DNA from: Rhodoglobus sp. | Lineage (GTDB): Bacteria > Actinomycetota > Actinomycetes > Actinomycetales > Microbacteriaceae | Length of the DNA: 56,795 nt | Reading direction: 5' to 3' | Assembly: GCA_025464445.1 (NCBI GenBank) | Contig: JAODLY010000046.1 | Span: 1 to 56,795, forward strand | In this document: positions 1 through 56,795 of the stretch, piece after piece | Layout: each line of letters begins with the position of its first letter | Position numbering within the stretch: the stretch's first letter is position 1 | Program-made: the position numbers and the translations under genes | Notes under the pieces: model-generated | Databases searched by the model: none | The model's input: the letters and a program-made list of their open reading frames with translations, nothing else | Told to the model about the DNA's origin: nothing

Positions 1-26
1 CCCCGGCTGCTCCATACATCGCAGAA

Positions 27-32
27 TACAGT
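27..32 (+). promoter_or_regulatory. -10 box, leaderless-type start
   Basis: TACAGT fits the actinobacterial TANNNT -10 and ends 6 nt before the ATG of the glycosyltransferase gene. There is no purine-rich ribosome binding site between, so transcription probably begins at or next to the start codon. Confidence 0.5.
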
Positions 33-38
33 GGCTGC

Positions 39-1289
39 ATGGCTATCCGGCGCGTCGCAATGGTGTCGATGCACACCTCGCCGGCTGCCCAGCCGGGCAC
101 CGGGGATGCCGGCGGCATGAACGTCGCCATCCTCGCCCTGGCCGCCGAGCTCGCGATCCGCGACGTCGAAGTCGACCTCGTGACGAGGGCCTCAGGGCCG
201 GCAACCACCGCGGAGTTGCTGCCCGGCGTCACGCTGCTCGAGCTCGCCGCGGGGGAGGCCGGGCCCATCCCGAAGCAGCGGATGCCCGAGGTCACCGACG
301 AGTTCGGCGAAGCGGTGGCCGCCCTCGCGCGGCGGGTTCCCGGGGGCTATGACATCATTCATCCGCACTACTGGCTGAGCGGCATCGCGAGCCTTCCTGT
401 GGCGCTCGAGTTGGGCATCCCGCTCGTGCAGAGTTTTCACACCGTGGCTGCGATGAAGAACGCCGCGCTGTCCGGTGCCTCGACTGGATTCGACGCGACC
501 GCCGCCGTGCTCGAGCCGGTGATGCGCGTGCGCAGCGAGATGTTCCTCGCTCGGCAGGCCGACGCCGTCGTCGCGAACTCCTCGGCGGAGGCGAGCGTGC
601 TCATCGACAAGGTCGGCGTGCCCGCAGACAGGATGTGGATAATCCCGCCCGGCGTCGACCTCGCGATGTTCGCGCCGACCTCCGCCGAGGCCCAGGCGGC
701 GGTGCGCAGGATGCTCGGCCTCGAGTCCGACCGTCCGCTCGCGGTGATTGCGGGGCGGGTGCAGCCGCTGAAGGGGCATGAGCTCGCGGTGCGTGCGCTC
801 GCCGAGTTGCACGCCATGCGCGGCTGGGCCCCGGTGCTGGTGGTCGCGGGGGAGGTCACGCCCGGCGGTTCGCAGTTCGCCGCGGGGCTGCGTGAGCTCG
901 CGTCCGCATTGGGGGTCGCGGGTGACGTGCGTTTCGTCGGAGCGCTGCACAGGGACACGCTCGCGGAACTGCTTGCCGCGGCATCCGTGACGTTGGTGCC
1001 CTCCTTCTCTGAGACGTTCGGCCTGGTCGCGCTCGAGTCGGCCGCCGCGGGAACGCCGGTGATCGCCTATCGCGCGGGTGGCCTGGCGGAGTCGGTCGAG
1101 GATGGCGTGTCCGGCACGCTCCTGGACACACGTGAGCCGCGGCTATGGGCGACCGAGATCGCCCTCATGCTCGAGAACGACGAGCGACGCTCGCGCATGG
1201 GGCTCTCGGCGCGCGCCCACGCCGAACGCTTCACCTGGGCTGCCGCGGCGGCGGGCCTGCTCGGGGTGTACGCGGGCGTCCAGCGCTAG
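39..1289 (+). CDS. mshA: MshA-like GT4 glycosyltransferase
   Basis: Retaining GT-B glycosyltransferase of 416 aa. The N-terminal signature GDAGGMNV (residues 22-29), HPHYWLSG (108-115) and SFHTVAAMKNAAL (132-144) match D-inositol-3-phosphate glycosyltransferases, which transfer GlcNAc from UDP-GlcNAc in the first step of mycothiol synthesis. The donor domain shows AGRVQPLKG (238-246) and the GT4 EX7E motif in SETFGLVALE (324-333). The role is inferred from these motifs; it could also be another GT4 enzyme for glycolipid or sucrose-type donors. No Shine-Dalgarno is visible; a TACAGT box lies 6 nt before the ATG, so a leaderless mRNA is likely. The next gene is convergent. Confidence 0.8.
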   Translation: MAIRRVAMVSMHTSPAAQPGTGDAGGMNVAILALAAELAIRDVEVDLVTRASGPATTAELLPGVTLLELAAGEAGPIPKQRMPEVTDEFGEAVAALARRVPGGYDIIHPHYWLSGIASLPVALELGIPLVQSFHTVAAMKNAALSGASTGFDATAAVLEPVMRVRSEMFLARQADAVVANSSAEASVLIDKVGVPADRMWIIPPGVDLAMFAPTSAEAQAAVRRMLGLESDRPLAVIAGRVQPLKGHELAVRALAELHAMRGWAPVLVVAGEVTPGGSQFAAGLRELASALGVAGDVRFVGALHRDTLAELLAAASVTLVPSFSETFGLVALESAAAGTPVIAYRAGGLAESVEDGVSGTLLDTREPRLWATEIALMLENDERRSRMGLSARAHAERFTWAAAAAGLLGVYAGVQR

Positions 1290-1379
1290 CCACCCCCGCC
1301 CGGCTTTGGGTCGCCGCATCGGCCGCGCCCGTCAGCAATCACCCGCCGGCCGAGGTTGCGGCGGGCATTGTCATTTCAT

Positions 1380-1434
1380 TCGTGGGAATCAGCACATTAG
1401 TTAGTCGCCCTCACAAACGTGCTGATCCCCACGA
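1380..1434. repeat. Intergenic 16-bp inverted repeat
   Basis: Arms at 1380-1395 and 1419-1434 pair over 16 bp with one mismatch around a 23-nt AT-richer loop, in the gap between two convergent genes. It has no T-run, so it is not a classic intrinsic terminator; it could be a terminator-like hairpin or a dyad binding site. The rest of 1290-1580 is very GC-rich and shows no convincing gene. Confidence 0.5.
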
Positions 1435-1580
1435 GCGAATTGAGGGAGGGGTCCGTGCGCTCGCCGCGGCGCAGTCGAGGCGCCGAAGCGACGCGGCCGA
1501 GGGGTCGCTGGCGCGGGTGGGGGAGAACAGCGGCGAGCGGGCGGGTGGGCAAGGGGCTGCGGGCGGGGTTGCGGGCCGAC

Positions 1581-3005
1581 TCAGGGCCGCCCGTACCCTT
1601 CGAGAAGCCTCAGCCAGATCTCGTTCATCGTGGGGTAGGCGGGCACCGCGTGCCACAACCTGTCGATCGGCACTTCGCCGACGATCGCGATCGTCGCGGC
1701 CTGGATGAGTTCGCTCACGTCCTGGCCGACGAATGTCACGCCGAGCACGACTTTGCGCTTCTCGTCCACGACCATGCGCGCCATGCCGACATAATCGTCC
1801 GCTTGAATTGAGGATCCGGCGACCCAGCTCATGTCGTAGTCGACGACGCGGATGTCGTAGCCGGCCTTGCGCGCGGCGTCCGACGTGAGTCCGGCGGACG
1901 CCACCTCCGGTTCGGAGAATGTCACCTGCGGCACGGCGGCGTGGTCGGCCGTCGCGACGTGGGCGCCCCACGGCGCGTCATCCACCGGCTTGCCGAGTGC
2001 CCGCGCGGCAATCACATCGCCAGCCGCTCTCGCCTGGTACTTGCCCTGGTGGGTCACGAGGGCGCGGTGGTTGATGTCGCCGACCGCGTAGAGCCACTCG
2101 CTGTGCTCATTCGTGGAGGCGCGCACCAGGAGGGTGTCGTCGGTGTCGAGCCAGTCGCCCGGCTTGAGACCGATCGCGTCGAGGCCGATGTCCATCGAGC
2201 GCGGCACCCGGCCGGTCGCCACGAGCACCTCCTCGGCGATCACAACGTCGCCGTCGACGGAGAGCGCGATGCCGTCGGCGCCGCGGGAGACCGCGGTCGG
2301 CGCGGCCCTTCGGATGTCCACCCCGAGTCCGCGCAGCCCGGTCGTGACCATCTCGCCGGCGAAATCCTCCTGGCCGGCGAGCAGCCCGCTGCGCGCGAAG
2401 ACCGTGACGGCCGTGCCGAACGAAGCGTATGCCGTCGCCATCTCCACGGCGACGACGCCTCCGCCGATGATCGCGAGGCTCTTAGGCGCGACCTGGGCGC
2501 TCGTGGCATCCCGCGGGGTCCACGGGTTCGCGTCGAGCAGGCCGGGGATGTCCGGCATGAGCGGGTCCGACCCCGTGCTCACGACCACGGCGTGCGTGGC
2601 CTCGAGCACGGTCGTCGACCCGTCCGCGGCGGTGACCGTGACCTCCTTGACGCCCGTGATCCGGCCGCGGCCGCGCATGAGGACGATGCCGGCCCCCGCC
2701 GCCCAGTCGACCTGGCTGGTGTCATCCCAGTCATGCACCATCGTGTTGCGGCGCCGGAAGACGGCGGCGACATCCAGCTGGCCGGTCACGGCCTGGCTGG
2801 CACCGCCGACACGCTGCGCGGCGCGCAAGGCCATACCGGAGCGGATGAGCGTCTTCGAGGGCATGCATGCCCAGTACGAGCATTCGCCGCCCACAAGTTC
2901 ACTTTCGATGAGCACGGCACTGAGCCCACCCTGCACGGCTCGATCGGCGACGTTCTCGGCGACGGCACCGCCCCCGATGATGACGACGTCATAGGTGGTG
3001 GTCAT
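1581..3005 (-). CDS. FAD-dependent pyridine nucleotide-disulfide oxidoreductase
   Basis: Flavoprotein of 474 aa in the dihydrolipoamide dehydrogenase/mercuric reductase superfamily. It has an N-terminal FAD-binding GGGAVAEN (11-18), a redox-active cysteine pair C42 and C47 in GGECSYWACMPSK, a central NAD(P)-binding GGGVVAVEMA, and a C-terminal dimerisation domain with the His-Glu pair in HAVPAYPTMNE (about 452-462). It should pass electrons from NAD(P)H to a disulfide or quinone substrate. The aromatic insert between the two cysteines differs from the usual CLNVGC, which places it in an actinobacterial subfamily without assigned substrate rather than in Lpd, Mtr or GorA. It is followed 8 nt downstream of the crotonase stop, so the two may be cotranscribed. 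Confidence 0.88.
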   Translation of the reverse strand: MTTTYDVVIIGGGAVAENVADRAVQGGLSAVLIESELVGGECSYWACMPSKTLIRSGMALRAAQRVGGASQAVTGQLDVAAVFRRRNTMVHDWDDTSQVDWAAGAGIVLMRGRGRITGVKEVTVTAADGSTTVLEATHAVVVSTGSDPLMPDIPGLLDANPWTPRDATSAQVAPKSLAIIGGGVVAVEMATAYASFGTAVTVFARSGLLAGQEDFAGEMVTTGLRGLGVDIRRAAPTAVSRGADGIALSVDGDVVIAEEVLVATGRVPRSMDIGLDAIGLKPGDWLDTDDTLLVRASTNEHSEWLYAVGDINHRALVTHQGKYQARAAGDVIAARALGKPVDDAPWGAHVATADHAAVPQVTFSEPEVASAGLTSDAARKAGYDIRVVDYDMSWVAGSSIQADDYVGMARMVVDEKRKVVLGVTFVGQDVSELIQAATIAIVGEVPIDRLWHAVPAYPTMNEIWLRLLEGYGRP

Positions 3006-3013
3006 GTGCGCTC

Positions 3014-3805
3014 CTACCGTCCGATGAATGTTGCAGGCTGGCGGGTTGCGAATGCCTCCATGCCGATACGTGCATCCTGGGACTGCGCGAGCCGCACGAG
3101 TTCCGGCTGCAGGGATGCCTCAGCCGCGGCATCCCCGTCCCTGGCGGCGAGCCGCGCATTGGCGAGGGCAGCCTGCACGGCGAGGGGCGCCTGGGCTGCG
3201 ACCCGTTGCGCCAGCTCGAGGCCGCGGGCGTACTGCTCGCCGTGCGGCACCAGCTCCTGCACGAGGCCGATGCGGTGCGCTTCGGCGGCGTCGAAGGTAT
3301 CGCCGGTGAGAATCCAGCGCATCGCATTGCCCCAGCCCACAGCCTGGGGAAAGCGGATAGTCGCCCCGCCGAACGGCAGGATGCCGCGGGCGACCTCGAT
3401 CTGACCGAACACTGTCGAGTCGGCCGCGACAGCGATATCGGCGCTCAGGATCAGCTCGATCCCGAGGGTGAGGCAGGTGCCCTGCACCGCGATCACCACG
3501 GGCTTCGTCAGGCGCTGGCCGGCGACCTGCCATGGATGGATGCCGCCCTCCGGCACCACGTCGAGCCCGTTCGGCCCGATGCGCGGCCCGACGTCGGCGA
3601 GGTCCAGCCCCCCGGTGAAATGGTCGCCGTGCGCGAAGACGAAGCCGGCGCGCAACTCGGGATCACGCTCCAGTTCGCCGTAGGCCAGCGACAACTCCTG
3701 CAGCATGCGGTAGTCGGCCGCGTTGCGTTTGTCCACGCGATCGAGGCCGATGAGCAGCACATGCCCGTCACGTTCGACGGATATTCGGGGAGCGTCGTCG
3801 GTCAT
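3014..3805 (-). CDS. Enoyl-CoA hydratase/isomerase family protein (crotonase fold)
   Basis: Protein of 263 aa with the crotonase fold: first oxyanion-hole segment in HGDHFTGGLDLAD, second in FGQIEVARGILPFGGATIRFP, and the typical TGDTFDAAEAHRIGLVQELV helix. The family acts on acyl-CoA thioesters (hydration, isomerisation or cleavage). The exact substrate cannot be read from the sequence, and no thiolase or acyl-CoA dehydrogenase is adjacent. The start is the ATG preceded 6 nt upstream by TAGTCT, again a leaderless-type arrangement. The oxidoreductase gene starts 8 nt after its stop on the same strand. Confidence 0.85.
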   Translation of the reverse strand: MTDDAPRISVERDGHVLLIGLDRVDKRNAADYRMLQELSLAYGELERDPELRAGFVFAHGDHFTGGLDLADVGPRIGPNGLDVVPEGGIHPWQVAGQRLTKPVVIAVQGTCLTLGIELILSADIAVAADSTVFGQIEVARGILPFGGATIRFPQAVGWGNAMRWILTGDTFDAAEAHRIGLVQELVPHGEQYARGLELAQRVAAQAPLAVQAALANARLAARDGDAAAEASLQPELVRLAQSQDARIGMEAFATRQPATFIGR

Positions 3806-3811
3806 GGTTCC

Positions 3812-3817
3812 AGACTA
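3812..3817 (-). promoter_or_regulatory. -10 box of the crotonase gene
   Basis: On the minus strand TAGTCT ends 6 nt before the ATG at 3805, with no separate ribosome binding site. This suggests a leaderless transcript. Confidence 0.45.
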
Positions 3818-4651
3818 CGACGCCACTTCTGCGGATGCTGCGGCCAGTGCGCCCACGATCCTGAGGATTGTCGGCAGGTCGTCGACCGCGGCATCGACAG
3901 ACGCCGGCGCGAACTCGGTTATGCCGGCGCCGGCGAGCGGAAACCTGGCAAGGAGCGCTTTGAGCGCGTCCACGAGATCGCCGGCCGACAGCCCGAATGG
4001 TTCGGGGTAGCCGATGCCGGTGAACTCACCAGGGTCGAGCACGTCGAGGTCGATGTGCACGTACACGGATGCCGCGCCGGTGGCTTCCACGGCGGCGATG
4101 AGTGCCTCCGCGCCGAAGCCGTCGACCCCGACGCTGCGCACGGCGTTCTGCGCGATGTACTCGTCCTCCGCAGCGTCGACCGACCGTGCTCCCACGAGCA
4201 CGACGCGTGATGGCGACAGCGGAGTGGACGGCACGAGTTGCGCGGGCCCCTCGCCCAGTGCTGTGCGCAGCACCATCCCGGTGAACGCGTGCGAAGGGCT
4301 CGACTCCGGCGTGTTGAGGTCGGGATGGGCATCGAACCAGACGACAGCGACATCCCGTTCCGAGACATTGTCGAGACCGGCGAGCTCCACCCCGCAGTCG
4401 CCCCCGATGAGGATCGTGGGCCCCTCATTTTCGGCGAGGGCCTGGGTCACCCGGTCACGCACGAGCGCTATCGAACTGAGGCGGTGGACGGTGGTGCCCT
4501 GCGAGTCGCCCGATTCGAGCGGCACTGCCACGACACGCGTCGTCGCGGACGGAAGGTCACCTCGGATGGCCTCGGCACCGTCGACGAGACGCATCGCTCT
4601 CGACGAGCCTGAACCCTGCCACTGCGGTACGACGAGAAAGCTGGCGACCAT
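3815..4651 (-). CDS. Arginase/agmatinase-family (ureohydrolase) protein
   Basis: Protein of 278 aa. The reading frame is open further upstream, but family similarity begins at MVASFLVVPQ and a TAGGGT -10 lies 7 nt before this ATG, so the start is placed here. Metal-binding motifs are DAHPD (107-111) and DLDVLD (201-206), which bind the binuclear manganese centre in arginase, agmatinase and formiminoglutamase. The usual first ligand motif GGDH reads GGDC (83-86), so the first metal-ligand histidine is replaced by cysteine. Amidine hydrolysis is therefore inferred, and the substrate is open. It starts 10 nt after the F420/NADP-type oxidoreductase gene on the same strand. Confidence 0.82.
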   Translation of the reverse strand: MVASFLVVPQWQGSGSSRAMRLVDGAEAIRGDLPSATTRVVAVPLESGDSQGTTVHRLSSIALVRDRVTQALAENEGPTILIGGDCGVELAGLDNVSERDVAVVWFDAHPDLNTPESSPSHAFTGMVLRTALGEGPAQLVPSTPLSPSRVVLVGARSVDAAEDEYIAQNAVRSVGVDGFGAEALIAAVEATGAASVYVHIDLDVLDPGEFTGIGYPEPFGLSAGDLVDALKALLARFPLAGAGITEFAPASVDAAVDDLPTILRIVGALAAASAEVAS

Positions 4652-4658
4652 GCCAGAA

Positions 4659-4664
4659 ACCCTA
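4659..4664 (-). promoter_or_regulatory. -10 box of the arginase-family gene
   Basis: TAGGGT lies 7 nt before the ATG at 4651. Its first three bases are also the TAG stop codon of the upstream gene (4662-4664), so promoter and stop overlap. Confidence 0.45.
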
Positions 4665-5297
4665 GCGCGTGGCCAACCTGAGGTTCGCTTCGAGTTCGGC
4701 GACATCCTGCCGCGCGATATAGGCGGGCTGGTCGCGGTCGATCCGCCAGCTCTCGGTGAGCGGGCCCGCATCGACGGTGTCGAAACCGAACAGGTCCTGC
4801 AGCTTCGCAACCGCCTCTTTGGCGTCGGCGTCGTCTCCCGAGATCGCGAGCGCGCGGCGCCCCTCAGCGCCCGATGGCAGCGCATCGGCCTCGATGAGGT
4901 CGGCCCTGATGTGGTTGAACGCCTTGACGACCCTGCTCGTCGGCAGGTGTCGCTGCAGAAGCCCGGTCGCTGTCACCTCGCCGTTGTCGATTTCGGGGTA
5001 GTGCCCGTCACGCTCGAAGTAGTAGTTGTTCGTGTCGATGACGACCTTGCCCGCGAGCTCGTCGACGGGAACTGTGGCAATCGCGTTGAAGGGAATCGTC
5101 ACGACGGCAAGATCGGCGGCCGCCGCGGCTTCGGTCGTCGTGGCCGCACGCGCCCTGGGTCCCAACTCTGCGACGAGATCGAAAAGGGTGTCAGGGCCGC
5201 GCGAATTGCTCATCACGACGTCGTAGCCGTTCTCGATGGCCTTGCGGGCGAGTTGGCTGCCGATCCGGCCTGAACCGATGAATCCGATTGTTGTCAT
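4662..5297 (-). CDS. NADPH-dependent F420 reductase-like oxidoreductase
   Basis: Protein of 211 aa with an N-terminal Rossmann dinucleotide fold, GSGRIG at 8-13, followed by a domain typical of the F420:NADP oxidoreductase/pyrroline-5-carboxylate reductase-like family (VVIDTNNYY, VVKAFNHI). Family members move hydride between NADPH and F420 or reduce small substrates. Many actinobacterial homologues are only called NAD(P)-binding proteins, so the cofactor partner is not certain. The arginase-family gene follows 10 nt downstream. Confidence 0.8.
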   Translation of the reverse strand: MTTIGFIGSGRIGSQLARKAIENGYDVVMSNSRGPDTLFDLVAELGPRARAATTTEAAAAADLAVVTIPFNAIATVPVDELAGKVVIDTNNYYFERDGHYPEIDNGEVTATGLLQRHLPTSRVVKAFNHIRADLIEADALPSGAEGRRALAISGDDADAKEAVAKLQDLFGFDTVDAGPLTESWRIDRDQPAYIARQDVAELEANLRLATR

Positions 5298-5342
5298 GAC
5301 CGACTCAAGTCGCCCGCGGCCGAATCTGTTCCCGCGAGGGGA

Positions 5343-6080
5343 TTATTGCGTGATCGCCTGCGGCGCGGCTCCGCCGGCCTTGAGGGCGGCAAGGCGGGTG
5401 TCCACCTCAGCCTGCTTGCCGAGGTCGTCGAGGCTCTCGAACTGCGAGTCGAGGCTGGATGCCGCGAGCTCCTGCTGCCCGGCCACCTTCGCCTCTTCGC
5501 GCCGCACCTTGTCTTCGAACCGCCCCAGCTCGCTCGTGGGATCCATCACGTCGATCGACTTGACGGCGTCGAGCACCTGGGACTGGGCATCCACGGTCTT
5601 GGCGCGCGCGACGAGCTCGTCCCGCTTGGAGATCAGCTCGGAGAGCTTGGCGTGCATGCCGTCGAGGCCGGTCTTGAGCTGCGCGACTGTGGTGTTCTGG
5701 GATGCGATTGTCGGCTCCGCGTCCTTGGCCTCGGTCTCCGAAGAGACCTGCTTGCCGAGCGCGATCCTGGCGAGGTTGTCGAACTTGTCCGCGTCGGCAG
5801 TGTTGCCCGCAGAGCGCAGCTCGTCGGCCTTGTTGCTCGCGGCGAGGGCTTTGCGGCCCCAGTCGGCCGCGGCGGCGATGTCTTCGGCGTGGTCCTGTTC
5901 CATCAGGCGCAGGTTGCCGATGGTCTGGGCGACTGCGCTCTCAGCATCGGCGATGTTGTTGGTGAAATCGCGCACCAGCTGGTCGAGCATGAGTTCGGGG
6001 TCCTCAGCCTGGTCGATGAGGGAGTTGATGTTCGCCCTCAGGAGCTGGGAGATGCGTCCGAGGATTGATTGCTTGGCCAT
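5343..6080 (-). CDS. pspA: PspA/IM30 family membrane-stress protein
   Basis: Protein of 245 aa, almost entirely alpha-helical coiled coil, opening with MAKQSILGRISQLLRANINSLIDQAEDPE-type sequence that is diagnostic for PspA/IM30/Vipp1. These proteins form ESCRT-III-like oligomers on the inner face of the membrane and help keep proton leakage low under envelope stress. A ribosome binding site AAAGG precedes the ATG. No other psp genes (pspB, pspC, pspM) are adjacent, as is usual in actinobacteria. Confidence 0.9.
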   Translation of the reverse strand: MAKQSILGRISQLLRANINSLIDQAEDPELMLDQLVRDFTNNIADAESAVAQTIGNLRLMEQDHAEDIAAAADWGRKALAASNKADELRSAGNTADADKFDNLARIALGKQVSSETEAKDAEPTIASQNTTVAQLKTGLDGMHAKLSELISKRDELVARAKTVDAQSQVLDAVKSIDVMDPTSELGRFEDKVRREEAKVAGQQELAASSLDSQFESLDDLGKQAEVDTRLAALKAGGAAPQAITQ

Positions 6081-6231
6081 TCAAGGTGCCTTTCGTGAGG
6101 GGAACCGTGTCGAAGTCTGCACTAGAACCTACAGCCGTGGCGTGTGCAGCCACCACTGCCGCGATGGCATCCGCCCGGCCGACGTCGTCGGGAGTGGGGC
6201 TGAACTTCGGCTAGAGTCGATCTCGCGAATA

Positions 6232-6267
6232 AGGAATCGCCGCCACAACGACGTGGCGGCGATTCCT
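6232..6267 (-). terminator. Hairpin ending the sigma factor operon
   Basis: A perfect 13-bp stem (6232-6244 with 6255-6267) with a 10-nt loop lies 12 nt beyond the stop of the gene at 6280. The T-run after it is weak (TATTC), so it is terminator-like rather than canonical. The remaining gap 6081-6231 should hold the pspA promoter; no consensus boxes were picked out. Confidence 0.6.
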
Positions 6268-6279
6268 GCGTTGGGGCAG

Positions 6280-7047
6280 CTATTTCAGTGTGATCGGCGT
6301 GACGGGGCCGGTGACCAGATCCACGCCCGGTGTGCCCTGCTGTGCCATGGATGCGTCCGGCTGGAAGTCGATAGCCGCCGACAGGTAGTACCCGCCGGCA
6401 GGCAGCACCGGCAGGTCGGCGCGGAAACTCTCCGCCTCGTCATCGGCCACGTCACAGCGCACGGGAGTGAACGACGCCGAGTAGTCCATCGATTGCCCGG
6501 GGGCGAGATCGACGGTGACCGCCAGGTCGATCATCGGGCCGTTGCTGTGCCAGAGCACGACGCCGCCCTGGGAGACCGTGATGGCTGGCGCGGCGGCGGT
6601 GGTGCCTGTGACGGTTTCCGACCCGGTGTTCGTCAGGTGCACGGTGCCCTGGATGGCGCTCGCGCCTGCCGGTGCGGTCTCGGGGAATGCCACATCCAGC
6701 CGCAGCCCATAGAGACTCGGCGCCGCCTCGGCCACGGTGCCCGCGCAGAGGTTGATCTTCGCCGCCGGTGCTCGCTTGGTGGTGGTGTCGAAGCTCTGGC
6801 CACCCTCGACACTCGGCGCTGCCGCGTCGGTCTGGGACATTATCGAGGCCTCGGGTTGCCGCACTATCGACTGGATGCCGACGACGGCGATCCCGGCTAC
6901 GGCGAGCGTACCGATGGCCCCCATCGCGAGCTGTCGCGGCAGTCGGCGCGCACGGCTTCGCGCGATGATGCGCCGGGCATCCAGTGGTCTTCCGGGGGAT
7001 GTCGACGCGAACAGGTCACGAATGTCGTCTTCGGTGGGACTGGGCAC
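6280..7047 (-). CDS. Membrane-anchored protein, probable partner of the ECF sigma factor
   Basis: Protein of 255 aa. About 40 cytoplasmic residues rich in arginine are followed by one membrane helix (about 41-59) and an extracytoplasmic domain of about 190 residues. The outer domain has beta-type sequence similar in style to DUF4232-like exported domains, but no firm family was recognised. It starts with GTG one base after the stop of the sigma gene, so the two are translationally coupled. This layout suggests an anti-sigma role. No zinc-type HxxxCxxC anti-sigma motif is present, so that role is inferred from position and topology only. Confidence 0.75.
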   Translation of the reverse strand: MPSPTEDDIRDLFASTSPGRPLDARRIIARSRARRLPRQLAMGAIGTLAVAGIAVVGIQSIVRQPEASIMSQTDAAAPSVEGGQSFDTTTKRAPAAKINLCAGTVAEAAPSLYGLRLDVAFPETAPAGASAIQGTVHLTNTGSETVTGTTAAAPAITVSQGGVVLWHSNGPMIDLAVTVDLAPGQSMDYSASFTPVRCDVADDEAESFRADLPVLPAGGYYLSAAIDFQPDASMAQQGTPGVDLVTGPVTPITLK

Positions 7048-7048
7048 G

Positions 7049-7615
7049 TCAGGCTCCCTTCACGGAGATCGCCAGTTTGGCGAGGCCATCGCTCAGGTAC
7101 CGCTTGACGGCGCCAGCGCTGATCTCGAGCTCGTCGGCGATGTCGTCGACCTTGAGGTCTTCGTAGTAGCGCAGCACCAGGCATGCGCGCTCCCGCGGCG
7201 TGAGCTTCTGCAGCTGGTGGTGCAGGTCGATGCGGGCATCCGTCTCACCGTCTTTCGGCTCGGCCAACTCGGGCACGGCGTTGAGGTGGGCGATGCGGCG
7301 CCAGTGGCTGGTGCGGCGCCCCGAATCGAGGTAGGTGTTGAGGATGACGCGGCGCACATAGGCTTCGGCGCTTGCGACCGAGAAGCCGTTGCGCAACCTG
7401 CCGAACGTCTTGACGAGGGCGTCCTGCACGAGGTCGGACGCGTCATCCCTGCTTCCCGAGACGAAGTACGCGTATCGGGTGAGCGCGTCGCCGCGCTCAG
7501 CGACGAGCCTCGTGACGACGTGCTGCCATTCCGGGGCTGCCACGGAACTCCCTCCGGATGCCGCGGCACGGCCTGGCGCGGTCGTGTCAAAAGTAGTGCT
7601 GCTCACACCCACCAA
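7049..7615 (-). CDS. ECF RNA polymerase sigma factor (SigE/SigM-like)
   Basis: Sigma-70 family protein of up to 188 aa. Region 2 reads DALTRYAYFVSGSRDDASDLVQDALVKTF-type sequence and region 4 LTPRERACLVLRYYEDLKVDDIADELEIS, with the helix-turn-helix near the C-terminus. It lacks sigma regions 1 and 3, as is usual for ECF factors. The listed start is TTG; GTG codons 3 and 9 bases further in are equally possible because no ribosome binding site decides. The downstream membrane protein is coupled to it. Confidence 0.88.
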   Translation of the reverse strand: MVGVSSTTFDTTAPGRAAASGGSSVAAPEWQHVVTRLVAERGDALTRYAYFVSGSRDDASDLVQDALVKTFGRLRNGFSVASAEAYVRRVILNTYLDSGRRTSHWRRIAHLNAVPELAEPKDGETDARIDLHHQLQKLTPRERACLVLRYYEDLKVDDIADELEISAGAVKRYLSDGLAKLAISVKGA

Positions 7616-7751
7616 GACGACTGCAGCGCCGCAAACGTTGGGGTGTCATCGGTTATTCTCGGGGACGGTCACTCGCCTCGCCCTCGAACATCAGAACTAT
7701 GGCGAATCGAAGAGCCGGAAACCACCCGATTCGTCGTGGTGGTCCCCACTC

Positions 7752-7780
7752 TTGACACTCAGACATCCGATGTTTATGCT
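7752..7780 (+). promoter_or_regulatory. Sigma-70 promoter of the sugar ABC operon
   Basis: TTGACA (7752-7757) and TATGCT (7775-7780) are separated by 17 bp, close to consensus for the housekeeping sigma factor. The GTG start of the transporter ATPase lies 28 nt downstream with AAAGGAGG in between. Confidence 0.75.
7763..7773. promoter_or_regulatory. Palindromic operator candidate in promoter spacer
   Basis: ACATCCGATGT is a perfect palindrome with a single central base, lying between the -35 and -10 boxes. A bound repressor here would block RNA polymerase. The convergent GntR gene at 11444-12124 is the obvious candidate regulator, but this pairing is an inference. Confidence 0.45.
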
Positions 7781-7807
7781 CGGGCACGTGAGCCAAAGGA
7801 GGCCCGG

Positions 7808-9343
7808 GTGACTAAGGACGGCGCGCAGCCTGCGTTGCTGCAGGTCGTCGGTGCCAGCAAGAGTTTTCCGGGCGTCCAGGCACTCGACAACGTGCACCTC
7901 GACCTGCGTCACGGCGAAGTGCTCGCGGTGGTCGGTGAGAACGGCGCAGGCAAGTCCACGCTCATGAAGCTGCTTTCTGGTATCTACCAGCCGGACAGCG
8001 GCGAGTTCTTCCTCAACGGAGAGCAGATCCACATCGCGAGCCCCAGGCACGCGCAGGAACTCGGCATCAGCGTCATCCACCAAGAATTCAACCTCATGCC
8101 CGATCTGACGATCGCGCAGAACATCTTCATCGGCAGGGAACCGCGGGTCGCCCGGTTGTTCCTCTCCGATCGGGAGCTCAACCGCAAAGCGCAGGAACTC
8201 TTCGACCGCCTCGGGTTGGCGCTTGATCCCACCTCGCTCGTGAGCGAGCTCACCGTCGCGCGCCAGCAAATCGTCGAGATCGCCAAGGCGCTGAGCTACA
8301 ACGCGCGGGTGCTCATCATGGACGAGCCGACAGCGGCGCTCAATGACGTGGAAGTCGAGACCCTGTTCGGACTGATCCGACGGTTCACGACGCCGACGAC
8401 GGGGGTTATCTACATCTCGCACCGCATGCAGGAGCTCAGGGCAATCAGCGACAGGATCACCGTGCTCAGGGACGGCCAGTACGTCGACACGTTCGACACC
8501 GCGCCGACCCCGGTGTCGCATGTCATCTCTCTCATGGTGGGCCGAAAGATCACCGGGGAGCAGCGGCCGGCGACAGCCCCGGCTGTGGGGGAGACCGTGC
8601 TCTCGGTGACGGGGCTGAGCACGAAGGGCCTCATCAAAGACGTGAGCTTCGACCTGCACAAGGGAGAGATCCTGGGATTCGCCGGACTCATGGGCGCCGG
8701 CCGCACCGAGATCGCGCGGGCGATCGTTGGCGCGGACAGGTCTGAGAGCGGCACGATCACCCTCCACGGTAAGAAGGTGTCGATCGCCAATCCGGCGGAT
8801 GCGGCGAGGCTCGGCATTGGCTACCTCTCCGAAGACCGCAAGCGATTCGGCGTGCTGCTCGAGCGCAATGTCAAGGAGAACGTCGTGCTCGCCTCGCTGG
8901 TTGATTACGTTGCTGCACTCGGATTCATCAACGACAGGCGCATCGAGCAGACGGCAAAGTCGTACGTCTCGACCCTCAGGATCAAGACGCCGTCGACGAG
9001 CCAACTCGTCAAGAACCTCTCCGGCGGCAACCAGCAGAAGGTCGTCATCGCCAAGTGGCTCGCACGCGATTGCGATGTGCTGATCTTCGACGAACCGACG
9101 CGGGGAATCGACGTCGGCGCCAAAGACGAGATCTACGCCCTGCTCAACGAGCTGGCCGCCCAGGGCAAAGCGATCATCATGATCTCCTCGGAGCTGCCCG
9201 AGGTGTTGAGGCTCTCGCATCGCATCGCAGTCATGTGCGAAGGGCGACTGACGGCGATCTTCGACAACGCCGAGGCCACCCAGGAAAACATCATGGACTA
9301 CGCAACGCGCTTCAGCGCCGAAGGAACGGTAAAACAAGGATGA
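7808..9343 (+). CDS. Sugar ABC importer, dual-domain ATPase (RbsA/MglA type)
   Basis: Protein of 511 aa with two fused nucleotide-binding domains. Domain 1 has Walker A GENGAGKST (43-51) and Walker B VLIMDEPTAAL. Domain 2 has the degenerate P-loop GLMGAGRTE typical of ribose/galactose/xylose ATPases and a full LSGGNQQKVVIAKWL signature. It drives uptake of a monosaccharide-like solute with the permease and binding protein that follow. The start is the GTG at 7808, set by AAAGGAGG upstream; the open frame before it is not coding. The stop overlaps the permease ATG (ATGA). The GntR gene at 11444 is the likely regulator. Confidence 0.93.
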   Translation: MTKDGAQPALLQVVGASKSFPGVQALDNVHLDLRHGEVLAVVGENGAGKSTLMKLLSGIYQPDSGEFFLNGEQIHIASPRHAQELGISVIHQEFNLMPDLTIAQNIFIGREPRVARLFLSDRELNRKAQELFDRLGLALDPTSLVSELTVARQQIVEIAKALSYNARVLIMDEPTAALNDVEVETLFGLIRRFTTPTTGVIYISHRMQELRAISDRITVLRDGQYVDTFDTAPTPVSHVISLMVGRKITGEQRPATAPAVGETVLSVTGLSTKGLIKDVSFDLHKGEILGFAGLMGAGRTEIARAIVGADRSESGTITLHGKKVSIANPADAARLGIGYLSEDRKRFGVLLERNVKENVVLASLVDYVAALGFINDRRIEQTAKSYVSTLRIKTPSTSQLVKNLSGGNQQKVVIAKWLARDCDVLIFDEPTRGIDVGAKDEIYALLNELAAQGKAIIMISSELPEVLRLSHRIAVMCEGRLTAIFDNAEATQENIMDYATRFSAEGTVKQG

Positions 9344-10323
9344 GCACCACCACAGTGCAGCGACGATCGTTAGTGACCAACCTGCGGGGGTCGCTGCAGC
9401 AGGTCCTGGCTGCCGCGAGCCTCATCCTGATCTTCATATTCTTCTCGATCGCGAGCCCCTACTTCCTGCTGCCCGCGAACCTCATCGGCATCCTCACGGC
9501 GGCGACGGTCACCGGGATTCTCGCTCTCGGCACGACATTCGTCATCATCACCGGTGGTATCGATCTCTCCATCGGCACCGGCATGGTGTTGTGCGCCGTC
9601 ATGGCCGGCGTCTTTCTCACCTACTGGGGCTGGCCACTGTGGGCGGGCGTCATCGGTGCGATTCTCTTCGGCGGGCTCATCGGCTTCGTCAACGGTGTCG
9701 CCATCTCGGTGTTCGGCTTGCCGCCGTTCATCGCGACCCTCGGCATGATGCTCGTGACGGCGGGACTCGCGCTCGTCATCTCAGGCACGAAGCCGATCTA
9801 CTTCAAATCCACGCCCGACTTTCAGAACATCATGAACCTCTCCCTTATCCCGGGCGCACGGTTTCCGCTCGGCGTCGGCATCTTCATAGTGCTGATGGTC
9901 GTCTCAGCGCTCATTCTGGGCCGCACGATAGTCGGTCGTTACGCCTTCTCCATCGGAAGCAACGAGGCCGCCACGGCCCTGTCGGGTGTCAACGTGCGCC
10001 GCTGGAAGATCTTCATCTACTCGTTCGCCGGCCTCTTCGTGGGAATCGCGGGGGTGCTCGCGGCCTCGCGCCTGAGTTCCGCGCAGCCTACGGGTGGACA
10101 GGGCCTCGAGCTGCAGGCGATCGCCGCGGTGGTTATCGGCGGCACCTCGCTCCAGGGCGGCAGGGGATCGATCGTCGGCACGGTGATCGGCTCGCTCATA
10201 GTGGCGGTGCTGACCAACGGCCTGCGAGTGACAGCCGTGCCCCAGGAATGGCAGTCGGTAGTGGTCGGCTGCGTCATCCTCGTCGCCGTTTACCTCGACA
10301 TGCTGCGCAGGAAAGGGGCGTAG
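9340..10323 (+). CDS. Sugar ABC importer permease (RbsC type)
   Basis: Integral membrane protein of 327 aa in the RbsC/XylH/BPD_transp_2 family with about 8-10 hydrophobic segments. Conserved family stretches include TFVIITGGIDLSIG, GLPPFIATLGMM and AIAAVVIGGTSLQGGRG. It forms the membrane channel of the importer. Its ATG overlaps the ATPase stop by 4 nt, showing translational coupling. The substrate cannot be deduced from the permease. Confidence 0.93.
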   Translation: MSTTTVQRRSLVTNLRGSLQQVLAAASLILIFIFFSIASPYFLLPANLIGILTAATVTGILALGTTFVIITGGIDLSIGTGMVLCAVMAGVFLTYWGWPLWAGVIGAILFGGLIGFVNGVAISVFGLPPFIATLGMMLVTAGLALVISGTKPIYFKSTPDFQNIMNLSLIPGARFPLGVGIFIVLMVVSALILGRTIVGRYAFSIGSNEAATALSGVNVRRWKIFIYSFAGLFVGIAGVLAASRLSSAQPTGGQGLELQAIAAVVIGGTSLQGGRGSIVGTVIGSLIVAVLTNGLRVTAVPQEWQSVVVGCVILVAVYLDMLRRKGA

Positions 10324-10392
10324 CAGGTAGCAGCAGCACGTAGCACCCCAAATCCCAGCACCACGATTTCATCACCCAACAAGGAGTTATCA

Positions 10393-11367
10393 ATGAAGAA
10401 ACGACTTATCGGCGCAGCAATCGTAATCACAGTGGTCGCAGCGTCCCTCGCAGGTTGTGCGCCCGCAGGATCGGGGAGCGGCGACGGCGCTTCGGCGGCG
10501 AAGCCGTACATCGCCCTCATCTCTAAAGGCTTCAAACACCAGTTCTGGCAGGCGGTCAAGCAGGGCGCAGAGCAGGCGGCCGCTGAGTTCAACGTGACCG
10601 TCACGTTCGAAGGCGCCGAGGAGGAGGGCAACGTCGACCAGCAGATCCAGTTGCTGCAGACCACCCTCGACAAGCACCCTGACGCGCTCGGCTTCGCCGC
10701 GATCGACAGCCAGGCGGCCGGCCCGCTCATGGACCAGGCGAAGCAGGATGGCATCCCCGTCATCGCGTTCGACTCCGGCGTCGACAGCGACGTTCCGGTG
10801 ACCACCGCGAGCACCGACAACCTGGCCGCGGCCGCGGAGGCGGCCAAGCACATGGCCGACCTCATCGGGCACGAGGGCAAGATCGCCCTGGTCATCCACG
10901 ACCAGACGAGCATCACGGGCGTTCAGCGTCGCGACGGTTTTGTCGACTACATGAAGAAGAACGAGCCGAACATCACCATCGTCGACATCCAGTACAGCGG
11001 CGACCCGCTCGTGGCGACCGACCTCGCCAAAGCGATCATCACCGCCAACCCCGACCTCAAGGGCCTCTACGGCTCCAACGAGGGCGCGGCGATCGGCATC
11101 GTGCACGCCGTGCAGGAGCTCGGCATCACCGGCAAGCTGACGGTCGTGGGTTTCGACTCCGGCAAAGACCAGATCGACGCGATCAACAGCGGCCTGATGG
11201 CCGGCGCGATCACGCAGAACCCGGTCGGCATCGGTTATGAGACGGTGAAGGCCGCCGTCGCCATCATCAACGGCAAGACGGTCGCGAAGACCATCGACAC
11301 CGGCTTCTTCTGGTACGACAAGACAAACATCACCGACCCGAAGATCGCGGCGGTGCTGTACCAGTAA
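10393..11367 (+). CDS. Sugar-binding lipoprotein of ABC importer (RbsB type)
   Basis: Periplasmic-binding-protein-like domain (Peripla_BP_4) of 324 aa, carrying a lipoprotein signal peptide with lipobox LAGC (about residues 17-20) that would anchor it to the outer face of the membrane. Characteristic blocks are ALISKGFKHQFWQAVKQGA, GFAAIDSQ, VIAFDSGVD and GLYGSNEGAAIG. AAGGAG stands 7 nt before the ATG, after a 69-nt gap from the permease. It captures a sugar or sugar alcohol such as ribose, xylose or an inositol; which one cannot be decided here. Confidence 0.93.
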   Translation: MKKRLIGAAIVITVVAASLAGCAPAGSGSGDGASAAKPYIALISKGFKHQFWQAVKQGAEQAAAEFNVTVTFEGAEEEGNVDQQIQLLQTTLDKHPDALGFAAIDSQAAGPLMDQAKQDGIPVIAFDSGVDSDVPVTTASTDNLAAAAEAAKHMADLIGHEGKIALVIHDQTSITGVQRRDGFVDYMKKNEPNITIVDIQYSGDPLVATDLAKAIITANPDLKGLYGSNEGAAIGIVHAVQELGITGKLTVVGFDSGKDQIDAINSGLMAGAITQNPVGIGYETVKAAVAIINGKTVAKTIDTGFFWYDKTNITDPKIAAVLYQ

Positions 11368-11382
11368 CGCCCGGCACGGACA

Positions 11383-11420
11383 GGATGCCCCCACCGCGAG
11401 AGTCCGCGGTGGGGGCATCC
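11383..11420. terminator. Bidirectional hairpin terminator
   Basis: A perfect 16-bp GC-rich stem (11383-11398 with 11405-11420) with a 6-nt loop lies between the convergent binding-protein and GntR genes. It likely ends transcription from both sides. Confidence 0.8.
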
Positions 11421-11443
11421 CCGCGTTCCCGGGATGCCACGGC

Positions 11444-12124
11444 TCAGGTGTCTGTTGCGGCCGAGCGCAGCCACTGCTCCACGCCGGAGATGTGCACGAG
11501 CACGAGGGATTCCGCAAGCTTCGAATCGCCAAGTGCGAGTGCCTCGACAATCGCACGGTGCTCATCGAGGGTGCGTGGAACCGAGTTCTCCTGGGTGAGG
11601 CCGCGCCAGATGCGGGCCCGCGCCGTGCGGCTGGACAACGACTCGATGAGCGTGGACAGGTACGAGTTGCCTGCGGCCTCGACTATCGCGCCGTGGAACT
11701 CGATATCGTGCGCCACGAGGCCTTCGACGCTCGTGGACGCGTCCACCGAGGCGATCTGGGTGCGCAAGCCCGCGACTGTCGCCTCGTCGATGAGCGTGGC
11801 CGCCATGGCCGCCGCTGCTGATTCCAGGATGCGCCGCACGGCGAAGAGCTCGAGGATCGAACTGTCGTCATGCAGGTCGACGACGAACGACATCGCCTCC
11901 AGCAGCAGGCGAGGCTCGAGGCTCGTCACGTATGTGCCGTCGCCGCGGCGCACATCGAGCACGCGGATCACCTCGAGCGCCTTCACGGCCTCGCGCATCG
12001 AGCTGCGGGAGAGGCCGAGCCGCTCGGCAAGCTCCATCTCCGGGGGAAGCCGGTCACCGGGCGAAAGCTCGCCGCGGAGGATCATCTCCTTGATCTTGAG
12101 GATCGCTTCGTCGGTCACCGCCAC
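11444..12124 (-). CDS. FadR-subfamily GntR transcription regulator
   Basis: Protein of 226 aa. The N-terminal winged helix-turn-helix reads LSPGDRLPPEMELAERLGLS followed by SMREAVKALEVIRVLDVRRGDGTYV. The C-terminal alpha-helical FCD domain (about 85-215) binds a small carboxylic or sugar-acid ligand in this family. It is convergent with the sugar importer genes and probably controls them. The GTG start has TAGGAT 6 nt upstream and no ribosome binding site, so the mRNA is probably leaderless. Confidence 0.9.
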   Translation of the reverse strand: MAVTDEAILKIKEMILRGELSPGDRLPPEMELAERLGLSRSSMREAVKALEVIRVLDVRRGDGTYVTSLEPRLLLEAMSFVVDLHDDSSILELFAVRRILESAAAAMAATLIDEATVAGLRTQIASVDASTSVEGLVAHDIEFHGAIVEAAGNSYLSTLIESLSSRTARARIWRGLTQENSVPRTLDEHRAIVEALALGDSKLAESLVLVHISGVEQWLRSAATDT

Positions 12125-12130
12125 GCGGCA

Positions 12131-12136
12131 ATCCTA
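12131..12136 (-). promoter_or_regulatory. -10 box of the GntR gene
   Basis: On the minus strand TAGGAT ends 6 nt before the GTG at 12124, another leaderless-type arrangement. Confidence 0.45.
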
Positions 12137-12158
12137 TTCCAGCCCGTTGTGCGGCCGG

Positions 12159-13985
12159 TCAGCCCAGCTTCTGCCTCAGCACCGCAAGTTGGCGCTGCAC
12201 GGACGCAGGCACCCGGCCGTCGAACGTCGCGAAGAACCGCTCGGTGGACTCCGCCTCCGCAAGCCACGATTTCTTGTCGATCGCGAACAGTTCGGCGATG
12301 TCTTCATCGGCGATGTCGAGCCCGTCAAGGTTGAGGTCGCTGCTGCGGGGAACGAGGCCGAGCGCGCTCTCCTCTGCCGGCACCTGGCCGTCGACGCGGT
12401 CGAGCATCCACTCGAGTACGCGGGAATTCTCGCCGAAGCCCGGCCACAGGAAGCGCCCGTCCGCGGCCTTGCGGAACCAGTTGACCTGGAACATGCGGGG
12501 CACGGCTCCTGTCTTGCGCAGCTTTGCGCCGATCGAGAGCCAGTGTGCCCAGTGGTCTGCCATGTTGTAGCCGCAGAACGGCGCCATGGCGAACGGGTCG
12601 CGACGCAGTTCCCCGAGAGTGCCTTCGGCGGCCGCGGTGCGCTCGGACGAGATCGTGGCGCCCAGGTAGACCCCATGCTCCCAATCCCGTGCCTCCACCA
12701 CTAGCGGCACGTTTGTCGCGCGGCGGCCGCCGAAGATTATCGCGTCGATGACGACGCCCCGTGGGTCTTCCCAGTCGTCCGAGATGCTCGGGCACTGCCT
12801 GGCCGCCACGGTGAAACGAGAGTTCGGGTGGGCGGCGGGGCGCCCGGACGCCGGGGTCCAGCTGTAGCCCCGCCAGTCGGTGAGATGGTCGGGGGCTTTG
12901 TCGCTCATCCCCTCCCACCACACGTCGCCGTCGTCGCGCAGCGCGACGTTCGTGAAGATCGTGTTGCCCCAGATCGTGTCCATAGCCGTCCGGTTGGTGG
13001 AGAATCCCGTGCCGGGAGCGACTCCGAAGAAGCCCGCCTCAGGGTTTATCGCCCGCAGGCGCCCGTCGGCGCCGATGCCGAGCCAGGCGATGTCGTCACC
13101 GACGGTCTCCACCGTCCAGCCCGGGATTGTCGGGACCATCATCGCGAGGTTCGTCTTGCCGCAGGCGCTCGGGAACGCCCCCGCGACGTGGAAGACCCTG
13201 CCGCGCGGATTCGTGACCTTGATGATGAGCATGTGCTCGGCCAGCCAGCCCTCGTCGCGGGCGATCACCGAGGCGATGCGCAGCGCGAATGCCTTCTTGG
13301 CGAGCAACGCGTTTCCGCCGTAGGCAGACCCGAATGACCAGATCTCGCGCGACTCGGGGAAGTGGGTGATGTACTTCGTGTCGTTGCAGGGCCACGCGAC
13401 ATCCTGCTGACCGTCTTCGAGGGGAGCGCCGACGCTGTGGACTGCGCGCACCCATTCGGTCGCGTCGGTGAAGAGGCCCAGGGCGACGGTGCCCATGCGG
13501 GTCATGATGCCCATGCTCGCGACGACGTACGGGGAATCCGTGACCTGCACCCCGAGCTTGGCCAGCGGCGAACCGAGCGGCCCCATCGAAAAGGGTAGGA
13601 CGTACATGGTGCGCCCACGCATGCTTCCGTAGAACAGCCGGCCCAGCGTCGTCCGCATCTCGCCGGGTTCGCGCCAGTTGTTGGTGGGGCCGGCATCCTC
13701 CTCCTTCGCGGAGCAGATGAACGTGCGGTCTTCGACGCGCGCCACATCGTGCGGATCGCTGCGGGCCAGGAAGCTGTACGGCCGGTGCTCCGGGTTCAGC
13801 CGGGTGAGCGTTCCCGATGCGACCATCCCGCGGGCGAGGTCGTCCCACTCGGCGGCGGAGCCATCGCACCAGACGACATCGTCGGGGAGAGTGATGGCGG
13901 CGATCTCGTCGACCCAGCTCACGACAGCCGCGTTCGCACCCTCGGGTGCGGGGGACTGCTTGCGGACCATGGTGGAGATGCTCAT
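12159..13985 (-). CDS. pckG: Phosphoenolpyruvate carboxykinase (GTP)
   Basis: Enzyme of 608 aa, the normal length for the GTP-dependent class. It converts oxaloacetate and GTP to phosphoenolpyruvate, CO2 and GDP, the entry step of gluconeogenesis. The P-loop reads [10 protein letters not shown] (270-279), the second kinase motif VGDDIAWL is near residue 296, and the class signature FPSACGKTN with its reactive cysteine is intact. The frame is open further upstream, but MSIST follows GGAAGG at good spacing, so the start is 13985. It is divergent from a RamB-like regulator across about 110 bp, which suggests control by carbon source. Confidence 0.96.
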
Positions 13986-14083
13986 GCTGTACCTTCCGCT
14001 CAAGATGTGGTGTTCTTCCACTATCGCGCGTCTCATTCGGTACCAATCCGCAATCGGGGTGGAAAGATCACAGCTTCTTTCGC

Positions 14084-14089
14084 TATGGT
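14084..14089 (+). promoter_or_regulatory. -10 box of the RamB-like gene
   Basis: TATGGT ends 7 nt before the GTG at 14097. The pattern matches other leaderless genes here and argues against the in-frame ATG at 14085, which lies inside this box. Confidence 0.4.
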
Positions 14090-14096
14090 CAAGGGC

Positions 14097-15530
14097 GTGA
14101 ACGATCTTGTGACGCTCGGGCAGCGAATCCGGCATTTCCGCACATCCACGGGCCTGACGCTCGACCAGCTCGGCGAGAAGGTCGGCATCGCCGGCAGCCA
14201 GCTGTCACTCATGGAGAACGGCAAACGCGAACCGCGGCTCAGCCTGCTGTCGTCCATTGCGGCGGCCACCGGCATCCAGCTATCAGACCTGCTGGATGAT
14301 GCGCCGCCATCGAAGCGCGCCGCGCTCGAGATCGAACTCGAGCGTGCACAGCGCTCGAGTGTCTACGGCTCGCTCGGCCTGCCCGCCATCCGCCCGGCAA
14401 AGGGGACGAGCGACGACACTCTCGTCGCCCTCGTCGGGCTGCACCGGGAGCTTGCGCGTCGCGCGCGGGAGGCGATCGCCACCCCGGAGGAGGCCCGCCG
14501 CGGCAACACGGAGCTGCGCCAGCACATGCGCACCCTCGACAACTACCTGCCGGACATCGATGACATCGCCGAGCGGATGCTGGGCGAAGTCGGCCACATC
14601 TCGGGCGCGCTCACCCACCGCTCGGTGAGCAGGATGGCGAAGAACCTCGGGTTCGAGCTCGTGCATGTCAACGACCTGCCGCATTCGGCGCGCTCCGTCA
14701 CCGACCTCGAGAACGGGCGCATCTACCTGCCTCCGGCCTCAATTCCTGGCGGCCACGGGTTGCGCGGCATGGCCCTGCAGGCGATGGCGCACAGGGTGCT
14801 CGGCCACACGACGCCGGCCACCTACGCCGACTTCCTGCGGCAGCGCCTCGAGATCAACTACTTCGCGGCGGCCGTGCTCATGCCGCGCAGGCAGTCCGTC
14901 GAGTTTCTCAGCCAGGCGAAGGCCGACAGGAACATCGCCGTCGAAGACTTTCGGGATGCCTTCGGCGTCACCCACGAGGCAGCCGCGTTGCGCTTCACCA
15001 ACCTCGCCACCGCACACCTCGACCTCGAAGTGCACTTCCTGCGCGTCGGCGACGACGGGGCGGTCTCGAAGGCGTACGAGAACGACGGCCTGCGGCTGCC
15101 TGTCGACGTCACGGGCTCAACCGAAGGCCAGCTCGTGTGCAGGCACTGGAGTGCCCGCACGGCATTCACGCGCAACAACCGAACGACGGAGTTCTACCAG
15201 TACACCGACACCCCGGAGGGCACATTCTTCGACTCGACCCAGACCGGAACCACCCAGGCCGGGGAGTTCTCGATCACGATCGGGGTGCCCTTCGCGCACT
15301 CCAAATGGTTCCGCGGCCGCGAGACAGGCAACCGCACGGTGTCGACCTGTCCCGACGAGAGCTGCTGCCGCACCCCGGAGTCCGAGCTCACCCAGCGTTG
15401 GTCGGGCAAGGCCTGGTCGAGCGCGAAGCTGCACGCGCACATCCTGTCGCCGCTGCCATCCGGAACCTTCCCTGGCGTCGACGACCGTGAACTCTATGAG
15501 TTCCTCGAAGCGCACAGCGGCTCCGACTGA
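14097..15530 (+). CDS. ramB: RamB-like XRE regulator of acetate/short-chain acyl metabolism
   Basis: Protein of 477 aa. An N-terminal XRE helix-turn-helix (about 5-60, [20 protein letters not shown]) is followed by an ImmA/IrrE-type region ([17 protein letters not shown] and the following [16 protein letters not shown]) and a C-terminal DUF2083-like domain with the cysteine cluster CPDESCC. This architecture is that of RamB, which represses acetate and glyoxylate-cycle genes in Corynebacterium. Here it is divergent from pckG, so pckG may be a target and the gene may control itself. The peptidase-like HEXXH motif is not intact (it reads MAHRVLGH), so a sensor role fits better than proteolysis. 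An in-frame ATG at 14085 is an alternative start. Confidence 0.88.
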
Positions 15531-15549
15531 GTCCGGCGGGGCGCGGCCC

Positions 15550-17241
15550 TCAACGCCCGAGAGACTCTGCGGGCAGGTCGAACCACCGCAGGTGCTCGAA
15601 GTCCGCACTCAGCATGCCGTCCGCGATGTGGTCTGAGGCGTCAGGCAGCCCGGCGAGCAGTTCGGCCGCCTCCGACAGGTAGCCGGCAAGCGCCGACTCC
15701 GGTGCGGTCTCCCGGTGTTGCGGATAGGTGAGCAGCCCATCCCGGTCGTAAGCGACCTGGGCGAGGCGCAGGGGCGGCTCGACCGGGCCATCCTTGTGCC
15801 GCCAGAGCCCGCTGTCGAGCGCGAAGCGGTACTGCGGCACCAGCTTCCAGCCGTGCTCGGCCACCAACTCGACCGCGCGCACGATGTAGTCGAACACGGC
15901 CTCGCTGATGAAGTAGTTGAAGCTCACCCGCACCCAGCCGGGCTTGATGCCCTCGCATCCGCCGGCGATCTCCCGCTCGAACTCGTGCGAGCGCTCAAGG
16001 TCGATGCCGAGCAGGCGATGGCCGTAAGGCCCTGCACACGAGCAGCCGCCGCGGGACTGGATGCCGAACAGGTCGTTCAGGATCGCCACGACCACATTGT
16101 GGTGCAGGTAGCGTCCGCCCGGCCGCTTGATCACGAAGGAGACTATCGACAGCCGCTCCGCCTGTGGATTGCCCAGCACCTGCACGAGCGGGTGGGCGCC
16201 CCAGGCCTCGAGCGCGCGGTCGATGAAGCCGCGCTCGAGGGCGTGGATGGTGTCGACGCCGACAGCATCCTTGAGGGCGAAGACGAGACCTGCCCGTATC
16301 GACTCGACGATCGCGGGCGTTCCCGCCTCCTCGCGATGGGCGGGGTCGGTCAGGTACCGGTGCTCGAGCGGGTTGACGTAGGCGACGGTACCGCCGCCGA
16401 CCATGTCCGGCACCGTGTTGGTGAGCAACTTCCTGTTGACGACGAGCACGCCAGGCGTGCCCGGGCCGCCGATGAACTTGTGCGGCGAGAGGAACACCGC
16501 GTCGAGGCCCGACGCGTCGATGGCGACGTATGGCGCCGCGGCCGCGTAGTCCCAGAAGGCGAGCGCGCCATGGTCGTGCAGGATCCTCGTGATCCCGGCC
16601 GTATCGGTGAGGATGCCCGTGACATTGCTCGCGGCACTGAACGAGCCGATCTTCACTGGGCGGTCGGCGAAGAACTCCAACTGCTCGATGAGGTGGGCCG
16701 TGTCGACGTGCCCGTCCGCGTCCTCGTGGATCGTCACGACATCCGCGATCGACTCCCGCCAGGGCAGCTCGTTGCTGTGGTGCTCGTACGGCCCGATGAA
16801 CACCACTGGCCGTTCGGCCTTCGGGATCTGTGCGCGCAGCGAATACTTCAGGTCGAGGTCGGCGGGGATGCGCAGCCCCAGGATCCCGACGAGCTTGTCG
16901 ATCGCGGCTGTCGAGCCGCTGCCGGCGAAGATCACGACCGTGTCATCGGTGCCGTGAACGGCGCGGTGGATTATCGCTCGGGCATCCTCGCGCAGCCGCG
17001 TTGTCTGCAGGCCGGTGCCGCTCGACTCGGTGTGGGTGTTCGCGTAGCGCGGGAGCACCTCGTCGCGGATGAAGTCCTCGATGAACCCGAGCGCCCGGCC
17101 GCTCGCTGTGTAGTCGGCGTAGGTGACGCGCCGCGGACCGAACGGCCCCGGCATCACCTGGTCGTCGCCGATGACCGACTCCCGGATGCGCGCGAGCAGC
17201 GGAAGCTTCTCGACGGGGATGCCGCGGCTCGTGTCACCCAT
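15550..17241 (-). CDS. Class V aminotransferase-fold PLP enzyme (cysteine desulfurase-like)
   Basis: Protein of 563 aa. The PLP lysine lies in LSPHKFIGGPGTPGVLV, and a cysteine-rich loop SRGGCSCAGPYGHRLLG sits where cysteine desulfurases and selenocysteine lyases hold their catalytic cysteine. About 130 extra C-terminal residues (VPQYRFALDSGLWRHKDG onward) are unusual for the family. It may cleave cysteine or act on another amino acid; no SUF or NifU genes are adjacent. The start is the ATG with TACCCT 6 nt upstream; the frame is open for 79 more codons but that stretch belongs to the degraded region upstream. Convergent with the RamB-like gene, 19 nt apart. Confidence 0.85.
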   Translation of the reverse strand: MGDTSRGIPVEKLPLLARIRESVIGDDQVMPGPFGPRRVTYADYTASGRALGFIEDFIRDEVLPRYANTHTESSGTGLQTTRLREDARAIIHRAVHGTDDTVVIFAGSGSTAAIDKLVGILGLRIPADLDLKYSLRAQIPKAERPVVFIGPYEHHSNELPWRESIADVVTIHEDADGHVDTAHLIEQLEFFADRPVKIGSFSAASNVTGILTDTAGITRILHDHGALAFWDYAAAAPYVAIDASGLDAVFLSPHKFIGGPGTPGVLVVNRKLLTNTVPDMVGGGTVAYVNPLEHRYLTDPAHREEAGTPAIVESIRAGLVFALKDAVGVDTIHALERGFIDRALEAWGAHPLVQVLGNPQAERLSIVSFVIKRPGGRYLHHNVVVAILNDLFGIQSRGGCSCAGPYGHRLLGIDLERSHEFEREIAGGCEGIKPGWVRVSFNYFISEAVFDYIVRAVELVAEHGWKLVPQYRFALDSGLWRHKDGPVEPPLRLAQVAYDRDGLLTYPQHRETAPESALAGYLSEAAELLAGLPDASDHIADGMLSADFEHLRWFDLPAESLGR

Positions 17242-17247
17242 TGCGGA

Positions 17248-17253
17248 AGGGTA
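17248..17253 (-). promoter_or_regulatory. -10 box of the class V aminotransferase gene
   Basis: TACCCT ends 6 nt before the ATG at 17241 on the minus strand; no ribosome binding site is present. Confidence 0.45.
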
Positions 17254-17287
17254 CCGCGGCGCGCGCCGCCCCGACAGGGCCCCGGCG

Positions 17288-17530
17288 CTAAATGCCAGAC
17301 CAGGTGACCGTGCCGTCGTGTGCCCAATGAATGTCCCAGCTACCTCGATCGATGGTGAGACCAGAAGCGACCTCCTGACCTGCACTACGGTGTGTGTCTG
17401 GCCAGCCCGATTGAAGCTGAAAAAGCTCGACCTCAAATTCTCATCGGGCTTTGAGACGTTCCAGGTCGCTCCGGACATGTTCTAGGTGAGGAGTAATTGA
17501 CCCTGAACAATGAGCGACTCGACGAACTTC
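17288..17530 (-). pseudogene. Broken reading frame, remnant of an unrecognised protein
   Basis: In one minus-strand frame, about 28 residues ending HLEHVRSDLERLKAR are followed by an in-frame TGA (17441-17443) and then 50 more codons that read like a genuine protein C-terminus, ending GSWDIHWAHDGTVTWSGI before a TAG at 17288. There is no start codon in the second part. I read this as the decayed end of a gene. The upstream limit is uncertain because the frame runs into the neighbour. It fills most of the 321-nt gap 17242-17562, which otherwise holds only the -10 box. Confidence 0.35.
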
Positions 17531-17562
17531 TGAAACGCAGTTCGCCAGCCGACGTACAAGGG

Positions 17563-18231
17563 CTATTCGAGTGAACGGGGTTCGCCATATTCGTCTAGGT
17601 AGTTCTGCTGAGCGCGAGTGAGTGGGAGTTTGTCGACGGTGCTGTGATAGAAAATCTCGTTGTCCATCCACCAGCGCCAAGCGAACTCGCCGAAGGTGAG
17701 CGCGCAAAGGAAGTAATGGCTGGATACGCCCGACCAATATTCCATGTCGTCCTGGTCGAGACGAAATCCGACGGGATAGTCGCTGGCCACAATCGCGGTT
17801 TGGCCATCATCGCCAATGTAGACGGACCAATGCATCGCCCATTGTGAATCAGAGATCAGATGAAGTAGCCGCCCGCCGTCTACGGCGCGCACCTCTTCGC
17901 CAAGATCGAAATAGGCGTCCGTTGCCGAGGGCAGCCGTCTTCGGAGGTCGGGACTGGCGATGAAATCAACCAGGTCCCTGGGCCCGCTGTCTCCCACTAG
18001 TGCCGTCATTGCGAGCGATGAGAGGTCGGCGATGGCGTCCTCCGAAGCCGCTGCCATGGCGCTCTCATCCCATGCTTTGGCATCGCGCAACCAATCCAGC
18101 TGAGGCGCATCCGCAGGTGCCGAAGGGAATTGGCCGAACGACGTATACGTCACGTCTTGACGGTCCGAATCGCCCACGGGAGGGAGTTGAATCGTTATCC
18201 ATCGACGAGGAAGGTCTTGTAGAAACGGCAC
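17563..18231 (-). CDS. Hypothetical protein
   Basis: Protein of 222 aa, not recognised. It is acidic and rich in tryptophan and tyrosine in its second half (YWSGVSSHYFLCALTFGEFAWRWWMDNE), with no signal peptide or membrane helix. Tryptophan-rich small cytoplasmic proteins of this type beside repeat proteins are often immunity or SMI1/KNR4-like proteins, but no diagnostic motif is visible and this is only a guess. Base composition is lower in GC than in the flanking housekeeping genes, suggesting recent acquisition. The start is GTG with no ribosome binding site, so it is uncertain. The same frame stays open for another 26 codons after the stop. Confidence 0.6.
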   Translation of the reverse strand: MPFLQDLPRRWITIQLPPVGDSDRQDVTYTSFGQFPSAPADAPQLDWLRDAKAWDESAMAAASEDAIADLSSLAMTALVGDSGPRDLVDFIASPDLRRRLPSATDAYFDLGEEVRAVDGGRLLHLISDSQWAMHWSVYIGDDGQTAIVASDYPVGFRLDQDDMEYWSGVSSHYFLCALTFGEFAWRWWMDNEIFYHSTVDKLPLTRAQQNYLDEYGEPRSLE

Positions 18232-18417
18232 GATTGAATACTTCCACTCTCAGGCGACGATGAGTTCGTTGGTCATGCCGCGATTGGAACCGGTTGCCAC
18301 GGTGCTGCCCAAAATGTGGCCAAGCAGGGCGACTGATGTCTTGATAGATCACACGCACCGAATGGCGTCCAGCAAGCGGCTTTGAGTCGCACCGCAATGC
18401 CGGGAAGGCGTGACAGT

Positions 18418-19467
18418 TCACTCTCGAAGAAGTTCCTCGAAGTAGTCGCTTCGCCGGCTGGTCGGGACGGGACGCCCCACGAGTTCCATCGCCCGTTTGT
18501 TTCTCTTGAGTGACCCGAGCCCAAACCGCGCATAAGCGAGGGTCGGGTGGTTCGCGAGGAACGCTAAGTCTTCGGGTGCCAGTTGCCTCATGTCGAAAAG
18601 GCTTACTTCCTCGAGAGCCGGAGCTGTCGCCAGTGCCCTTACGTCGGTCAGGCCCTTGAGAGTCTCAATGTGCAATTTCCGCAACTGAGTCATTGTGCTG
18701 AGATCCGGGAGGGCGGTGACGTTCTTCAGCGCCTGGAGAAACAGGTATTCCAGACGCGGAACGCTGCGGATGGCATTCAGGTCATCAAGGCCGCGGATCA
18801 TCCAAAGCTCGAGGTATCGCAAGTCGGGAAACGCGGAGAGTCCATCGAGCTTGTTCGTGCCGCCGAGTTTGAGATCTAGCATCTTCAGATTTCGAAGTGG
18901 CGCAAACGTCGAGAGGTCCGGAAGGGACACGCTCCGCAGAGTGAGGCTTTTCAGTTCTGTGAGGGTGGCGACGACTCCTATGTCCTTCGTGTGGCCTTCA
19001 AGTGCCAGTTGGCGCAGTTCGGTGAATCGACTCAGCGGCGCCAGAGACAATCGCTTGTCCGTTGTCCTTCCCAAGCTCAGGCTTTGGAGTGAAGGGTTCA
19101 GGTGTCTGAGACCCGTGATGTCCTCGACTCCGTAGAGGGCGTCAGCGGCGAATCGAGTGACCCCGGGGAAGTGACGCAGGAACTCGAGATCCCGGATGCT
19201 TCCGTCGTAGCCGCCATACGCACGAAGGGAGACTCGGGGATACTTCCGAAGGAACTTAGCGAGCTTCTTGAGGTCCCTATCGCTCAACATGGATTTGAAC
19301 TGAACGACCCTGCAGCGGGGGTCGAGGGGTCTCAGCATTCTGCGTGTGAGCGGAGAGGACACTTCCCGGATCTCGGGGATCTCGGGGAACGATTGAAGAA
19401 TCGAGTCGAAATCGATCGGGATGTCGGACGAGGTGCTCACAGGGCCATCTTGGCTTAGCACTGCCAT
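18418..19467 (-). CDS. Leucine-rich repeat protein
   Basis: Protein of 349 aa with about nine LRR units of 21-24 residues between residues 90 and 310 (LRHLNPSLQSLSLG, FTELRQLALEG, LTELKSLTLRS, LRNLKMLDLKL and so on). No signal peptide or transmembrane helix is present, so it is probably a cytoplasmic binding scaffold. The ATG at 19467 lies inside a 19-bp tandem duplication; a GTG at 19440, just beyond the duplication, is a plausible older start that would give 340 aa. Partners are unknown. GC content is lower than that of the surrounding core genes. It lies near a tRNA-Arg and an unrecognised gene, a small accessory patch. Confidence 0.75.
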   Translation of the reverse strand: MAVLSQDGPVSTSSDIPIDFDSILQSFPEIPEIREVSSPLTRRMLRPLDPRCRVVQFKSMLSDRDLKKLAKFLRKYPRVSLRAYGGYDGSIRDLEFLRHFPGVTRFAADALYGVEDITGLRHLNPSLQSLSLGRTTDKRLSLAPLSRFTELRQLALEGHTKDIGVVATLTELKSLTLRSVSLPDLSTFAPLRNLKMLDLKLGGTNKLDGLSAFPDLRYLELWMIRGLDDLNAIRSVPRLEYLFLQALKNVTALPDLSTMTQLRKLHIETLKGLTDVRALATAPALEEVSLFDMRQLAPEDLAFLANHPTLAYARFGLGSLKRNKRAMELVGRPVPTSRRSDYFEELLRE

Positions 19468-19481
19468 CTTGGCTTAGCACT
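19444..19481. repeat. 19-bp perfect tandem duplication
   Basis: GCCATCTTGGCTTAGCACT occurs twice back to back (19444-19462 and 19463-19481). Each unit contains an ATG on the minus strand, and because 19 is not a multiple of 3 the two ATGs are in different frames. Only the outer one opens the LRR gene. Confidence 0.9.
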
Positions 19482-19555
19482 GCGCTGTAAGAGCTGCGCT
19501 TGAATCATGTCCCGAGAGTTGCAACCGGAATCGTTCAGGTTCGATCTCGGAGCGG

Positions 19556-19576
19556 GTGCCCCCAGGCAGATTCGAA
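19556..19576. repeat. Direct repeat of the tRNA-Arg 3' end
   Basis: This 21-bp stretch is identical to 19759-19779, which covers the 3' 18 bases of the tRNA-Arg, its discriminator and two bases beyond, in the same orientation. Such duplications are typical of attachment sites left by site-specific integration. Confidence 0.75.
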
Positions 19577-19684
19577 GCCCCTACTGGGCCGCCTCCACAT
19601 CGCGCGGTCACTCGATGATGCGGGTCTGGGGTGGGCGCGATGCGGCGGACTGCCCAGCGGGGGCCCCGAGCAGTTCTCGGCACA

Positions 19685-19769
19685 CCTGGGGGCACGATCA
19701 GTGAAGGGCCGTGTGCAATGCAAAAAGGGCCGCCATTCGTGGCGGCCCTTCACTGATCGTGCCCCCAGG
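19685..19769. repeat. 27-bp perfect inverted repeat at the tRNA-Arg 3' end
   Basis: Arms at 19685-19711 and 19743-19769 are exact reverse complements. The right arm covers the last 9 bases of the tRNA gene plus downstream sequence; the 31-nt centre holds part of the tRNA terminator hairpin. It could form a large cruciform or compete with the terminator fold. Confidence 0.85.
19722..19749 (-). terminator. Intrinsic terminator of tRNA-Arg
   Basis: On the minus strand a 9-bp stem AGGGCCGCC/GGCGGCCCT with a 6-nt loop is followed by TTTTT. It lies 11 nt beyond the tRNA 3' end and is a canonical rho-independent terminator. Confidence 0.85.
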
Positions 19770-19831
19770 CAGATTCGAACTGCCGCCCCTGCCTCCGGAG
19801 GGCAGTGCTCTATCCCCTGAGCTATGGGGGC
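19760..19831 (-). tRNA. tRNA-Arg (anticodon CCG)
   Basis: The minus strand folds as a cloverleaf: acceptor GCCCCCA/TGGGGGC, D-stem GCTC/GAGC, anticodon stem CTGCC/GGCAG with loop CTCCGGA, a 4-nt variable loop, and T-stem GGCAG/CTGCC with loop TTCGAAT. The anticodon CCG reads CGG arginine codons. The discriminator is A and CCA is not encoded. Its 3' end is repeated nearby. Confidence 0.95.
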
Positions 19832-19908
19832 CAGGAGTTGAGACTCTAGGCTACCAGCGGCGCGGGCATCCGGTCGTTCCCACCCGCTCGGCGTGACAGT
19901 ATCGAGGC

Positions 19909-20703
19909 ATGCTGCGCACCGTGAACTCCAGGCTCGAACTCGCCATCTCTGGCAGCACCAACATGGTGTTCAGCATCGCGGCGGCGCAAGGCTCCCAGCT
20001 CACCTCGGAGAAGATCTCGTTCGTGCTCGACGGCCAACCCCAGCAGGCCACCGAGCTCACCGATCGCCACGGCACCAGGTTGCACACCTTCGTGAGTGGC
20101 CCCGGAAAAATGATCGTCGAATATTCGGCGGATGTCGCGGGGAACTCCGATCCGGCGCCCGTGATCGACCTCGACCTCGTGACCTACCTGCGCCCCAGCC
20201 GTTACTGCGAGTCAGACAGCCTCACGCCGACCGCGCGCTCCGAATTCGCAGGGCTCTCCGGCCATGACCTGCTCTCCGCTGTGACCCTGTGGGTGTGGGA
20301 GCGCCTTCGGTACGTGCCCGGGTCGAGCCTGGCTACAGACGGCGCCGAACAGACCCTGCTCAGCCGGCGCGGCGTCTGCCGGGACTACGCGCACCTCGTG
20401 ATCGCCTTGCTGCGCGCGCTCGACGTGCCGGCCCGCATGGTCGCCGTCTATGCCCCCGGCCTGTTTCCGATGGACTTCCACGCTGTCGCAGAGGCGCACG
20501 TCGACGGCGCGTGGTGGGTAGTGGATGCCACCCGCCTCGCCCCCCGCCAGGCAATGCTGCGCATCTCAACGGGCCGAGACGCGGCGGATATCGCGTTCCT
20601 GACGAACCACTGGGCGGACCTCACGCTCACCGGCATGGAGGTGCTCGCCATCGTGGACGAACTGCCCACCGACGACGGCACCCAGCTGGTGCAATTGGGC
20701 TGA
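19909..20703 (+). CDS. Transglutaminase-like (papain-fold) protein
   Basis: Protein of 264 aa with an N-terminal beta domain and a transglutaminase-core domain. The catalytic triad is visible as C157 in RRGVCRDYAH, H191 in DFHAVAEAHV and D206 in WWVVDATR. Bacterial members act as cysteine proteases or amidases, or are of unknown role; the substrate cannot be named. There is no signal peptide, so it acts in the cytoplasm. It is a single-gene unit convergent with the GarR-like gene, 6 nt apart. Confidence 0.85.
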   Translation: MLRTVNSRLELAISGSTNMVFSIAAAQGSQLTSEKISFVLDGQPQQATELTDRHGTRLHTFVSGPGKMIVEYSADVAGNSDPAPVIDLDLVTYLRPSRYCESDSLTPTARSEFAGLSGHDLLSAVTLWVWERLRYVPGSSLATDGAEQTLLSRRGVCRDYAHLVIALLRALDVPARMVAVYAPGLFPMDFHAVAEAHVDGAWWVVDATRLAPRQAMLRISTGRDAADIAFLTNHWADLTLTGMEVLAIVDELPTDDGTQLVQLG

Positions 20704-20709
20704 GCCGGG

Positions 20710-21603
20710 CTAGGCGGTGGGGAAAGGTGACCGACCGGAGAGCGCTTCGACGATAGTCAGGAGCGCAGTGTGGTCTTTCGCGCCTCCGCCGTTCGCGCGG
20801 AGTGCTGCCATCAGTTGGGTGGCAAGAGCGCCCATTGGCAGGACAACCCCCGCGTCCCTGGCTGCTTCCTGCAGGATCCCGAGATCCTTGTGGTGTAGAT
20901 CGACTCGGAATCCGGGTTTGAAGTTGCGCGCCAGCATGCTTCGTCCGCGGCGCGCGAGAACCGCGCTTCCAGCGAGACCGCCTTCGAGAACTTCGAGTGC
21001 TGGTTCGAGAAGGACACCCGTCGACTCGAGGAACACGAGAGCCTCGGCGACGAGTTCGATCGTGCCGGCGACGATCAGTTGGTTCGCCGCCTTCACTGTC
21101 TGGCCTGCCCCCGCCGCGCCAACATGACGCACCGTGGCCGCCATGAGCTCGAGAATTGAAAGGACGGACTGAAGATCCCGAGCATCCCCTCCGACCATCA
21201 CCGAGAGCTTTCCCTCGACCGCAGCGGCCTCCCCACCGCTGACGGGGGCGTCCAGAACCGGGATTTGGCGCTCTTCGCCTTCCCGGGCGAGCAGGCGAGC
21301 CGTTGCCGGATCGACGGTGCTCATGTCCAGATAGCGAAGTCCTGCTGACGCCGAGGCAAAGATGCCCTCCGCGCCCAGTGCCACCTCTCGAACATCCGGC
21401 GAGTCGGGCAGCATCGTGATTGCGACCTCCGCCCCGGAAACCGCCTCCGCAATGCTGGGAAAGAACTCCATCCCCGCGGCAGCGAGATCGTCATCGGTTC
21501 CACCTCGCCTCAACGACGTGCGAAGACGATGCCCGCCCTGTAGGAGATTGAGCGCCATGGGTTTCCCCATGATGCCGAGGCCGATGAACACGATGTTTGC
21601 CAC
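20710..21603 (-). CDS. 2-hydroxy-3-oxopropionate reductase-like dehydrogenase (GarR type)
   Basis: NAD(P)-dependent beta-hydroxyacid dehydrogenase of 297 aa. It shows the Rossmann motif FIGLGIMGKPMALNLL, the substrate-binding DAPVSGGEAAA and the catalytic lysine in GAGQTVKAANQLIV. GarR/GlxR enzymes reduce tartronate semialdehyde to D-glycerate; 3-hydroxyisobutyrate and L-threonate dehydrogenases share the fold. The start is GTG at 21603, set by AAGGAG 9 nt upstream. It is divergent from the binding-lipoprotein gene across a 208-bp region with operator-like sites. With the hydroxypyruvate isomerase-like gene at 26348 it would form a hydroxypyruvate-to-glycerate route. Confidence 0.88.
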   Translation of the reverse strand: MANIVFIGLGIMGKPMALNLLQGGHRLRTSLRRGGTDDDLAAAGMEFFPSIAEAVSGAEVAITMLPDSPDVREVALGAEGIFASASAGLRYLDMSTVDPATARLLAREGEERQIPVLDAPVSGGEAAAVEGKLSVMVGGDARDLQSVLSILELMAATVRHVGAAGAGQTVKAANQLIVAGTIELVAEALVFLESTGVLLEPALEVLEGGLAGSAVLARRGRSMLARNFKPGFRVDLHHKDLGILQEAARDAGVVLPMGALATQLMAALRANGGGAKDHTALLTIVEALSGRSPFPTA

Positions 21604-21648
21604 GAGAGCGCACTCCTTTGTTGCCTCGAGCGAGACACTATTCCACCA

Positions 21649-21659
21649 CTGTCCTACAA
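21649..21659. promoter_or_regulatory. FCD-GntR operator candidate 1
   Basis: CTGTCCTACAA matches the FadR-subfamily consensus TNGTNNNACNA at all but the first base. It lies between the divergent GarR-like and binding-protein genes. Confidence 0.4.
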
Positions 21660-21670
21660 ATAGTTTTGTA
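21655..21670. promoter_or_regulatory. Palindrome TACAAA-N4-TTTGTA
   Basis: TACAAATAGTTTTGTA has perfect 6-bp arms around TAGT. It overlaps operator candidate 1 in the divergent control region and may be a second binding site or part of the same one. Confidence 0.5.
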
Positions 21671-21689
21671 AGGCAAGTACACTCGGATA

Positions 21690-21718
21690 TTGCGTATCTA
21701 CCGTATGACAAGTACCAT
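21690..21718 (+). promoter_or_regulatory. Promoter of the family 5 binding-protein gene, with operator-like spacer
   Basis: TTGCGT (21690-21695) and TACCAT (21713-21718) are 17 bp apart. The spacer contains CCGTATGACAA (21701-21711), which matches TNGTNNNACNA except at the first base. A repressor bound there would block the promoter. Confidence 0.45.
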
Positions 21719-21811
21719 CGGCTTACGGATGTCGACCGGCTCACAGCGGCCGCTCGGACGTCTCCTCTTGCACTACAAAACCTCGAAGAGAGAGAAACAA
21801 AGGAGTTTCAC

Positions 21812-23353
21812 ATGCGTCCGTCACACCGGCTTCTCGCAATTGCCGCGGCCGTCAGCATCGCGGCGATCGGCCTCAGCGCGTGCTCGTCAACCAGCACGCC
21901 CGCCCCGGCAGCCTCGACCGCCGACAATCTCACACTTCACTTCGGACTCGATAAGGCGATGCCCACCTGGGACATCGGCGGGTTGCAGTCTGGAACGATC
22001 GATACGCTTTACAACTCCGTCTTCGACACGCTCCTCCACATGAACGCGGATGGCACGATTGAAGCCGGCGCCGCGAAGACCTGGAAGTACAGCTCCGACA
22101 ATCTCACCCTCACGCTCGATCTGCGCACCGGCATGAAATTCACTGACGGCAACCCCGTCGATGGCGCAGCAGTCAAGGCGTCGCTCGAACGGATCAAGAC
22201 CGGCGGCGCGTCTGCAGCGACGTTCCTGGCCAACGTGGCGACAGTGGATGCCGCGAGCGCGACGACCGTCGTGCTGCACCTGAGCAAGCCCGATCCTGGC
22301 CTCCTCGGCTATCTCACCCAGCGTGGCGGCGTCATTGAGAGCCCGGCGGCGTTCGCAGACCCGAATGTGGCTCTCGATCCGGTCGGCTCCGGTCCATACT
22401 CACTGGATGCATCCGCCACCACTGACGGTTCCACTTATACCCTCGTGCGCAACCCTGACTTCCGCAACGCCAAGGACTATCCGTACAAGACGGTGGTCTT
22501 CTCGGTGTTCACGAGTTACACCGCGGCATTGAACGCCCTGCAGTCCGGCCAGATCAACTACGCCGCGCTGGACCAGTCGACGGCGGCTGGAGCGAAGGCT
22601 GCTGGTCTCAACGTGCAGCCGATGAAGTACTTCCAGGCCGACCTGCTCTATCTTGCCGATCGCGCCGGCACCATCCTGCCGGCTTTGGGCAACGTGAAAG
22701 TTCGCCAGGCAATCAACTTCGCGATCGATCGCGACAACATCGCCAAGAATCTCGTCGACGGTTTCGCCGAGTCCAATGTGCAACTTCTTGCACCGTCCGC
22801 CAATGGATACGTAAAGAAGTTGAGCAACCTCTACACCTACGACGTGACGCAGGCCAAGACGCTCATGAAAGATGCCGGCTACGCGAACGGGTTCGATGTC
22901 ACGATCCCGAGCACAGCGGCAACGTTGCCGTACGAGCCAACGCTGACGCAGGAGCTCGCCGCTATCAACATCCGCGTGACCTGGACTCCGGTTCCCACCG
23001 ATCAGTTCAACGCCCGCGCGGGCAAGGGCGAGTGGCCGATGTTCATCTTCCCGATCGGGATGGAGACAGTGCAGCATGACTTCGGGGTCAACGTGCTCCC
23101 GAACGCCTTGTTCAACCCGTTCAAATCGGATGCGCCGGAATTGTCCAAGGCGATCGCAACCACGCTGACCGCGACAGACCCCAAGGACGTGACTGCCGCG
23201 TATGCGGATGCGGAGACGTACATCACGGAGAATGCATGGTTCGCCCCGATCGTCGACCTGGACCGCATCAACGGCACTGACAAGTCGGTCGTGTTCACGC
23301 CCCCCACGGGAAACGTGCACATCGCATTGACGAGCTTCGCGCCCGCCAAGTAG
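21812..23353 (+). CDS. ABC importer substrate-binding lipoprotein (family 5, DppA/OppA type)
   Basis: Solute-binding protein of 513 aa (SBP_bac_5). The signal peptide ends in lipobox LSAC (about 21-24), followed by a Ser/Thr/Ala/Pro linker. Domain blocks FTDGNPVDGAAVKASLERI and NVKVRQAINFAIDRDNIAKN are typical of the dipeptide/nickel/glycoside cluster. AAGGAG precedes the ATG. It should feed the permease and ATPase genes at 27198-30741, although it is encoded 6 kb away beside the predicted glycosidase; family 5 proteins also bind oligosaccharides, so a glycoside ligand is plausible. Confidence 0.92.
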   Translation: MRPSHRLLAIAAAVSIAAIGLSACSSTSTPAPAASTADNLTLHFGLDKAMPTWDIGGLQSGTIDTLYNSVFDTLLHMNADGTIEAGAAKTWKYSSDNLTLTLDLRTGMKFTDGNPVDGAAVKASLERIKTGGASAATFLANVATVDAASATTVVLHLSKPDPGLLGYLTQRGGVIESPAAFADPNVALDPVGSGPYSLDASATTDGSTYTLVRNPDFRNAKDYPYKTVVFSVFTSYTAALNALQSGQINYAALDQSTAAGAKAAGLNVQPMKYFQADLLYLADRAGTILPALGNVKVRQAINFAIDRDNIAKNLVDGFAESNVQLLAPSANGYVKKLSNLYTYDVTQAKTLMKDAGYANGFDVTIPSTAATLPYEPTLTQELAAINIRVTWTPVPTDQFNARAGKGEWPMFIFPIGMETVQHDFGVNVLPNALFNPFKSDAPELSKAIATTLTATDPKDVTAAYADAETYITENAWFAPIVDLDRINGTDKSVVFTPPTGNVHIALTSFAPAK

Positions 23354-23372
23354 AGCCTTAAGAACGAAACCA

Positions 23373-23413
23373 CCAGCGGCGGAGAGGGCCTTCCAGGCAC
23401 CCTCCGCCGCTGG
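23373..23413 (+). terminator. Intercistronic hairpin after the binding-protein gene
   Basis: Arms at 23373-23388 and 23400-23413 pair over about 14 bp with a 2-nt bulge. There is no T-run. It probably stabilises the upstream message or gives partial termination, so that the binding protein is made in excess over the enzyme. Confidence 0.55.
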
Positions 23414-23440
23414 ACCATGAAGAGGTGAGGAACCGCACGC

Positions 23441-25492
23441 ATGAAGAAGACTGACCAGCGCGAAGTATCCCTGGAGCGCACAGTGACTTCTGGACAATGG
23501 TGGCGATCGCCATTCGAACTCTTTCAAACCAACCTGCGAGAGATCGATGCCGACATGGATGTCGAAGCGACGGCGGACTTCATCGTGGCTCACGGTGCAA
23601 GCGCGTGGCTCTTCGGCGTGGGTGGGATTCTCTCCTACTACCCAAGCGATCTCGACTTCCAGACCCGCAATCCGTTCTTGAGCGGGCGCCCGAGCGGCGA
23701 CCTGGTCGGTGATGCGATCACCGCGGCCCACGCCCGAGGGCTGCGTTTCGTCGCACGGATGGACTTCTCCAAGATCTCGGCGAAGATTGCCGCCGAGCAC
23801 CCGGAGTGGTGCTTCATCTCGCCGGACGGCTCACTTCAAACGCACACGGGCGATCTGGTCAGCGTGTGCCCCAGCGGCCAGTACTACCAGAGCCGCGTCT
23901 TCGACATCATCGATGAGATCATCGAGCGGTATCCGGTCGACGGATTCTTCTTCAACTGGTTCGGCTTCAACGAGGTGGACTACAACAAGGCCTATCACGG
24001 CGTTTGCCAGTGCGTGAGCTGCCAGGAAGGGTTCGCAGAATTCGGTGGCGGGCAACTTCCGACGGGCCCCGAGAGCCCGGGGTACACGCAGTGGCTGGGC
24101 TTCGCCGAGGAGGTTATTGACGGCGTGACCGCGCGAGTGCGCAATCATCTGGACGCGCGCCTGCCAGACGCCGGGCTCATCCTCGGTCGGGCCGCCGACA
24201 TCATGTTCCAGGAAGCCAACAACGCTGTGGGGCGCGACTTCTGGCCGTATGCGACGGCAGAGGGCGTGAGTGCTTCCCGCTCGTATCGGCCGGACGTGCC
24301 GGTCATGGTCCACGCCGTGGAATTCTTCGACATGCCCTATCGCATGGCAAGCGAGGAGACCTCGCGAGTCGGGCAGTATCTTGTCCAGGCTCTCTCACGT
24401 GGCGCAAACCCCTCGACGTACATCATGGGCGCGCCCGGGCGGATCCCGTACGCGGGCCTGCCGATCGCCGGGGAGATCACGCGATTCCACCGTCGCTGGC
24501 GCGAGGTTTATGAGCACTTCGTCCCGGCGGCCCGCACCGCGCTCGTGCGCCCGAGCCTGCTGGCGCAAACCCAGGAGGCGTTCGACTCGGCCTCATTGGA
24601 ATTCCGCGGCCTGTACCTTTCCCTGCAGCAGAAGCACGTGCCCTTCGATGTGATTCCCATGGAGCACATCGCCGACATGGCGGACAACGGGAGTCTCGCC
24701 CGCTACGCCCTCGTCGTGTTGCCGGATGTCGGGGAGCTGGCGCAGGACGCCGCTGCCGCGCTCGATGGATTTGTCGATCTCGGAGGAAACCTTCTCGGGA
24801 CCGGCGTAAGCGGACTCGCGTTCGGGGGAGTTCAGTTGTCGGCGTCGCCGGCCCTGGAGCCGCGGGAGTTGCTCGAAGGCTTCGCGCTGTGGTCCTCCTA
24901 CATTGCGGCAACTCCTGTCGGCTTAGCCGCAGATCACTTCGAGGCACCCATCGTGCCGGTGTTCGGCGGCTACCGTTCGTTCGACTGGAAGGCCGACTCC
25001 ATTGCGTATCGAACGTTCCTTCCCCAGGCGCCTTTTGCCCCGCCTGAGAAGGCCTACGGCCACCGGCCGAGTCACGACCCCGGATATGTCGTAGCGCCAT
25101 ATGGTCGCGGTCGGGGCGCGCTGATTCCCTGGACTACAGGGCGTGCATACCTCGAACTTGGGCTTACTGCTATCCGTGACTCATTCATTGAGGTGGTTGG
25201 CACGCTCCTGGACGGTGCTGAAACGCTAGTGTTCGACGTTCCGGAGCAGGTGGAGATCACAGTTCACCAAAGCAACGCCGGCCTCGTCGTGCATCTGGTG
25301 AACATGTCGGGGGTGCGGTCAGCGAACTTCGGCCCCACGGTGCCGATCCGCGGAGCCAGGATCTCGGGAGCGGCTCTTGGGGGAGTCGCGCGCGCTCTTG
25401 TGGCAGATCGTGACGTCACGCCGGCGAACGATTCGGGCGTCGTCGTGCCCGACTTCGACTTGTTCGAGGTCATCGTGTTCTCGACCCCATGA
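23441..25492 (+). CDS. GHL6-like predicted glycoside hydrolase with trimerisation-type domain
   Basis: Protein of 683 aa. The N-terminal two thirds look like a TIM-barrel of the hypothetical glycosyl hydrolase 6 type: FELFQTNLREIDADMDV, GLRFVARMDFSK, YPVDGFFFNWFGF, and a CQCVSCQ cysteine cluster. From about residue 365 a beta-galactosidase-trimerisation/amidotransferase-like domain follows (ALVVLPDVGELAQDAAAALDGFV, then GGNLLGTG), and a beta-sandwich tail. Catalytic acids are not identified. There is no signal peptide, so it would act on imported substrate. The ATG at 23441 has GAGG 10 nt upstream; a GTG at 23483 with GGAG 6 nt upstream gives MTSGQWW and is an equally good start. Family assignment rests on recall of motifs. 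Confidence 0.8.
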   Translation: MKKTDQREVSLERTVTSGQWWRSPFELFQTNLREIDADMDVEATADFIVAHGASAWLFGVGGILSYYPSDLDFQTRNPFLSGRPSGDLVGDAITAAHARGLRFVARMDFSKISAKIAAEHPEWCFISPDGSLQTHTGDLVSVCPSGQYYQSRVFDIIDEIIERYPVDGFFFNWFGFNEVDYNKAYHGVCQCVSCQEGFAEFGGGQLPTGPESPGYTQWLGFAEEVIDGVTARVRNHLDARLPDAGLILGRAADIMFQEANNAVGRDFWPYATAEGVSASRSYRPDVPVMVHAVEFFDMPYRMASEETSRVGQYLVQALSRGANPSTYIMGAPGRIPYAGLPIAGEITRFHRRWREVYEHFVPAARTALVRPSLLAQTQEAFDSASLEFRGLYLSLQQKHVPFDVIPMEHIADMADNGSLARYALVVLPDVGELAQDAAAALDGFVDLGGNLLGTGVSGLAFGGVQLSASPALEPRELLEGFALWSSYIAATPVGLAADHFEAPIVPVFGGYRSFDWKADSIAYRTFLPQAPFAPPEKAYGHRPSHDPGYVVAPYGRGRGALIPWTTGRAYLELGLTAIRDSFIEVVGTLLDGAETLVFDVPEQVEITVHQSNAGLVVHLVNMSGVRSANFGPTVPIRGARISGAALGGVARALVADRDVTPANDSGVVVPDFDLFEVIVFSTP

Positions 25493-25495
25493 CAG

Positions 25496-26146
25496 CTATG
25501 CCTCGAGGTCTCCGAGAAGTCGATCACGGGCGCCGTGGAGATCCGCGCCAAGCGCCAGTGACGCCTGGATCGAGTCACCCGAGGCCACCGCAACCAGAAT
25601 CGCGCTGTGCTCGCGGGTGACCATCTCAAGGTCGGTTAACTTACTCCGTTGTACCTGGGCGATACAAAGCTGGGCCTCGCCCATGATGGTCTCGTGCATT
25701 CGCTGGAGCCGCGGGCTGCGAACCGCCTCGACGAGAGCGCGGTGGAACGTGATGTCGGCCTCTGCGTGATCGACCAGGTCGGCGTCCTCAGTAGCTCGCT
25801 CCATGCTGCGCAGGGCTCGACGGGCCTCTTCTGGAACTGTCTTGGTCTCAGTGAGCGTCAACACAGCCCGCAACTCGACGCTCTCGCGGCTGTAGTAGAT
25901 GTCGCGAATATCCTCCGCAGAGAATGTTGGGACTATCGCGCTCTTGCGCGCGCCTTTGCGCAGGATGCCGTCCTTGGTAAGCCTTTCCAGGCTCGCCTTG
26001 GCGGTCGGTCGTGCGACAGCGAACTCTGCCGTGACCCAAGCCTCAGTAATGCGGGTACCCGAGGCGACCTCTCCCGACAGGATCCGCTCGCGCAGTGCAG
26101 CGCTCAATGAGTCCGTCAGCGACGGCGTCTCCAGTTGTCCGGGCAT
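25496..26146 (-). CDS. FadR-subfamily GntR regulator of the catabolic locus
   Basis: Protein of 216 aa. The N-terminal winged helix-turn-helix (LTDSLSAALRERILSGEVASGTRITEAWVTAEFAVARPTAKASLERL) is followed by an FCD ligand-binding domain with the metal-site style residues in DITFHRALVEAVRSPRLQRMH and EHSAILVAV. The start MPGQLE has GGAGA 6 nt upstream; the open frame runs further but is not supported. It is convergent with the glycosidase gene (3 nt) and divergent from the isomerase gene. Exact TTGT-N3-ACAA sites lie in front of it and in front of the transporter genes, so it probably controls the whole 20.7-31.9 kb locus and itself. Confidence 0.9.
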   Translation of the reverse strand: MPGQLETPSLTDSLSAALRERILSGEVASGTRITEAWVTAEFAVARPTAKASLERLTKDGILRKGARKSAIVPTFSAEDIRDIYYSRESVELRAVLTLTETKTVPEEARRALRSMERATEDADLVDHAEADITFHRALVEAVRSPRLQRMHETIMGEAQLCIAQVQRSKLTDLEMVTREHSAILVAVASGDSIQASLALGADLHGARDRLLGDLEA

Positions 26147-26197
26147 GAGATTCTCCGATGAACCGATGGCGAGTGAATTTTCGAGAGCAAAGAGCCT

Positions 26198-26208
26198 TTG
26201 TCGGACAA
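26198..26208. promoter_or_regulatory. FCD-GntR operator 2 (exact consensus)
   Basis: TTGTCGGACAA fits TNGTNNNACNA exactly and is a perfect palindrome around one central base. It lies between the divergent GntR and isomerase genes, so it could serve autoregulation and control of both directions. Confidence 0.6.
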
Positions 26209-26347
26209 GTTTCACATATACACCGCCATCTTGGCCACTTTGCCACCGGCGATTTCGTGGCGATTGGTCGCCTGATCGAGGAGTCAAGTTGGGGTGTACT
26301 GTGACTCGAGGGACACCCGGTTCGTCACTGGAGGCACGGGAGATATT

Positions 26348-27181
26348 GTGGTGCGCTTAGGTCCATTCGAGCTCGCCGCGAATCTTTCAACGCTTTTTCG
26401 TAACACCGAACCGCTCGACCGTGCAGCGCTGGCGAGCGAATGGGGATTCGCCTCCGCGGAGTCATGGTGGCCGTTCGACTCACCCGCCCCTGACCCGGAC
26501 GAGATCGATGCATTTGCGAAGTCTCTCGAAAATGCGGGCATCGCGCTCACGGCACTCAACTTTTACGCCGGTGACATGGCTGCGGGAGATCGGGGTGTAC
26601 TCTCGCATCCCGATTCCGAGGAGATCGTGACCCGCAATCTCGCGGTCGTGGAACGCATCGCGGACCGCACCGGATGCCGGGTGTTCAACGCCCTTTACGG
26701 GCAACGGCAGCCATTGGTTAGCGACACCGAGCAGGATGCGGTGGCAGTTGCGAATCTCGCGCGGATTGCGGCGCGGCTGGCCGTGATCGGAGCCACCGTG
26801 GTGCTCGAGCCACTGACGGAAGGGCCGAACGGCCAATACCCCATCGTGAACTCGGCCAACGCTCTCGAGAAGATCCGAGCCGCACGAGCTGCCAGCGGAC
26901 TCGACAACATCAAGTTGCTGTTCGACGTCTTCCACCTGTCAAACGCAGGGGAGGACCTGCTGGCACTGATTGCCACGAGCGCGCGCGAGATCGGCCACGT
27001 GCAATTCGCCGATTCACCGGGTCGGGGCGAACCCGGAACTGGCTCGACCGACTTCGCGGCGATCGTGCGGGCGCTCGCCCAGAGCGACTATCGAGGATCC
27101 ATCGGATGCGAATACTTCACCACTGAGACAACCCGGGCGAGTCTCGCCTGGATCGAGGAGCTCGAATCGTCGATCGGCTAG
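26348..27181 (+). CDS. hyi: Hydroxypyruvate isomerase-like TIM-barrel protein
   Basis: Protein of 277 aa in the AP-endonuclease-2/xylose isomerase-like family. It opens FELAANLSTLF, with metal-binding acids in VVLEPLTEGPNGQYPI and LLFDVFHLS, then HVQFADSPGRGEPGTGSTDF and GSIGCEYF, matching hydroxypyruvate isomerase (Hyi), which interconverts hydroxypyruvate and tartronate semialdehyde. 2-oxo-tetronate isomerase (OtnI) is closely related, but no OtnK or OtnC is present. The start is the GTG with GGGAG 5 nt upstream; GTG at 26294 would add 18 residues without family similarity. Confidence 0.87.
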   Translation: MVRLGPFELAANLSTLFRNTEPLDRAALASEWGFASAESWWPFDSPAPDPDEIDAFAKSLENAGIALTALNFYAGDMAAGDRGVLSHPDSEEIVTRNLAVVERIADRTGCRVFNALYGQRQPLVSDTEQDAVAVANLARIAARLAVIGATVVLEPLTEGPNGQYPIVNSANALEKIRAARAASGLDNIKLLFDVFHLSNAGEDLLALIATSAREIGHVQFADSPGRGEPGTGSTDFAAIVRALAQSDYRGSIGCEYFTTETTRASLAWIEELESSIG

Positions 27182-27197
27182 CCGTCGACGAAGATCG

Positions 27198-28028
27198 TCA
27201 CATGCCTGCCTCTACGAGGCGATGGCGCTCTGCTCTGCGATTGGCCTGCTCATCCGGGTCGGCGACGGGCGCCGAAAGCAGGAGCTTCTTCGTGTAGGGA
27301 TGTTTCGGGTGCCCAGTCACCTGGTCTGCTGAACCCGTTTCGACCAGCTCGCCCCGCAACATGACCGCGACGCGATGGCTGATATGATGGACAACCGATA
27401 GGTCGTGGGAGATGAACAGGTACGCGACACCGGACTGTTCCTGGATCTCGATGAGCAGATCGAGCACTCGAGCCTGTGTCGAGAGATCGAGTGCGGAGAC
27501 CGGCTCATCACACACGATGAGACGCGGCTGCAGGGCGAGCGCGCGCGCGATTGCAATCCGTTGTCGCTGGCCACCACTGAACTCTCGTGGATATCGTCGC
27601 TCCGCATCCGACGGCAGAGCCACTCGGTCCAGCAGGGCGCGCACGGCGGTGCGCGCGTCCTTCGCCTTCCGGCCCTGAGCGATGAGCGGCTCGCTCAGGA
27701 TGTCTGACACGAGCATCGCGGGGTTCAAAGAGGTGTACGGGTCCTGGAATATCACCTGGATATCGCGGGCGAGGGCGCGACGCTGCTTTCCGAGCCCTGG
27801 CGCAACCGGGGCACCATCGAACGTGATCTGGCCGCTCGACTGGGGCACGAGCCCGAGCACGGCTCGACCAAGCGTGGTCTTGCCCGACCCCGATTCACCC
27901 ACCAGCCCGAGGGTTTCCCCGGGTGCGATCTCGATCGAGACCCCATGGAGTACCTCGTTGGCGCGCGCGTGAAAACCCTTTGCCCTGTACTCGACGCGGA
28001 GGTCCTTGACCTCGAGTAGCGGCGTCAT
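27198..28028 (-). CDS. Oligopeptide/dipeptide-type ABC importer ATPase (DppF type)
   Basis: ATPase of 276 aa with Walker A GESGSGKTT (44-52), signature FSGGQRQRIAIARAL, Walker B LIVCDEP and a C-terminal oligopeptide-transporter extension (HPKHPYTKKLLLSAP). It pairs with the ATPase half of the preceding fusion protein to energise uptake. Its ATG overlaps the stop of the fusion gene (ATGA), so the two are translationally coupled. The family also carries glycosides and nickel, so the solute is open. Confidence 0.93.
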   Translation of the reverse strand: MTPLLEVKDLRVEYRAKGFHARANEVLHGVSIEIAPGETLGLVGESGSGKTTLGRAVLGLVPQSSGQITFDGAPVAPGLGKQRRALARDIQVIFQDPYTSLNPAMLVSDILSEPLIAQGRKAKDARTAVRALLDRVALPSDAERRYPREFSGGQRQRIAIARALALQPRLIVCDEPVSALDLSTQARVLDLLIEIQEQSGVAYLFISHDLSVVHHISHRVAVMLRGELVETGSADQVTGHPKHPYTKKLLLSAPVADPDEQANRRAERHRLVEAGM

Positions 28029-29803
28029 CGCGCTGTCGCCTTTTCCGCGAGAGTCGAGCCAGGATTGCCCCTGCGAAGCGGTGAACGGTCATCGAGGATC
28101 GAGGCAAGCAACTTCTTCGTGTAGTCGTTCTGAGGCATTGCGAATATCTCCCTGGTTGGGCCGGATTCGATGATCCTGCCCTCCTTCATTACCGCGACGC
28201 GATCGCAGAGATCCGCGACGACGCCGAAATTGTGCGTGACCAGAACGACGCCCATCCCGCTCTCTTTTTGCAGATCGCGGAGCAGATCAAGGATCTCGGC
28301 CTGCACCGTGACATCCAGCGCCGTTGTCGGCTCATCTGCGATCAGCAGGTTCGGGTTGCAAGCGACGGCGCCTGCGATGAGCACTCGCTGGGCCATTCCT
28401 CCGGAAATCTCGTGCGGATATGCGCGAAAAGTCCGTTCGGGATCCGCGATCCCAACGCGGGCTAGCAGCCCCAGGATCACTTTTTTCGCCTCAGCGCGGG
28501 ACACACGTGTGACGGCTCTTACGCCGTACACCAGCTGACTGCCTACGGTGAAGGACGGGTCGAGGTTCGACATCGGCTCCTGGGGCACGTAGGCGATCAC
28601 CTTGCCGCGAAGAGCGCCCACGCGTGCGGGTGGCAGGTTCAGGATGTTGGCACCGTTGACCCGGATGGTGCCGGCGGTCACGCGCGCGCTTTCGGGAAGG
28701 AGTCCCAGGATTGCGAAAGCGGTCTGGGTCTTTCCGGAACCGGACTCACCGACGAGACCGAGGATCTCGCCTGGCTGCACCTCCAGGCTGACGTCGTCGA
28801 CGACGAGGCGGATCTTTGAGCCCTGGGGATACCCGATGCTGAGACCACTCACGGAAAGGAGCGCGCCACCGTCCTCGAGGGCGGCGCCCTCGGTGCGCCT
28901 CCGAGGAGCTTTGAGGCGTCGTGACGAGACGCGCGGACCCTCGAGCGTGTCCCGCACGGCGGTGCCGAAGAGCACGAACGCACCCACGGTTATGCCGAGC
29001 GCCATCGCCGGCCAGAGAACCTCGATCGGCGACGTGTAGAGATTGCTGAATGCTTCGAGGATCATTCCGCCCCAGGTGGGAACCGTCGCGTTCGTTATTC
29101 CGAGAAAGGCCAGCGAGGACTGCAGGGTGATCCCGAGGCCGGCGATGTACGACGCGGTGATGATGACCGGAGCTCGGACCACATAGAGAACGTGCCGGCC
29201 CAGGATGCGCCAGTTGCTGAGCCCGGAAACGCGGGCCGCGTCGACGTACAGCTCGTTCTTGACGCCGATGACGAGGCTACGGACCAGTCGGAAGAAGCTG
29301 ACGGACAGGAGCACTCCCAGCGCGGCCGTGAGCAGCTCGCTCGAACTTCCGATCACCGAGTAGATCGCAAGGAGTATGACGATCACAGGAAAGGCCTGAA
29401 GCAGGTTGAAGATCCACGTCGACACCGCTTCGAATCCCCGGCCGAAGTAGCCGGCGATCAGCCCCGCGGGAACTCCGATCACCGCTGCGACGCCGGCCAC
29501 AATCAGGGCCGACTCCATGCTGACATTGATGGCAGCGATCAAGCGGCTCAGGATGTCCCGGCCTGAGCTGTCCCCACCGAGCAGGTATTGGCCACCGATC
29601 GGCGCATTGGTCATCGCGAGGCTGCTGAGATTGGGATCCTGCGGCATTATCCATGGGGCAAGGAGCCCGACCAGCGTCACGACGACAAGGACCGCCAGCG
29701 AAACGACGCCGAGCGGATTGCGAAGGAAGCGTCGAGCAAGTCCCTCGTGGGAAGTTGCGAGCGTCGACGGGTCGATCGCGATTGGTGTTCCTTCGATGCT
29801 CAT
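28025..29803 (-). CDS. Fused ABC importer permease-ATPase (DppC-DppD)
   Basis: Protein of 592 aa joining two usually separate subunits. Residues about 20-300 are a DppC-type permease with the N-terminal OppC_N segment (FLRNPLGVVSLAVLV), about six membrane helices and the ATPase-contact loop ELYVDAARVSGLSNWRI. From about residue 320 an ATPase follows with Walker A GESGSGKTQ, signature ISGGMAQRVLIAGAV and Walker B LLIADEP. The fusion makes a fixed 1:1 ratio of the halves. The ATG overlaps the DppB stop (ATGA). A GTG 27 nt upstream is less likely. Confidence 0.93.
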   Translation of the reverse strand: MSIEGTPIAIDPSTLATSHEGLARRFLRNPLGVVSLAVLVVVTLVGLLAPWIMPQDPNLSSLAMTNAPIGGQYLLGGDSSGRDILSRLIAAINVSMESALIVAGVAAVIGVPAGLIAGYFGRGFEAVSTWIFNLLQAFPVIVILLAIYSVIGSSSELLTAALGVLLSVSFFRLVRSLVIGVKNELYVDAARVSGLSNWRILGRHVLYVVRAPVIITASYIAGLGITLQSSLAFLGITNATVPTWGGMILEAFSNLYTSPIEVLWPAMALGITVGAFVLFGTAVRDTLEGPRVSSRRLKAPRRRTEGAALEDGGALLSVSGLSIGYPQGSKIRLVVDDVSLEVQPGEILGLVGESGSGKTQTAFAILGLLPESARVTAGTIRVNGANILNLPPARVGALRGKVIAYVPQEPMSNLDPSFTVGSQLVYGVRAVTRVSRAEAKKVILGLLARVGIADPERTFRAYPHEISGGMAQRVLIAGAVACNPNLLIADEPTTALDVTVQAEILDLLRDLQKESGMGVVLVTHNFGVVADLCDRVAVMKEGRIIESGPTREIFAMPQNDYTKKLLASILDDRSPLRRGNPGSTLAEKATAR

Positions 29804-30741
29804 TGCAGCCTCGCTTTCGGGTTGAGCCACGCGTTGACGAGGTCGACCACCAGGTTCACGACCACGACCACCACCACCACGAACGCGATTACCCCCATGA
29901 TCACCGGGATGTCACCGGTAGAACTTGCAGCGGTGGAGAAAGCGCCGAGACCAGGCAAGGCGAACACCGACTCGATGATGAAGGCGCCGCCGAGCATGCC
30001 CACGAACTGCAACGACAGAATCGTGAGCGCAGGGGTTGCAGCATTGCGAAGGCAGTGCCGCAGCACGATGGCGAAAAAGGGGATACCGCGGCTCTTCAGC
30101 GTGCGGACGTAGTCGCGACCCAGTTGGTCAATCATTGCGCCGCGCACCTGCTGGCTGACCGAGGCGACGCCACCCAGGGTCAGCGCTGTTGCCGGGAGAA
30201 CTACTGTCGACCACCACCCCAACGGCGAGGTCGCAAAAGGGATGAACCCGGTGGCCGGTACCAAGCGCCAGGTAACGGCGAACACCACGTCAATCAGGAT
30301 CGCAACCAGGAGACTCGGCACGACGTGCCCGACCAGCGAGATGAACTGCACGATCCGGTCGATGGTTCCCCCGAATACGGCCGCGGCGGTGCCTAGTCCA
30401 ACGCTGATGATCGCCGTGAGGGTTACCGAGACGAGAACCACCGACAGGGTGACGGGTACGCGGCTCGCGAGGGCGGAGGTTACCGGCTCGCTGAGGAAGA
30501 AGGAACGCCCCAGGTCACCCACGACCGCGTGCGACAGCCAGGTCCAGTACTGCACATACAGCGGTTCGTTCAGGCCGAGTTGCGCGGTCTTCAGGGCCAC
30601 CTGCTCTGCCGTGGCTTCCGGGCCGAGTAGCGTGCGCGCCACGTCGCCGCCGCCGGCGCTGACCAGCAGGAAAGCCAATGCCGTTGCGACGAGTATCAGA
30701 ACGATGCCCGAGAGCACTCTTCTAATGAGAAGGCTGGTCAC
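29800..30741 (-). CDS. ABC importer permease (DppB type)
   Basis: Membrane protein of 313 aa with about six helices. The opening TSLLIRRVLSGIVLILVATALAF is typical for DppB/OppB, and the loop MIDQLGRDYVRTLKSRGIPFF contacts the ATPase. It forms the channel with the permease half of the fusion protein. The start chosen is GTG at 30741, just after AAAGGAG; an ATG at 30762 would add seven residues but has no ribosome binding site. It is the first gene of a minus-strand operon dppB-dppCD-dppF with 4-nt overlaps, divergent from the hydroxyacid dehydrogenase gene. Confidence 0.9.
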   Translation of the reverse strand: MTSLLIRRVLSGIVLILVATALAFLLVSAGGGDVARTLLGPEATAEQVALKTAQLGLNEPLYVQYWTWLSHAVVGDLGRSFFLSEPVTSALASRVPVTLSVVLVSVTLTAIISVGLGTAAAVFGGTIDRIVQFISLVGHVVPSLLVAILIDVVFAVTWRLVPATGFIPFATSPLGWWSTVVLPATALTLGGVASVSQQVRGAMIDQLGRDYVRTLKSRGIPFFAIVLRHCLRNAATPALTILSLQFVGMLGGAFIIESVFALPGLGAFSTAASSTGDIPVIMGVIAFVVVVVVVVNLVVDLVNAWLNPKARLQ

Positions 30742-30795
30742 GAAACTCCTTTGTTCGATCATTGTGACGCTGGCACTGCGGGTGGAGCATAGCTA

Positions 30796-30806
30796 TTGTT
30801 GTACAA
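30796..30806. promoter_or_regulatory. FCD-GntR operator 3 (exact consensus)
   Basis: TTGTTGTACAA fits TNGTNNNACNA exactly and overlaps a possible -10 box TACAAT (30802-30807). It sits between the divergent transporter operon and dehydrogenase gene. Confidence 0.6.
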
Positions 30807-30859
30807 TATAACTTGCCAGTCAGTTTACGAAACGTCGTCGACGACGCAAGAGGAGCCTC

Positions 30860-31858
30860 GTGTTGGAGAGAAAGATCAACTCGGTGCTCACCACCGTGTC
30901 CTATTCACTGAAGAACTTTGAGGCGCTCCGGCAGATCTTCCAGCCAGCGGAGATCGTCCGTCTCGACCAGGATGACGAGGCTGGTATCGCGGAGGCTCTG
31001 GAGCGAGCCGACGTCGCTGTGCTTTCATCCGACCTGGACCAACGATTCCTCGACGCTCCACGCCTCGAGTGGATCCATTGCGATCATGCTGGTCTCAACG
31101 CGAGCGCGGTCCCCGAACTGTTCAAGCGAACCGACCTCATCGTCACGGGATCCGCCGGCCGAAACGCCGCAGCGCTCGCCCAGCACGCGATGTTCTTCGC
31201 GCTTTCGCTGGCCTACGAAGCCCCTCGCCTCATTGACACCCAACGTCAACGCAAGTGGAACAGCCTCGCAGATTATGAGGATGGGCTGTGCCTCTGGGGA
31301 AAGACCATTGGCGTCGTGGGCTATGGCAACACCGGGCGCGAACTTGCGCGGCTCGCCAAGGCGTTTGGCATGCGGGTTCTCGTGTACGGCCGTCACCCCG
31401 ACGATGCCGACAGCACCATCGTCGACGAATATCTCGACGCGGGGGAGGCGGGATCTCTCGACCGGCTCCTCGCCGCAAGCGACTTTGTGGTGCTGACAAT
31501 CCGTCTCACCGATGATACCTATCACCTGATTGGTGAGCACGAACTCGCGACCATGAAGCGAAGCGCTTACCTCATCAATCTCGCTCGCGGTCCGGTCGTC
31601 GACGAGCCAGTACTGGCAGCCGCCCTCGCAGCGGGGGAGATCCGGGGCGCCGGTCTCGATGTGTTCGAACAGGAGCCGCTGCCGCCGGACGCGGTGATCT
31701 GGGACGCCCCTCATACCATCTTCACCTCGCACACCACCCTTCGCCTGCCCGATGCGACGGAGCGCTCGCTTCGCACGATCGAGGAGAATCGGCGCCGGTT
31801 TCTCGCAGGGGAGCCGATGCTGAACGCCTTGACGCCTGACGACGTCTTTAGCCACTGA
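30860..31858 (+). CDS. D-2-hydroxyacid dehydrogenase (hydroxypyruvate/glyoxylate reductase-like)
   Basis: Protein of 332 aa. The NAD(P)-binding motif is GYGNTG (154-159). Catalytic residues of the family are visible as Arg in NLARGPVVDE, Glu in GLDVFEQEPLP and His in FTSHTTLR. It reversibly reduces 2-oxoacids such as hydroxypyruvate, glyoxylate or phenylpyruvate to D-2-hydroxyacids. GAGGAG stands 4 nt before the GTG start. In the context of the isomerase and GarR-like genes, hydroxypyruvate reduction to glycerate is the most economical guess. It ends the catabolic locus. Confidence 0.9.
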   Translation: MLERKINSVLTTVSYSLKNFEALRQIFQPAEIVRLDQDDEAGIAEALERADVAVLSSDLDQRFLDAPRLEWIHCDHAGLNASAVPELFKRTDLIVTGSAGRNAAALAQHAMFFALSLAYEAPRLIDTQRQRKWNSLADYEDGLCLWGKTIGVVGYGNTGRELARLAKAFGMRVLVYGRHPDDADSTIVDEYLDAGEAGSLDRLLAASDFVVLTIRLTDDTYHLIGEHELATMKRSAYLINLARGPVVDEPVLAAALAAGEIRGAGLDVFEQEPLPPDAVIWDAPHTIFTSHTTLRLPDATERSLRTIEENRRRFLAGEPMLNALTPDDVFSH

Positions 31859-31917
31859 CGTAGTACTTCTCGTGACCCAGCGCGTGGAAGTTGCACGATG
31901 ACAGGACCGGGCGAGGG

Positions 31918-32511
31918 CTAGCCGAGGGCTGCGATCACCGACTTGACGAGTGGTTCGGCATCCCCGGGCTCGAAGAATGCCGTCGAGGTCGCGACAATCC
32001 AGTACGGGTCTGAGAAGGCCTGTGCCTCGCCTGTCGAACCGTTGAGGATGAAGTAGCCCTCCACCCCATAGGTGGGCACCGAATTGCTCGTCGTCACGAG
32101 GGTGTTCTTGAGGTCTGTCAGGTGCGTCTCCGGCAGGTTCGCCACCGCGATCTCGATGACCTCGCCGCTTGTCTGGTTGACCCACCCGCATGTGACGCCG
32201 TTCTGGCGCGCCACCTCCGCTGCCAGGCTTCCCGATGAGGGGCTGTAGCCGGGCTTGGGGGTGAAGTTGGGGTTGTAGTCGTACATCGCCTGCGCACTGA
32301 CGAGTTGGTCGCAGGTGATCGTCATGGGCGTGCCGTCCACCGGGTCGGTCGGGGTCGTCGATGCCGTGGGGCTTGGCGTCGGGGTCGAGGTCGGCGACGG
32401 GGTGGCGGTTACCCCGGCGGGGTCTACCTGCTTGTCAGGCACGCATCCGGCCAGGAGTGCGACGGCTACGGCGAAAACGGGGACTACGACGATCAGTGAA
32501 CGGTTTCGCAT
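31918..32511 (-). CDS. Hypothetical lipoprotein
   Basis: Protein of 197 aa from MRNRSL. The signal peptide has lipobox LAGC (about 18-21) and is followed by a Thr/Ser/Pro linker and a soluble domain with two cysteines (ITCDQLV, VTCGWV) that may pair outside the cell. No known family was recognised; similar short lipoproteins occur beside argS in relatives. Two in-frame ATG codons at 32520 and 32523 are alternative starts, and none has a clear ribosome binding site. It is divergent from argS. Confidence 0.75.
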
Positions 32512-32606
32512 GGGTTCCATCATTGCCGCACTATCCGTGAGCTGGCAGCATTGCCGCTCCCTTTCCCAGTTACGACCGCGTAAATTTCCCGCACACCTAA
32601 CAGAAG

Positions 32607-32612
32607 TAGGGT
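32607..32612 (+). promoter_or_regulatory. -10 box of argS
   Basis: TAGGGT ends 8 nt before the GTG start of argS, consistent with a leaderless transcript. Confidence 0.45.
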
Positions 32613-32620
32613 TGATTCTC

Positions 32621-34279
32621 GTGAATCCCGCCGACCTGTCCGCCGCCCTGCTCACCGTCGTGACGGGCATCGCGGCGCGCCGCGGCGGCACCCAGCAACT
32701 CACCGTCGACGATGTGCAGCTCGAACGACCGCGCAACCGGGAGCACGGCGACTGGGCATCCAACATCGCGATGAAACTGGCGAAGCCGCTTGGGGTGAGC
32801 CCGCGTGTGCTCGCGGAGGAGATCGCGGCCGAGGCGGGGAAACTGCCTGGCGTGGCATCCGTTGACGTGGCTGGGCCGGGCTTCATCAATATCTCGCTGG
32901 ATGCCGCTGCGGCGGGCGCCCTCGCGAAGACCATCGTCGAACAGGCCGACGCATACGGCGCCGGGGACCTCTATGCCGGCGTCACGATCAACCTCGAGTT
33001 CGTCTCCGCGAACCCGACGGGCCCCATCCACATCGGGGGAGTGCGCTGGGCGGCGGTGGGCGACAGCCTCGCCCGCATCTTCCAGGCGCAGGGCGGCATC
33101 GTCACGCGCGAGTACTACTTCAACGACCACGGCTTGCAGATCGATAGGTTCGCGCGCAGCCTGCTCGCCAGCTACCTGCAGGAGCCGGCGCCGGAGGACG
33201 GCTACGGCGGCGCGTACATCTCCGACATCGCGGCGCGGGTCATGACGCTGTACCCGGGCGACCTGTTCCACATCCCGCGGGAAGAACAGCAGGAGGTGTT
33301 CCGCTCGATCGGCGTCGAGCTCATGTTCGGCGACATCAAGGCGAGCCTGCACGAGTTCGGCGTGAAGTTCGACGTCTACTTCCACGAGAACGAACTGCAC
33401 GAGACGGGTGCCGTCGAGCGCGCCATCCAGCGGCTTCGCGACCTCGGCGCCATCTACGAAGCCGACGGCGCCACCTGGTTCCGCTCGACCGATTACGGCG
33501 ATGACAAAGATCGTGTAGTGATCAAGAGCGACGGGGAGTTCGGCTACATCTCGGGCGACCTCGCCTACTACCTCAACAAGCGGGAGCGCGGCTTCGAGCG
33601 CAATCTCATCATGCTCGGCGCCGACCACCACGGCTACGTGCGCAGGCTCATGGCCATGACGAAGGCGTTCGGCGACGAGCCGTACGTGAACCTCGAGATC
33701 CTCATCGGCCAGCTCGTCAACCTCGTGCGGCACGGCGAGCCCGTGCGCATGTCCAAGCGTGCGGGTACCGTCGTCACCCTCGAAGACCTCGTCGAGGCTG
33801 TAGGCGTGGATGCCGGGCGCTACGCCCTCGTCCGCAGCTCGATCGACTCGCAGGTGGACATCGACCTCGATCTCTGGGGCAGGAAGACAAACGACAACCC
33901 GGTGTTCTACGTGCAGTACGCACACGCGCGCACCCACAGCGTGGCCAGGAACGCCGCGTCCTCCGGGGTCGACCGCAGCGCCTTCGATGCGTCCATGTTG
34001 TCGCACGAGACGGAGAGCATCCTGCTGGGCGTCCTCGCCGAATACCCGCGGGTGCTCCGGCAGGCGGCCGAGCTCCGCGAGCCGCACCGGATCGCTCGCT
34101 ATAGTGAGGAATTAGCCGGGGCTTATCACCGGTGGTACGACAGCTGCCGCGTCACACCGCTGGGCGACGAAGCCGTCACCGACATGCACCGCACGCGCCT
34201 CTGGCTCAACGATGCTGTCGGCCAGGTTCTGCGCAACAGCCTCGGCCTGCTGGGAGTGGGCGCACCCGAGAGGATGTAG
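32621..34279 (+). CDS. argS: Arginyl-tRNA synthetase
   Basis: Class I aminoacyl-tRNA synthetase of 552 aa that charges tRNA-Arg. The N-terminal Arg_tRNA_synt_N domain is followed by the HIGH-type motif in [14 protein letters not shown] (about 119-132), the KMSKS-type loop [13 protein letters not shown] and a C-terminal DALR anticodon-binding domain. The GTG start at 32621 gives the family's usual N-terminus; the frame is open upstream but non-coding. Gene order with lysA and hom downstream is the normal actinobacterial arrangement. Confidence 0.97.
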
Positions 34280-34281
34280 GC

Positions 34282-35103
34282 ATGGCCGACCCGATGACCC
34301 CGACCGCGCTCGCCGTGGTGGAGCCCGCGCCGAAGAAGCGGCACCGGCTGCGCACAATTATCGTGCTCATCGTCGTACTGGCGCTGTTGGTGGCCGGGTT
34401 CTTCGTGGCTGACGGTTTCGCGAAGTCGTACGCGACCGGATATGTGAAAGACAGCATCATCCGGGTGCTGGGCATCGACCCCAAGACCCCTGTGCAGGTC
34501 GACCTGGGCGGCGGCTCGATAATCCTGCAGGCGATAACGGGAGGCGTCGACGAGGTGAAGGTGCACGTCGCCTCGCTGAGCTTCGGCGAGCTCAGCGGCG
34601 CTGCGGACATCGTCGCGACGAACGTGCCGCTCGACAGCTCGCGGCCGCTCGACAAGCTCGGCATAGTCCTGACGATCCCGCAAGACAACGTGCGCAAGCT
34701 CGCGAAGTACCTGAGCGGCCTGCAGCTCACGCAGATCGACGTGGGCAAGGGCGTCATCCGCATCGGCACCGACCTCAGTGTGCTGTTCTTCACGGTTCCC
34801 GTTTCGGTGGACCTCCAGCCCTCGGCGAAAGATGGCGGCATCAACTTCGACCCGAAGACCGTGGTCCTCGGGGGCACCGAGATCTCCGTTGCCGACCTGC
34901 GGGCGAACCCACAGTTCGCGGCGCTCGCCGGAGACCTCCTCAATTCGCAACAGGTGTGCGTCGCGGGTTTTCTGCCCAAGGCGCTCACGATCGACGATGT
35001 GCGGGTATCGGGCACCAACCTCGTGATCTCGATAAATGGTGACGGCACGGCGCTCGGCGGGCCGGCGCTCTCCACGCTCGGGGCGTGCCCGGCCGGCAAG
35101 TAG
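34282..35103 (+). CDS. DUF2993 (LmeA-like) membrane-anchored protein
   Basis: Protein of 273 aa. About 24 cytoplasmic residues are followed by one membrane helix (about 25-45) and an extracytoplasmic DUF2993-type domain. In mycobacteria LmeA of this family binds phospholipid and helps lipoglycan mannosylation; here that role is inferred. It starts 2 nt after the argS stop, so the two are cotranscribed. Two late cysteines (QQVCVAGF and LGACPAGK) may form a disulfide. Confidence 0.82.
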   Translation: MADPMTPTALAVVEPAPKKRHRLRTIIVLIVVLALLVAGFFVADGFAKSYATGYVKDSIIRVLGIDPKTPVQVDLGGGSIILQAITGGVDEVKVHVASLSFGELSGAADIVATNVPLDSSRPLDKLGIVLTIPQDNVRKLAKYLSGLQLTQIDVGKGVIRIGTDLSVLFFTVPVSVDLQPSAKDGGINFDPKTVVLGGTEISVADLRANPQFAALAGDLLNSQQVCVAGFLPKALTIDDVRVSGTNLVISINGDGTALGGPALSTLGACPAGK

Positions 35104-35112
35104 CCGAGCCGG

Positions 35113-35118
35113 TAGATT
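35113..35118 (+). promoter_or_regulatory. -10 box of lysA
   Basis: TAGATT ends 8 nt before the GTG of lysA, which lacks a ribosome binding site. It implies an internal, leaderless promoter for lysA-hom-thrC-thrB. Confidence 0.5.
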
Positions 35119-35126
35119 TACGTTCC

Positions 35127-36533
35127 GTGACCATGCATATCGAGAGCGCAGGCAGCCCGCTGGCCCCGTCGTGGCTGGCGGTGCCGGATGACGCCAACGC
35201 GCTGCCCTCGTCGGTGTGGTCGCAGCACGCCGTGCGCTCACCGGCCGGGGAGCTCGAGATCGCGGGCGTGGCGGCCTCGGCCCTCGTTGCGCAGTTCGGC
35301 ACACCCGTGTACGTGGTGGACGAGGCCGACGTGAAGGCCCGCGCCCGCGGCATCCGTGAGGCTTTCGAGAGGGAGTTCGCGCGGGTGGGCTCCGCTGCGA
35401 AGGTCTACTACGCGGGAAAGGCGTTCCTCTCGATCGAGGTCGCCCGCTGGGTGATCGGCGAGGGGCTCAATATCGACGTGTGCAGCGGGGGAGAGCTCGC
35501 CGTCGCGCTCGCCGCCGGCGTGGACCCTGCAAGGCTCGGCTTCCACGGCAACAACAAGGGTCTCTCGGAGATCGATCGTGCCGTTGGCTCTGGCGTGGGA
35601 GCAATAGTCATCGACAGCGTTGTTGAGGTCGAGCGCGTCGCCGAGGCGGCCGCTCGGCATGGCCGAATCCAGCCGGTGCGGCTGCGCATAAACAGCGGGG
35701 TGCATGCAAGCACGCACGAATACCTCGCGACGGCCCGCGAAGACCAGAAGTTCGGGATACCCCTCGCCGATGCCGCGGCGGTCGTCGCCCTCATCCGTGC
35801 GCAACCCGGCCTGGACTTCCTCGGCCTGCACTCGCACATCGGGTCGCAGATCTTCGAGTCGGACGGCTTCGCGGAGGCCGCACGCCGACTGTTCGCGCTG
35901 CACGCGGAGCTCTCCGCGATCGCCCCCGTTCCCGAACTCAACCTGGGCGGCGGCTTCGGCATCGCGTACACGAGCGCCGACGAGGCGCTGGCCATCGGCG
36001 CGCTCGCCGCAAGCTTCGCCGACATCGTCGCGGCCGCGGCGGCCGAGCACGACGTGCCCGTGCCGGTCGTGGCTATCGAGCCCGGCCGCAGCGTGATCGG
36101 CCCTTCGACGACCACCCTGTACACGGTCGGCACGATCAAAGACGTGCTCGTGGACGGCACCGCGGTGCGCAAGTACGTGAGCGTGGACGGCGGCATGAGC
36201 GACAACATCCGTCCGGCGCTCTACGCTGCCGACTACTCGGTGCGCCTGGCAAACCGCGCCTCGGATGCGGAGCCCGCGCTGGTGCGGATCGCCGGCAAGC
36301 ACTGCGAGTCCGGCGACATCCTCGTGCGCGCCGATTATCTGCCAGGCGACGTTCGGCCGGGGGACATCGCCGCGGTGCCGGCGACCGGCGCATACGGCTG
36401 GGCGATGGCGAGCAACTACAACTACCTCGGCAGGCCGCCCGTCGTCGCCGTGCTCGACGGTGCAGCACGCGTGATCGTGCGCGGCGAGACCGAGAATGAC
36501 CTGCTGTCCCGAGATGCCGGAGTGCGCAAATGA
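35127..36533 (+). CDS. lysA: Diaminopimelate decarboxylase
   Basis: PLP enzyme of 468 aa (fold III) that makes L-lysine from meso-diaminopimelate, the last step of lysine synthesis. The PLP lysine lies in KVYYAGKAFLS; the phosphate-binding LNLGGGFGIAYT, EPGRSVIG and the partner-subunit motif GKHCESGDIL are all intact. The GTG at 35127 is preferred because of the -10 box; an ATG two codons later is an alternative. Its end overlaps hom by 4 nt. Confidence 0.97.
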   Translation: MTMHIESAGSPLAPSWLAVPDDANALPSSVWSQHAVRSPAGELEIAGVAASALVAQFGTPVYVVDEADVKARARGIREAFEREFARVGSAAKVYYAGKAFLSIEVARWVIGEGLNIDVCSGGELAVALAAGVDPARLGFHGNNKGLSEIDRAVGSGVGAIVIDSVVEVERVAEAAARHGRIQPVRLRINSGVHASTHEYLATAREDQKFGIPLADAAAVVALIRAQPGLDFLGLHSHIGSQIFESDGFAEAARRLFALHAELSAIAPVPELNLGGGFGIAYTSADEALAIGALAASFADIVAAAAAEHDVPVPVVAIEPGRSVIGPSTTTLYTVGTIKDVLVDGTAVRKYVSVDGGMSDNIRPALYAADYSVRLANRASDAEPALVRIAGKHCESGDILVRADYLPGDVRPGDIAAVPATGAYGWAMASNYNYLGRPPVVAVLDGAARVIVRGETENDLLSRDAGVRK

Positions 36534-37852
36534 TCGAGTACCGCAACCTGCGCGTGGCCATCCTGGGCGGCGGGAGCGTCGGCGCCCAGGTGGCCGCGCT
36601 GCTGCTCCAACACGGTGATGAGCTCGCGGCGCGGGCGGGCGCTGGGCTCGAACTCGTGGGCGTCGCGGTGCGCGACGTGAAAGCGAAACGCGACACCGAA
36701 ATCCCGAAGCACCTCATCACCGCGGATGCGGAGTCGCTCATCCTGGGCGCGGACATCGTCGTCGAACTCATCGGCGGCCTCGAGCCGGCGCGCAGCTACA
36801 TCCTGCAGGCGCTCAACTCGGGTGCCGATGTGATCACTGCCAACAAAGCGGTCATGGCGAACCATGGCCCAGAGCTGTTCGAGGCCGCAGAGCAGGTCGG
36901 CGCGCAGCTGTATTACGAGGCAGCCGTCGGGGGTGCGATCCCGATCATCCGGCCGCTGCGCGACAGTCTCGCGGGCGACAGGGTAAGTCGCATCCTCGGG
37001 ATCGTCAACGGCACGACGAACTACATCCTCGACCGCATGGACGTGCACGGCGACGACCTGCACGACGCGCTCGCCGAGGCGACCAGGCTCGGCTATGCGG
37101 AGGCGGACCCGACGGCCGACATCGAGGGCTTCGACGCCGCCCAGAAGGCCGCAATCCTTGCGAGCCTCGCCTTCCACACGACGGTGCCGCTCGACACCGT
37201 GTATCGCGAGGGCATCACGACTGTCACGCGCGACCAGGTGCAGGCCGCCCGCAAGGCCGGCTACGTAGTCAAGCTGCTGGCCATCTGCGAGAGATTCACG
37301 GATGCCGCAACCGGCGTCGAGGGCGTCTGCGCCAGGGTGCACCCGGCGCTCGTGCCGCTCGACCACCCGCTCGCGGCGGTGCATGGAGCCAACAACGCGG
37401 TGTTCGTCGAGGCCGAGGCGGCTGGCGACCTCATGTTCTACGGGGCGGGGGCCGGAGGCATCGAGACGGCGTCCGCCGTGCTCGGCGACCTCGTTTCCGC
37501 CGCTCGCCGCCACGTCGCAGGCGGGCCGGGGGTCGCGGAGTCGACACACTCCAACTTGCCGGTGCTGCCGATGTCGAGCGTGACCACCCGCTACCAGATA
37601 ACCCTGTCCGTCGTGGATGAGCCCGGGGTGCTCGCGGCGATAGCGCAGCTGTTCAGCGACCACGGGGTATCCGTCGAGGCCGTGTCCCAGTCCGTTCGCG
37701 ACGGTCAGGCCGGGTCGGCCCCCACCGCTACCCTTGTGATTGTCACCCACAGGGCGAGCGAATCATCCCTCGCCTCCACGGTGGCAGCGCTCGCCGCAAG
37801 CCCCGTCGTGTCGAGCATCGTATCCACCCTGAGAGTCGAGGGACTGCAGTAA
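36530..37852 (+). CDS. hom: Homoserine dehydrogenase
   Basis: Enzyme of 440 aa reducing aspartate semialdehyde to homoserine with NAD(P)H. It has an N-terminal Rossmann fold ([17 protein letters not shown]), the active-site region [42 protein letters not shown], and a C-terminal ACT domain ([19 protein letters not shown]) for threonine feedback. ATGA overlap with lysA and a 1-base stop-start overlap with thrC show tight coupling. Confidence 0.97.
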
Positions 37853-38943
37853 TGGCCCACCAGTGGCGCGGAGTTCTCCGCGAGTATGCCGACCGCCTCG
37901 ATATCTCCGCTGCGACACCGGTAATCACGCTCGGCGAGGGCGGCACACCGCTCATCCCTGCTGACGCACTCTCCCGGCGCACGGGCGCGACCGTCTGGGT
38001 AAAGTTCGAGGGGATGAACCCGACAGGCTCATTCAAAGACCGCGGCATGACAATGGCCGTCTCCAAGGCGATCGAGCACGGCGCCAAGGCGATCATCTGC
38101 GCCTCTACCGGCAACACCTCCGCATCGGCGGCCGCGTACGCCACCCACGCGGGCATCACCGCCGCCGTGCTCGTGCCTGAAGGCAAGATCGCAATGGGCA
38201 AGCTCGCGCAGGCGATCGCGCATGGAGCGGAGCTGCTGCAGGTGCAGGGCAACTTCGACGACTGCCTGGACATCGCGCGCGACCTCGCGGCCAACTATCC
38301 GGTGCATCTCGTCAACTCCGTCAACCCCGACCGCATCGAGGGGCAGAAGACTGCGGCATTCGAGGTCGTCGAGGTGCTCGGGGATGCGCCTGACATCCAC
38401 ATCGTCCCTGTCGGCAATGCCGGCAACTACACGGCGTATCACCGCGGCTACACCGAGGAACTCGCGATCGGCGCCACCACGAGATTGCCACGCATGTGGG
38501 GATTCCAGGCATCGGGCAGTGCGCCACTGGTGCTCGGCCACGTCGTGAAGGACCCGGATACCATCGCCTCCGCGATCCGCATCGGCAATCCGGCGTCGTG
38601 GGAGCTCGCGCTCGCCGCCCGCGAGAACAGCGACGGGTACTTCGGGGCGATCACGGACGAGAAGATCCTCGAGGCACATCGCATCCTGTCCGCCGAGGTC
38701 GGCATCTTCGTCGAGCCCGCCTCAGCGATAAGCGTCGCGGGCTTGCTCGAGCGGGCCGAGGCCGGCCAGGTGCCGCGCGGTTCGACAGTCGTGCTGACGG
38801 TGACCGGCCACGGCCTGAAAGACCCGCAATGGGCGCTGCGTGCCGCCGATGGCTCCGACGTGAAGCCGACAGTCGTGGCAGTGGACACCGCCGAGATCGC
38901 GAGCGTCCTCGGACTGGTGCGGGCCGTCGAGGAACGGGCGTGA
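37852..38943 (+). CDS. thrC: Threonine synthase
   Basis: PLP enzyme of 363 aa converting O-phosphohomoserine to threonine. The PLP lysine is in [20 protein letters not shown], and the phosphate cup reads [16 protein letters not shown]. Its length and N-terminus match the short actinobacterial type. The ATG shares one base with the hom stop, and the stop overlaps the thrB GTG. Confidence 0.97.
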
Positions 38944-39884
38944 CAGTGACGGTGCCGGTAGGCAGGAGTGTGACCGTCAAAGTCCCAGCCACCTCCGCGA
39001 ATCTCGGCCCCGGATTCGACACACTCGGGCTCGCGCTCGCCCTGTACGACGAGTTGACGGTCACGGCAGTGCCGAATCCGGGCGTCACCGTCGATGTCAT
39101 CGGCGTCGGCGAGGGCGAAGTGCCCACCGATGAGTCGAACCTCGTCGCGCGCTCGATCCGGCACGCGTTCGACAACTACGGCGTGGCCATGCCGGGGCTG
39201 CACCTCGAGGCGCACAACAACATCCCGCACGGGCGCGGGCTCGGCTCATCCGGTGCCGCGATCGTGTCGGGCATCATGGCGGCCAAGGGCTTGCTCGAGG
39301 GCATCGTCGAGATCGACGCGGAGGCGCTGCTCACCCTCGCAACAGAGCTCGAAGGCCACCCAGACAACGTGGCCCCCGCCATCTTCGGCGGGTTGACGAT
39401 CGCCTGGACGACACCGGGTGGACCCAAGGCCAAGAAGCTCATCGTCCATAGGGGAGTGTCGCCGGTGGTGTGCGTGCCGGCCGCCACGATGTCCACGGCC
39501 CTCGCCCGCAGCCTGCAGCCGGCATCCGTGCCCCACGCGGACGCCGTGTTCAACCTGTCCCGCAGCGCCCTGCTCATTGCCGCGCTCATCCAGAGCCCTG
39601 AACTGCTGCTCGAGGCGACTGAAGACAAACTGCACCAGGACTATCGCGCGAGTGCGATGCCGGAGACCAACTCCCTCATCCAGGTGCTGCGCAAGCATGG
39701 GCTCGCCGCCGTCGTCTCCGGTGCAGGCCCGTCGATCCTCGTGCTCGCAAGCGACCCGTCGCAGCGTCTCGTCGCGGCCGATCTCGTGGCAAAGAACTCG
39801 GCGAATCCGTGGGAGTCCCTCATGCTAGCCGTCGACTTCAAGGGTGCTACAGTTGTGACGCACCAGGTAGAAGCTTCGGCCTAG
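38940..39884 (+). CDS. thrB: Homoserine kinase
   Basis: GHMP kinase of 314 aa phosphorylating homoserine. The N-terminal [23 protein letters not shown] and the ATP-binding [17 protein letters not shown] are the family signatures, with the C-terminal [11 protein letters not shown] motif. The GTG at 38940 overlaps the thrC stop by 4 nt (GTGA); two further in-frame GTG codons follow closely. It completes the lysA-hom-thrC-thrB unit. Confidence 0.96.
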
Positions 39885-40030
39885 CCGCCGCTTCCCGGTT
39901 GCGAATCACCCGCCGGCCCATCACCGCAGATTCCTGCGCATCCGCTCAGGTTGCATAACACAGGCACGTGATGGCCGATCAACTCTCCGCCGCACGATTC
40001 TTTCGCGGTAGGGGAAAGGAACCCCAAGTA

Positions 40031-42007
40031 GTGACTGACGTCAACACCCACGCGACAAGCGCGGGTTCACGCACCGACCTGAGCGCCCTTCGACTGCCGG
40101 AGCTTCAGGCTCTCGCCAGCGAACTCGGTATCAGCGGCGCATCCAAACTTCGCAAAGGAGACCTTGTGAACGCCATCAACGAGAACCAGGACAATACGAC
40201 CGGGACGATCCCGGACACGGACACCGTCCAGAACGACCAGCAGCAGAACAGCTTCGAACTCCCGACCCAGGATGACTTCGAGCCCGCAGCGCCCACCGCC
40301 GTCAAGAAGCGTGCGTCGCGTCGTGTGACGAGCGCCGACACCGAGGCCATCGCAGCCGCCCCGGTGCTCGCCGGCGCCCCCACGGTCGATGCGCCGGCCG
40401 TGGACGCACCGGCTGTCGAGATCGACTTCGAGCCGCGTTCGGCCGCCTCGCACGTCACGCAGCCCGAAGCCGAAGACACCACCACCGCCGATGCCCGGGT
40501 CGACGACGCCGCACCCGCCAGCGAAGCACAGGGTGGCAGCGACGCGGGCGACGACGCCGCGGAATCCGACGGCAGCGACGAGGGTGGGTCCACCCGCAGC
40601 TCGCGCAACCGCAGCAGGAACCGCAACAGCCAGGGGGCGGGCGATTCAGCCCCGCGCCAGCAGAACAGCCGCCAGCAGCAGAACAACAACAACAACAACA
40701 ACAACAACGGCGAGCCCCGCAACGGCCAGCAGCAGCGCGCCCAGCAGGACGGCGAGCTCGGCGACGACCGCAGCGGCCGCAACCGCTACCGCGACCGCAA
40801 GCGCGGCCGCGGCCCGCTCGGCGACGACTTCGAGCCGGAGATCACCGAGGATGACGTGCTCATCCCGGTCGCCGGCATCCTCGACGTGCTCGACAACTAC
40901 GCATTCGTGCGCACCTCCGGCTACCTCCCCGGCAACAACGACGTGTACGTCTCGCTCGGCCAGGTCAAGAAGTACAACCTGCGCAAGGGCGACGCGGTTG
41001 TCGGCGCCATCCGCCAGCCGCGCGACGGCGACAACAGCCAGGGTCGCCAGAAGTACAACGCGATTGTGCGCATCGACTCGATAAACGGGCTTCCCATCGA
41101 GGATGCCGCGAACCGTGTCGAGTTCGGAAAGCTCACGCCCCTCTACCCGCAGGAGCGCCTGCGCCTGGAGACCGACTCCGCCAAGCTCTCCACCCGCATC
41201 ATCGACCTCGTGTCCCCGATCGGCAAGGGACAGCGCGGCCTGATCGTCTCGCCACCCAAGGCGGGCAAGACGCTCGTGCTGCAGGCGATCGCCAACGCGA
41301 TCGCGAAGAACAACCCAGAGGTTCACCTCATGGTGGTGCTCGTCGACGAGCGCCCCGAAGAGGTCACCGACATGCAGCGCACCGTCAAGGGCGAGGTCAT
41401 CGCCTCGACATTCGATCGCCCGGCCGAAGACCACACGACGGTTGCCGAACTGGCGATCGAGCGCGCTAAGCGTCTCGTGGAGCTCGGCCATGACGTCGTC
41501 GTGCTGCTCGACTCGATAACCCGCCTGGGCCGTGCGTACAACCTCGCCGCGCCCGCGTCGGGGCGCATCCTCTCCGGCGGTGTCGACTCCTCGGCGCTCT
41601 ACCCGCCGAAGCGTTTCTTCGGTGCAGCGCGCAACATCGAGGAGGGTGGCTCGCTCACCATCATCGCCACGGCGCTCGTCGAGACCGGGTCCAAGATGGA
41701 CGAGGTCATCTTCGAGGAGTTCAAGGGCACCGGCAACATGGAACTGCGCCTGTCACGCCAGCTGGCAGACAAGCGGATATTCCCCGCCGTCGATGTCAAC
41801 GCATCCGGAACCCGTCGGGAAGAGATGCTCATGGGCGTCGACGAGACGAAGGTCGTCTGGAAGCTGCGCCGTGCCCTCGCCGGTCTCGACCAGCAGCAGG
41901 CACTCGAGATCGTGCTCGGTCGCCTCAAGGAGACGAGCACGAACGTCGAGTTCCTCATGCAGGTGCAGAAGTCCATGCCGAACCCCACCGGCAGCAAAGA
42001 GGACTAA
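40031..42007 (+). CDS. rho: Transcription termination factor Rho
   Basis: Hexameric RNA helicase of 658 aa. Residues 1-50 are a Rho_N domain ([25 protein letters not shown]). A long disordered, charged insert follows (about 55-265), with an Arg/Asn/Gln-rich stretch and nine consecutive asparagines, then the RNA-binding cold-shock domain ([20 protein letters not shown]) and the ATPase with Walker A PPKAGKT and the Q-loop/R-loop region. Such inserts are common in actinobacterial Rho and add RNA affinity. GTG at 40031 follows AAAGGA by about 10 nt; an upstream in-frame start at 39968 is less likely. Confidence 0.96.
40682..40708 (+). repeat. (AAC)9 trinucleotide repeat in rho
   Basis: Nine perfect AAC units encode nine asparagines in the disordered insert of Rho. 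Length changes by slippage would stay in frame. Confidence 0.95.
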
Positions 42008-42009
42008 CT

Positions 42010-43092
42010 GTGTTCGAGTCAGTGCAAGCGCTACTGGCCGAACATGACGAGCTCCAGGGCCAGTTAGCCGACCCCGAACTCCACTCTGATCCGGCCAGGT
42101 CGAAAAAGGTCAACCGGCGGTATGCCGAGCTGTCCAGGATCGTCGCGGCGTACCACGAGTGGCGCCAGCTCACCGACGACCTCGAGGCCGCGACCGAGAT
42201 GGCGGCAGAAGACGAGTCGTTTGCTGCAGAGGTCCCCTCGCTGACGGAGCGACTGGATGCCGCGCAGGAGAAGTTGCGGCGCCTGCTCATCCCGCGCGAT
42301 CCCAACGACTCCCGTGACGTGATCATGGAGATCAAGATGGGCGAGGGTGGCGCGGAGTCTGCACTGTTCGCCGGGGACCTGCTGCGCATGTACCTGCACT
42401 ACGCGGAATCCAAGAAGTGGAAGACCGAGATCATCGAGCAGACCTCGAGCGACCTCGGCGGCATCAAAGAAGTGCAGCTCTCGATAAAGGGCAACTCGAG
42501 CGACCCCGCTGAGGGCGTCTGGGCGCACCTCAAATACGAGGGTGGTGTGCATCGCGTGCAGCGGGTTCCGGCCACGGAGTCGCAGGGCCGTATCCACACC
42601 TCGGCGGCGGGCGTGCTCGTCTTCCCAGAAGTGGATGAGCCCGAAGAGGTCGAGATCAGCCAGAACGACCTCAAGATCGACGTGTACCGCTCGAGCGGTC
42701 CCGGCGGGCAGTCGGTCAACACGACGGACTCCGCCGTGCGCATCACCCACCTCCCGACCGGGATCGTCGTCGCGATGCAGAACGAGAAGAGCCAGCTGCA
42801 GAACCGCGAGGCCGGGATGCGCGTGCTGCGCGCCCGCATCCTCGCCCGCTACCAGGAGGAGGCGGACGCAGAGGCGTCGGTCTTCCGTAAGAGCCAGATC
42901 CGCACGATGGACCGCTCTGAGCGCATCCGCACGTACAACTTCCCGGAGAACCGCATCGCCGACCACCGGACGGGATACAAGGCGTACAACCTCGATGCCG
43001 TCATGAACGGCGCGCTCGAGCCGGTTGTCCAGTCCTGCATCGAAGCCGACGAAGAGGCCAGGCTGGCCGACCTCGGCACCGAGGGGCAGTAG
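42010..43092 (+). CDS. prfA: Peptide chain release factor 1
   Basis: Class I release factor of 360 aa for UAA and UAG stop codons. The recognition tripeptide PAT in [14 protein letters not shown] identifies RF1 rather than RF2, and the catalytic GGQ lies in [16 protein letters not shown]. The GTG start is 2 nt after the rho stop, so the two are coupled. The modifying enzyme PrmC follows directly. Confidence 0.97.
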
Positions 43093-43100
43093 CCAAGACC

Positions 43101-43964
43101 ATGATGCTGCCCCGGGTCGCGGCGGCCCTCGATCGCGCTGAGCAGGCCCTCACCGCGGCGGGCGTGCCGAACGCTCGTGTCGACGCCGAGCTGCTCGTCG
43201 GGCATGTGCTCGGCCTGAGCCGCGGGGGAGTGCAAGCCAAAGCCGTGACGGACTGGGCGCTCAGCGACGAGGACCTCGTCTCGGTCAACGACGTCGTCGA
43301 GCGCCGCGCGGCCCGTGAGCCCTTGCAGCACATCACCGGGCGCGCGGCGTTCCGCAACCTCGAGCTCGCCGTCGGTCCCGGCGTCTTCGTGCCTCGCCCC
43401 GAGACAGAGTTCGTGGCGCAGTTCGCCATCGACGCCCTGCGTGTGGTGCCGGGTCCACGGCCGGTCGGCGTCGACCTCGGCACTGGCAGCGGGGCGATTG
43501 CACTCGCAATGGCGACGGAGGTTCCCCACGCACTTGTCTACGGCGTGGAAGTGTCACCGCGGGCTTTCATCTGGACAAGGCAGAACTTCAGGAACAGTGG
43601 CGCCGACAACGCGACCGCGGTGTTCATCGACCTCGCCGACGCGCTGCCCGAACTCGACGGCACCGTCGACGTGGTGATCTCGAATCCGCCGTACATCCCG
43701 GCGGGGGCGATCCCGCGCGACCCAGAGGTGCGGTTGTTCGATCCGGAGATCGCGCTGTACGGCGGCGAGGACGGGCTGGATGTCGTGCGCCTGGTCTCCG
43801 CGACGGCCGGGCGGTTGCTGCATCCCGGTGGCGCGCTCGTGCTCGAGCACGGTGAGCTGCAGGCCGCGCCGATCGCCGCGCTCCTCAGGCAGGACGGCTG
43901 GAAGGCCATCGCCCACCATCGTGACCTGCTCGGGCGGGACAGGGCCACGACGGCCCTGCGCTGA
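43101..43964 (+). CDS. prmC: Release factor glutamine methyltransferase
   Basis: SAM-dependent N5-glutamine methyltransferase of 287 aa that modifies the GGQ glutamine of release factors. The N-terminal helical domain is followed by the SAM motif GVDLGTGSGAIALAMA and the catalytic NPPY in VVISNPPYIP. The gene starts 8 nt after prfA, as expected for a modifier of its product. A second ATG one codon later is possible. Confidence 0.96.
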   Translation: MMLPRVAAALDRAEQALTAAGVPNARVDAELLVGHVLGLSRGGVQAKAVTDWALSDEDLVSVNDVVERRAAREPLQHITGRAAFRNLELAVGPGVFVPRPETEFVAQFAIDALRVVPGPRPVGVDLGTGSGAIALAMATEVPHALVYGVEVSPRAFIWTRQNFRNSGADNATAVFIDLADALPELDGTVDVVISNPPYIPAGAIPRDPEVRLFDPEIALYGGEDGLDVVRLVSATAGRLLHPGGALVLEHGELQAAPIAALLRQDGWKAIAHHRDLLGRDRATTALR

Positions 43965-43974
43965 CCCGGCCGCG

Positions 43975-44940
43975 TCAGCCCTTCGCGGCGCGGGCCCGCT
44001 CCTTCTCGGCGGCGTTCTTCTCCCGCTCCACTGCCTTTTTCACGGCCTCGCGCTCACGTTTCTGTGCCTCGCGAAGTTTTGTCTCGGCCTCACGCCGCGC
44101 CTGGCGGGCCGCCTTGACGGCCTCGTCGCGGGGGTAGGAGGCGGGTTCCTGCAGTGTCACCCGCTGCGGCCCGCCGGTAGCCGCACCGGAGTCGATGAAG
44201 TGCTGCACGCCATCGAGGATTCGGTCGAGACCGAAGAGAAACTGCTCGGCTTCGTCGCCATCCGCGAGCCCGCCCGCCGCGACGACGCGGTGCAGGGCCG
44301 GGAAGGCCTCCTCGGTGACGAGCGTCGAGAAGACCAGGGCATCCGCGCGCTCACGTTCGCCCGGAGCGCCGCCGGCGGCCGCGTCCCCGTGGATGACGCT
44401 CGCCTGCCAGCGGGTGTGACCCGTGACCAGCAGTAGCACGCCGATGCGCTGCGGCATCGTCAGCGCCGTCTCTTCGAGCACGGCGAGTGCCGAATCCATC
44501 CAGGCAAGGTTGTTGGGGGTGTTCGGCGGCCCGGAGATCGGGATGTCGATGAGCCAGGGGTGGGCGCGGTAGGCGGCGAGCGACTCGCGCGCCCACAGGG
44601 CGAGGCCGTGCCGCCAACCGGCTGCCGCGGCGATCGTCGCCGGCGGCAACCCCGTTCCGTACTCCTGCATGAGTAGGATCAGGTCTTCTTTCGCCGACAC
44701 GTAGCGGTACAGCGACATTGTCGTGAAGCCGAGACTCGCCGCGATGCTGGACATCGAGACCGCCGACAGGCCGTCGGCGTCTGCGATCTCGACCGCGGCT
44801 TCGACGATCCGCTCGATGCTCAGTTCCCGTTTCGGGCCGCGCTGCGGGTTGGCCGCGACACCCCAGGCGAGCGCGACGGCGCGCGGCAGTTCCACGTCGT
44901 CGAGTTCCTCCGGCATCGTCCCCGCCTTTTCCCTTGCCAC
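43975..44940 (-). CDS. TetR-family regulator with charged C-terminal tail
   Basis: Protein of 321 aa, longer than the usual 190-240. The helix-turn-helix lies at about 40-90 (SIERIVEAAVEIADADGLSAVSMSSIAASLGFTTMSLYRYV), followed by a TetR_C-type ligand domain. The last 55 residues are a Lys/Arg/Glu/Ala-rich helix (from RDEAVKAARQARREAETKL) predicted to be a coiled coil. It is divergent from a DrrAB-like exporter and a palindrome lies over that promoter, so it is probably its repressor. The start is GTG; an ATG at 44916 is an alternative. Confidence 0.88.
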   Translation of the reverse strand: MAREKAGTMPEELDDVELPRAVALAWGVAANPQRGPKRELSIERIVEAAVEIADADGLSAVSMSSIAASLGFTTMSLYRYVSAKEDLILLMQEYGTGLPPATIAAAAGWRHGLALWARESLAAYRAHPWLIDIPISGPPNTPNNLAWMDSALAVLEETALTMPQRIGVLLLVTGHTRWQASVIHGDAAAGGAPGERERADALVFSTLVTEEAFPALHRVVAAGGLADGDEAEQFLFGLDRILDGVQHFIDSGAATGGPQRVTLQEPASYPRDEAVKAARQARREAETKLREAQKREREAVKKAVEREKNAAEKERARAAKG

Positions 44941-44970
44941 TTGACAGCGCCCCAGATAACTGTGTATTAG
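44941..44970 (+). promoter_or_regulatory. Promoter of the DrrAB-like exporter
   Basis: TTGACA (44941-44946) and TATTAG (44965-44970) are 18 bp apart, a near-consensus housekeeping promoter. It begins at the base next to the TetR start codon. Confidence 0.65.
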
Positions 44971-44980
44971 TTAAACAGTT
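44958..44980. promoter_or_regulatory. TetR operator candidate over the -10 box
   Basis: AACTGT and ACAGTT form 6-bp inverted arms around 11 nt and straddle the -10 box. A further TAAACAGT half-site recurs at 44993-45000, 21 bp after the one at 44972-44979, which puts the two on the same face of the helix. Confidence 0.6.
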
Positions 44981-45036
44981 CAGTGTGCGTCGTAAACAGT
45001 ATATGTCGCATACCTCATCGAATTCAAGGAGATTTC

Positions 45037-45924
45037 ATGGCAAACGCTATCGACGTGCGCGGCCTGCGCAAGTCATTCGGCGGCACCGAGGTGCTGGCCG
45101 GGATCGACCTCGTTGTCGAGTCCGGCAGCATCGTCGCCCTGCTCGGACCGAACGGGGCGGGCAAGACGACGCTCATCAACATCCTCTCGACACTCGTGAA
45201 GCCGGACGGTGGCACCGCGAAGGTCGCCGGCTTCGACGTGCTGCGCGACCCCGAGTCTGTGCGCGGCGTGATCGGCCTCACCGGCCAGTCCGCGGCTGTG
45301 GATGAGGTGCTCACCGGCGACGAGAACCTGCGGATGATGGGACGGCTCTTCGGGCTGGATCGCGGCGAAGCGGCGGCGCGCTCGCGTGACCTGCTCGCGC
45401 AGTTCGGGCTCGGCGATTCCGCCCGCAAGCGCGTCAAGGCGTACTCGGGCGGCATGCGCCGCAGGCTGGACCTGGCGATCAGCTTCATCGTCACGCCGCC
45501 GGTGCTGTTCCTCGATGAGCCCACAACCGGGCTCGATCCGCGCAGCCGCCTCGAACTCTGGGATGGCATCCGCACCCTGGGCGCGTCGGGCACGACGGTG
45601 CTGCTCACCACCCAGTACCTCGACGAGGCCGACCAGCTCGCCGACCGCATCGTGCTGATCGGCGGCGGCCGGGTGGTCGTCGAGGGCACTCCCGCAGAGC
45701 TCAAGGCCACCACGGGCGGCGAGGTCGTCGAATTGCGCGGGGCGTCCGACGAACTGATCCGCGAGATCCCGACAGACGGCACGGTTTCGGGGCTGCGCCG
45801 CGCGATCGACGAGCTCGACGCATCCGAAGCAGAAGGCACAATCACCATCCGCAAGCCCAGCCTCGACGACGTCTTCATGTCGGTCACGGCAGAGGCCCGC
45901 GAACTCATCGACACGAAAGGCTGA
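45037..45924 (+). CDS. DrrA-like ABC exporter ATPase
   Basis: ATPase of 295 aa with Walker A GPNGAGKTT, signature YSGGMRRRLDLAISF, Walker B LFLDEPTTGLDPRSR and the C-terminal DrrA-type tail ending in KPSLDDVFMSVT. Family members pump drugs or lipids outward with a single DrrB-type permease. AAGGAG stands 6 nt before the ATG. The permease gene starts 2 nt after the stop. Confidence 0.94.
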   Translation: MANAIDVRGLRKSFGGTEVLAGIDLVVESGSIVALLGPNGAGKTTLINILSTLVKPDGGTAKVAGFDVLRDPESVRGVIGLTGQSAAVDEVLTGDENLRMMGRLFGLDRGEAAARSRDLLAQFGLGDSARKRVKAYSGGMRRRLDLAISFIVTPPVLFLDEPTTGLDPRSRLELWDGIRTLGASGTTVLLTTQYLDEADQLADRIVLIGGGRVVVEGTPAELKATTGGEVVELRGASDELIREIPTDGTVSGLRRAIDELDASEAEGTITIRKPSLDDVFMSVTAEARELIDTKG

Positions 45925-45926
45925 TC

Positions 45927-46730
45927 ATGACCACAATCTCCCTGCCTCGCACCGCTGTTCCACGCCCCAGGCTCGCCCTCGGCACCGAAGAGGCCACGTT
46001 CATCGCGCGCAGCCTCATCCACACCATCCGCACACCGGACGCCCTCATCATGGCCGTCGCCCTCCCGGTGATGCTCATGCTCATGTTCACCTTCATCTTC
46101 GGGGGTGCGATCGAGTCGGACGGCAGCTACGTGAACTACGTGGTGCCGGGCATCATCCTGCTGTGCGCCGGCTTCGGGGCCGCGTCAACAGCAGTGGATG
46201 TTGCCAGGGACCTCGAGACCGGCATCATGGATCGCTTCCGCACCATGCGCATCCGCAGCTGGGCCGTGCTCACCGGCCACGTCGTCTCGAGCCTCGTGCG
46301 CAACCTCGTGGCGACGGGCGTCGTGATCGGCGTCGCGGTCGCCGTCGGGTTCCGCCCGGTCGGCAACCCCGCCGAGTGGATCGCGGCGATCGCGCTCATC
46401 GGGCTGTACATCCTCGCCATCACCTACCTGTACGCGGCGATCGGTCTCGCGGCTGGCAGTTCTGAGGCGGCAAACGGCTACGGCTTCATCCTGATGTTCG
46501 CGCCATACCTGTCGAGCGCGTTCGTGCCCGTCGACACGATGCCGACCTGGCTGCAATGGATCGCCCAGAACCAGCCGATAACACCGATCATCGAGACGAT
46601 CCGCGGGTTGCTGATGCACACGCCGTTGGGCAACGAGCCGGCGCTCGCGCTCGGCTGGTGTGCGCTCATCCTCGTGATCGCCGTGGTCTGGGGCGCGATC
46701 ATGTTCCGCCGCAAGGCCGGGCGCCGCTAG
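45927..46730 (+). CDS. DrrB-like ABC exporter permease
   Basis: Membrane protein of 267 aa with six hydrophobic segments in the ABC-2 family: PVMLMLMFTFIFGGAI, YVVPGIILLCAGFGAASTA and the conserved FVPVDTMPTWLQWIAQNQPITPIIETIRGLL motif of DrrB permeases. It forms the export path with the upstream ATPase. The exported compound is unknown; the TetR gene suggests induction by a drug-like ligand. Confidence 0.94.
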   Translation: MTTISLPRTAVPRPRLALGTEEATFIARSLIHTIRTPDALIMAVALPVMLMLMFTFIFGGAIESDGSYVNYVVPGIILLCAGFGAASTAVDVARDLETGIMDRFRTMRIRSWAVLTGHVVSSLVRNLVATGVVIGVAVAVGFRPVGNPAEWIAAIALIGLYILAITYLYAAIGLAAGSSEAANGYGFILMFAPYLSSAFVPVDTMPTWLQWIAQNQPITPIIETIRGLLMHTPLGNEPALALGWCALILVIAVVWGAIMFRRKAGRR

Positions 46731-46742
46731 TCCCATGCCGCC

Positions 46743-46765
46743 GCCCAGCTAATCCCCTGCTGGGC
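46743..46765. terminator. Hairpin between convergent exporter and HAD genes
   Basis: A 7-bp stem GCCCAGC/GCTGGGC with a 9-nt loop lies just after the permease stop, with GC-rich flanks that extend it imperfectly. It may end transcription from either side. Confidence 0.45.
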
Positions 46766-46797
46766 CGCCGCCCGATTCTTCGAGTCGTGCGGTCGGC

Positions 46798-47424
46798 TCA
46801 GCGGGGGCCCAGACGCGAGGAAGCGAACTCCTCGATCGCGGCGAGCAGGCCGGCCGCCGTCGTGAACCGGTGGGCAGTGATGCCGACACTCGCGGCGCCG
46901 TCGACGTTGACCTGCAGGTCGTCGGCGAAGAAGGCGTGGTCCGCTGTCGTGTCGTACGCTTCGAGCACTCGCTCGAAGACCACGGGATTCGGCTTGCGGG
47001 CCCCGTAGTCGCTCGACGTGAACAGGTGGTCGCCGAACAGCTCGACGAGGTCGGGTGCCAGGGTCGGCAGGTGCTTCGCGACGAGGGGGCCGTTGTTCGT
47101 CAACAGGGTCACCTGCCCGAGCTGGGATGCCCGGCGCACGGCCGCGAGGGACTCCGGCCATGCGGTCATCGCCGCACCGCGCACCCGCACCCATTCCGCT
47201 TCATCGATGGGCATGCCGATCGCCTGCTCGAACGCGGACAGGTAATCCTCGGCCGACGCGAAGTCACCCGCCTCTGCGGCCCATTCGCCGCGATCGTGCC
47301 ACCAGCGCTCCCGCAGCTCCTCCAGGGGCATCCCGGTCAGTTCGGTCATGCCGGCCATGCGCACGCGCCAGTCGTAGTCGTAGAGCACGTCGTCCATGTC
47401 GAAGATGAACAGCAGGCCGCTCAT
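46798..47424 (-). CDS. HAD-superfamily hydrolase, copy 2
   Basis: Protein of 208 aa. Motif I reads FDMDDVLYDYD, motif II LLTNN, motif III includes GARKPNPVVFERVL and motif IV FFADDLQVNVDGA, so all catalytic residues of a HAD phosphatase are present. It is clearly a paralogue of the gene directly upstream. The substrate is unknown. Its ATG overlaps the upstream stop by 4 nt. Confidence 0.88.
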   Translation of the reverse strand: MSGLLFIFDMDDVLYDYDWRVRMAGMTELTGMPLEELRERWWHDRGEWAAEAGDFASAEDYLSAFEQAIGMPIDEAEWVRVRGAAMTAWPESLAAVRRASQLGQVTLLTNNGPLVAKHLPTLAPDLVELFGDHLFTSSDYGARKPNPVVFERVLEAYDTTADHAFFADDLQVNVDGAASVGITAHRFTTAAGLLAAIEEFASSRLGPR

Positions 47425-48053
47425 GCGTTGCGCACCGCGAATGCCTCGATGGCGTCGCGCAGCGCGCCGGTCTGGAAGACGCCGTCCACCACGAGCAGTT
47501 GGTGCGCGGTCATGCCGACCGCGCGAGCGCCGAGCACGTTAGCCGTCGAGTCGTCGGCAAGGAACGCATTCTCGGCCGGCACGTCGTAATACTCGAGCGC
47601 CCGGAGATAGACCTCAGGGCTCGGCTTTCGGGCCCTGAGCATGCAGCTGAAGAGCACGTTCGGTCCGAGTATCCCGATAACGTCGGGTACGAGCACGGGA
47701 AGCGCCGCCGCCGTCGCCGCGGGATTGTTCGAGAGCAGGGAGACCGTCCCCAGTTGGGCCGCGCGGCGCAGCGCGGCGACGCTGCCATCGATGCGGGTCA
47801 TTGCGAGCGCCCTCGCCGAAGCCCACTCTTCGAGCGACAGCCGCCGGCCACCCGTGACCCGGGAGAACTCATCCAGGTAGAGGTCCGGCGTGGGCCATTC
47901 GCCGGCCTCCGCCCTCGCCTCGTAGCCACCCGCCCACCATGATTTCGCCAGCCCGTACTGGCTCACGCCGCTGAGCCTGCTCAACTCGGGCAGCCGGCGG
48001 CGGAAATCGTACGCGTAGAGCGTCTTGTCGAGATCGAAGAAGTAGATGTCCAC
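47421..48053 (-). CDS. HAD-superfamily hydrolase, copy 1
   Basis: Protein of 210 aa from GTG at 48053. Motif I is FFDLDKTLYAYDF, motif II LLSNN, motif III LRARKPSPEVYLRAL and motif IV FLADDSTANVLGA. The layout resembles pyrimidine 5'-nucleotidase-like HAD enzymes, but the substrate is not known. A tandem duplication with the downstream gene is evident from shared blocks such as FADD/LADD and AVRRASQLG/ALRRAAQLG. The open frame upstream of the GTG is not supported. Divergent from sua5. Confidence 0.87.
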   Translation of the reverse strand: MDIYFFDLDKTLYAYDFRRRLPELSRLSGVSQYGLAKSWWAGGYEARAEAGEWPTPDLYLDEFSRVTGGRRLSLEEWASARALAMTRIDGSVAALRRAAQLGTVSLLSNNPAATAAALPVLVPDVIGILGPNVLFSCMLRARKPSPEVYLRALEYYDVPAENAFLADDSTANVLGARAVGMTAHQLLVVDGVFQTGALRDAIEAFAVRNA

Positions 48054-48143
48054 GGGCTCACCAGTCTCCCACCGTTCGCGGGTCACCCGGCACGGCGGGC
48101 GCGGTGACCCCGGTGCCATGAAGGCCGGTACTCTTGAGGAGCT

Positions 48144-48800
48144 ATGGCCCCCACCTACGACTGCTCGGTCGAAGCCGAGCTCCTCACCGGCATGCGCCTC
48201 GCGAGGACGGCAATCGGCCGGGGGGATCTCGTCGTGATTCCCACGGACACGGTGTACGGGGTGGCCGCAGATGCGTTCAATGCCGCGGCCGTGCAGAAAC
48301 TCGTCGAGGCGAAGGGGCGCACGAGGGCAGCACCCCCGCCCGTGCTCATTCCGGGCATCCCGACGCTCGATGCGCTCGCGGAGAGTGTGCCTGAGGAGGT
48401 CCGTGAGCTCGTCGCGAAGTACTGGCCTGGGGCGTTGACCGTGATCCTGCCGGCGAGGTCATCGCTGCAATGGGATCTCGGCGACACTCGCGGCACGGTC
48501 GCGCTCAGGATGCCGGCGAATCGCATCGCCCTCGAGCTCTTGTCAGAGACCGGGCCGCTCGCCGTGTCGAGCGCGAACCTCACCGGAAGGGCGCCGGCAA
48601 CGAGCGCAGCGGAGGCGGAGGCGATGCTCGGCGACTCAGTCGCCGTCTACCTCGATGGCGGCGTCGGAGGCTCGGTGGCGTCGACGATCGTGGATGCCAC
48701 GGGCCTGCTCAGCCCTGAGGGAAAGCTGCGTATCGTGCGCGCAGGCGTCATTCCCGTCGACGAGATCCGCCAGCTCGTGGGAGCTGACAAGTGCGAATAG
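48144..48800 (+). CDS. sua5: L-threonylcarbamoyladenylate synthase
   Basis: YrdC/Sua5-fold enzyme of 218 aa that makes threonylcarbamoyl-AMP for the t6A37 modification of ANN-decoding tRNAs. Signatures are VVIPTDTVYGVAADAFN, the KGRTRAAPPPVLIP loop (KxR) and AVSSANLTGRAPATSA. It lacks the C-terminal Sua5 domain, so it is the short TsaC-like type. GAGGAG lies close before the ATG, and a TACTCT box precedes that. It overlaps the next gene by 10 nt. Confidence 0.95.
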   Translation: MAPTYDCSVEAELLTGMRLARTAIGRGDLVVIPTDTVYGVAADAFNAAAVQKLVEAKGRTRAAPPPVLIPGIPTLDALAESVPEEVRELVAKYWPGALTVILPARSSLQWDLGDTRGTVALRMPANRIALELLSETGPLAVSSANLTGRAPATSAAEAEAMLGDSVAVYLDGGVGGSVASTIVDATGLLSPEGKLRIVRAGVIPVDEIRQLVGADKCE

Positions 48801-50008
48801 TCTTCTACCTGCTCATCACGGCGGTCTCAGCCATCGTGACCTTCGGGCTCGCCGTGCTCATCTGGAAGCTTTCGACGAAGTACCGGCTCTATCCCAAGAT
48901 CCGCGAGCGCGACGTGCACACCAGGCCGACGCCACGGCTCGGCGGGGTGGCGATGTTCCTGGGCATGCTCGTGGCGTTCGGCGTGGCATCCCAGATTCCC
49001 CAGTTGAGCCTCGTCTTCGCCGAGCCAGGCAAGGTGCTCGGGCTGCTTGCCGCTGCGCTCATCATCGTGCTCATCGGGGTGGCCGACGACATCTGGGACC
49101 TGGACTGGTGGACGAAGCTCGCCGGCCAGGTCATCGCGGCGGGCATCCTCGCCTGGCAGGGCGTTCAGATCTCCACGCTGCCGATCGGCGGGGTCACTAT
49201 CGTCTCGCCGTACATCTCGCTCGGCATCACCATCTTCGCCGTCGTGTTGGTGATGAACGCGATCAACTTCATCGACGGCCTCGACGGCCTCGTGGCGGGC
49301 GTCGCGCTCATCGCCAATGGCGTGTTCTTCGTCTACACCTACTTCCTGCAGCTGCAGGCCCAGACCGAGTACTTCAACCTCGCCTCCCTCGTCACGACGG
49401 TGTTGATCGGTGCCTGCATCGGCTTCCTGCCGCTGAACTTCCACCCGGCGCGACTGTTCATGGGTGACGCAGGCGCACTTCTTGTCGGGCTGCTCATGGC
49501 GACATCCGCAATTCTCGTCACGGGGCAGGTCGATTCGGGCTTCGCCACCCAGCCCGGTCAGTTCACGGCGTCGCTCGTGCCCGCGTTCATCCCGATCCTG
49601 CTGCCGTTCGCCGTGCTCATCGTGCCGTTGCTCGACTTCGGGCTCGCGGTCATCCGTCGCCTGCGGGCGGGAAAGTCGCCGTTCTCCGCCGACCGCAAGC
49701 ACCTGCACCACCGGTTGCTCGACATGGGGCATTCGCACCTGCATGCCGTGCTCATCTTCTACGGCTGGACTCTCGTCGTCGCCGTCGGATGCCTCGCCTA
49801 CATGTTCATCCCGTTCAACCTCGCCACGGGACTCATCGTTATCGGCCTCGTGGTCTGCACGGTCGTGACCCTGTCACCGCTGAGCCGGGACAAGGCGCTC
49901 GAGGCGGTCGCCCAGTCGACGGGGCCGGATAGCGAGACCGCCGCCGTCGCCAGGTTCGATGGGCTGGATGCGGCATCGGAAGCGCCAGATCCGAAGGAGC
50001 TCACATGA
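48791..50008 (+). CDS. Undecaprenyl-phosphate sugar-1-phosphate transferase (WecA/TagO type)
   Basis: Polytopic membrane enzyme of 405 aa with about 11 helices in the MraY/WecA family. It shows the Mg/substrate motif HTRPTPRLGGVAMFLG, the acidic VADDIWDLDW, MNAINFIDGLDGLVAG and the C-terminal RKHLHHRLLDMGHSH loop typical of WecA/TagO. It transfers GlcNAc-1-P or a related sugar phosphate to undecaprenyl phosphate to start a cell-wall glycopolymer. The GTG start lies within the end of sua5. Confidence 0.94.
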   Translation: MRIVFYLLITAVSAIVTFGLAVLIWKLSTKYRLYPKIRERDVHTRPTPRLGGVAMFLGMLVAFGVASQIPQLSLVFAEPGKVLGLLAAALIIVLIGVADDIWDLDWWTKLAGQVIAAGILAWQGVQISTLPIGGVTIVSPYISLGITIFAVVLVMNAINFIDGLDGLVAGVALIANGVFFVYTYFLQLQAQTEYFNLASLVTTVLIGACIGFLPLNFHPARLFMGDAGALLVGLLMATSAILVTGQVDSGFATQPGQFTASLVPAFIPILLPFAVLIVPLLDFGLAVIRRLRAGKSPFSADRKHLHHRLLDMGHSHLHAVLIFYGWTLVVAVGCLAYMFIPFNLATGLIVIGLVVCTVVTLSPLSRDKALEAVAQSTGPDSETAAVARFDGLDAASEAPDPKELT

Positions 50009-50472
50009 AGAACGCGTCGGTCCTGGCCAGGGCGCTCGTGTTCGGCGCGATCCTCACTGTCGGCATCGCGCTTGTGGGATCTGTGGTCGGCTACCTCGTC
50101 GCCGGTGGTTCCGGCCTCGCGAGTGCCCTTGTCGGCGCCGGCCTCACCGCGCTATTCATGGGCTTCACGGCTCTGAGCATCGTGCTCGCCTCGCGGGCGA
50201 CGAGAGACAAACCGTCGAGCATGGTCTATTTCGGCATCGTGCTCGGCATGTGGCTGTTCAAGTTCGTCGTCTTCATCGTCGTGCTGCTGTTGGTGCGCGG
50301 CGAGCACTGGATGAGCCCGTACGTGTTCTTCGTGGCGGTCATCGCGGCAGTGATCGGGTCCCTCGTGGCAGACATCGTGGCGCTGGCGGGCGCCCGCGTC
50401 CCCTACGTCGGCGACAGCGCCCCGCCCGGATCGACGACGCCCCCAGCGAAGGCCGGGAATCCCGGCTCCTGA
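50005..50472 (+). CDS. AtpI-like membrane protein
   Basis: Protein of 155 aa with four hydrophobic helices (about 10-30, 38-58, 72-95, 103-125) at the position of atpI upstream of atpB. Proteins of this type help assemble the c-ring or supply magnesium. Sequence similarity is weak, so the call rests mainly on topology and place. Its ATG overlaps the previous stop by 4 nt. Confidence 0.8.
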   Translation: MKNASVLARALVFGAILTVGIALVGSVVGYLVAGGSGLASALVGAGLTALFMGFTALSIVLASRATRDKPSSMVYFGIVLGMWLFKFVVFIVVLLLVRGEHWMSPYVFFVAVIAAVIGSLVADIVALAGARVPYVGDSAPPGSTTPPAKAGNPGS

Positions 50473-50570
50473 GCCCCTCGGGGCGGTCACTGCCCGTGCA
50501 GAGTTTTGCTAGGCTTGAGCCATATTCCCCTGAGCGTGCCGTCTGGAACGCCTGATGCTGGAGAAGCCCA

Positions 50571-51401
50571 CTGTTCACGTCCGCTCTCGTCTCGCTCCTG
50601 CCGTTCGTCAATGGTGACGATAGCGGCGGGGGATTCCACGGTCCCTCGATCGATGAGTTCTTCCCCCCTGTAGTTTTCTTCGCGGGCACGCCTTTCGAGC
50701 TCAACCGCATAATGCTCATCCGCCTGCTCGTCGTGGTCGTGCTCGTGCTGTTCCTCTGGCTTGGATCGCGCCGGATGACGCTGGTGCCCAGCCGCGGCCA
50801 GGCCGCCTTCGAGTTCGTGACCGGTTTCGTGCGCAACAACATAGTCATCGGCACGCTCGGCCAGAAGGACGGCAAGCGGTTCATGCCCATCCTGATGACG
50901 ATCTTCTTCGTCACGCTCGGCATGAATCTCACCGGCGTGATCCCGGGGCTGCAGATCGCGGGCACCTCCGTGATCGGCCTGCCGCTGATCATGGCGGTCA
51001 TCGCCTATGCCCTCTTCATCTATGCCGGCGTGCGCAAGTTCGGCGGGCGGTACTTCAAGAACGCGCTGATCCTGCCGGGGCTGAATCCGATCATGGCGGC
51101 GTTCCTGGCGATCCTCGAATTGCTGTCGACATTCATCCTGCGCCCAATCACGCTGTGCCTCCGACTGCTCATGAACATGGTGGCCGGCCACATGCTGCTC
51201 GTGCTGTGCTTCGCGGCGACCGATTTCTTCTTCTTCACCGTGCTGGCGGGCGGTAACCCCCTCGGCCTCCTCGGTGTCGGCACCTTCGCTTTCGGCATTG
51301 CCTTCACGCTGCTCGAGCTCTTCGTTGCGGCGCTGCAGGCGTATGTCATCACGATTCTCGCCGCTATCTACATCCAGATGGCGCTGGCTGAAGAGCACTG
51401 A
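50571..51401 (+). CDS. atpB: ATP synthase subunit a, apparent CTG start
   Basis: Proton-channel subunit of 276 aa when read from CTG at 50571. The stretch PSIDEFFPPVVFFAGTPFELNR before the first ATG (50712) matches conserved subunit a sequence, so the ATG would cut off about 47 residues. In this frame there is a TGA just upstream and no ATG, GTG or TTG before 50712, while GGAG stands 7 nt before the CTG. The channel arginine is in ITLCLRLLMNMVAGH, and the last helices are intact. An out-of-frame ATG lies at 50554. Confidence 0.9.
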   Translation: MFTSALVSLLPFVNGDDSGGGFHGPSIDEFFPPVVFFAGTPFELNRIMLIRLLVVVVLVLFLWLGSRRMTLVPSRGQAAFEFVTGFVRNNIVIGTLGQKDGKRFMPILMTIFFVTLGMNLTGVIPGLQIAGTSVIGLPLIMAVIAYALFIYAGVRKFGGRYFKNALILPGLNPIMAAFLAILELLSTFILRPITLCLRLLMNMVAGHMLLVLCFAATDFFFFTVLAGGNPLGLLGVGTFAFGIAFTLLELFVAALQAYVITILAAIYIQMALAEEH

Positions 51402-51437
51402 TCCGGTCATGACTCTCGGACAAGCAATCACCCCTGA

Positions 51438-51671
<234 letters not shown>

Positions 51672-51697
51672 CCGCTAACACTTACTAAGGAGTCCGG

Positions 51698-52252
51698 ATG
51701 CTCAACGCATTCGTAGCGAAAGCCGCGGCGACGCCGAGTCTGCTGCTGCCCCAGCTGCCCGACCTCATCTGGGGCACGCTCGCGTTCGTCATCGTGCTCG
51801 TAGTCGTCGTCTGGAAGGTTGTGCCGCGGCTCAACGCAGCACTCGACGCCCGCGCGGACGCCATCGAGGGCGGGCTCAAGCGGGCCGAGGAGGCCCAGGC
51901 CGGTGCGCAGGAGGCACTCGAGCGGTACAACTCCCAGCTGGCCGAGGCTCGTGCAGCGGCGGCCGGAATCCGCGACCAGGCGCGAGAAGACGCGAAGCGC
52001 ATCCGCGCAGAGTTGGTAGAGCAGGCACAGGCCGAGGCAGCGCGCGTGCTCACCAGCGCCCAAGCGCAGATCGAAGCTGAGCGCCAGGGCGCACTCGTGT
52101 CGTTGCGCGCGGAGGTCGGGGCGATCGCGATCGACCTCGCGTCCGGTGTGATCGGCGAGAGCCTCAACGACAAGCGGTCCAACGACATCGTCGATCGGTT
52201 CCTTGCCGACCTCGAGGCGTCCGAGGCCGCAGCAGCCAAGGCGAAGGCGTAG
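51698..52252 (+). CDS. atpF: ATP synthase subunit b
   Basis: Peripheral stalk protein of 184 aa with one N-terminal membrane helix (LIWGTLAFVIVLVVVVWKVVPRL, about 24-46) and a long charged coiled coil that reaches the F1 head and delta subunit. AAGGAG precedes the ATG. The stop is 2 nt before atpH. Confidence 0.96.
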   Translation: MLNAFVAKAAATPSLLLPQLPDLIWGTLAFVIVLVVVVWKVVPRLNAALDARADAIEGGLKRAEEAQAGAQEALERYNSQLAEARAAAAGIRDQAREDAKRIRAELVEQAQAEAARVLTSAQAQIEAERQGALVSLRAEVGAIAIDLASGVIGESLNDKRSNDIVDRFLADLEASEAAAAKAKA

Positions 52253-52254
52253 CG

Positions 52255-53046
52255 ATGGGTTCAGCGACACGAGAGGCGCTCGGCGCGGCAACCGCCACGC
52301 TCACGGCGCAGGGGGCGATTGACTTCGCCACGGGCGAGCAACTGCTCGCCGCTGCCCTCGTCGTCGACGGCTCAACCCCGCTCCGTGCCGCCCTCGCCGA
52401 TGACACCGCGGCCCTTGCCGACCGCAAGGCGATCGTCGATGCGGTATTCGGGTCGTACACGAAGGCGGCGAAGGCCGTGCTCGAGTCTCTCTCCAGCCAG
52501 CGGTGGTCGTCTGAGGATGACTTCGTCGCCGCGATCGAGCGGCTGGGCATCCGTGCCCTCGCAGCCTCTGCGCCGAAAACCGTGTCGATCGATGATGAAC
52601 TCTTCGCGTTCTCCACGGCCGTCGCGTCCAACCCCGAGCTCGAACTCGCGCTCGGCGGCAGGCTCGGCTCATCGGAGGGCAAAGTCGGCCTCGTGGTGAG
52701 CCTGCTCGGTGGCAAGGCGAGTGAACAGACGGTCGCGATCCTGAGCTCGCTCATCGCGCGACCTGGGGACCGGCGCATCGCAGAGTTGATCCGCTACGCG
52801 GCGACCATCGTCGCGGAAGAGTCCGGCCACGCGATCGCGACCATCACCGTTGCAGCCCCACTGAGCGCAGCGCAGGCCGATCGCCTCGCGAAGGCGCTTT
52901 CGGTGCAGTACGGCACGACTATCCGGATCAACGAACTCGTTGATCCGACAATCCTCGGCGGAATGCGCGTGCAGGTCGGTGACGAGGTCATCGACGGCTC
53001 GATCGCGAACCGCCTCGCGGATCTTCGACTTCGACTGGCGAGTTAG
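52255..53046 (+). CDS. atpH: ATP synthase subunit delta
   Basis: Stator protein of 263 aa. The OSCP/delta fold is recognised by the C-terminal TITVAAPLSAAQADRLAKAL and VDPTILGGMRVQVGDEVIDGSIANRL motif. It is longer than the 180-aa enterobacterial protein, as is usual in actinobacteria, where an N-terminal extension is present. It lies 2 nt after atpF. Confidence 0.96.
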   Translation: MGSATREALGAATATLTAQGAIDFATGEQLLAAALVVDGSTPLRAALADDTAALADRKAIVDAVFGSYTKAAKAVLESLSSQRWSSEDDFVAAIERLGIRALAASAPKTVSIDDELFAFSTAVASNPELELALGGRLGSSEGKVGLVVSLLGGKASEQTVAILSSLIARPGDRRIAELIRYAATIVAEESGHAIATITVAAPLSAAQADRLAKALSVQYGTTIRINELVDPTILGGMRVQVGDEVIDGSIANRLADLRLRLAS

Positions 53047-53079
53047 CTCGCTCACCAACGTTACGGAAAAAGGGAAACA

Positions 53080-54723
53080 ATGGCACAGATCACCATCAGT
53101 CCGGATGAAATCCGCGACGCGCTCAAGGACTTCGTCAAGGCCTACGAGCCCGGCAAGGCCGCGACGACCGAGGTCGGTTATGTGCTGGATGCCGCTGACG
53201 GCATCGCCCACGTCGAGGGCCTGCCCGGCGTCATGGCCAACGAGCTCATCAAATTCTCCGACGGCACCCTCGGACTCGCGCAGAACCTCGACGAGGACGA
53301 GATCGGCGTGGTCATCCTCGGCGAGTTCACCGGCGTCGTCGAGGGCATGGAGGTCACCCGCACGGGCGAAGTGCTCTCCGTCCCGGTCGGAGACGCATTC
53401 CTCGGCCGGGTAGTCGACCCGCTCGGAGCCCCGATCGACGGCCTCGGCGAGATCAAGGCAGAAACCCGCCGCGCGCTCGAACTCCAGGCTCCCGGTGTCA
53501 TGTCACGCAAGAGCGTGCACGAGCCCATGCAGACCGGCATCAAGGCCATCGACGCCATGATCCCGATCGGCCGCGGCCAGCGCCAGCTCATCATCGGTGA
53601 CCGCCAGACCGGCAAGACGGCAATCGCAATCGACACGATCATCAACCAGAAGGCGAACTGGGAGTCCGGCGACACCAACAAGCAGGTGCGCTGCATCTAC
53701 GTCGCCATCGGCCAGAAGGGTTCAACGATCGCCGCCGTCAAGGGCGCGCTCGAGGATGCCGGAGCGATGGAGTACACGACCATCGTCGCGGCCCCCGCCT
53801 CAGACCCCGCGGGCTTCAAGTACCTCGCCCCGTACACCGGCTCCGCCATCGGCCAGCACTGGATGTACGCCGGCAAGCACGTGCTGATCATCTTCGACGA
53901 CCTGTCGAAGCAGGCTGAGGCCTACCGTGCGGTCTCGCTGCTGCTGCGCCGCCCGCCGGGACGCGAGGCATACCCCGGCGACGTGTTCTACCTGCACTCC
54001 CGCCTGCTCGAGCGTTGCGCGAAGCTCTCCGACGAACTGGGTGCTGGATCGATGACCGGCCTGCCGATCATCGAGACGAAGGCGAACGACGTTTCCGCCT
54101 ACATCCCGACGAACGTGATCTCGATCACCGACGGGCAGATCTTCCTGCAGTCCGACCTGTTCAACGCAAACCAGCGCCCGGCCGTCGACGTGGGCATCTC
54201 GGTCTCGCGCGTCGGTGGCGACGCGCAGGTCAAGTCGATCAAGAAGGTCTCGGGAACGCTCAAGCTCGAGCTGGCCCAGTACCGTTCGCTCGAGGCCTTC
54301 GCGATGTTCGCGAGCGACCTGGATGCCACGAGCCGCCGCCAGCTCGCGCGCGGGGCGCGTTTGACCGAATTGCTGCGCCAGCCGCAGTACTCGCCGTTCC
54401 CCGTGGAGAAGCAGGTCGTCTCGATCTGGGCCGGCACCAACGGCAAGCTCGACGAGGTGCCCGTGGAAGACATCCTTCGTTTCGAAAGCGAGCTGCACGA
54501 GTACCTCGCGCGCAAGACGAAGGTGCTCGACACGCTGCGCGACACGAACGTGCTCGACGACGACACGACAAAGGCACTCGATGCCGCGGTCGACGCGTTC
54601 AAGCTCGAGTTCCAGACCGGGGATGGCAAGCCACTGCTGTCCGTCGGCACGGAGGTCTTCGAGGAGATCGAGCCCGAGGACATCGCCCAGGAGCAGATCG
54701 TCCGCCAGAAGCGCGGCAAGTAG
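53080..54723 (+). CDS. atpA: ATP synthase subunit alpha
   Basis: Non-catalytic nucleotide-binding F1 subunit of 547 aa. Walker A reads GDRQTGKTA (about 172-180), Walker B VLIIFDD, and the ATPase alpha/beta signature [14 protein letters not shown] is present. The C-terminal tail after position 510 is longer than in E. coli, as in other actinobacteria, where such an extension limits ATP hydrolysis. AAAAGGGAAA precedes the ATG. Confidence 0.98.
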
Positions 54724-54734
54724 AGCATTCCGCA

Positions 54735-54753
54735 GGTCGAGCTTGTCGAGACC
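54735..54753. repeat. Short intergenic repeat candidate between atpA and atpG
   Basis: GGTCGAGCTTGTCGAGACC, read on the other strand as GGTCTCGACAAGCTCGACC, lies in the 58-nt atpA-atpG gap. From memory, this sequence type recurs between genes in Microbacteriaceae; only one copy was noticed here. Confidence 0.4.
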
Positions 54754-54781
54754 TCACCAACGAGAAACAGAGAGATAAGAC

Positions 54782-55681
54782 ATGGGAGCGCAACTTCGGG
54801 TCTACCGGCAGAAGATCAAGTCTGCCCAGACGACCAAGAAGATCACTCGGGCCATGGAGCTCATCTCCGCATCGCGCATCCAGAAGGCGCAGCAGCGGGT
54901 GGCGGCCTCCGGGCCATACTCGCGTGCCATAACGCGCGCGGTGTCAGCAGTCGCAACGTTCTCCAACGTCGACCACATCCTCACCACGGAGCCGGAGAAG
55001 ATCGAGCGCGCCGCGATCGTCATCTTCTCCTCCGACCGCGGACTCGCGGGCGCGTTCAACACGAACGTGCTGCGCGAAGCGGGCGAGCTCGCCGCCCGCC
55101 TGCGTGGCCAGGGCAAGGATGTCGTGCACTACCTCGTGGGGCGCAAGGCTGTTGGCTACTTTGCCTTCCGTAAGCGCGCGTCGGAGCAGATCTGGACCGG
55201 CGGCACCGACGCCCCCGAGTTCGAGATCGCCAAGGAGATCGGTGATGCCCTCGTCGCCAAGTTCATCCAGCCTGCTAGCGAAGGTGGCGTCGACGAGATC
55301 CACATCGTCTACAACCGTTTCGTGAGCATGCTCGTGCAGGTGCCAGAGGTTGTGCGCCTGCTGCCGCTCGAGATCGTGGAGGGTCTCGAGGCTCCCGCCG
55401 ACAACGAGGCAATGCCCGCCTACGAGTTCGAGCCCGACGTCGGCAACGTGCTCGATGCGCTGTTGCCGGTATATATCGAGAGCCGCATCTTCAACGCCAT
55501 GCTGCAGTCGGCGGCGGCGAAGCACGCAGCGACCCAGAAGGCGATGAAATCGGCGAGCGACAACGCCGACAAACTCATCACGACCTACACGCGACTGGCG
55601 AACAACGCTCGCCAATCCGAGATCACCCAGCAGATTTCCGAGATCGTGGGCGGCGCAGACGCCCTGGGCTCGGCAAAGTAG
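54782..55681 (+). CDS. atpG: ATP synthase subunit gamma
   Basis: Central shaft protein of 299 aa. The N-terminal helix [21 protein letters not shown] and MELISASRI, the core block [15 protein letters not shown] and the C-terminal helix [20 protein letters not shown] are all family signatures. It turns inside the alpha-beta hexamer. The ATG follows GAGAGATAAGAC, a weak ribosome binding site. Confidence 0.97.
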
Positions 55682-55684
55682 TAA

Positions 55685-56795
<1,111 letters not shown>

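Follow-up and report, generated by a model that had tools for sequence, protein, structure and literature searches.

Between positions 20,710 and 31,858 of a 56,795 nt stretch of Rhodoglobus sp. DNA (contig JAODLY010000046.1; in the following, the window) a complete importer, a predicted glycosidase of the GHL6 type, three enzymes of hydroxyacid families and one regulator lie together. This raises the question whether they form one catabolic unit and, if so, where its product enters metabolism. A reading of this DNA from its letters had answered with an imported glycoside or conjugate, opened by the GHL6-like enzyme to yield a C3 oxoacid. According to the results below the gene content and the unity of the block stand, while the proposed mechanism does so only in part.

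Composition of the block

All nine genes named in the sequence-only reading were found in the window by open reading frames, Pfam and NCBIfam, and no further gene was seen in the stretches between them. On the reverse strand at 20710–21603 lies a GarR-like reductase of the tartronate semialdehyde (2-hydroxy-3-oxopropionate) reductase family (PF03446 and PF14833; the frame opens at 21744, the likely start is a GTG at 21603). A divergent promoter region (21604–21811) separates it from a forward gene for a family 5 solute-binding lipoprotein (21812–23353; PF00496; frame open from 21362 upstream), in which a lipobox, LSAC, was recognised by eye. Between this gene and the GHL6 gene (23441–25492, forward) a GC-rich inverted repeat at 23370–23415 on the forward strand, likewise noticed by eye in the unfolded sequence, may be a partial terminator or a 3' stabiliser. 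The regulator, an FCD-GntR protein, is encoded on the reverse strand (25496–26146; PF07729, PF00392; frame opening at 26287, likely start ATG 26146), divergently to a Hyi-like TIM barrel of the xylose-isomerase type (26348–27181, forward; PF01261; frame opening at 26294, likely start GTG 26348). Three reverse-strand genes follow: a DppF-type ATPase (27198–28028; PF00005, PF08352), a DppC permease and DppD ATPase fused in one 601-aa frame (28025–29830; PF12911, PF00528, PF00005) and a DppB permease (29800–30762; PF19300, PF00528). The forward gene of a D-2-hydroxyacid dehydrogenase (2HADH) resembling glyoxylate and hydroxypyruvate reductases closes the block (30860–31858; PF02826).

An accessory island

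In nine out of ten regions of the genus that were anchored on argS, the two flanks are adjacent and the block is absent. In two of them (L093 and L098) the place corresponding to window position ~20,70x is joined directly to ~31,915, and for L093 this junction was read in the sequence. Because the same flanks adjoin without the block in genus relatives, it represents an accessory island (20704–31914), the limits of which coincide with those given beforehand on other grounds; their description as one catabolic unit is supported. The GC content is 0.61–0.643 in the block versus 0.656–0.692 downstream, from 32 to 50 kb, and is low also upstream of the block, at 8–10 and 18–20 kb. No integrase or transposase was seen inside the island. 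It is probably a catabolic island acquired by horizontal transfer; alternatively, the genus relatives could have lost it.

The importer

One SBP_bac_5 protein, two permease domains and two ATPase domains make up the full set of a peptide/opine/nickel-type family 5 importer, as had been proposed. The domain content is that of the known Dpp, Opp and Nik systems, from which it differs by the fusion of C and D. This fusion is no artefact, since in Nocardia relatives, too, a single frame of 600 aa matches C and D. Among solved structures the binding lipoprotein is closest to AgaA (6HLX; E 2.3e-27), which binds agropinic acid; with only 99 bits this match is too weak to tell what the lipoprotein binds. 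DppF relatives with 64–70% identity occur in seven related GHL6 loci and DppD relatives with at least 63% in six, whereas the best match in control regions (defined below) had 46%. At 30% identity the Dpp genes were rejected as a linkage signal (DppF in 13/42 loci versus 9/20 controls, DppD in 11/42 versus 7/20). Dpp-type genes also adjoin two GHL6 loci with Asp at the nucleophile position (L131, L132), and other GHL6 loci hold a carbohydrate-type binding protein instead. A place of the Dpp importer in the core of the system is thus not supported, and because binding proteins and importers differ, substrates may differ between loci.

Candidate operators of the FCD regulator

The exact pattern TTGTNNNACAA occurs twice in the whole window, both times in divergent promoter regions of the island (two of the three): as TTGTCGGACAA at 26198–26208 between the FCD and Hyi genes and as TTGTTGTACAA at 30796–30806 between the dppB and dehydrogenase genes, both on the forward strand. 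These are our proposed operators, found by pattern search. None of 100 shuffles reached this count of two, for a pattern that was picked after inspection of the three promoter regions. With one mismatch there are nine sites (shuffle mean 4.99; nine were reached in 11/100 shuffles, which is not significant), three of them between the reductase and binding-protein genes at 21649, 21666 and 21768. Among other loci holding an FCD regulator, three out of eight have exact sites (L023, L057 and L123, the duplicate L124 being left out), compared with none of the seven loci looked at that lack the regulator. The promoter regions upstream of the binding-protein and Hyi genes share ten 14-mers (20 simple shuffles: mean 2.7, largest 8); the two other pairs share three (mean 0.95, largest 5) and none (mean 1.7, largest 8). 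Sigma-70-type sites, three in the window, are at chance level.

Asn at the aligned position of the GH151 nucleophile

The prediction of a glycosidase is well founded at the level of family and fold. The protein scores 87.4 bits on PF14871 (cut-off 35), and a fold search with its model placed the GH151 alpha-L-fucosidase 6TVK on top (E 1.3e-34, TM 0.74); the model shows the three-domain fold of GH151, with a GH151-like TIM barrel, a GH42-type middle domain and a beta domain. The next best folds were GH42 beta-galactosidases and GH164 beta-mannosidases with about 10–15% identity. Common to GHL6 and GH42 are the middle domain, for which Glyco_hydro_42M stays under its cut-off, and a CxC..C pattern after beta-4 that aligns with GH42.

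The nucleophile of the GH151 enzyme ALfuk2 is Asp154 (the accessible part of PMC10154630), corresponding to residue 183 of the 6TVK chain by an offset of 29 that was deduced from chain lengths and letters. Profile alignment and MAFFT agree in placing Asn172 of GHL6 on this Asp, and the position is Asn in 40 out of 40 rows of the clade (Asn-type clade A), which is separate from the Asp-type rows. Furthermore, Arg106, Asp108, Ser110 and Lys111 on beta-3 are invariant in 23 aligned relatives and absent among the Asp-type rows listed. With Asn172 at the GH151 nucleophile site and a clade-specific Arg106/Asp108 on beta-3, GHL6 should use another catalytic route, and its description as an ordinary glycoside-opening enzyme is not supported.

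The Asn and the four invariant residues would also suit a lyase, an isomerase or a binding or regulatory relative rather than a hydrolase. We regard this as improbable: the whole fold is kept with many invariant residues, unlike in a decaying pseudoenzyme, and an invariant Glu258 ends the strand that, judged by strand order and not by alignment, matches the acid/base strand of GH151. The acid/base Glu235 itself falls opposite a gap in MAFFT, where the alignment of this region failed. His503, which GH151 receives from the neighbouring subunit, is placed on Pro535 by MAFFT and close to Lys537 by the profile; a PPEKAYGH loop is kept near this place, with no His exactly there.

Conservation of the linkage

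Related GHL6 loci were found mainly in Actinomycetota and Alphaproteobacteria. Compared with 20 control regions from genomes of the same family, which had neither gene, GarR is near GHL6 in 31 and 2HADH in 33 of 42 anchored loci. When the count is limited to the 32 loci that span 19 kb or more, 25 have GarR, 27 have 2HADH, 22 have both and two neither; altogether both are missing in 5/42, three of these on contigs of 7–12 kb. A dispersal of the genes, which the sequence-only reading had named as evidence against itself, was therefore not seen: GHL6, GarR and 2HADH are kept together. Hyi is rarer (13/42), and its role as an essential step is not supported.

In a comparison of class-level loci GarR, 2HADH or Hyi adjoins the GHL6 gene in seven out of seven Asn-type loci, which stem from five genomes (L023 and L124 are one locus, and L125 shares part of its contig with L134), and in none of seven Asp-type loci. 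This bears on the reading as an ordinary GH151 locus for the use of fucosides. GHL6 does have the Pfam domain in common with Mfuc3 and the three-domain fold with the family of ALfuk2, Mfuc3 and Blon_0346. However, the nucleophile is replaced, the clade of the window stands apart from the Asp-type rows, and the linkage is to C3 hydroxyacid enzyme families and not to fucose genes: the nine genes contain no fucose isomerase, kinase, aldolase or fucose dehydrogenase family. A fucosidase locus thus appears most improbable.

The hydroxyacid enzymes and their neighbours

The enzyme families of the triangle of tartronate semialdehyde, hydroxypyruvate and glycerate are indeed present in the block, judged by Pfam, NCBIfam and solved relatives. 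The exact activities earlier given to GarR and Hyi are not supported. GarR reaches 324.4 bits on TIGR01505 (cut-off 340.75) and the Hyi-like protein 217.1 bits on TIGR03234 (cut-off 353.45); since both remain under these NCBIfam equivalog cut-offs, the C3 reading rests on kinship. The nearest solved structure of GarR is tartronate semialdehyde reductase 1VPD, and its relative in L023 exceeds the cut-off (357.9 bits). Sulfolactaldehyde and threonate routes were rejected because the corresponding models give GarR much lower scores (179.8 and 145.2 bits). The nearest solved relatives are 3NGF and YgbM (1K77) for the Hyi-like protein and the glyoxylate reductases 1WWK and 5MH5 for 2HADH.

Alternatively, the block could serve longer sugar acids such as uronates, aldonates or aldarates, with 2HADH as a 2-ketoaldonate reductase, GarR acting on a 3-hydroxy sugar acid and Hyi as a tetronate-type isomerase. 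The Hyi-like protein matches YgbM with 78 bits, its top score against a solved structure being 99 bits, and reaches 151.5 bits on the 2-oxo-tetronate isomerase model; 2-ketogluconate reductase 9M0T is among the matches of 2HADH, and an enol-lactonase-like hydrolase recurs in six loci at 45% identity or more, that of the window included. In Lentzea (L045) a 5-dehydro-4-deoxyglucarate dehydratase over and a glucarate dehydratase near the cut-off were found, genes that would suit hexarates more than C3 acids. On the other hand, GarR matches tartronate semialdehyde reductase best, the block lacks an aldolase, a dehydratase and a sugar-acid kinase, and a glycerate kinase gene lies about 10 kb or less from GHL6 in five related loci (L013, L046, L047, L048, L134) versus none of the 20 controls. 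We consider longer acids unlikely, though the most serious of the alternatives. The earlier statement that there is no kinase holds for the block itself but not for its wider setting, as the own genome also has a glycerate kinase, on another contig (C40).

Known glyoxylate clusters have the order gcl-hyi-glxR-glxK. The block resembles them in its Hyi and GarR/GlxR families, and some relatives in their glycerate kinase; it differs in lacking a carboligase and in adding the importer, GHL6 and 2HADH. That it assimilates glyoxylate or glycolate, the GHL6 gene being a passenger, would agree with GarR, Hyi and the dehydrogenase as glyoxylate-pathway families and with the malate synthase G (L021, L034, L036) and GlcD-like oxidase beside some relatives. 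However, GarR and 2HADH track Asn-type and not Asp-type GHL6 genes, and no glyoxylate carboligase was found among the nine genes, nor did any protein of the genome pass the cut-off for one (711.2 bits; best match 395.7). This supports the statement that it is not a glyoxylate carboligase cluster, and we give the passenger reading very little credit.

Further neighbours, annotated in chosen representative loci, were tried as pointers to the substrate: besides malate synthase, GlcD and the glucarate genes also GH42, GH3, GH15, GFO/MocA and SDR. None fixes it, because each occurs in only one or few loci. Glucosylglycerate was rejected as well; by titles and abstracts its named enzymes belong to other families, and nothing in the block points there. 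In the literature searched we recognised no paper describing a GHL6-GarR-2HADH module.

Proposed pathway and its meaning

The explanation we prefer, to which we give an even chance, is that an importer under FCD control and a GH151-like enzyme with an altered nucleophile together set free a unit, which GarR, 2HADH and sometimes Hyi convert to glycerate. The single FCD-GntR regulator would bind the TTGTNNNACAA-type candidate sites in the divergent promoter regions. The lipoprotein together with DppB, DppCD and DppF would import a small glycoside or sugar conjugate of probably acidic nature, which GHL6 would cleave inside the cell by a substrate-assisted or inverting route or with a relocated carboxylate. 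One cleavage product would be, or soon become, the pair hydroxypyruvate/tartronate semialdehyde. To judge from their families, the Hyi-like enzyme, where present, may interconvert the two, and GarR and 2HADH may each reduce one of them to D-glycerate, which a glycerate kinase encoded elsewhere in the genome would pass to glycolysis.

More speculative, and in our view rather doubtful, is a joint reading in which clades A and B of Asn-type GHL6, which often occur next to each other, constitute a new enzyme family. These GH151-like barrels without nucleophile carboxylate, with an Arg/Asp pair on beta-3, would split an acidic conjugate through substrate-assisted catalysis or elimination and so release a C3 enediol acid. 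The undescribed catabolic pathway would have spread among Actinomycetota, Alphaproteobacteria and perhaps Chloroflexota by horizontal transfer. As the enediol acid has two tautomers, hydroxypyruvate and tartronate semialdehyde, this would account for two reductases and an occasional isomerase per module.

GH151 is a small family with a debated physiological role, according to the accessible part of PMC8395109. Similarity alone is insufficient to name genes such as the one studied here fucosidases or galactosidases. GHL6 represents a sister clade in which a catalytic residue is altered and for which synteny indicates glycerate as the likely exit into metabolism, so that its substrate can be searched among few candidates. 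If the mechanism indeed differs, GHL6 would be a further catalytic variant within the GH29/GH42/GH151 fold group.

Gene content and absence of the block from its site in related genomes

The sequence-only reading of positions 20710–31858 holds for every gene it listed, as judged from reading frames, Pfam and NCBIfam. The claimed DppC-DppD fusion is also genuine: it is a single frame of 601 aa, and in Nocardia relatives one frame of 600 aa likewise covers the two parts. With likely gene starts assigned by eye from start codons and Shine-Dalgarno-like sequence, three divergent promoter regions are found in the block, between the genes for the GarR-like reductase and the binding protein, the regulator and Hyi, and DppB and the 2-hydroxyacid dehydrogenase.

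The argS gene just downstream of the block is found in 21 out of 21 genomes of the genus, including this one, and served as anchor for fetching ten genus regions. In nine of them the transglutaminase-like gene (window 19.9–20.70 kb) adjoins the argS side, whose alignment starts at window 31.92 or 32.61 kb, and the gap separating the aligned pieces is under 0.9 kb. In regions L093 and L098 window position ~20,70x runs straight into ~31,915, and for L093 the junction was inspected in sequence. In region L100 the flanks lie ~13 kb apart with other content in between, hence it does not count as an empty site. At E 1e-40, the window GHL6 protein found no match in the nine other genomes of the genus listed in the family sample. 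The absence of the block at this site in relatives could reflect nine losses, but a gain by this genome is likelier. The extra segment comprises all nine genes and nothing else, which is good evidence for a joint function; the block is real and forms a unit, apparently taken up in one piece. Its GC content is 0.61–0.643 versus 0.656–0.692 at 32–50 kb of the window, but upstream stretches at 8–10 and 18–20 kb are equally low and therefore GC by itself is a weak sign of an island.

Beside the island, at window 17563–19467, two minus-strand genes form a second variable segment, to which none of the ten genus regions aligned in blastn. They code for a 222-aa product without Pfam match and a 349-aa leucine-rich-repeat protein.

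The GHL6 protein

GHL6 is the Pfam domain of Mfuc3, an alpha-L-fucosidase from soil (PMC4723247); according to PMC10154630, Mfuc3 was later assigned to GH151 alongside ALfuk2 and Blon_0346, and the catalytic residues of ALfuk2 are the nucleophile D154 and the acid/base E235. By deduction these correspond to D183 and E264 in the PDB chain (offset 29), in agreement with the aligned letters. A literature search found no publications on the GHL6 clade of the window.

The window GHL6 sequence alone found nothing in the PDB at E 0.1; a profile of 23 relatives placed the ALfuk2 structure 6TVK on top (E 1.4e-17). An AlphaFold2 model (pLDDT 89, pTM 0.91) also had 6TVK as its best fold, followed by GH42 and GH164. 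Asn172 of the window protein pairs with D183 of 6TVK both in the profile alignment and in MAFFT, and all 40 of the 40 aligned rows have Asn there. In the alignment shown, Arg106 and Asp108 on beta-3 are common to the Asn-type proteins; the five Asp-type rows there have Tyr and Ser/Asn. From strand order, Glu258 is a candidate acid/base. A quick tree without the nucleophile column, rooted by choice on the Asp-type rows, whose branches are long, separated clade A (43 rows, among them the window protein), clade B (14) and the Asp-type (5), with one label change each.

The same genome holds a second, Asp-type GHL6 gene on contig C22 (positions 7979–10201 of L022, which is C22:76000–95900). Its product keeps the Asp, finds 6TVK as a single sequence (E 6.5e-22), has a sub-threshold alpha-L-fucosidase match and is closer to GH151. 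No C3 enzymes (GarR, dehydrogenase, Hyi) were found around it.

Neighbourhoods of GHL6 relatives

GHL6 relatives were matched in 10 of 398 family genomes, this one included, at 38 loci in one scan of GTDB species genomes, and in 3 of 396 genomes of a phylum sample, which shows that the gene is rare. After five duplicates were dropped, 42 anchored loci remained, some of which are closely related to each other (Promicromonospora, Plantibacter, two Nocardia carnea). These were searched by tblastn with the window proteins, with minimum values of 30% for identity and 0.6 for coverage. The controls were 20 stretches of 19.9 kb from hand-picked places in nine family genomes, whereas the loci cover more taxa. 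GarR was found in 31 of 42 loci, the dehydrogenase in 33 and Hyi in 13; the three C3 enzymes were each found in 0 of 20 controls. The FCD regulator and the family 5 binding protein occurred in five loci each. Of the 32 loci that span 19 kb or more, 22 have GarR and dehydrogenase together, and neither was found in two (L031, L058). The three Chloroflexota-type loci on short contigs (L052, L055, L059) yielded just one dehydrogenase in total. Genes for ATPases and permeases are widespread in general (DppF in 9 of 20 controls); DppF relatives at least 64% identical to that of the window occur in seven loci (three Nocardia, Lentzea, L125, L126, L134), the best control reaching 46%. In a group of other loci a family 1/8 sugar-type binding protein takes the place of the family 5 protein.

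Asn-type A and B genes often lie close together (L015, L023, L026, L032, L035, L038, L040, L042, L044, L056, L122, L123, L127); accordingly, a pair of these enzymes may be needed in many organisms. Near the Asn-type genes of several loci (L021, L034, L036, L045, L051, L129) there is a hydrolase resembling 3-oxoadipate enol-lactonase, at least 45% identical to the L034 copy, which may point to a lactone intermediate in this branch. Both Microlunatus loci hold a ~490-aa protein near the GHL6 gene (L031:5823–7292 and L032 from ~8.4 kb, 86% identical), the L031 copy being without Pfam match. On the tree, the L025 protein, from 'Mycobacterium sp. KBS0706', clusters with Inquilinus limosus, indicating a mislabelled genome or a recent transfer, and in Pseudonocardia sp. 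CNS-004 (L058, L060) the GHL6 genes are broken into several tblastn pieces, by decay or sequencing errors.

The link to C3 enzymes was compared between Asn- and Asp-type loci in a class-level sample of 296 genomes. PF14871 was found in 24, of which 15 were over the cut-off, and 11 genomes supplied 14 regions for the comparison. One of these, L122, carries Asn-type A and B genes on only 6.4 kb; no neighbours are seen there, and it was excluded from the count. At least one C3 enzyme lies beside seven of seven Asn-type loci (L123, L124, L125, L126, L127, L129, L134), which come from five genomes, L124 being the same locus as L023 and L125 and L134 overlapping on one contig; all three enzymes occur only in L123 and L124. 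At the tested position, L127 has GVFVN in its A-type frame. Beside Asp-type loci the count is zero of seven, with the type called by motif (L130, L131, L132, L022) or by reading frames (L128, L133, L135), the L133 protein being under the family's cut-off. In this small and partly non-independent sample, the comparison goes in the direction expected from a link between Asn-type GHL6 genes and the C3 enzymes.

Regulator and proposed operator

Operators of FCD-type regulators have the form TNGTNNNACNA. The pattern TTGTNNNACAA, picked after inspecting the three promoter regions, occurs exactly twice in the 56.8-kb window, both times in promoters of the island, against an expectation of 0.15; none of 100 shuffles had as many as two. 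The third promoter region holds three of the window's seven one-mismatch sites; the total of nine exact and one-mismatch sites is within chance. Among eight other loci with a window-like FCD regulator, exact sites were found in three (L023, L057, L123; the duplicate L124 not counted), a short way upstream of genes for the regulator or a binding protein, or where the B-type GHL6 frame starts, and in none of L019, L031, L032, L127 and L129, though the regulator is present. Seven inspected loci without FCD regulator had no exact site.

Proposed pathway and product

GarR is closest to the tartronate semialdehyde reductase 1VPD but scores 16 bits short of the cut-off for that family model; Hyi resembles hydroxypyruvate or oxo-tetronate isomerases, well below cut-off, and the dehydrogenase is generic. 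Since GarR and dehydrogenase recur without Hyi, we propose that the GHL6 cleavage product would appear as both tautomers. The block is best read as a catabolic island centred on a GH151-like protein with an altered nucleophile, and D-glycerate would be the most economical exit of its pathway, because a glycerate kinase gene lies near five related loci (0 of 20 controls) and, in this genome, on contig C40.
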